The position numbers were made by a program, and so were the translations under genes. Positions 1 to 32,993 of a stretch of 32,993 bases of DNA are shown in pieces. The notes under the pieces were generated by a model. The model worked only from the letters and a program-made list of their open reading frames with translations. It was not told where the DNA came from and did not search any database. The stretch is from Candidatus Pacearchaeota archaeon (lineage in GTDB: Archaea; Nanobdellota; Nanobdellia; Pacearchaeales; GW2011-AR1): NCBI GenBank assembly GCA_017609755.1, contig JAFCDI010000006.1, forward strand, positions 1-32,993, written 5' to 3'. Position 1 is the first letter of the stretch. Each line of letters begins with the position of its first letter.

Positions 1-54
1 AATATCCATTGTATCACAACAAACAATATATTCTTTATAAAACTATTTAGATAA

Positions 55-138
55 ATGTTATTTGAAATTTTATTGTTTCTTTGTTTAGGAATTTTATTTG
101 GAATTTGCACAGGTAAGTGTTGCGGAGATTTTCCATAA
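55..138 (+). pseudogene. Orphaned 5' fragment of TctA-family transporter (host side of left junction); homologous part ends at 114
   Basis: 27-aa ORF MLFEILLFLCLGILFGICTGKCCGDFP; the first 20 aa match the N-terminal TM style and length of the ORF at 14510; TATA-like tctttataaaa about 25 nt upstream. Confidence 0.7.
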
Positions 139-210
139 AAACGCTCTTTCTATGTAAAAAACTTACAAAAAAATTACAAGAAATAAAAAGAAACTCAACT
201 TTGTTTGAGT

Positions 211-678
211 ATGAAAAAAATGAGTTATGATAGGATAGGAAACACTCACATTCGTGAGAATGGCAAGAAAAGAAGTATTTTTGATAAGGTTAACGAGATA
301 AAACAAGACATAAAAACAATTCTTCCAGAAGTAGAGGGTGATAAGCTTATCTCAATGTTAAGCAAAATTAGAACTTATATTTCTCATAAAAAGAAAGGTG
401 TTCCTCTCGGCAGAAGAGGTTGGAAGGGCTACAGAGATCTTACATTTAATGAAAAAGTTCTTTATGAATATCTTCTAAAACACAATCTCTCTCCATCAAC
501 TACTTATCGCTGGTTTATAGCTACTAGAATTCCATCTGATGTTAAAGAAAAACTAGAAAATGGCCAGTTAAGCATGAAAAAAGCTTTTCAAATTTCAGCT
601 AACAGAAGACGAGTAAAAGCAAGCAATACAGGTTTAATGATGATAGAAGAATTAAGAACAATTACAAGAGGTTTATAA
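211..678 (+). CDS. Integrase-associated DNA-binding protein (HTH-like C-terminal half)
   Basis: ATG at 211 (track start at 205 is TTG). HTH-like LSPSTTYRWFIATRIPSDVKEKLENGQLSMKKAFQIS; stop 1 nt before the recombinase ATG. Confidence 0.5.
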   Translation: MKKMSYDRIGNTHIRENGKKRSIFDKVNEIKQDIKTILPEVEGDKLISMLSKIRTYISHKKKGVPLGRRGWKGYRDLTFNEKVLYEYLLKHNLSPSTTYRWFIATRIPSDVKEKLENGQLSMKKAFQISANRRRVKASNTGLMMIEELRTITRGL

Positions 679-679
679 A

Positions 680-1513
680 ATGTCACATAAAAGCAAACTA
701 CCAGATGTATTTAATGTTGAGCAAATCATCCAGCTCTTTGATGCAATGGATAGGCCTAAAGTAGCAATGGCAACAGCTCTTGCTTTTTTCTGTGGATTAA
801 GAATTTCAGAAATATGCAACATGAAAATTGAAGATGTTGATCTTGTTAAACAAAGATTAAAAGTAGTTGATGGCAAAAATAGCAGAAGAAAATTCTCTGG
901 TTATGGCAAAGATAGATATGTACCTATTCCTCCTCAGCTCATAAGCCCATTAAAAAAATGGTTAGAGATTATCCAAGGAGGTAAATGGCTTTTTCCATCT
1001 GATAAATCCCCTGACTCACATATTCGTAAAAAAAGTTTAGGAGAGCAATTTAAACATACCCTAAAACAAGCAAATCTTTTAATCCCAGAAAGAGAAATAG
1101 AATTTAAAACAAGAATCAATGGAAAAAAGCAATCAAAAATAATCATCAGGCATAAATATTATTTCCATACCCTCCGTCACAGCTATGCCACATATCTAAG
1201 AGACAAAGGGGTTGATATTTACACAATCTCTGATCTCCTTGGCCATAGCCAAGTCACAACCACCCAGATTTATGCTAGAATCAGCGACACTCAAAGAACT
1301 AAAGCAATTAATGAAGCATTTAATCATCAGTTCAGCCCCTATCCTAATGGCTACACAACCCCACCAATCCAAACACCACAAATACAAAACTCAAATCCCT
1401 CAGCCCAAAATGAGAAAGATAAACTTTTGGAAATAAAAAAGCTCGAGTTAGAAGTTGAGAAATTGAGGCTGTTAAAAAATCAGGAAAAAGAGGTCATGTG
1501 TGGGGTTGACTGA
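680..1513 (+). CDS. Tyrosine recombinase/integrase (XerC/D-like)
   Basis: CGLRISEI, HTLRHSYATYL, DLLGHSQVTTTQIYARI match the R, HxxR, H, Y catalytic pattern; C-terminal charged coiled-coil tail. Confidence 0.95.
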   Translation: MSHKSKLPDVFNVEQIIQLFDAMDRPKVAMATALAFFCGLRISEICNMKIEDVDLVKQRLKVVDGKNSRRKFSGYGKDRYVPIPPQLISPLKKWLEIIQGGKWLFPSDKSPDSHIRKKSLGEQFKHTLKQANLLIPEREIEFKTRINGKKQSKIIIRHKYYFHTLRHSYATYLRDKGVDIYTISDLLGHSQVTTTQIYARISDTQRTKAINEAFNHQFSPYPNGYTTPPIQTPQIQNSNPSAQNEKDKLLEIKKLELEVEKLRLLKNQEKEVMCGVD

Positions 1514-1589
1514 AATTAAATATAATCCACTAGACCAAAATAAATCCAACCTAAGATAACTTTTTATAACAGTTTTTCTTAATTTAATT

Positions 1590-2450
1590 ATGGATGAGAT
1601 ATTAAAAAATCAATTTAAAAAAAGAATAGAAGTTAGAAAAGAGTCTTCCTTCCAAAAATTTTGTCAAGACCTTCTCTTAAAAAAATTTGGACAAGATTTT
1701 CAGGTCGTTAAAGATAAAAGAGATAAGGGATGTGATGGAATATTAAATCAAGACACCATCATTTCAATATACTCTCCAGAAAAAGAAAATTTAAGGTCCT
1801 TTAAATTAAAGGTAAAGGAAGATTTTGAAAAGTATCAGAAAAACTGGAAACAAAATTATAAAAAATGGTGTTTTGTTTACAATGGTGAATTAACTGCTGA
1901 AAGAATAGGTGTTCTTGACGAAGCATCTCAAGATTGTATGAGGTGGGATATTAACCAAATCTTAGAAATGATAGATGCTTTATCTTATTATAAAATGGAC
2001 CAATTAGCTAAATCTCTTAATATTGACGAAAGTCTAATAATCTATAATGTCTTAAAAAGAGTTATTGAGGATTTAACTAAGGATATAAATATAACTATTA
2101 GCGATGAAAAGGCTCCCCCATATCTACCTAAAAAAGTGAAAGAGAATTATTCTCAAAGTGAACAAGAAGAAGCATTAAAAGAATATGAAGACAATCTACA
2201 ACATATTTTAAAATTACAAGAGATATTGAAACACTTTGATGATAAGCATGTAGCATCGTTAAAGAATAAAGTTAGAACTATTTATAATGCGCTTGGAGGA
2301 AGCTTCAAGAAAAAAATGGATAACCTTGTAAAGATACTTTCTGATGATCGTAAAGAGGACGATCTTTATGTATTTTATGTGAGGATTATAGCACTTTATT
2401 TTTTTGAAAGATGCGTATTAGGTAAAAATCCATCGGAGGTTAAAAAATGA
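1590..2450 (+). CDS. Candidate effector of an ABC-three-component-like conflict system, possible N-terminal restriction-like domain
   Basis: First gene of an ATGA-coupled operon with a small middle component and a DUF2326-type ATPase; N-terminal KDKRDKGCDGILNQDTIISIYSPEK resembles a restriction-fold core; TATA-like ttttataac about 25 nt upstream. Confidence 0.55.
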   Translation: MDEILKNQFKKRIEVRKESSFQKFCQDLLLKKFGQDFQVVKDKRDKGCDGILNQDTIISIYSPEKENLRSFKLKVKEDFEKYQKNWKQNYKKWCFVYNGELTAERIGVLDEASQDCMRWDINQILEMIDALSYYKMDQLAKSLNIDESLIIYNVLKRVIEDLTKDINITISDEKAPPYLPKKVKENYSQSEQEEALKEYEDNLQHILKLQEILKHFDDKHVASLKNKVRTIYNALGGSFKKKMDNLVKILSDDRKEDDLYVFYVRIIALYFFERCVLGKNPSEVKK

Positions 2451-2704
2451 TAAGCCCTCAACCAGAATCTGACTTAACATTGAACATAATTGTCTTAGGT
2501 GCCGATATAATTAAAATTTTGAAAGACAACGGAAAAGTCATGATTGTAGAAAATCTATTAAATAAATTTTTAGCTAAAGATAGTAGAAGAAATTTCTCTC
2601 AATTTTTTGAAACCCTTGCCTTTTTATATACAATCGGATTCATAAATGAAAGGAGGTACAAAGTAAAACTTTTATATGGTGATACTCAAACGAATCTTTT
2701 CTGA
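2447..2704 (+). CDS. ABC-three-component system middle component (MC6-like)
   Basis: 85 aa, starts with ATGA overlap to the preceding gene, overlaps the ATPase; MISPQPESDLTLNIIVLGADIIKILK resembles small middle components. Confidence 0.55.
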   Translation: MISPQPESDLTLNIIVLGADIIKILKDNGKVMIVENLLNKFLAKDSRRNFSQFFETLAFLYTIGFINERRYKVKLLYGDTQTNLF

Positions 2705-4454
2705 AACAGGACTATTTGATACAGTTGAATTTAAACTCGGAATAAATATTATTATGGGTGTCTATTCAAAAGGAGATAAAAAGAGCAGCGGATTAAATGG
2801 AATTGGCAAATCAACTTTAGTTAGACTCATAGATTATATGTTCATATCTACTTCTAAAAAAAACAAATACTTTGATCCAGATACCTATTCTTTCTTAAAA
2901 AAACAAAATGCGATATTAGAATTTGAAGTTGATAAACAAAGCTATTTTATTAAAAGATTTTTTGATGAACCTGACAAGATTTACTTTGGTAAGGATTTGC
3001 TTTCCCTAGAAACCTACAGTGAAAAGGAAATGAAAAATGTGTTGAGTGGATTATTTTTCAATGATGATGATACTAATCTTCATTTTGAAACTGGATGGTT
3101 TAGAGATTTAATCGGGTTTTTTATCAAAGATGATATGGAAACTTTCGATAGAAAAGATACTTTAAATTTTGTTAGTAACTATTCTTCAAAATATGACATC
3201 TATACATACAATCTTTATCTTTTAGGATTGCCTAATGAAGCAGTTTATAGATTCTCCATATTAAGCAGTTCCTTAAAGAATCTTCAGGAAGAAAAGAATA
3301 AGAATATTACTAGACTCGAGGAAGAAACTGGTAAAAAGATAGAAGAAATACAAACAGATCTCGCTGAGATTGAAAGAAGAATTTCTATCTATGAAAAATC
3401 AGCACAAGAAACTTATAAATTCCTTGAACCATATAAAGAAATTGAAGCAAAATTGGTTGAAATATCTCAAGAAATCTCAAAAAAATTGAAGAGATTTTCT
3501 TTTCTCAGAAGAAATTTAGATGAATATAAGAAGAGTTACGAATATGTAGTGGAAATAGATCCAAAAACGATTACAAAAGAGTACATAGAAGTAAAACAAG
3601 TTTTTGGAGATATTGTAAAAAAGAAATTGGATGAAGTTATGAAGTTTAGAAAAACATTGTCTAAAAATAGAAGGATATTTCTGAAAGATAAAGAAATAGA
3701 ACTTGAATCACAAATTAATAAAATATCTGAAACAATTTCAGATTTAGAAGAAAAGAGAGCAGAGCTTTTTGGTCAATTAGAGCAAAAAAAAGCATTAGAC
3801 TCAATCAAAAATTCTTATTTACAACTAATAGAAGAAAAAGCAAAAAAAGTAAGATTATTGACTTTTGTGAACCAAATAGAATCTCTAGAAAAAGACATTT
3901 ATGAAAAAATAGATCAAATAAACGATGCTATACAAAATATTAAAGCTCAATTAAATCCCATTCAAAAACAAATAAATGAGATAACAAACTTGTTCTTTGA
4001 AATCACTAAAACTGTTGTGAGTTCAACAGAGGGAGGGAAAGCTGTATTTACCATAAAACCTTCTCCTGATATGAGATCTCCTCTAAAAATAACAGTTGAA
4101 ATACCAAAATCAAAAGCATTGGGAAAAAGCAGATTTAAAATAATTGTTTATGATCTTTCTGTTTTCTTAAATATTATAAAAAATGAAAGAAAATTGCCAA
4201 ATTTTTTAGTTCATGATGGAGTATTTCATTCTATTGATATAAAGACAATTGTAGATACATTAAATTACGTGAACAGTAAATTTGTGAAATATCAGAACTT
4301 TCAATATATAATAACTGCTAATGAATCCGAAATAACTTTTCCAGATAGTAAAAAAGAATTCTATGGAGAATATGAATTTGATATTGATGATTGCATCAGG
4401 GCAAAATACACTGATGATCCTAAACAGATGTTCTTTAAAAGGTCTTATAATTAA
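2676..4454 (+). CDS. ABC/SMC-like ATPase with DUF2326-type C-terminus
   Basis: Walker A GLNGIGKSTLVRLIDYMF, long coiled coil, C-terminal NFLVHDGVFHSIDIKTIVDTLNYVNSKF. Confidence 0.8.
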   Translation: MVILKRIFSETGLFDTVEFKLGINIIMGVYSKGDKKSSGLNGIGKSTLVRLIDYMFISTSKKNKYFDPDTYSFLKKQNAILEFEVDKQSYFIKRFFDEPDKIYFGKDLLSLETYSEKEMKNVLSGLFFNDDDTNLHFETGWFRDLIGFFIKDDMETFDRKDTLNFVSNYSSKYDIYTYNLYLLGLPNEAVYRFSILSSSLKNLQEEKNKNITRLEEETGKKIEEIQTDLAEIERRISIYEKSAQETYKFLEPYKEIEAKLVEISQEISKKLKRFSFLRRNLDEYKKSYEYVVEIDPKTITKEYIEVKQVFGDIVKKKLDEVMKFRKTLSKNRRIFLKDKEIELESQINKISETISDLEEKRAELFGQLEQKKALDSIKNSYLQLIEEKAKKVRLLTFVNQIESLEKDIYEKIDQINDAIQNIKAQLNPIQKQINEITNLFFEITKTVVSSTEGGKAVFTIKPSPDMRSPLKITVEIPKSKALGKSRFKIIVYDLSVFLNIIKNERKLPNFLVHDGVFHSIDIKTIVDTLNYVNSKFVKYQNFQYIITANESEITFPDSKKEFYGEYEFDIDDCIRAKYTDDPKQMFFKRSYN

Positions 4455-4456
4455 TC

Positions 4457-5104
4457 TCAAACCCCCTCACACCATTCGCAAGTTTTCTTAGGACATTCAC
4501 TATCCAAAAGCTTAAGTGCTGCTCTCCAAACCTTCTCAGCATTTTTAACATCTACTTTCATCTTTACTAGAGTCGTATCAAAAATAACTTCTCCTGTAGC
4601 CATAACTTCCTTAGGAACATAAAATAATAAGAAAAAATAATCTTCTGTTTCATAGCCATTTTTTCTCAGTAAGAAATTATAAACATTTTGTTGGAGTCTA
4701 TAATGTTCAGCAGTATCTTCCTTTAATGCATAACCACGGGTCTTATAATCTAATACAATCAATTTCTTTCCCTTAACTAAAATATTGTCAACTGCTCCAT
4801 GTAATTCATTTCCTTTTTTATCCTTCCAGGAAACACCCTTAAAATTGCTTTGCCAAATTTTCATTTTCTCTTTATCATCAAACAACTTCATATTCTTACA
4901 TTCTCCATTTTCACATAATTCAGGAGGAAGTTGCTTTTTATCTCTGAACTTATCAAAATGATTTTTTAATATTCTATCCATTCCAGAAGGCAAAGAAGGA
5001 AATATCCCAGTAGGCCTTTTCCAAACTTTATGTTGAGTAAGCCAAAAACATCTAGGACATTCTTGCATTAAGTTCAAAGTTGAGGGGGATAGTTTGTAGG
5101 GCAT
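4457..5104 (-). CDS. PD-(D/E)XK nuclease, Cas4/AddB-like with Cys cluster
   Basis: HGAVDNILVKGKKLIVLDYKTRG (D...DYK), HYRLQQNVYNFLL, N-terminal CPRC and C-terminal CPKKTCEWC. Preferred start MPYKLSPSTLN at 5104; the track start is 5134. Confidence 0.8.
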   Translation of the reverse strand: MPYKLSPSTLNLMQECPRCFWLTQHKVWKRPTGIFPSLPSGMDRILKNHFDKFRDKKQLPPELCENGECKNMKLFDDKEKMKIWQSNFKGVSWKDKKGNELHGAVDNILVKGKKLIVLDYKTRGYALKEDTAEHYRLQQNVYNFLLRKNGYETEDYFFLLFYVPKEVMATGEVIFDTTLVKMKVDVKNAEKVWRAALKLLDSECPKKTCEWCEGV

Positions 5105-5105
5105 T

Positions 5106-5336
5106 TTATAAAACACCCCTAATGCTCTTAACAATAAATGGAAGTAAGTATATAATCAATTCTACAGTTAAAAACACTAAAAGAATTGCAATTACTTGTT
5201 CAATTATTTTTAATTCTTTTCTTAATCCAACATAAGTAAAAAGAGGAGTTAAAATTGCAATAATTAACACAATTATCAAGTGCTCTGTATAACCACTTAT
5301 CACAGATTCTTGTGTTCCAAAATGAGTAAAATTCAT
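5106..5336 (-). CDS. Small protein with two predicted TM helices in the helicase-methylase operon
   Basis: Hydrophobic stretches LIIVLIIAILTPLFTYVGL and VIAILLVFLTVELIIYLLPFIV; start overlaps the methylase stop (ATGA); stop 1 nt before the nuclease ATG. Confidence 0.65.
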   Translation of the reverse strand: MNFTHFGTQESVISGYTEHLIIVLIIAILTPLFTYVGLRKELKIIEQVIAILLVFLTVELIIYLLPFIVKSIRGVL

Positions 5337-8300
5337 TTTCCAAACCCCTCAACAATCTTAATTTCTTCTTCAGTTAAACCATAAAGAGCATAAACTAACC
5401 TATCAATTTGCTTTTCATATGCTTTAACCTTTGCTTGTTTTTCTGGATTTTTAAGGTAATCTTCATCTTTAGTGATATCTAAAATTTTATCAACAATTTC
5501 TATTAATGGTTTTTGTTTTATTAGAGGGATTTTTTTGATAGGGATTTCTTTTAATGGTTCGGAATCAATTTGGTATAAATCTCCTTGTATTTTTCCCTTA
5601 TAATATAACCAAAAAGAAATTAATTTAGAGTTTAAGAGAGATATCAAGAATTTTAAACTTATTTTTTTTGTTTTAATAATATAAAAAGTCTGAGATAAAT
5701 AAGTGTCATAATCCGTATAACTAAACGAAGGTTCTTTACATTTTCTTATCGAAATTATTTTTTCTCCATTAAAAAAATCTTCATTTCTAGCCCTATGTAA
5801 TCCATAAGGTTTATTATCTGAAGTAATAATTTCTTTAAAATTATCCAAATGCGCTTTAATTGTTGGATATTTCTTAATTTTCTGTTTGATGTCCGATTTT
5901 GTGTAGATAATCCAAAATTTATTTTTATTATTAAACCAATATTTTGAAATATTCTCTGAAGTATAATATGGTTTAATTAATTCCATTTCCCCTTTCGATA
6001 ATTTTAAATCCTTTAATTCATTTTCTGTTAATACAAAAATTCCTGTTCCAATCTTATATTTATTTGATAATTTCTCCGCGTTAGATTTGTTCAAATTTTC
6101 TTGAGGAGCCACAATACCTTGTGCTAAATCTTCGTTTTGTAAATAAAAATTTCCTACAGCTAAAATTTTCTTTATTATAATTTGTATGTTTTTTCTTAGA
6201 AATGAAAAAGTTTTTCCTCCTGCTAAACTATCTCTGTTAATCAATACATCATATTTTTCATAAAAATAGTTTCCTTTTTGTGCATATAAAAATTGAACTA
6301 ATTGGTTAGTATCTATCTTTGGATTGTTTAATCTAGAGTAAATCATAGGATATTCTATTTCATTCAAATCTTTTTTTAATATATAAACCATTGTCTGAAT
6401 CCCTGCAGTAAAAACCTTGTAATCTCCAAAATCTATAAATTCAAGAATTTTTGTTCTCTCAATAATATTTTTTCTTAAAATAGATGCTCCAAAATTTGTT
6501 CTCCAATTATTAGGAGCTATAAAACATTCAACCCCCCCCTCTTTTAATAGATCTATGCCCATACATCCAAAAAAATACCATAAATCCATTTTACCTTGAT
6601 AGTAAGGAGAGTTCTTTAATCCATCAAATGCACCTTTATTTGTATATTCTTTTACATAAGGAGGATTAGCAATAACTACATCAAATCCAGGATTATCCCT
6701 ATGAAAAACATCAGAAAAGTATAATTTCCATAAGAAAAAAGGTTTAGACTTATTCTTCTTATATTGCTCCAACTTTTTCATGTTTTCTCCATCACCCTGT
6801 TCTCTTAAAGTTTCCTCAATAAACTCCCACTCTATTTTATCAATCTCCTTTTTCAGTATGTTTTTTTGAGTTCTGTTTTCTACATCAAAAAATTCTTTTT
6901 GTTTTTTTCTTAACTCTTTTAACTTTTGTTCTGATTTCTTAATCTTTTTATCAATACTCTGATCTAATGTAACCTGCTTATCTTTTTTCGCCTTAATTTC
7001 TTGTGGATCTATATACAATTTAATTCCTTCAAACTCTTCGATTAAACTATTCCCACACATTATCTTGTTCTCAAGATTTGGAAGCGGTTTAATATTATTC
7101 ATGCCCTCTTCATCTACAATAAGAGAAAGCCAGAATCTCAGTTTTGTAATCTCAACAGCAGAAGGTTCAATATCAACTCCATAAAGAGAATTCTCAATCG
7201 TCTCCCTTTTTAATTCATAATCAGTTTTTGGTTTTTTAAGAAGATAAGATAAAATGGTTCTTGCTTTTATGATCTCATTCATCATTCCTACAGGAAAAGC
7301 TCCAGAACCTACAGCAGGATCACATATCTTAATTTCTGTTAGTAACCTATCTAATTCTTTTGCATTTTGAGAAATAGTTTTGGGTAAAACAAACTCTTTT
7401 TCAGAACTTTTTAACCGACCTATTTCTTGCCTTTTCAAATACTCTAAAGCTAAGTCTCCTTTTTGAACAAAAAAATCCAAGTCCTTTTTAGGAATATCAA
7501 TATTTGTTTCCAAATAATTAATCAAACTCTGTTGACACATATAATGAACAATCTCTCTTGGAGTATAAAAAGCACCTTTAGATTTTCTGTCCTGAACATC
7601 TAATAAATTCTCAAAAACTTTTCCCAGCATTTCAGGATCAACCGCAACTTCTTTCTCTAAAGGTTCATCTTCCTTTATTGTAAAATTAAACTCATCAAAT
7701 GTCATGAAAATTTCTTCAAAAAGATCATTATTAAGATTAATATCAGTTTCACCCCAATTATATCCATTCAAAGGCTCAAACAAACCACCATTCAAAAAAG
7801 GAACCTTACAATTAAATTTTTCATAATAATCTCCATCAGCTCTTCTATCTGTAGCAAGTGCATGATAAAATAAAGGCTCTAAATAGTCATTAAAGAAATT
7901 CTTCTTCTCTTGTTGTGCCTTATAAAATAATTCCTGGATAAATCTTCTGGATCCTTTTCCCCATTGTTCAAACTTTCCTTTTTCTCCTTTTTTAATTCCA
8001 AGCCACCCTTTTTTCTGTAAAAAGTAAAGAAATACAATTTGACCTAAAAGTTTTTTAGCAAAATCTACAGTAGAAATCTGCTTATCTTCAAATTCTTCTT
8101 TAATATTCTTATCTTTCTTAATTAAATAATCTAAACCATCTTTTAAATGATGATATAAATTTTTATATTTCTCAAAGAACTCTTTTGTTACTTTTTCTAT
8201 GCTAAAAGCATTTTCAATTTCATCAATTGAAGGTTTTTGAATTTCTGTTTTTACTAAATCTACAAATTGGCTTCTACATGTATGATTTGGTTCATTAGGA

Positions 8301-8740
8301 CCAACTAAAAAAGAATATCTTTTTGCAGGTGTAAGTTCTTCAGATACTTTTCCATCTTCCATAAGTTTATAATCCATCTTAATAAAAGAAAATCTCCAAT
8401 CAAGAGAATCCTCAGAAATAAAAGCTACAAGAGCAGAATCAATATTAAAATTTTTTAATAATTTAGCAACAACATTCCTTTGCATTGTTCTTGCTCTATC
8501 CAGAGAGATTCCTTTTTTCAACTGAACAATCAGAATCTCCATAGACTTATTATTTTGTTTATAATTTCCAATCTTTTTTATAGATACTATTTTTTCAGCA
8601 TATTCAGAGTGAGGAGATATAAATCTATCCTGAGGATAAAAACCATTAAAGAGTTCTTTTAAAAAATTAGAAAATTTTCCTGGATTAAATTCTGTATTAA
8701 ATGTTTCATCTAATAATTTTCTTGCTTCATTATCATTCAT
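5333..8740 (-). CDS. Eco57I-like class I DNA N6-adenine methyltransferase
   Basis: KICDPAVGSGAFPVGMMNEI (SAM motif), VVIANPPYVKEY (NPPY), KGAFYTPREIVHYM; extra N-terminal domain with MEILIVQLKKG. Confidence 0.9.
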   Translation of the reverse strand: MNDNEARKLLDETFNTEFNPGKFSNFLKELFNGFYPQDRFISPHSEYAEKIVSIKKIGNYKQNNKSMEILIVQLKKGISLDRARTMQRNVVAKLLKNFNIDSALVAFISEDSLDWRFSFIKMDYKLMEDGKVSEELTPAKRYSFLVGPNEPNHTCRSQFVDLVKTEIQKPSIDEIENAFSIEKVTKEFFEKYKNLYHHLKDGLDYLIKKDKNIKEEFEDKQISTVDFAKKLLGQIVFLYFLQKKGWLGIKKGEKGKFEQWGKGSRRFIQELFYKAQQEKKNFFNDYLEPLFYHALATDRRADGDYYEKFNCKVPFLNGGLFEPLNGYNWGETDINLNNDLFEEIFMTFDEFNFTIKEDEPLEKEVAVDPEMLGKVFENLLDVQDRKSKGAFYTPREIVHYMCQQSLINYLETNIDIPKKDLDFFVQKGDLALEYLKRQEIGRLKSSEKEFVLPKTISQNAKELDRLLTEIKICDPAVGSGAFPVGMMNEIIKARTILSYLLKKPKTDYELKRETIENSLYGVDIEPSAVEITKLRFWLSLIVDEEGMNNIKPLPNLENKIMCGNSLIEEFEGIKLYIDPQEIKAKKDKQVTLDQSIDKKIKKSEQKLKELRKKQKEFFDVENRTQKNILKKEIDKIEWEFIEETLREQGDGENMKKLEQYKKNKSKPFFLWKLYFSDVFHRDNPGFDVVIANPPYVKEYTNKGAFDGLKNSPYYQGKMDLWYFFGCMGIDLLKEGGVECFIAPNNWRTNFGASILRKNIIERTKILEFIDFGDYKVFTAGIQTMVYILKKDLNEIEYPMIYSRLNNPKIDTNQLVQFLYAQKGNYFYEKYDVLINRDSLAGGKTFSFLRKNIQIIIKKILAVGNFYLQNEDLAQGIVAPQENLNKSNAEKLSNKYKIGTGIFVLTENELKDLKLSKGEMELIKPYYTSENISKYWFNNKNKFWIIYTKSDIKQKIKKYPTIKAHLDNFKEIITSDNKPYGLHRARNEDFFNGEKIISIRKCKEPSFSYTDYDTYLSQTFYIIKTKKISLKFLISLLNSKLISFWLYYKGKIQGDLYQIDSEPLKEIPIKKIPLIKQKPLIEIVDKILDITKDEDYLKNPEKQAKVKAYEKQIDRLVYALYGLTEEEIKIVEGFGK

Positions 8741-8760
8741 TTTTATGATTAAACTCTTAA

Positions 8761-11700
8761 TTATTTAACTAAATATTCAGACAAGATAACTTCCTTAGGT
8801 CCAGATGTATCTGCCGAGTTAATAGGATTCTTCTTAAAATATTCTTCTGGGACATTCATTTTAATCTTAGCCAATATCTTTAAGGGATTAATCTCTTTTC
8901 TAACTCCATTCCATGTTTTCTTCACTGTGGGTTTTGCCATGCCCCCATCAATTAGCAATTGAACTATATCTTGAAGATAATCTTTGTCTTCATCTGTAAA
9001 TTCTGGGCTTCTCCATATTGCCTTAATCTTTTTGACAAGTCGAAAATCATTACTTCTTCCCCTTCCACCCACATTAATCTCTTCAATATCAAAAACAGCG
9101 TCAAAAGCCTCTTTATTTTTTTCAAGATAATTATAAAACTTCTTATCTAAATGTTGAGGTTTTGTTTTTTCTTCACACTCAAAAATATTAACTGCTTCAG
9201 CCAAATCAAGTTCTTCTGGAACTTTATTTCCATCAACAATAAAGATTTTCCTTAACTTCCCCTTCTTGAAAAAAGTAATCATAGAATTTCCTCTCTCTGC
9301 AAATTTCTTTGAAGTTCTGGATTTTTTAGGCAATTTTTTTATTTTATTGTATAAATCTGGATCCTTATCTCTAATTTCTCTAAGTTTAATTAAATATTTC
9401 AATTCAACATCTTCAGATTCTTCCTCATCTCCAATTAATATTTTTTTAGAATTTAATTTAACAAACAAATCATGAGATTTGATTTCTTCATCAGTCAAGA
9501 TTTTTGCGTCATTCCCTAGCATTTCAATAAAAGCATTTATTTTGTATTCTGCAGCTTCCTTTAACTTTAAAGGGTCATTAATAGGTCCTGCAGGAAAGAA
9601 ATTATAGGTATAAATTTTTTCATGTTTAGAATCGACTCTATTTATTCTTCCAACTCTCTGCATCATTCTAGTTGGATTCCAAGGAATATCATAATTGATC
9701 ACCACATTTGAATTATGTAAATTAATACCTTCAGATAATATATCTGTTGTAATTAAAATACGAATAGTATCTTTTTTTCCTTTTCTTAAATCAAAATTTT
9801 CAATAATTTCTTTCTTAAGTAAATTATTAGAATGGCTTGAGAATGCTCTTACTTTATTCTTCATAGAGGAGGATAATTTTTCCTCTAAATATTCTGCTGT
9901 TTCCCTGGATTCTGTAAAAACAATTACTTTATTTTTTTTAAGAATAGAATCTTTTGACAGTCTTCTTTCAAATTCTTCTAATTTTGGATCATAATTGATA
10001 TCTTTCCACATATTTTGGACCTTATTTAAGGTTTTGAGATCACTTTTTAATTCCTTAATAAATTCTTCATTGAAATCTCCAGAAACATACTCTTTTGCTT
10101 TTTCATTATCAATTAATTCTTGGATAGATTCAAAATCTTCATTGTCTAAATGTTCTAAGATTTTACTAATATATTTTTTGCTAAGATAAACTTTTCCTTT
10201 ATCATAGGCTTCAATAAATTTCTCATGTGATTGAATAAATCTTCCTATGGTTTTTTTAAATGCAAAAAAACTACTTTCTAATCTTTTAAGTAAAACTCCT
10301 TTCATAAATGCGCCCATATTTCTCTGAGAACCTTTTTCTAAGTTAGAAAGTTGTTTTTGATTAATAAGGTATAAAAGAGGAGTATATCTAGCATAGGAAA
10401 ACTTATTAATAATTAAGTCTAAAGTTTTATTAAATATCTTATCTAATTCCTTATCAAAACAATATATAATTGGTTCTGGATCAACAACCTCTGGAAATTT
10501 TAGATTTTGTTGCTTTAAGTCGTCTTCATAATATTTTACAATACTGCTTCTTGTTCTTCTCACCATCAAATATTTTAAAATTTTCTCTCTGATCTCATTT
10601 GCATTTTCTTTAACAATTTCTAAGTATTTATCTTTATGTTCTAATCTATCAAGTCCTTTTAATCTTGATTGTAATTTTTTAAAAAAACCTTCAAGGTCTT
10701 TAACTTCTGGATTTGGTAGAGTAGACTTTCTAGAATTTTGAAATAACTTGATCTGCGAAAGCAAATCAATAGGGGTATTATTCAAAGGTGTTGCCGAGAC
10801 TAAAATAACCCTTTTACCCTTACAAATCCTAAATAAATCCTCATATCTTTCAGTAGTTTCATTTCTAAAACCATGAGATTCGTCGATTATAACAGTTTTA
10901 TATCTTTCAAGATCTTCACTACTAATTTTACCTACCATCCCCCTTGAAAGAAATTTCCTTCTTCTTATTCCAAAATCATCAAATGCACGATTCCATGAAC
11001 CTGGATTTTCTTCATCAAGTAATACTGGTGAAGCAATAACAAGAGTTCCTGCAGAAGCCCCATCCATAAACTCCAATTTTTTTGCTAACATTGTAGCAAT
11101 ATATGTCTTCCCAAGACCAACCACATCTGAAAGAAAAACACCACCATACTCCAATAATTTAGCTCTTGCATCTTTAACAGCATCTACCTGATATTTTAAA
11201 TTCATAAACCTTTCAGGTTTAAAACCATCTTCTTCTAATTGTTCTAAATCTTCATCAACCCGCTCTTTTAGATATTCATAAATAAACTTAAGAAATAAAT
11301 AATAAGGAGAAATTTCATTATTCATCCATGTTTTTGTCTTAATAGTCTGAACATATTTTTCTGAAACTTCTATAGAAGATTCCCATAGATTATTAAAAAA
11401 ATTTAATGCCCATTCATAATCTTCTTTTCTTTTTTCGACTTTATTAATTTCATTTTCCCTGTTTAACCCTGCATCAGTTAAATTACTTGAACCAGTAATA
11501 ACTCTACCTTCATCTCCAAATCCTCCCCCCTTTGAAGTGAAAATATAAATTTTTCCATGCATATCTTGATTTGGAGAAGCATGAATTTTTAATTTACCTG
11601 ATTTAATCCATTCAATAAACTTCTTTGTTCCTTCTTCAACATCAAAGGTATCTTTAGAATTCTCATACTCATTAACAATCTTCTTTTCTAACTCTTCTTT

Positions 11701-11961
11701 AAGTTCTGAGGAAGAATCTTTTAATTCAAATTGATTTTCTCTTGTAGAACTAAGCATATCAAATGTTTGTTGATTTGTATTTATACCCACTAAAATTCTT
11801 ATTTTTTCAACATCTTCTAACCCTTTATATATCCTAAAAAATCCACTTGCATAAAAATATCCTACTAAACAATCAAAAAATTTAGTATTTTTCATTAAAA
11901 TTTTAAAATGATTCTCTAAAGTGTCTTCGCCTTTATTTGTAATAAATGTTGTATCTACCAT
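8761..11961 (-). CDS. SNF2-type helicase with N-terminal phospholipase D-like nuclease domain
   Basis: HGKIYIF...GSSNLTDAGLNRENEIN (HKD/PLD), DVVGLGKTYIATML (Walker A), VIIDESHGF (DEAH-type), DILSEGINLHNSNVVINYDIPWNPTRMMQRVGRINR. Confidence 0.93.
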   Translation of the reverse strand: MVDTTFITNKGEDTLENHFKILMKNTKFFDCLVGYFYASGFFRIYKGLEDVEKIRILVGINTNQQTFDMLSSTRENQFELKDSSSELKEELEKKIVNEYENSKDTFDVEEGTKKFIEWIKSGKLKIHASPNQDMHGKIYIFTSKGGGFGDEGRVITGSSNLTDAGLNRENEINKVEKRKEDYEWALNFFNNLWESSIEVSEKYVQTIKTKTWMNNEISPYYLFLKFIYEYLKERVDEDLEQLEEDGFKPERFMNLKYQVDAVKDARAKLLEYGGVFLSDVVGLGKTYIATMLAKKLEFMDGASAGTLVIASPVLLDEENPGSWNRAFDDFGIRRRKFLSRGMVGKISSEDLERYKTVIIDESHGFRNETTERYEDLFRICKGKRVILVSATPLNNTPIDLLSQIKLFQNSRKSTLPNPEVKDLEGFFKKLQSRLKGLDRLEHKDKYLEIVKENANEIREKILKYLMVRRTRSSIVKYYEDDLKQQNLKFPEVVDPEPIIYCFDKELDKIFNKTLDLIINKFSYARYTPLLYLINQKQLSNLEKGSQRNMGAFMKGVLLKRLESSFFAFKKTIGRFIQSHEKFIEAYDKGKVYLSKKYISKILEHLDNEDFESIQELIDNEKAKEYVSGDFNEEFIKELKSDLKTLNKVQNMWKDINYDPKLEEFERRLSKDSILKKNKVIVFTESRETAEYLEEKLSSSMKNKVRAFSSHSNNLLKKEIIENFDLRKGKKDTIRILITTDILSEGINLHNSNVVINYDIPWNPTRMMQRVGRINRVDSKHEKIYTYNFFPAGPINDPLKLKEAAEYKINAFIEMLGNDAKILTDEEIKSHDLFVKLNSKKILIGDEEESEDVELKYLIKLREIRDKDPDLYNKIKKLPKKSRTSKKFAERGNSMITFFKKGKLRKIFIVDGNKVPEELDLAEAVNIFECEEKTKPQHLDKKFYNYLEKNKEAFDAVFDIEEINVGGRGRSNDFRLVKKIKAIWRSPEFTDEDKDYLQDIVQLLIDGGMAKPTVKKTWNGVRKEINPLKILAKIKMNVPEEYFKKNPINSADTSGPKEVILSEYLVK

Positions 11962-11978
11962 AGAAATAGAATAAAATC

Positions 11979-11992
11979 CTTATATAAAAAGC
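11979..11992 (-). promoter_or_regulatory. TATA-like promoter of the helicase operon
   Basis: Minus-strand TTTTTATATAAGG centred about 25 nt upstream of the ATG at 11961; leaderless layout. Confidence 0.5.
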
Positions 11993-12177
11993 TAACCCTT
12001 TTTTAAGAAATTTTGTTAAAAATAATCAAAAACTTTTAAAACTCCTGAATTTTGGTAAATATGGTAAATTCCCTTTGTAAACACAGCCCCCTTGGTTGTT
12101 GTTTTAAGCCAATTTGGTGCGTTTTTGGTGTTTTTCGTGCTATTCTATGCTTTTTTTAGCAATTTTGCTGTTTTATT

Positions 12178-12327
12178 TTAGTGATTTTTTATTTCCTTTG
12201 CTTTCATAACAACTTCAAGTTGCTTTGCGTTTGGAACTCCACTTGGACTGAATGCTGTGCCCCCGCCTAAGCCTGCTCCTGTTGGTTGGAAACCTTCAAG
12301 AATATAGCTTGGCATTGCTGCTTGCAT
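12178..12327 (-). CDS. Small Gly/Pro-rich ORF (49 aa) not in the ORF track
   Basis: MQAAMPSYILEGFQPTGAGLGGGTAFSPSGVPNAKQLEVVMKAKEIKNH; starts 4 nt after the stop of the upstream wHTH gene, with AGGA before the ATG. Confidence 0.5.
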   Translation of the reverse strand: MQAAMPSYILEGFQPTGAGLGGGTAFSPSGVPNAKQLEVVMKAKEIKNH

Positions 12328-12331
12328 TTTC

Positions 12332-13192
12332 CTAAATCGTATCCTGTGAGAGTAAAGATTTTATAAATTCCATTACTTTTCTAAATTCTTTATCACTAAT
12401 TTTTGTTATCAAATCTCTCAATTTAAAAATTCGTTTAATTTTATCAACAGCGTCGATACCTTTTTCTTCCCACTCTCCACCTACCCCATAACTATCCTCA
12501 ACACACTTATGTTTAAGCCCTAATTTAATTGCTTCTACAGCTATCGGTTCTCTTAACCAGGAAACTTCGCAATAGTTCTGGAAACCAATTGTTGTTGGAT
12601 CACCTATCTTAAGACCAGGATATTTTGTTTCAAGCAAAGTTTTTTTCTCAAGAAATTTCTCAATATTAATCATTTCAGCTATATGGGGGTCGTCTGCTAT
12701 TGTTCTAAAGAAAAAATAGGCCTTACATTGTTTATTAGTCTTATGAAATTTTACTGTAGCATCAATATACGCTAATTTATACCCTATCCAATTCTTAGGA
12801 ATATATTCTATCCACCCATCACTTTTTGTGATTTTTTCTAAAAATACTTTTGGTAATTCGTTCACTAAACATTCAATAACATAGGCGTGACAAGAAAATA
12901 AATTTTTTTGAATTTTTCCTTTTTTGTATGCTTTTAAAATCAATTCTATTTCTCTTCTTCGTTCAGGAATTATCCTATAAATAAATATTTCCTTAGGAAC
13001 ATAATATAATAATCCAAAACGCCTCAATTTTTTAAGAATTTTAGAAACGCCCCCTAAAGTTAATGCAGTTTTTTTAACTAATTCTTTTTGTCCGAGACCA
13101 TATTCATAAATATAAAGTTTCTTTAAAACTTCCATATCTCCTTTATTAAACTTTAATTTATCTAAACTAAAACCAGATTTTTCCTTAGGCAT
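12332..13192 (-). CDS. Winged-helix DNA-binding protein
   Basis: DMEVLKKLYIYEYGLGQKELVKKTALTLGGVSKILKKLRRFGLLYYV (MarR-like wHTH). Start MPKEKSGF at 13192 overlaps the preceding small ORF; the track start 13297 is less likely. Confidence 0.65.
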   Translation of the reverse strand: MPKEKSGFSLDKLKFNKGDMEVLKKLYIYEYGLGQKELVKKTALTLGGVSKILKKLRRFGLLYYVPKEIFIYRIIPERRREIELILKAYKKGKIQKNLFSCHAYVIECLVNELPKVFLEKITKSDGWIEYIPKNWIGYKLAYIDATVKFHKTNKQCKAYFFFRTIADDPHIAEMINIEKFLEKKTLLETKYPGLKIGDPTTIGFQNYCEVSWLREPIAVEAIKLGLKHKCVEDSYGVGGEWEEKGIDAVDKIKRIFKLRDLITKISDKEFRKVMEFIKSLLSQDTI

Positions 13193-13358
13193 TTCCACCC
13201 CCAATCTCTTTAATAAAGATAATATTTGTCTTATTGATTCGGAAACAGTTACCATCTTCTGTTCTAAAAGAAATAAAGAGATCATCCTCTCCAACAATCA
13301 TCCCCCATAATAATTTTGTCTTTCCACTATCTTCGTATACAAGCTTAGTTTTTCCCAT
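13185..13358 (-). CDS. Small (57 aa) predicted beta-rich protein, not in the ORF track
   Basis: MGKTKLVYEDSGKTKLLWGMIVGEDDLFISFRTEDGNCFRINKTNIIFIKEIGGGNA; strong Shine-Dalgarno AGGAGGAGATAAGAATG; overlaps both neighbours. Confidence 0.55.
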   Translation of the reverse strand: MGKTKLVYEDSGKTKLLWGMIVGEDDLFISFRTEDGNCFRINKTNIIFIKEIGGGNA

Positions 13359-13545
13359 TCTTATCTCCTCCTAAAACTTTTTTATGAATATCTTGAATCA
13401 GTTTAAGCATCACAAGATCCTCTTTTAACATCAAATCCCTAACAAACTGAGAAAGAGTTTTATATCCTGCGTGATCCTTTCTCAACAAAACTCTATCATA
13501 CTGCCTTTCAGTCAATCTAACCTGGACTACTCTATTTCTGCACAT
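13345..13545 (-). CDS. Ribbon-helix-helix (CopG/Arc-like) regulator
   Basis: VVQVRLTERQYDRVLLRKDHAGYKTLSQFVRDLML is the RHH strand-helix-turn-helix pattern. Confidence 0.7.
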   Translation of the reverse strand: MCRNRVVQVRLTERQYDRVLLRKDHAGYKTLSQFVRDLMLKEDLVMLKLIQDIHKKVLGGDKNGKN

Positions 13546-13682
13546 CTTAACTTATCCTCTAAAGAATCTAAATGCTGACAAACAATGCTTCTCAAAAAAG
13601 CGCTAATAGAAATATGGTTCTCCTTACAAAGCTCTATTAATCTCTTTCCTTCTTCCTCCTTAAGTATAGTTTGCACACGCAT
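13527..13682 (-). CDS. Second small RHH-like regulator (51 aa), not in the ORF track
   Basis: MRVQTILKEEEGKRLIELCKENHISISAFLRSIVCQHLDSLEDKLRCAEIE; overlaps the next RHH gene by 19 nt. Confidence 0.55.
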   Translation of the reverse strand: MRVQTILKEEEGKRLIELCKENHISISAFLRSIVCQHLDSLEDKLRCAEIE

Positions 13683-13767
13683 AGTATATCATAGTATAAA
13701 TTGTTTTTACAAATTTGCAGTCTGCAAAATAAAGATTTATATAGTAGGCTTGACTAAAGAATAGTAT
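13681..13767. promoter_or_regulatory. Divergent operator/promoter region
   Basis: Perfect dyad TTTGCAG-T-CTGCAAA at 13714-13728; ATAGTATA at 13681-13688 and 13691-13698, ATAGTAT near 13761; TATA-like gatttatatag about 25 nt before ATG 13766. Confidence 0.6.
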
Positions 13768-14347
13768 GGTTAAGGATAAATATGCAATTAGAAAAAAAAT
13801 AATATTAAGTTCAAGAAACTACAGATTAGATATTCCTACACTAATAATGAAAGGTATGGGGTGGTCTTCTGACGAAGTTGAGATAATCCCAAACCCAGAC
13901 GAAAATATTATCACTCTAAAAAACCCTTCAAAGAAAGCTGCAGGTTTCACTGGATTTCGCTTAAATGTGCAAGATGCAAAATGGGAAAAGAATAAGAAAA
14001 AATATCAAAGAAACCTTTCAAAAAATTTATCGCCAGAAGGAAGAAAAATTTTACATTCAACTGATTGGAAAAATGTAGAAGATGGAGGATATTGTATCAT
14101 CAGAAATGGTTTTGATTTCATTAAGGGATTAAATAATTTAATTAAAAAAGGTCCAAAAGAATTAAGAGATGTACACAAATCTATGAAAGAAACCCATGTT
14201 TGGTATCTTAAAGAACTGTTAAAATATCTTGAAAAAAAGAAAGTCAAAAAACCCAAATGGTTTTGGAAATATGAAAAAGAATTGATAGGCAAGGAAGAAC
14301 AAGAAAAAAGATTAAAAAACTTAAAAAAAACCACCAAAAACCCCTAA
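13766..14347 (+). CDS. AbrB/SpoVT-like N-terminal domain protein with basic C-terminal region
   Basis: IRKKIILSSRNYRLDIPTLIMKGMGWSSDEVEIIPNPDENIITLKNPSKK resembles the AbrB swapped-hairpin pattern. Confidence 0.45.
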   Translation: MVKDKYAIRKKIILSSRNYRLDIPTLIMKGMGWSSDEVEIIPNPDENIITLKNPSKKAAGFTGFRLNVQDAKWEKNKKKYQRNLSKNLSPEGRKILHSTDWKNVEDGGYCIIRNGFDFIKGLNNLIKKGPKELRDVHKSMKETHVWYLKELLKYLEKKKVKKPKWFWKYEKELIGKEEQEKRLKNLKKTTKNP

Positions 14348-14509
14348 ATCCTCTCAAAATTAGTCCAGGAATCCACCTTATGTAACAACATTTAAAAAAG
14401 CCAGCGTCTATAAAATGGTAGAAAGAGCAACCAATAACCACAAAAGAAAAGTCAGATTTGGTAGCCAACAAATTAAGCAAAAAAAGATAGGCTGGAGGTC
14501 CTGAAACCC

Positions 14510-15740
14510 ATGTTATTAGCCCTTTTAGCCGCTCTATTGCTTGGTGTGGCTTCCGGGACTATTACAGGTTTAATTCCTGGAATTCATATAAATCTCATAG
14601 GTGTTTTTTTAATTTCACTGACAGCTTCTTTTCTCTCTTTTATAAATCCTATTTATTTTGTAGTTTTTATTGTTTCAATGGCTAATGGCTATAACTCACA
14701 CTTTTATTGATTTTATTCCTTCAATTTTTCTTGGATGTCCAGATACAGAAACAGAACTTTCTATTTTACCAGGACATGAACTATTAAAAAAAGGAAGAGG
14801 ATATGAAGCAATAACTCTAACAGCTTATGGAAGTTTAGCAGCAATATTTGTTTTATTATTAATAGCTCTTCCAATAACTGCTTTTTTAGAAAAATTTTAT
14901 GATTTTATAAAAATATTAATTCCTGGTTTGCTGATTTTAGCTTCATTTTTTCTTATTTCTTCTGAAAAAAAGAAAATAAATGCTCTAATTGTTTTTCTTT
15001 TAACAGGAATTTTAGGTTTTTTAGTATTAAATTTAGAAATAAAAGAACCTCTTCTACCTTTATTAACTGGTTTATTTGGAAGTTCTATGCTAATAATAAG
15101 TATTAGAGATAAAATTTCAATTCCAAAACAAAAAATATCAAAATCCAAAATAAAATTATTTCAGCCTCTTTTAGGTGCTACTTTTGCCTCTCCACTTTGT
15201 AGTTTTTTGCCTGGATTAGGAAGTGGACAAGCAGCAATAATTGGAAATACTTTTTTCAAGATTCTTTTTTCAAAAACTTCTCAAGCTAGAGATAAAGATG
15301 CAAATAGAAAAAACTTTCTAATTTTACTAGGAGCAACAAACACTTTAGTGATGGGAGTCTCGTTTCTAGCTTTATATGCAATTGCAAGAACAAGAACAGG
15401 AGCAACAGTAGCTATCTCTCAAATTATAGGAATTATGTCTAAAGAAATTTTAATACTTTCACTAGCAATTATTTTAATTTCAGGAATTGCCTCTTTTTTT
15501 CTAACTCTAAAATTAGCAAAATTTCTTTCAAAGAAAATCTCTAAAATAAATTACTCTCTACTTTGTGAATTAACATTAATTGTTTTAATTCTAATTGTTT
15601 TTCTGGTTTCAGGATTCTGGGGATTGTTAGTTTTAGCAGCCTCAACAATTTTAGGAATTTATTGTATTTCTCTTGGAGTTCGTAGAACAAATATGATGGG
15701 CTGCTTGCTTCTTCCAGTACTTATTTTATATCTTTTCTAG
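14510..15740 (+). pseudogene. TctA-family (COG1784-like) permease, N-terminus supplied by the element, frameshifted by a 7-bp duplication
   Basis: ORFs 14510-14710 and 14670-15740 are one protein in two frames. Removing one ATGGCTA copy (14678-14684 / 14685-14691) restores ...VVFIVSMAITHTFIDFIPSIFLGCPDTETELSILPGHELLKKG... Confidence 0.85.
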
Positions 15741-15743
15741 AAA

Positions 15744-16127
15744 TCACTTAAATTTCTTAACTACTCGAATATTCTTTCCTTTATCATGAACTCCTAATCC
15801 AATTGACTTATTTACTCCAATTATTTTATGTTTTGGAAACAATTTTTTTAGATTATAAACTCCTGCTTCACAAGCCAAAACAACCTGAACCTTTCCATGA
15901 AGTTGAGCTTTATTTAACAAAGAATAATCACAAGGAGTTCCAATTAAATCTCTATCTACAATCTTAAAACCATCTTTTTCTAGTTTATCTGCAAGCTCAT
16001 TCATTTTAGCTTCTCCTCCTGCATTACATAATCTAGCACAAGCATTACAAGAAATAACTCCTATTTCATCAGATTTTTTTAATTGGGATTTTATCCTTGA
16101 ATATGGAAGACTTTTTTGAACTATCAT
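15744..16127 (-). CDS. Cys-containing protein resembling the MTHFR C-terminal (MetV-like) family
   Basis: SCNACARLCNAGGEAKMNELADKL...GTPCDYSLLNKAQL...VVLACEAGVYNLKKLFPKHKIIGVNKSIGLGVHD. Confidence 0.5.
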   Translation of the reverse strand: MIVQKSLPYSRIKSQLKKSDEIGVISCNACARLCNAGGEAKMNELADKLEKDGFKIVDRDLIGTPCDYSLLNKAQLHGKVQVVLACEAGVYNLKKLFPKHKIIGVNKSIGLGVHDKGKNIRVVKKFK

Positions 16128-16205
16128 TTTTTCTCTTTTATAAAAATTAAAGACAAGATAGTTTTATATATCTTGCTCTTTTTCTTATACCAAAAAAAGA
16201 GGAAA

Positions 16206-16793
16206 ATGCACTGGTTAGAAGTTGAAACAAAAGTAAAAATAGAGAATGTCCCTAAACTTAGGAAAAAAATTCTAAAAATTGCTAAATTTGAAAAAAAAGA
16301 AAGTAGAGGAGATGATTATTTTGCCCTACAAAAAAGAGGATATCCTAAAAAATCTTTTAGAATAAGAGATGATGGAAAAAAATTAATTGTAAATTTTAAA
16401 AAACATCTCAAAAGCCTATGGAAATCAGGAGTTGTAGTTAAAAGAGAGTATGAATTTGAATTAACTGGAGGAAAGCAAGTTGGAAACTTTCTTGAGCTTT
16501 TAGAAGACTTTGGATTTAAAGAATGGGTTAAAAAAAGAAAAACCACAGAGTCTTATATTTATAAAAAAGATAAGAGAGTTATAATTGAAATTAATTATGT
16601 TCAGTATTTAGGATACTATATGGAAATTGAATATAAAGCCAAAAGATCTGAAGTTGAAAAAGCAAGAAAAAAAATTCTTCAAGTTTTAAAAGAACTAGAA
16701 ATTGATAAAAAAGATATTGATAATATAGGATACACTCGAAGATTATATGATAAAGGAATTAAAGACAAGAAATATTTTATTCAAAAAAAATGA
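16206..16793 (+). CDS. CYTH-domain protein (class IV adenylate cyclase/triphosphatase-like)
   Basis: MHWLEVETKVKI (ExExK), SFRIRDDGKKLIVNFK, IEINYVQYLGYYMEIEY; start taken at 16206 rather than 16116. Confidence 0.8.
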   Translation: MHWLEVETKVKIENVPKLRKKILKIAKFEKKESRGDDYFALQKRGYPKKSFRIRDDGKKLIVNFKKHLKSLWKSGVVVKREYEFELTGGKQVGNFLELLEDFGFKEWVKKRKTTESYIYKKDKRVIIEINYVQYLGYYMEIEYKAKRSEVEKARKKILQVLKELEIDKKDIDNIGYTRRLYDKGIKDKKYFIQKK

Positions 16794-18667
16794 AATATGT
16801 AAGAAGTTCTTCTAAAAAATATCTGCCTTCAAAAGAAGCTAAAAGAATTAGTCTTGCTCCAGAAGACATTTATAAAAAAGCAGAAAAAAGCAAAATAAAA
16901 TTCTGGGCAAATTTAGCAAGAGAAGGAATTTCTTGGATAAAGCCATTTACAAAAGATTACGAACAAACTTCAGAAAAATTTTCTTGGTTCAAAGATGGAA
17001 AATTAAATCTTTGCTATAATGCTCTAGACAGAAATCTAGATACTCCAAAAAATCCAGCAATTATTTTTATTCCAGAAAATGTTAAAGAAAAAAAACAAAC
17101 TCTCTCTTATCTTCAATTATATGAGTCAGTAAATGAGGCAGCTTTCCTTTTAAGAAAAAAAGGAATAAAAAAAGGAGACGTGGTTTCAATCTATATGCCT
17201 CCTATGATAGAAGCACTAATTTTTATGCTAGCTTGTGCAAGAATTGGAGCAATTCATTCTGTTGTTTTTTCTGCGTTTTCGGCAGAAGCTCTAAGAACTA
17301 GAATAAAAGATGGAAAAGCAAAAATACTGATTTCTTGTAATTATTATTTTAGAAAAGGAGAAAAGATATTTCTAACTAAAAAAATAAAAAAAGCTTGTAG
17401 AAAAATAAAAATAAAAAAAATAATTATAGATAGAAAAAAAACAGGAAAAATATTTGTAAAAAAAAATACTCCAATTATTCCTCCAGAACCTATGAATGCG
17501 GAAGATACTGCTTTTATTCTCTATACTTCTGGAACAACTGGAAAACCAAAAGGAGTTATGCATGCAATAGGAGGATATGCTGTTCAAGCATATTGGTCTG
17601 GAAAGTATATTTTTAATTTAAAAAGAAATGAAACAATGTGGTGCACTGCTGATATTGGCTGGATTACAGGGCACACCTACGCCTGCTATGCTCCCTTATT
17701 AAATAAAGCAACAACAGTTTTATTTGAAGGAATGCCCACTCATCCAACTCCAGATAGATTTTTAAAAATAATAAAAGAAAACAAAATAAATGTTTTTTAC
17801 ACTGCTCCAACAGCACTAAGAATGTTTGCAATGCAAGACAATTTTACATCTAAATATGCTTTAAAATCTTTAAAAATTCTTGGAACAGTTGGAGAACCAA
17901 TAGATAAAGAAACTTGGAATTGGTTGTTTAAGAAAATTGGAAAAGGCAGATGTCCAATTATTGATACATACTGGCAAACAGAAACAGGTTCTGCGGTTAT
18001 AGATGCTCTTCCAGGGCATGGCCCTTTTATACCTTCTTACGCAGGAAAACCCTTTCCAGGAATAGATTACTCTATAATAAATAAAAAAGGAAAAAAAGCA
18101 AAATCTAAAGAAGAAGGATTATTAGTGCAAATTCCTCCTTTTTCTCCATCTTTAATTAGAGGAGTTTGGAATAATCCTCAAAGATACAAAAAATATTTTA
18201 TAAAAGGAAAATATGATTCAGGAGATAATGCTTTTTATGATAATGAAGGAAATTTTAGAATTCTTGGAAGAAGTGATGATATTATAAAAGTCGCAGGACA
18301 TAGAATGTCTACTGCAGAAATAGAAGACGCAATAACCAGTCTTCCAGAAGTAATTGAGGCTGCAATTGTTGGAAAATCAGATAAAATAAAGGGTATGATT
18401 GTGGCAGCTTTTGTAAAAACAAAAAAACCTATTACAGAAAAGAAAATAATTGAAAGAGTAATTAAAAAAATAGGCCCTCTTTCCAAACCTTCAGAAATTT
18501 ATTTTGTAAAAGATTTGCCTAAAACAAGAAGCGGAAAAATAATGAGAAGAATTCTTAAAGGACTTTTAGAAGGTGAAGAAATAAAAAATCTCTCTACTCT
18601 TTTAAATCCAGAATCAGTTGAAAAAATAAAAGTATTAATTAAAAAAGAATTGCCAAAAAAGAAATAA
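16790..18667 (+). CDS. acs: Acetyl-CoA synthetase, AMP-forming
   Basis: ILYTSGTTGKPKGVMHA, TVGEPIDKETWNWLFKKIG, DTYWQTETGSAVI, SGDNAFYDNEGNFRILGRSDDIIKVAGHRMSTAEIE, LPKTRSGKIMRR. Confidence 0.93.
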   Translation: MKYVRSSSKKYLPSKEAKRISLAPEDIYKKAEKSKIKFWANLAREGISWIKPFTKDYEQTSEKFSWFKDGKLNLCYNALDRNLDTPKNPAIIFIPENVKEKKQTLSYLQLYESVNEAAFLLRKKGIKKGDVVSIYMPPMIEALIFMLACARIGAIHSVVFSAFSAEALRTRIKDGKAKILISCNYYFRKGEKIFLTKKIKKACRKIKIKKIIIDRKKTGKIFVKKNTPIIPPEPMNAEDTAFILYTSGTTGKPKGVMHAIGGYAVQAYWSGKYIFNLKRNETMWCTADIGWITGHTYACYAPLLNKATTVLFEGMPTHPTPDRFLKIIKENKINVFYTAPTALRMFAMQDNFTSKYALKSLKILGTVGEPIDKETWNWLFKKIGKGRCPIIDTYWQTETGSAVIDALPGHGPFIPSYAGKPFPGIDYSIINKKGKKAKSKEEGLLVQIPPFSPSLIRGVWNNPQRYKKYFIKGKYDSGDNAFYDNEGNFRILGRSDDIIKVAGHRMSTAEIEDAITSLPEVIEAAIVGKSDKIKGMIVAAFVKTKKPITEKKIIERVIKKIGPLSKPSEIYFVKDLPKTRSGKIMRRILKGLLEGEEIKNLSTLLNPESVEKIKVLIKKELPKKK

Positions 18668-19513
18668 TTATTTCTTCATTTGTTTCCAATTAATTTTCTT
18701 TTTTTGTAAATTATGTAATTGAGGCCATAATTCTTCAAGAGTTTTTCTTTTTTCCTCATAAAATATTCCAAGAGGAATTTTTGCTTTTCCTAAATTATAA
18801 TCATAAATTTCTGCTAGTTTCATTGCTTCTAACTTTGTTCTTTTTTTATTTGGAAGTTTATACATTTTTTTGTCTCGATTATTTATGTCTTTATTAAAAA
18901 CAATACAATCCTGAATAATCTCTACAAAAGAAAATCCTTTGTGTTTAATTGCCTTTTCTATTATTTCTGCTGTAAATTCAAAATTCCTTGCATTAGTTCT
19001 TGCTACAAAAGTTGCATTAGATGCTAAAGCTAATTTAATAGGATTTAAAGGGCTTTCAAATTTTCCAAGAGGTTCTGCTTTTGATTTATAACCTTTTTGA
19101 CTAGTAGGAGTTGACTGTCCTGTTGTTAATGAAAAAGATTGATTGTCATGAACAAGAAGAGTTATATCTGAATTAAATTTTCCTGCATGTATAAAATGTG
19201 AAATTCCCTCAGCATAAACATCTCCATCTCCTTCAAAAACAAGAACTTTAAGATTTGGATTGCCTATTTTCATTCCTAGTGCTGTAGGAAGAGGCCTTCC
19301 ATGTAAACTACAAATTCCAGAAATATTCATATAATCTATTATTTTTCCATGACATCCAATTCCAGTAACCATAGCAAAATTAGTTAATTTTTCTCCTTTT
19401 TTTATAGAATTATTTATTGCTAATTTTACTGATTTTAATATTTCAAAATTAGTACATCCAGGACACCAAGTTATAGGATTGGCAGTATCAACTCTTAATT
19501 TTTTTTCAGACAT
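18668..19513 (-). CDS. 2-oxoacid:ferredoxin oxidoreductase, beta subunit
   Basis: WCPGCTNFEI, GIGCHGKIIDYMNISGICSLHGRPLPTALGMKI, FEGDGDVYAEGISHFIHAGKFNSDITLLVHDNQSFSLTTGQSTP. Confidence 0.92.
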   Translation of the reverse strand: MSEKKLRVDTANPITWCPGCTNFEILKSVKLAINNSIKKGEKLTNFAMVTGIGCHGKIIDYMNISGICSLHGRPLPTALGMKIGNPNLKVLVFEGDGDVYAEGISHFIHAGKFNSDITLLVHDNQSFSLTTGQSTPTSQKGYKSKAEPLGKFESPLNPIKLALASNATFVARTNARNFEFTAEIIEKAIKHKGFSFVEIIQDCIVFNKDINNRDKKMYKLPNKKRTKLEAMKLAEIYDYNLGKAKIPLGIFYEEKRKTLEELWPQLHNLQKKKINWKQMKK

Positions 19514-21021
19514 TTTTCTATCTCCTTTTTTAATAAATCAGATTCAAAGGGCCTTCCATCATATTTTAAAATTCTATTTTTAATTTTTATTCCTGTTTTC
19601 TCTCGAATTATTCTTCCTAATTGTCCTGTTAAATTATTCTCAACTAAAATAAGATTTTTTGCTTTTTGCATTTCAGTTCTAATTTCATTTGAAAGAGGTT
19701 TTAAATAGAGAATTTGTAAAAATTTTGCATCTAAATTCGAAATAGCGTCAATTATAGCTCCTGTTGTAGAACCCCAACCAATTATCAAATTTTTACTATT
19801 TTTTTTACCATAGATTTTAATGCTTTCAAACTTTTCTATTTCTTTTTTAATGGATTCATATTTCAAAAGTCTCTTATCCGCATTTTCTTTAGTTACTTTT
19901 GCATCTTCAGTTGTTGCATTCAAAGAATTTGACTCATAACTAATTGCCTTTACAATTGCTTCGCCAGGAACTTTTCTTTTTACCTTTATCTTTAAGGGAT
20001 TTATTTTTTCTGGAAAAAAAGAAAAATCAGATTCTCCTAAATGTTTATCAGATAAGACCACAGACAAGATTCCAAATTTTTCTGAAAGATAAAATGCTTC
20101 ATTAATTTTCTGTCTTGCTTGCAAAGGAGTTCCAGGAGCAATTACTATTCTAGGAAACTCTCCATGTCCTCCTCTAAGTGCAATATCTAAATCTCCTTGA
20201 CTTGTATAAGTTGGAACTCCTGTTCCAGGCCCAGGTCTTGAAGCGAGATAAACAACAAGCGGAATTTCAGTCATTCCTTGCATACTCAATGTCTCAGTCA
20301 TTAAATCATATCCTCCTCCAGAAGTGCCCACCATAACTCTTGCTCCTGAAAAACTAGCTCCAAGTGCTGCATTAACAACAGCTATTTCATTTTCTGGTTG
20401 AAAAACCATAAAATCATTCTCTAATTGTTTCTCTGCTAAAAAGTGCATTACAGGTGTAGCAGGAGTCATAGGATATGCAAAATACAAATCTGCTTTAGAA
20501 TCAATAAATCCTAAAGAAAGACTTTCACTTCCATTTTTTAAAATAAGCTTATTTTTTAATTTCTTTAAGGAATATTTAAATTTCTCACTTTCAAATCCTT
20601 TTTCTGCAGCATTTAAAGATTTCTTGTTATTAAATTCGTCCTTAACTCTCTTCATTAGAAAATTTCTTTCAATTCCAAGAATTCTTATTAAAGCTCCTGC
20701 AAGAGCAATATTTAAATTAATTCCTAAATTAACAAATTTGCCTGGTTCAATTATAAATCCTTCTTTTTTTAGAAATTTTTTATGTTTTATTAGAGTTAAT
20801 CTATCCATAGAAACAATTCCATCTAATTTAGATTCTGTGCTAAAAATTGGTTTATCTGAAATAGACAAAACATTAAAATTATGTCCTCCTCTAATTAAAG
20901 AAGGATAATCTCTATAATTGAAAACATAATATCCTCTATCTATTAAAATTTCAGAAACAATCTCGGAAATTTTATTAATTCCTTGTCCTGCTTCTCCTCC
21001 AATAAGAATATTTAACCTCAT
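19495..21021 (-). CDS. 2-oxoacid:ferredoxin oxidoreductase, fused gamma-alpha subunit
   Basis: GGEAGQGINKISEI, SLIRGGHNFNVL, FAYPMTPATPVMHFLA, QPENEIAVVNAALGASFSGARVMVGTSGGGYDLMTE. Confidence 0.92.
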   Translation of the reverse strand: MRLNILIGGEAGQGINKISEIVSEILIDRGYYVFNYRDYPSLIRGGHNFNVLSISDKPIFSTESKLDGIVSMDRLTLIKHKKFLKKEGFIIEPGKFVNLGINLNIALAGALIRILGIERNFLMKRVKDEFNNKKSLNAAEKGFESEKFKYSLKKLKNKLILKNGSESLSLGFIDSKADLYFAYPMTPATPVMHFLAEKQLENDFMVFQPENEIAVVNAALGASFSGARVMVGTSGGGYDLMTETLSMQGMTEIPLVVYLASRPGPGTGVPTYTSQGDLDIALRGGHGEFPRIVIAPGTPLQARQKINEAFYLSEKFGILSVVLSDKHLGESDFSFFPEKINPLKIKVKRKVPGEAIVKAISYESNSLNATTEDAKVTKENADKRLLKYESIKKEIEKFESIKIYGKKNSKNLIIGWGSTTGAIIDAISNLDAKFLQILYLKPLSNEIRTEMQKAKNLILVENNLTGQLGRIIREKTGIKIKNRILKYDGRPFESDLLKKEIEKCLKKN

Positions 21022-21064
21022 TTTATATTCAAGAAAATTAATTTAAATATATAAATCTTGAGTT

Positions 21065-24000
21065 TCAAAACCACGCTCCAAGATTCTCTTGTTTTTCTAG
21101 TTCTTTTCCAAAAATACTATCAATATATCTTCTAACTAGTTCTAGATTTTGTTTTATATAAAGTGAAATATCATATTTCTCTGCAAGAGCTACTGCAGGT
21201 TCTAAATATTTTTTAATTCCTCCTTCATGTGTTGTGAAGATTAACTTTCCTCCACAAACAGGACATTTTCCATCTAAAGGAGGGCGCCTAACAATTTCAT
21301 TGCAATTAACACATCTAAAATTTTGCATTGAAAAATTTCTCAAATTTCCTTTTAAATCTCTAATGAAATGTCTTTCAATAATTAATCTCGCAGTGTCTGC
21401 TGTATCAACAGCCCTTATTTTTTCAACCAAACTCATTTGATGTTCTACTTTTTCTTGCATTGTGGCTAGAGTTTTATAATTAGAACAAACAACTCCTTCA
21501 TTAAAATTAGTTGTATTATGAGTATATCCTAAATTTACAAAAGGATTTTTTTTCTGTTTAAGAACAGATTTAATTGTTTCAATAGTTTTAACTTCTGAAG
21601 AGTGTTTTTTATTTTCTGCTAAATTATATAACTCAAGAGGATATTTGAAACAAACCTCAAAATCTAAAATCTGATCATCTACTTCTCCAGCATCTATTTT
21701 TGCATTCAAAACTAATGGAGCATCCTGAGTTCCTCCTCTATGGCTTGGAAGAAATTCTCTTGAAAAATTTAACAAAACATCCATTAAAAGCATAATTGCT
21801 GCTTCATCTCCATCACAATCTCTTCTAATTGCTGCATGCATGTAAGGAGAAGCAAATAATCCTTGAGTATTAGAAAAACCAATAATTCTAGAAATAACTC
21901 CTGCACAATTATGAGGTGCCATACAAACAGCTAATTTTCCAACTAAATCTTCTTTAGATTTAATATTATAAAAAGTAGGCAAGCCATAAAATTTCTCTAA
22001 AAGTTCATCTAAAAAATTTGCTACCCTCATAAAAACTAAATCAGCTCTCTCATCAGGAGATTCAATTGGACTTGGAAGAATAATGTCATGAGGCATTAAT
22101 TCTACTATTTGTTCTTCAGAAACCAAATTTTTTCCAAAAATATCTTTTTCATATCCTAATTCTTTTAATTTTTCTAAACTAACTGAAATTTCTAAAGGCT
22201 TAAAAGAAACAACAGGCAATTCAGTAGAGTCCATTCTAATAGTTCCGTCCTTATTAACTTGTAAATCATATCTCGCTCTTAAAATTCCTTTTGCAAGATT
22301 TTCTGTAATATGGTTTGAAGAAAAAGTTCCTCTAACTCCTTTAATTAAAAGAGGAACTTCTTCATTTATTAATTTTAATTTTTCAATTGCTCTATCAAAA
22401 TAATGCCTTATATCTAAATTTTGAGTATAATAAGGGCTTCCCTCGCTGTCAGATATTTCTCCATTAGAATAATTCTTATAATTTCCATTAGAAACCTCAT
22501 ACTTGTAAAATTTCTGCTTTGTTTTCTTTCCGCAAATCTCGCAAGCTCTATAAATTGTTTGTTTTTTGCAATTTTCACAATAATAAATTGGAAAAGAACT
22601 TCTAATTTTTCCTTCTTCATAAGCAGTTTGAACGCTTCTTAATCTTCCTCCTTCTTTTCCAACAGGAAATAAAACATTTGGACTTCCTGCTAATTTTCTA
22701 AATTTTGCTTTTTCAGGCCTACCCATTCTTGCTCCAATAAACTCTCCTGCTTTATCCTTAATTTTAAATTTAGAAACTTGATTAATAGTATCTAAAATAG
22801 ATTTTCCAATTTGAAAATTCTTCTCTTCAAGAATCTTTATCAGACTCTCTTCATTTAATTTCTCAAAATCTATTCCCAAATTAAATAAAAGCGCTTTTGA
22901 ATTTAGTTCATTTAAAACAACATTTTCAATAGTTACTTCATGTTCAACTCCCAGAATTTCTAAAGCTCTTTTTCCCAAGCCAAATTTCTCTTGCTCTTCT
23001 TTATTATAGGGAAGAATAATTTTTCCATTTATTCTTGCAAATTTCAGCCAATTAATTAGCTGTAAAAATTGTTCTGAATCTATTTCAGTCCAATAAAAAA
23101 TAAAATTTGGATGAAGAGGAATAGAATATTTTTCACTAATTTCTTTGGCTTTTTCAAAACTAATGTTAAAAGCATCAAAAGTCTCTTCTAATTCTGTCTT
23201 TTCTTCTAGATTTTCTCTCCACCACTCTTCTACATAACCTGGCTTAATTAAAGGTGCATTTCTATTTAAAACATCACTAAAAGGAAACAAAATATCTCCT
23301 AAATAAATTATTTCTTCTATATCTGAGACATATTTTTTTGCTTCTTCTTTTGTTTTTAATTTCTTAACACTTCCATTAAATAATTTTACAATAGGCCCAT
23401 CAATTGAATCGCAAACAGTTACTGCACATCCTTTTGTTGGTTTTTCTATTTTTAATTGAGTTCCTGTTGCAATAAAATTGTCACTAACAACCATTGTTGC
23501 TGGAGAAACAGAAACAGCACTAAATCCAGAAACTCTTCCTCTTCCATATCTAAATCTAAATCCTCCTGAAGCACTTGGATGTCCAAAAACAGGTCTTCCT
23601 GCAACTAAATCCTTAATATAAGTAGGAGATTCGTCTGCAGCTCCTTTATCTCTTTTTTCATGAATTTTTATATATTCCTCTAAAAAATTAAATCCTGTTG
23701 AATTTATTCCATCTGATTTTGCTTTTTTTAATAATCTAAATCCTTTTGCAGCTTTTTGAGCTAAACCCTCTCCTAAAACCAAACAAAAACCACTTCTAAG
23801 ATAATTTGTATCCACTCTCTCTAAATTTTTATAATTTGAAACTTCTAATTTTTCAGAAGGATCTCCTGCAATTTGAATTGGAAGATTGCTTGCAAGAAAA
23901 AGTGCTTCTTCCTCAGTAGGCATATATTGTAAATTTGTTATTCTTTCATGAAAGTCATATAATTCTGCATACATTCTTTTTATTTCTTCTTCTGTAGGAT

Positions 24001-24532
24001 CATATTTTGCAAATCCAAATAATTCTCTTAAATAATCTATTAAAATAAGAACAATACAAGAAGCAGTTGTACCTGCACTTCTAATAGGTCCTGAAAAACT
24101 AGCCTCAAAATATTCTTTTCCCTCCCTAGTTTTTCTGATTTTTAATCCTGTATAACCTTCAATAGGAGAAGAAACAACTCCTAAAGTTGTGTAAGCAAAA
24201 CCAATTCTAATTCCAGCATCAATAGCATCAAGCAAATTTGGAAAACTACAAAATTTCTGCTTTGCTACTTCCTCTGCTATTTTAAAAACAACAGTTACAT
24301 CTAACTTTCCATAAATTTCCTCAAGCTCTAAAATTCTATTAATTATTGCTTCATTAACTAATTGAGGATAAATTGTTCCAATTAAATTAACTACTTTCTC
24401 AGCTAAGCTTCTTGCTAAAGGAACTTCAACTTTATCTACAGGATCTAATCCTTTTTCTCTGGCTTTTTCTGCAATAAAATAAACTTTTCTTACTTCTTTT
24501 TCCAAATGAGAAAAATATTGTTCAGTGTCCAT
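21065..24532 (-). CDS. polC: DNA polymerase II (PolD) large subunit DP2
   Basis: GPIRSAGTTASC, SGGFRFRYGRGRVSGFSAVSVSPATM, ARMGRPEKAKFR, IRRDCDGDEAAIMLLMDVLLNFSREFLPSHRGGTQDAPLVL, C-terminal Zn finger, PIP-like C-terminus QENLGAWF; no intein apparent. Confidence 0.97.
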   Translation of the reverse strand: MDTEQYFSHLEKEVRKVYFIAEKAREKGLDPVDKVEVPLARSLAEKVVNLIGTIYPQLVNEAIINRILELEEIYGKLDVTVVFKIAEEVAKQKFCSFPNLLDAIDAGIRIGFAYTTLGVVSSPIEGYTGLKIRKTREGKEYFEASFSGPIRSAGTTASCIVLILIDYLRELFGFAKYDPTEEEIKRMYAELYDFHERITNLQYMPTEEEALFLASNLPIQIAGDPSEKLEVSNYKNLERVDTNYLRSGFCLVLGEGLAQKAAKGFRLLKKAKSDGINSTGFNFLEEYIKIHEKRDKGAADESPTYIKDLVAGRPVFGHPSASGGFRFRYGRGRVSGFSAVSVSPATMVVSDNFIATGTQLKIEKPTKGCAVTVCDSIDGPIVKLFNGSVKKLKTKEEAKKYVSDIEEIIYLGDILFPFSDVLNRNAPLIKPGYVEEWWRENLEEKTELEETFDAFNISFEKAKEISEKYSIPLHPNFIFYWTEIDSEQFLQLINWLKFARINGKIILPYNKEEQEKFGLGKRALEILGVEHEVTIENVVLNELNSKALLFNLGIDFEKLNEESLIKILEEKNFQIGKSILDTINQVSKFKIKDKAGEFIGARMGRPEKAKFRKLAGSPNVLFPVGKEGGRLRSVQTAYEEGKIRSSFPIYYCENCKKQTIYRACEICGKKTKQKFYKYEVSNGNYKNYSNGEISDSEGSPYYTQNLDIRHYFDRAIEKLKLINEEVPLLIKGVRGTFSSNHITENLAKGILRARYDLQVNKDGTIRMDSTELPVVSFKPLEISVSLEKLKELGYEKDIFGKNLVSEEQIVELMPHDIILPSPIESPDERADLVFMRVANFLDELLEKFYGLPTFYNIKSKEDLVGKLAVCMAPHNCAGVISRIIGFSNTQGLFASPYMHAAIRRDCDGDEAAIMLLMDVLLNFSREFLPSHRGGTQDAPLVLNAKIDAGEVDDQILDFEVCFKYPLELYNLAENKKHSSEVKTIETIKSVLKQKKNPFVNLGYTHNTTNFNEGVVCSNYKTLATMQEKVEHQMSLVEKIRAVDTADTARLIIERHFIRDLKGNLRNFSMQNFRCVNCNEIVRRPPLDGKCPVCGGKLIFTTHEGGIKKYLEPAVALAEKYDISLYIKQNLELVRRYIDSIFGKELEKQENLGAWF

Positions 24533-25487
24533 TTATCAATACTCTCTTTTTAATTTTTGAATTTGCTTTTTCTTTCTCTAGTAAAGAACAATAATCTTCA
24601 GAAAGTTCAGATAATTTTTTTAATTGATTTCCATTTAAAATTTTTGGATCAACAAATCTAAATTTTTTTTCTAAAAAAATTCCTTGATTTTTTGTTTCGC
24701 TTATTTTAAAACCATTTTTTAACATATCTAATTTTTTTGATAAGTTCAAATCTTTAGCTCTAATTTTTGCTATTAAATCATAATCCTCTCCTTTCCAAAT
24801 ATCTTCTAAAGAGAGAATTTTTCTATCTATTGCTTTTTTTAAAATATCTGACAAAAGATAATATCTTGCTCTTGCTTCTGAGCCTCCCCAATGTTCACTT
24901 TGTAATCTCATATACTCTTTTGCAAAATACTCTGCGCTTTCAAAGTCTTTAAAAACAATTTCATTTTGAAAAACTTCTAAATTTTGTATTATATTATTCA
25001 AATTTTTGCCTTCTGTTTTTAATTCTCTTAAAGAATAATCAATTCTATCCGCACACAAATCTGGAGCTTCTCTTTCAAGCAAGAAAAAATTTTCAATTTG
25101 AGATATTTCTCTATAATCTATATTGTGTTTAGAAAGAATTTTAGGAATCTCTGAATTTTTTATTGAATTTAAATGATTTTTATCCTGATAATCTTCTTTA
25201 GTAGGGTCTCCAAGAGTCCAATCAATTACATGAGAAAAAGCAGTATGAGAGCCATCATGCAATAAACCAGAAATTTGTTCTTTTAATTCTGCTCCTAATT
25301 TTCTTAAAAGAATCATAACTCCAATTGAATGTTCATATCTAGAAAAACCTTTTTTATGATAATATTCTGAAGGCATTCCAAATTGAGAAACTCCTTTTAG
25401 TCTTGAGATATAATTAGAGAATATTAATTCCTCTAAAACAGATTCTTTTAAAATAGATTTTCCATAAACTTCATCATTTATTTGCAT
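24522..25487 (-). CDS. HD-domain phosphohydrolase (SAMHD1/dGTPase-like superfamily)
   Basis: YHHKKGFSRYEHSIGVMILLRKLG...ISGLLHDGSHTAFSHVIDWTLGD; likely start MQINDE at 25487 (track start 25511). Confidence 0.85.
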   Translation of the reverse strand: MQINDEVYGKSILKESVLEELIFSNYISRLKGVSQFGMPSEYYHKKGFSRYEHSIGVMILLRKLGAELKEQISGLLHDGSHTAFSHVIDWTLGDPTKEDYQDKNHLNSIKNSEIPKILSKHNIDYREISQIENFFLLEREAPDLCADRIDYSLRELKTEGKNLNNIIQNLEVFQNEIVFKDFESAEYFAKEYMRLQSEHWGGSEARARYYLLSDILKKAIDRKILSLEDIWKGEDYDLIAKIRAKDLNLSKKLDMLKNGFKISETKNQGIFLEKKFRFVDPKILNGNQLKKLSELSEDYCSLLEKEKANSKIKKRVLINGH

Positions 25488-27054
25488 TTTTTTCTTCCTC
25501 TTCAAAATCAAGTATTTTTACTTCTCTTGTTTTTAAATTTAGCATAGGAACTTTACAATGATCTGGATTATTTCCAAACTTTTCCTGATAAGGAGTCAAA
25601 CCTTCCCAACAAGAAGTTGAAATTAATAAAATATTGTTGTGATAAGAAACCGCACTTTTATGTGTATGTGCAGCAACAAAAATATCTGGAACTTTTGAAA
25701 TAACTAAAAAATCTTCTTTAGTTGGAAAAAATTGATTAGAAGTGTAACTAGGAGCAAGATGTCTATTTTTAAGTAAATATTTCATAATTAAATCTGGAAA
25801 ATTCATTGCTTTTTTTACAATTAATTTAGAAATATTGTTTGCATAATAGGGAAAACTAAATCCATGATAAGTTAAAACATCAAAACCTGAAAAATTTTCA
25901 TTAAATCCAATTTTTGCATAAGCAGGATTAGTTGTAAGAATTACATTATCTAATTCATAAAGAGGCCAAGCATATTTTTCATCAAAAGGAGGTTGAGGCT
26001 CCATTAGTCTAACTCCATCATGATTTCCTGGAGAAATTATAATTGAGATGTCTTTTCTAATTTTTTTAAATAAATTAGCCAAACCCAAAAATTGTTCTTC
26101 TAAATCAAAAATTTCTAAATCTCTTTCTTGATTAGGATAATTACCTATTCCAGTAACAACATCTCCAACAATAAATAAATACTTTATTTTTTCAACTTCT
26201 GGAGTATTTGGAACTTTTCCATTTAAATAATCTAAAAATTTCAAAAAACTTTCTTTTAAAAAAAACTTACTTCCATAATGCAAATCTCCTATAAATAAAG
26301 CATATTCTTCTAAATTTGATTTTTTTCTTTCAGCAAGAGAAACATCTGGAAAAATAATATCATTTGCAAAGACTATTTCACTACTTCCTGAGCCTTTAAA
26401 ACCAATTACAGAATCTAAACAAATATCTTCTGCTTTTTCATAAATTTCTTTTTTATTTGAATTAACAACTACTTTGATTTTTCCTGTTAAATCCTCTATT
26501 TCAAATAACAAATTTTTGTTTTTTGTTACTCTTTTATTTCTAATAATTCCAATAATTGAAAATCCTTGTCTTTTTCCATATAATTTTCCAATTGAAACTA
26601 AATTATTTAATTGAGCACTTTCTTGTAAAAAGTTTCTTATTTTATTGAATCTATCTTTAAAATATTCTGTAAAATCTCCTACTTCTAATTTTTTTCCTAA
26701 ATTTGGAGGCATAGAAAAGATTTTAACTTTTGGATTTTCTGGAATTTTTTGATTTTCAGAAACTAAATTCTCTGAAACAATCTCTTTAGAAATCTCTATT
26801 TCTAATCCTAATTTTATCTTTAATCTTTCTAATTGTTTTTGATTTTTTTCTGGAAGAGCATAAAAAACATCTCTTGCTTTTTCTTTATCTTCAAAAATTT
26901 CTCGAGTAATTATCTTTTTCTGAGTTAATCCTTTAATTTTTTCTAAAATTAGTTTAGCTGATTCTAAATCTCCTGATTCAGAAAGCATTTTTAATACTTC
27001 TTCATCTAATAAAAAGCCTTTTTCTAAACAAAATCTTACTAAATCTTTATGCAT
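25474..27054 (-). CDS. polB: DNA polymerase II (PolD) small subunit DP1
   Basis: OB-fold GIIRNKRVTKNKNLLFEIEDLTGKIKVVVN; calcineurin-like motifs GDLHYGSKFF, VGDVVTGIG, SPGNHDGVRLMEPQPP, YHGFSFPYY, AAHTHKSAV. Confidence 0.95.
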   Translation of the reverse strand: MHKDLVRFCLEKGFLLDEEVLKMLSESGDLESAKLILEKIKGLTQKKIITREIFEDKEKARDVFYALPEKNQKQLERLKIKLGLEIEISKEIVSENLVSENQKIPENPKVKIFSMPPNLGKKLEVGDFTEYFKDRFNKIRNFLQESAQLNNLVSIGKLYGKRQGFSIIGIIRNKRVTKNKNLLFEIEDLTGKIKVVVNSNKKEIYEKAEDICLDSVIGFKGSGSSEIVFANDIIFPDVSLAERKKSNLEEYALFIGDLHYGSKFFLKESFLKFLDYLNGKVPNTPEVEKIKYLFIVGDVVTGIGNYPNQERDLEIFDLEEQFLGLANLFKKIRKDISIIISPGNHDGVRLMEPQPPFDEKYAWPLYELDNVILTTNPAYAKIGFNENFSGFDVLTYHGFSFPYYANNISKLIVKKAMNFPDLIMKYLLKNRHLAPSYTSNQFFPTKEDFLVISKVPDIFVAAHTHKSAVSYHNNILLISTSCWEGLTPYQEKFGNNPDHCKVPMLNLKTREVKILDFEEEEKNANK

Positions 27055-27065
27055 TTTAATATAAA

Positions 27066-28277
27066 TTATCTATAATCTAGAGAGTCTTCAATTATTTTTC
27101 TTGCTTTTGAAACCACATTTTTTGAGATTGCTAATTTGATTTCTCTCATTCTTCCACCTCTTCCTTTAGAAATAACTCTAACATTAATAATTCCTAACAT
27201 ATCAAATTCTTGAATAATATCACTAACTCTTCTTTGAGTTAAAACTTCTAATTTGTTTTTATTACATAAATCTTGATAAAGATTATAAACATCTCCTGTA
27301 AAAATAGGTTCTTCTTTTTGTTTTTCGCTCAATGAAATAATAGAATATAAAACAAGTTGAAATTGTTTTGGTTCGCTTGTTATTACATCAAGTATTTTAT
27401 CTCTCTCTATTTTGTCATTTGCTTCATCTAAATGTTTTAATAAAACATGATTTGAATTGTCTCTTTCAGCTAATTCTCCAGCAATTCTTAATAAATCAAG
27501 GGCTCTTCGTGCATCTCCATGCTCTCTTGCTGCAAAAGCAGCACATTTTGCAACAAGTCCTTCTGTCATTACTTTGTCTTTAAAAGCACCAGAACATCTT
27601 TTATTTAAAATATCTTGTAATTGAAGAGCATTATATGGTGGAAAAACAACTTCTTCCTCAGAAAGAGAACTTCTTACTCTAGGATCTAATTCATCTAAAA
27701 AAGTTAAATTATTGCTTATTCCAATAATACAAATTTGTGCTTTTGAAAGCTCAGAATTTAATCTTGTGAGATTATATAAAAAATCACTTGAAATCTTCTT
27801 AACTGTTTGGTCAATTTCATCTAATATTAAAACAACTAATTGCTTTTTTGAGTCAATTATCTCAATAAATTTAGAATAAACTGCTTGAGTAGGAAGCCCT
27901 GTTGCAGGAATATCTTCACCAAATTGTTTAATAAGTTCTGCTAAAATTCTATATTCTGTATCTGATATTTTTTTTAATTTACAATTTAAATACTCTATTC
28001 TAACTTCAAAATCAACATCTTTTTTTATTCTCTTTAGAATTTGCTCTCTAACATATTGAACTGAGAGAGTTTTTCCTGTTCCTGTTTTTCCATATAAAAA
28101 TAAATTACTTGCTCTTTCTCCTCTTAAAAGCGGAGCTAAAATAGAAGCAATTTGCTTAATTTGTTCGCCTCTATGAGGAATCTCTTCTGGTTTATGTGTT
28201 GTTTGTAAAAGAGATTTATCCTTAAATATGCTGTTTCTGTCAAAATTATCAAAAATTGAATCAAGTTCTTTATTCAT
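27066..28277 (-). CDS. cdc6: Orc1/Cdc6 replication initiator
   Basis: PHRGEQIKQIASILAPLLRG, FLYGKTGTGKTLSVQYV, LVVLILDEIDQTV, C-terminal winged helix. Confidence 0.96.
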   Translation of the reverse strand: MNKELDSIFDNFDRNSIFKDKSLLQTTHKPEEIPHRGEQIKQIASILAPLLRGERASNLFLYGKTGTGKTLSVQYVREQILKRIKKDVDFEVRIEYLNCKLKKISDTEYRILAELIKQFGEDIPATGLPTQAVYSKFIEIIDSKKQLVVLILDEIDQTVKKISSDFLYNLTRLNSELSKAQICIIGISNNLTFLDELDPRVRSSLSEEEVVFPPYNALQLQDILNKRCSGAFKDKVMTEGLVAKCAAFAAREHGDARRALDLLRIAGELAERDNSNHVLLKHLDEANDKIERDKILDVITSEPKQFQLVLYSIISLSEKQKEEPIFTGDVYNLYQDLCNKNKLEVLTQRRVSDIIQEFDMLGIINVRVISKGRGGRMREIKLAISKNVVSKARKIIEDSLDYR

Positions 28278-28453
28278 TTAAACTCCTACACGTTTATTTC
28301 CTATGGAAAATTAATTTCAAACCTATTTTTCTACGATAAAAAATTAAATTATTATATAAACAATTATAACTACTAAAAAAGAAAAACACCTCTATTTCTA
28401 ATGGAAATTTAAATCTCAGACATCTAATAGAAATTTATTAATTTTTTAATACA

Positions 28454-28483
28454 AATTTGTCTGATTTTAATAAAAGATATTAA
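28454..28483 (+). repeat. 30-bp direct repeat copy 1, AATTTGTCTGATTTTAATAAAAGATATTAA
   Basis: Identical copy at 28515-28544 (61-bp period). Confidence 0.95.
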
Positions 28484-28514
28484 GTTTTAGATGAATGTTT
28501 TAATTTTCAATAAG

Positions 28515-28544
28515 AATTTGTCTGATTTTAATAAAAGATATTAA
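28515..28544 (+). repeat. 30-bp direct repeat copy 2
   Basis: Identical to 28454-28483. Confidence 0.95.
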
Positions 28545-28667
28545 AAATTTTTTTAATTAAAATCAGAATTTACTCTGTATTTATTATATTATTTAATATA
28601 TATTTTAAATAATATATTTTATATTATATATTTCTTATTACGTTTATTATAATAAATATGATTTTCC

Positions 28668-28722
<55 letters not shown>

Positions 28723-29009
28723 TATACTATACAAATATTTATAATATAATTAAAGAAATCAAATTTCTTAAATTTCTTTTTAAATGTTTCCATATGAAAT
28801 CAAAGGGTGAGACTCATAAAAGAATTCAAAGCAAAGATTCTTTAATAAAATAAAAGACTTTTTTTTAAATTAATTAAAAAATAACTTTAAAACAATCTTA
28901 AAATAACTAAAAATACTTTAAAATAGATAATAAAAAGAGACACTTATATACTCTTAAATCTATTTAAGTTCACAGAAAAATTTATAAACAAATTTCCTCT
29001 AAAATTGAT

Positions 29010-29270
29010 ATGCAAAGTAATAAAAATCCTTTTAATACACTTGTAGGAAAAATGATTGTAACTAAAGAAGGTAAGAGATTAGGTTTTGTTAAAGATATAA
29101 TTTTTGAAACAAAATCAGGAGAATTAATTAATGTGGTTGTTAAAGATTCAACTTCTTACACAAAAAACCTTAATTTAGAAAGAACACCTTCAAACGAATT
29201 ATTAATTCCTTATAGCGCAATAATAGCTATTGGAGATTTTGTTATTGTTTCTGAAGAAGATTTAATATAA
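29010..29270 (+). CDS. PRC-barrel domain protein
   Basis: NTLVGKMIVTKEGKRLGFVKDIIFETKSGELINVVVKD...LLIPYSAIIAIGDFVIV; TATA-like aatttataaaca about 25 nt upstream. Confidence 0.8.
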   Translation: MQSNKNPFNTLVGKMIVTKEGKRLGFVKDIIFETKSGELINVVVKDSTSYTKNLNLERTPSNELLIPYSAIIAIGDFVIVSEEDLI

Positions 29271-29311
29271 TAACACAAATATTTAAATAGGTATATCTCA
29301 ACTTAATAATT

Positions 29312-29734
29312 ATGAAATTAATGGGCTTTAATTTTACAAAAATTCAAGTAGAAAAATTTAAAGATAGAGTAGAAAATCTAAAAATAGGAACTCGAATAGA
29401 TGTTTCAGATATAACAGAGGCAAAATCAAGAATTCTAAAGACAAAAGAAGAAATTATAGTTGTGAAATTTTTATTTGGATTAGATTATGAACCTAAAATG
29501 GCTAAAATAGATTTAGAAGGAAATTTAATTCTTTCTCTAGACTCTAAACAAGCAAAAGAAGTTCTAAAAGACTGGAAAGACAAAAAAATGTCAGAAGAAC
29601 TTAGAATAACTCTTTTTAATCTTATTCTAAAAAAAGCAACTTTAAAAGCACTACAATTAGAAGAGGAAATGAATCTTCCAATACATATGAGATTGCCTAG
29701 TTTAAAAATAAGCGAAAAAAAAGACAACCAATAA
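29312..29734 (+). CDS. Hypothetical protein
   Basis: 140-aa ORF with leaderless-style promoter (aatatttaaatagg upstream); no family recognised with confidence. Confidence 0.65.
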   Translation: MKLMGFNFTKIQVEKFKDRVENLKIGTRIDVSDITEAKSRILKTKEEIIVVKFLFGLDYEPKMAKIDLEGNLILSLDSKQAKEVLKDWKDKKMSEELRITLFNLILKKATLKALQLEEEMNLPIHMRLPSLKISEKKDNQ

Positions 29735-29822
29735 ACCTTTCTTTTATAAAAATTATTTAGATATTTTTAATTAAATTATTTTACTTGCAAATGTTTAAAA
29801 AATTAATATTCTTAATTTCTTA

Positions 29823-30089
29823 ATGAGGATTTCAGACCAAAAAAAAGAGAAAATATCAGAACAAATACTACTTTTATTGTTTTCTTCAAATCCTCAACCC
29901 AAATTTACTCTTCACATTGCTCAAGAATTAGCAAGAGATGAAGAATTTATAAAAAAGATGCTTTTAGAGTTAAAAAAGAAAAAATTAGTTCTAGAGATAA
30001 AGAAAAATCCTCAAGGAAAAAACTATAAAAGAAGATCTAGATGGAGATTAAGTGAAAAAGCTTATGAAGCTTACAAAAATATTCAATAA
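29823..30089 (+). CDS. Small winged-helix protein
   Basis: KFTLHIAQELARDEEFIKKMLLELKKKKLVLEIKKNPQGKNYKRRSRWRLSEKA. Confidence 0.65.
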   Translation: MRISDQKKEKISEQILLLLFSSNPQPKFTLHIAQELARDEEFIKKMLLELKKKKLVLEIKKNPQGKNYKRRSRWRLSEKAYEAYKNIQ

Positions 30090-30202
30090 AATCTTTTCTT
30101 AGAATTTTAAACATTATGTAATAATTCCTTTATTAGCAAGCCAATTCAACAAATATATTATATCATCTTAAAGTTTTTATAGTTTTCAAATTTATTTTTT
30201 TA

Positions 30203-30958
<756 letters not shown>

Positions 30959-31085
30959 GAATTAATTTTTAGTTAATCGTTCAAAAGGATAAGTCTATTT
31001 ACATCTCACTTTTAGATTAAGACCTCTTTTTTCAGAACTTTTTTTCTCACTTTTTACAATTTAATTAAACTTTTTTCCTTGTTTT

Positions 31086-31697
31086 TTAGTTTTTTTTAGA
31101 TTTTTTTGCTTTTCTAACTCTCACTTTTGATTTTTTTAGTAATTTTTCTTTGATATGTTCAGGTATATATACTCTTTTTTTACCATTTTCCTCTATTACT
31201 TCTTGTATGAGGCTCTCACTTTTTTGTTTTATTGAATTTATTTGACCTCTTATTGTTGATTTTTCTTTTCCCAACATTGCAGCAAGATCAGAATAACTTA
31301 ATTTCATATCAGTATTTAAAAGAATCCAAATTATTGCTCTTTCAGTTATTGAAAAATAGTCTAAATTTGGTGTTTGGACACCTGTTTGAACAGGTGTTTG
31401 GACAGCATAAACAGCTGTTTGTTTGTTGTTTTTATAGGTAGGTGTTTTAAACAGCTGTTTTGTTTTTGGTTCATTCATAATATTTACTACATTTTTTACT
31501 CCTTCAATTTCTTCATCCATCGACGATAAAAGTTCTTTTAATTCATTTATCTGGTTTTTTAAAGAATCATTTTCAGAATTAAGGTGTTTTATCCAATCCG
31601 TAACACTTGAGATGTCTTTTTTTACAGCTTCAAAACTCTTTTTTGTATCTTCTTTTAGATTTTCAACCTCTTTTTTTCTAAAAATCCATCCAAACAT
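31086..31697 (-). CDS. Coiled-coil plus winged-helix protein, same architecture as 30203-30958
   Basis: N-terminal coiled coil, linker QTAVYAVQTPVQTGVQTP, C-terminal FSITERAIIWILLNTDMKLSYSDLAAMLGKEKSTIRGQINSIKQKSESLIQEV, basic tail. Confidence 0.75.
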   Translation of the reverse strand: MFGWIFRKKEVENLKEDTKKSFEAVKKDISSVTDWIKHLNSENDSLKNQINELKELLSSMDEEIEGVKNVVNIMNEPKTKQLFKTPTYKNNKQTAVYAVQTPVQTGVQTPNLDYFSITERAIIWILLNTDMKLSYSDLAAMLGKEKSTIRGQINSIKQKSESLIQEVIEENGKKRVYIPEHIKEKLLKKSKVRVRKAKKSKKN

Positions 31698-31807
31698 GCT
31701 AATATTTTAAGTATCTAAGTTTAAATACTTTTTGTTTTTCGACGATAAAATTTCTTTTAACTTGCTATTTCAATAAATTAATTTATTCAAAAAATGTGTC
31801 GAAAAAA

Positions 31808-31864
31808 TAAGCAAAAACACTCTATAAACAGCTGTTTGTCTCAAAAATTAAGCAAAAACACTCT
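31808..31864 (+). repeat. Two 16-bp direct repeats TAAGCAAAAACACTCT (31808-31823, 31849-31864) flanking AAACAGCTGTTT (31826-31837)
   Basis: Exact repeats; the palindrome also occurs at 31409-31420 and 31449-31460 in the adjacent CDS. Confidence 0.9.
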
Positions 31865-31984
31865 GTTTAAACACCTCTAAACAGCATAAACACTTGTTTA
31901 TACTACAATCTGCACTAAGTTAACCAAAATTAAAGAATTTTAAACAAATTTTATAAACAAAACTCATTTAATTAAAAAGTAAAA

Positions 31985-32178
31985 ATGAGGAAAAAATTAG
32001 TAGATATTTTTCAAAGAACCTTTATAGAAAAGAATTTCGACACGAACTTAGATTATTAATTGTTGTTACACTCGGATTTACAATTGGATTTACATGGAGA
32101 GAAACAATTTTTGATCTCTCTCAAACATTTATTAGATTATTTGTTTCAACAGAAAAAAATTCAGCTCTTATTTACTAA
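31985..32178 (+). pseudogene. Small membrane protein (DUF5654-like) with apparent frame disruption at an A6 run
   Basis: One extra A at 31991-31996 gives MRKKISRYFSKNLYRKEFRHELRLLIVVTLGFTIGFTWRETIFDLSQTFIRLFVSTEKNSALIY. Confidence 0.5.
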
Positions 32179-32258
32179 AGCCCAAACCTAGAGAAAACTC
32201 TTATTAAATTTGATTTTAACTCTAAAACATTAATAAAATATCCTTACTTAATTTAATT

Positions 32259-32399
32259 ATGGCAGTAATAACAACAACTGTAGGAATATCTGCATCTCTT
32301 GCAATTATTGTAGGAATTTTGATTCTAGCTTTTCCTAAGTTTTTAAGATGGTTTATAGGAATCTATTTAGTTCTTATAGGAATTATACAATTTTTTTAA
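32259..32399 (+). CDS. Small membrane protein, DUF3096-like (46 aa)
   Basis: MAVITTTVGISASLAIIVGILILAFPKFLRWFIGIYLVLIGIIQFF: two TM segments around a PKFLRW turn. Confidence 0.65.
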   Translation: MAVITTTVGISASLAIIVGILILAFPKFLRWFIGIYLVLIGIIQFF

Positions 32400-32646
32400 G
32401 TTTTTAAGAAATTTAGAGACATAAAAGGTTTCAATTATTAGTAAAAAAGGATTTAATTAATACTAAAACTTTTATTAACTATAACTTAGTTAACCTAAGT
32501 GCACAACTTTAGGCCATAAAAAAATTGGCAAAAAATATGCTCCAAAAACAGCAATTTTTCATAAAAATACTAAAATATCACACAAATTCTTAAAAAAAAT
32601 GAACTTTTTTTAATATAATGACTCAAAAACACCTTGGATGCTGGCT

Positions 32647-32971
32647 ATGAAAAATAAAACAAGGATTATATATCAGAAATTTCGATAATTTTAATCCCAA
32701 TAAGCTTGAAATTTATAAACCCAATAAGCTTGAAATTTATAAAGTTTATAAACAAGAAGACCAATTTCTAGCAATAGATATTGAAGGAAACACCTTTCCT
32801 TTAGAAGATACAGGATATTATGGTTGTAAAAGAAGATACACAACTAAAGGATCAATAGATTCTATAGAATTGTTTCCAATAAAAATAAAGCCATATAAAA
32901 GAACAACTCATAAAATCTCAACAAAGAATTTCAAGACTCCTAAAAATGTTAGAAGACGAGCACAAACCTAA
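32647..32971 (+). pseudogene. Unknown small protein, frame disrupted at a poly-A run after ATG, with 24-bp internal tandem duplication
   Basis: Open frame 32651-32971 has no canonical start; deleting one A from 32650-32654 joins it to the ATG at 32647 (MKIKQGLYIRNFDNFNPNKLEIYKPNKLEIYK...). Confidence 0.45.
32696..32743 (+). repeat. 24-bp tandem duplication CCCAATAAGCTTGAAATTTATAAA x2
   Basis: Exact adjacent copies at 32696-32719 and 32720-32743. Confidence 0.97.
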
Positions 32972-32993
32972 CCTTAGTGAATAAAATAAGTGA

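Follow-up and report, generated by a model that had tools for sequence, protein, structure and literature searches.

The window analyzed here, the whole 32,993-nt stretch of DNA, is an entire contig (C21) of a 546-kb Pacearchaeota-like DPANN genome. The gene tctA begins near its left end, breaks off after 20 codons and begins again at position 14510, and the question is how one gene acquired two starts and what the DNA between them represents. The preliminary description of this sequence had placed an integrative element of roughly 14.5 kb here, interrupting tctA, with both of its junctions recognizable.

Junctions and element boundaries

The orphan fragment at 55–114 reads MLFEILLFLCLGILFGICTG, and the gene at 14510 begins MLLALLAALLLGVASGTITGLIPG. 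Both arrive at ACAGGT in codons 19–20, and the following features define the two ends and the interval between them:

55–114, forward strand: orphan host tctA 5' end, codons 1–20, probably left by integration, ending in the core; positions 1–113 recur at the end of contig C22 beside a divergent TyrRS gene, as in relatives
109–114, forward strand: left core copy ACAGGT (predicted attL), identical to 14564–14569
115–14563, no strand: predicted integrated element, 14,455 bp with one core copy counted; missing at tctA of relatives, and the joined flanks restore MLFEILLFLCLGILFGICTGLIPGIHINLIG...
14510–14563, forward strand: predicted element-borne replacement tctA 5' end with GGAGGT Shine-Dalgarno sequence (14496–14501), ATG and 18 codons; similar right end in G223 and G025
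14546–14563, forward strand: conserved element-side motif adjoining the core (GTGGCTTCCGGGACTATT), common even to non-coding right ends
14564–14569, forward strand: right core copy ACAGGT (predicted attR), identical to 109–114
14570–15740, forward strand: tctA body (PF01970, 7.7e-40), frame-shifted by a 7-bp tandem duplication at 14678–14691

The run common to both junctions is exactly 6 bp. Taken alone, such a match carries little weight when the starts compared belong to the same gene family, because the conserved Thr-Gly codons fix four of the six bases; the core rises above chance because it is joined by the overlap with C22, by element-free tctA genes, by 13/13 left fragments and by 10/11 core pairs. 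Contig C22, from the same genome, terminates in window positions 1–113 (100% identity). On it lie TyrRS-TGS-M16, ancestrally the genes to the left of tctA, with TyrRS divergent from tctA. The gene order M16-TGS-TyrRS/tctA-CYTH-ACS is unbroken in relatives, which marks 115–14563 as an insertion and the block as a whole as not ancestral, and uninterrupted tctA genes were found in the same genus (G001) and in the same family. C22 breaks off within the core, at base 113 of 109–114, as would be expected if the population were mixed at the tctA site. The break at 113 and not 114 puts the alternative path one base off the predicted empty site, or reflects something else. For the window, the predicted joined empty site is ...GGAATTTGCACAGGTTTAATTCC... 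and the predicted circle junction is ...GGGACTATTACAGGTAAGTGTTGC.... A tRNA gene as target was rejected, as the window is without any tRNA.

A family of elements at the same codons

Homologs of the recombinase (680–1513) and of the ORF preceding it (211–678) are present in 12 further genomes, and at all 13 distinct recombinase loci the gene pair directly follows a tctA 5' fragment that stops at these Thr-Gly codons (ACNGGN). Right ends were located for 11 of the 13 elements; joining the flanks restored TctA in every one of these (11/11), and in 10 of the 11 pairs the two core copies agree exactly, though the core varies between hosts (permutation P 8.5e-5). The core pair of G043 is mismatched at its last base, and G382 lacks a right end that matches, the tctA found there having AGCGGG. 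Complete elements lie on one contig in G009, G025, G227, and G280, in the last case with both junctions on a 1.47-Mb contig. G043 and G219 are different species with closely similar element ends, both of which join the element contig L092. At least 12 related elements, differing in cargo, occupy the same tctA codons. What the sites have in common are the Thr and Gly codons and, within the element, a GTGxxTTCCxGGxA-like motif directly before the core (8.6/18 against 4.8/18 in shuffled sequences, a value reached by 0/2000 shuffles). Two further genomes were considered. The native tctA start of G010 is similar to the element motif, but no recombinase pair lies upstream, and a hidden element was rejected there. 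In G002, a possible further case, a contig starts at the core (CAGGC), TyrRS lies elsewhere in the genome and no recombinase pair is present.

From these sequence comparisons it is very probable that the element itself inserted in the host tctA by means of its own tyrosine recombinase at Thr-Gly codons 19–20. As judged on the same basis, these tctA-targeting integrative elements make up a new family and represent a variant of an already known kind. The proposed element with its two junctions in tctA is accordingly borne out by the precise junctions, the restored empty site and the element-free relatives. From the attachment site as first described, the shared 6-bp core stands, but the inverted arms GGAATT/AATTCC, put forward as attB geometry, do not hold as a general feature: they match at 6/6 positions in the window and at 3–5/6 in the other 10 sites, and the mean in 25 uninterrupted tctA genes is 3.6/6. 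Being unconserved over the 11 sites and at background level in native genes, they were rejected as an attB signature and are attributed to codon background, because the other 10 sites score near the native mean. The preliminary description did not mention the related elements at these codons, the pairing of the recombinase with a second gene or the frameshift in tctA.

The recombinase and its partner ORF

Two genes adjoin the left junction:

211–678, forward strand: partner ORF (orf205), HTH-like; 155 aa from ATG 211, or 157 aa from TTG 205
680–1513, forward strand: tyrosine recombinase, catalytic domain only, with a C-terminal coiled helix (PF00589, 9e-28)

The catalytic residues of the recombinase are intact, R41, K77, H163, R166, H189, and Y198 being invariant, and its fold match is XerA (5hxy, E 5e-9). 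The XerA, XerC, and XerD models align to it only from positions 90, 99, and 97 onward, respectively. Simple tyrosine recombinases are defined by a core-binding and a catalytic domain (PMC8138268), a combination that is not present in this single chain. The partner ORF is conserved in the 13 tctA-linked elements, always directly upstream of the recombinase gene, which it usually abuts or overlaps, and the pair also occurs in a distant second group. Searches of Pfam, NCBIfam, and PHROG returned no match for the partner ORF, and its AF2 model (pLDDT 73.5) matched nothing in the PDB at E below 1, its KorB/ParB-like matches being weak. Furthermore, it was not found in IMG/VR (pattern scan), among INPHARED phages or among PLSDB plasmids, and this absence leaves a viral origin of the element unsupported.

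A two-protein integrase is plausible from the sequences, given that the core-binding domain usual in such enzymes is missing from the recombinase and that its gene invariably comes after the partner ORF. The recombinase could instead be an ordinary one-protein enzyme, with the partner ORF as an excision factor or regulator and not a recognition subunit, and we regard this as a serious possibility, somewhat short of an even chance: directionality factors and regulators often adjoin integrase genes, and the partner ORF has an HTH-like region, but such factors usually vary, whereas this ORF is kept in 13/13 tctA elements and in the distant second group, always directly upstream of a recombinase that begins at its catalytic domain. 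The full form of the two-protein reading, in which a catalytic-only chain would act with a translationally coupled HTH-like recognition protein, both in the tctA family and in a second group at other sites, and in which promoters would be swapped, is tentative and, as a whole, less likely than not.

Cargo

The remainder of the element carries the following genes:

1590–2450, forward strand: Mrr-like nuclease candidate of an ABC-3C/Lamassu-like set (PF04471, 0.006, below cut-off)
2447–2704, forward strand: middle component (MC6-like) of the same ABC-3C/Lamassu-like set (PF20293, 2e-5, just below cut-off)
2676–4454, forward strand: SMC/Rad50-like ATPase with DUF2326 (PF10088, 4.5e-22; PADLOC PDC-M68B 1.8e-60, LmuB 7e-16)
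4457–5134, reverse strand: Cas4-like PD-(D/E)XK nuclease (PF12705, 3.9e-9)
5333–8740, reverse strand: type IIG restriction enzyme-methyltransferase (PF07669, 3e-32; PADLOC REase_MTase_IIG 1.6e-186)
8761–11961, reverse strand: HKD/PLD and SNF2 helicase protein (PF13091, PF00271; PADLOC HKD+Snf2 2.5e-40)
12332–13297, reverse strand: putative winged-HTH regulator (sequence inspection; without family match)
13345–13545, reverse strand: ribbon-helix-helix protein, NikA/MobC-like (PF21983, 0.005, below cut-off)
13766–14347, forward strand: 193-aa protein, no family above cut-off

The earlier characterization of the cargo as nearly all conflict or regulatory genes agrees with this content, namely the candidate Lamassu/ABC-3C-like set, the Cas4-like, type IIG, and HKD-SNF2 genes and the DNA-binding regulators. 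Other tctA elements share the Cas4-like nuclease, with 89% identity for G009 and 56% for G227, and ribbon-helix-helix genes resembling that at 13345–13545 occur in the elements of G025, G219, and G480. Conjugation genes were not found within the window; the G226 element carries a T4SS pilin and the G280 element a pilin and a VirB4/TraG-like ATPase.

This richness in defense genes would also suit a defense island that ordinary recombination had assembled between TyrRS and tctA, without any site-specific element and with the tctA starts as a duplicated remnant, and in the relatives L041, L044, and L045 there are indeed 2–4 kb of additional DNA between TyrRS and tctA. The tctA starts of these three are intact, however. 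In 13 genomes the junctions fall exactly at the Thr-Gly codons, each time next to the recombinase and its partner ORF, and the core is matched at both ends. All this speaks against such an origin, which is strongly disfavored given the 13/13 left junctions and which we consider very improbable.

Predicted replacement of the tctA start

Positions 14510–14563 take the place of native tctA codons 1–18, and among the 11 right ends 8 provide the start codon and first helix anew and 3 provide no start. In the window as assembled the replacement start does not lead to a full-length TctA because tctA is frame-shifted there, ATGGCTA standing twice at 14678–14691 by comparison with G001. That C21 is an assembly chimera, in which an element or the tctA start of another strain was wrongly joined to this genome, might be read from this duplication, from the metagenomic origin of the assembly and from a contig that begins inside TyrRS/tctA and shares an overlap of exactly 113 bp with C22, but is most unlikely in view of the same architecture on single contigs of independent assemblies, including the 1.47-Mb contig of G280.

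Proposed mechanism

In the integrative element that we favor, the tyrosine recombinase would direct insertion to Thr-Gly codons 19–20 of the conserved TctA segment G-x-x-x-T-G-L-I-P-G, with recombination probably taking place across the core of about 6 bp. The host tctA promoter and first 20 codons would then precede the partner ORF and recombinase, closed by an in-frame stop, and in 8/11 cases the right end of the element would equip the tctA body anew with ribosome-binding site, start codon and first helix. The integrase operon would be driven from the host promoter in the integrated state and from the element's right-end promoter in the circular state. Because the recombinase consists of the catalytic domain only, the co-transcribed partner ORF most likely participates in site recognition. 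The host benefit probably comes from the defense cargo. Counting against this mechanism are the frame-shifted tctA in the window, the 3/11 right ends without a start, the exceptions G043 and G382, and a partner-ORF model without a confident match to a known DNA-binding fold.

Relation to known systems

SXT/R391 integrative conjugative elements of Gammaproteobacteria integrate by a tyrosine recombinase at the 5' end of prfC (PMC4344509). Similarly, the tctA element appears to enter the 5' end of a conserved protein-coding gene by a tyrosine recombinase, and it brings a predicted new start for its target gene (14496–14563; 8/11 elements). SXT also brings a new promoter and N-terminus. Unlike SXT/R391, the tctA elements are archaeal and small, have an unrelated target and combine a catalytic-only recombinase with a fixed partner ORF, whereas SXT has a separate xis. 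The catalytic domain is nearest to archaeal XerA by profile and fold, and dif-type sites have a 6-bp core, as have the tctA elements, but in contrast to XerA the core-binding domain is missing. The integrated elements of Thaumarchaeota, which were checked against empty sites, are likewise archaeal, of the tyrosine-recombinase type and bounded by short attachment sites; their insertions in protein genes were reported in 3'-distal regions (PMC6563490), whereas the tctA elements strike and replace the 5' end. Finally, SSV-type and pNOB8-type integrases are also archaeal and the SSV type is likewise in two parts, its gene being split into N- and C-terminal parts upon integration (PMC8371274); in the tctA elements, by contrast, two separate genes are intact when integrated and the target is a protein gene and not a tRNA gene.

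Significance

Little has been written on integrative elements of DPANN archaea, and among open papers on integrases or mobile elements in Woesearchaeota or Pacearchaeota none was found on elements such as these. The findings add a family with a fixed and predictable attachment codon, full boundaries in five genomes and cargo of defense, restriction, or conjugation genes, and the orphan tctA start offers a search handle for mobile DNA in fragmented DPANN genomes. Moreover, the system allows to ask whether a tyrosine recombinase works with its recognition part on a separate chain, and it would contribute an archaeal example in which the 5' end of a gene is replaced, opposite to the 3'-end preference reported for the thaumarchaeal elements (PMC6563490).

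Insertion at tctA

The contig under study (C21) measures 32,993 bp and is one of 23 contigs of a genome totalling 545,648 bp. Re-reading of the sequence confirmed the coordinates of two tctA starts and of the shared core ACAGGT reported in the preliminary description. The features concerned are the following:

From 55: orphan TctA start, reading MLFEILLFLCLGILFGICTG, with ACAGGT (109–114) at codons 19–20
211–678: partner ORF (orf205; ATG at 211), directly before the recombinase gene
680–1513: recombinase
4457–5134: Cas4-like nuclease
From 14510: second TctA start, reading MLLALLAALLLGVASGTITGLIPGIH, with ACAGGT (14564–14569) at codons 19–20
After 14569: TctA (PF01970, E 7.7e-40)

The last 113 bp of C22, a second contig of the same genome, are identical to positions 1–113, and the genes of C22 run toward that end in the order M16 peptidase, TGS/GTPase gene and TyrRS, the latter divergent from the tctA start. 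This M16–TGS–TyrRS arrangement divergent from tctA is unbroken in G001, a relative of the same genus, in G041 and in other relatives, and in the relative G007 orf15744, CYTH and ACS come after tctA, an exact match to the order found here after 15740. Because the relatives, together with the C22 linkage, show the gene order unbroken, positions 115–14563 are missing from the ancestral arrangement and are, as judged from gene order, a true insertion. The element proposed earlier is thus upheld: relatives carry the element-free tctA order, and the intervening DNA is not ancestral chromosome. A 7-bp tandem duplication (ATGGCTA twice, 14678–14691) breaks the tctA frame compared with G001 and other relatives and is either a real mutation or an assembly error. 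In three relatives (L041, L044, and L045), TyrRS is separated from tctA, whose start is intact, by 2–4 kb of extra DNA unrelated to the integrase of the tctA elements.

A family of elements in tctA

Among the first 112 genomes, close relatives of the recombinase were found only in G009 and G025, each sharing contig and strand with tctA and lying upstream of it. The partner ORF is the better family marker, being present in 6 of 200 genomes from the order and forming a tight group in the phylum. After removal of duplicates 13 loci were obtained, comprising G219, G043, G382, G480, G251, G303 and those listed here:

Table. Tabulated loci, with size where the whole element lies on one contig
Window; 14.46 kb
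G223; Candidatus Pacearchaeota; JACPLS010000040.1
G025; Candidatus Pacearchaeota; JACPLT010000014.1; ~12.5 kb, by coordinates
G226; Candidatus Woesearchaeota; PFNQ01000054.1
G227; Candidatus Woesearchaeota; JACPIJ010000031.1; ~16.5 kb, by coordinates
G009; Nanoarchaeota; JAHIWS010000020.1; ~19.6 kb, by coordinates
G280; ~21.3 kb, by coordinates

In all 13 loci an in-frame tctA start ending at Thr-Gly lies directly upstream of the partner ORF, and sequence reading places an in-frame stop at most nine codons past this fragment (at most one codon in eight loci). Right ends were located for 11 of the 13 loci, and joining the left to the right flank restored a proper TctA start each time (11/11). 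The core varies among hosts at two wobble positions (ACAGGT, ACAGGC, ACCGGC, ACCGGA, and ACTGGA) but its left and right copies agree in 10 of 11 pairs, the exception being G043 (last base T versus C); a shuffle of right versus left cores gave P 8.5e-5. No match extends left of the core in 7/11, and the rightward match stops exactly after the six core bases in 8/11.

Right ends and a possible recognition sequence

Two types of right end occur. In the window, G223, G025, G226, G280, G043, G303, and G251 the element provides the tctA body with a replacement ATG and an initial hydrophobic stretch, in the window MLLALLAALLLGVASGTI with GGAGGT at 14496–14501, while in G009, G227, and G480 stops, or no in-frame ATG, are found just before the core.

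The inverted arms GGAATT/AATTCC, previously taken as attB geometry, are real and perfect in the window, but the other ten sites score 3–5 of 6, and the background in 25 native tctA genes is a mean of 3.6 (range 2–6). The arms derive from glycine and isoleucine-proline codons and do not constitute attachment-site evidence. The 18 bp preceding the right core retain a motif like GTGxxTTCCxGGxA, even at the three right ends without an encoded tctA start. Non-coding and coding right ends are identical at 8.6 of 18 positions, compared with 4.8 in shuffled sequences and 5.5 in native genes, a comparison based on three non-coding ends of which G009 and G480 look related. These values are suggestive of a recombinase recognition half-site that would double as coding sequence in most elements. 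Just before the left core, the tctA start fragments at L126 and L127, which belong to different families, have 24–26 identical bases, GTGGCTTCCGGGGTTTTTACAGGC; these bases are GC-rich, resemble the right-end motif of the window and are perhaps footprints of earlier integrations.

Recombinase and partner ORF

The recombinase comprises 277 aa, contains the complete catalytic set R41, K77, H163, R166, H189, and Y198 (alignment A4) and has the XerA catalytic fold according to structure comparison. Simple tyrosine recombinases are described as composed of a core-binding and a catalytic domain (PMC8138268). Since matches to the Xer profiles begin only at model position 90 (XerA), 99 (XerC), and 97 (XerD), the recombinase is without a core-binding domain; an N-terminal extension of ~70–100 aa is present in the recombinases of G025, G227, G251, and G303. 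At nearly every locus the partner ORF adjoins the recombinase gene or overlaps it, and comparison of its predicted structure (pLDDT 73.5) with the PDB gave no confident match. The same gene pair recurs at ~20 other loci of the class (including L128–L140), where the partner ORF measures ~130 aa, the recombinase is again catalytic-only and tctA fragments are absent. These loci form a second, distant group, split off in the recombinase tree with a support of 0.995, and two of them lie next to tRNA genes (L131 near tRNA-Arg, L132 near tRNA-Pro). The natural reading, put forward as a hypothesis, is that recombinase and partner ORF would constitute a two-protein integrase.

Cargo and mobility

The window element encodes an Mrr-like protein, an MC6-like protein, a DUF2326 SMC-like ATPase (PADLOC PDC-M68B 1.8e-60; LmuB 7e-16), a type IIG enzyme (PADLOC, 1.6e-186), an HKD-SNF2 helicase (PADLOC, 2.5e-40), wHTH and RHH proteins and proteins without family. 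The G009 element carries type III-like restriction-modification and a Cas4-like gene with 89% identity to that of the window. This Cas4-like gene recurs with differing neighbours in the tctA elements of three hosts (window 4457–5134, L081:10655–11302, and L147:5574–6239; 89 and 56% identity), and a location of solo Cas4 next to restriction systems was noted earlier in DPANN (PMC5704561). The G280 element contains a T4SS pilin and a VirB4/TraG-like ATPase (L145:11368–15535), putative conjugation genes of this DPANN archaeon, plus type I restriction-modification, and the G226 element a T4SS pilin. As conjugation genes occur in some members only, the window element itself is not an integrative conjugative element.

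G043 and G219 belong to different genera and their tctA start fragments differ, but their orf205 regions are nearly identical: the contig ends (L093:1–160 and L094:1–160) have 141 bp within orf205 in common and both overlap the element contig L092 by 112 bp. The two hosts carry closely similar elements. C22 stops at base 113, inside the core, which as an indication only fits a mixed population with other sequence right of the core in some cells; the alternative path must differ at base 114, whereas the simplest empty site predicts otherwise. G002, of the same genus, may likewise be mixed at this site: the first bases of its tctA contig (L038; G002:C31, minus strand, end at 8077) are precisely those of the core, CAGGC, but the recombinase pair was not found in the G002 bin.

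Relation to known integrative elements

SXT/R391 supplies a new N-terminus to prfC. The likeness to the tctA elements lies in 5′-end integration with replacement of the gene start, SXT/R391 integrating in the 5′ end of prfC (PMC4344509). Of 68 elements mapped in Thaumarchaeota, 14 reside in protein genes, all in 3′-distal regions (PMC6563490). A review of archaeal tyrosine recombinases makes no mention of DPANN, Nanoarchaeota or tctA, and a description of tctA as integration target was not found in the open-access papers covered. The tctA elements are a new family of integrative elements, whose existence and tctA target are well demonstrated and for which we infer a promoter swap and a two-protein integrase.
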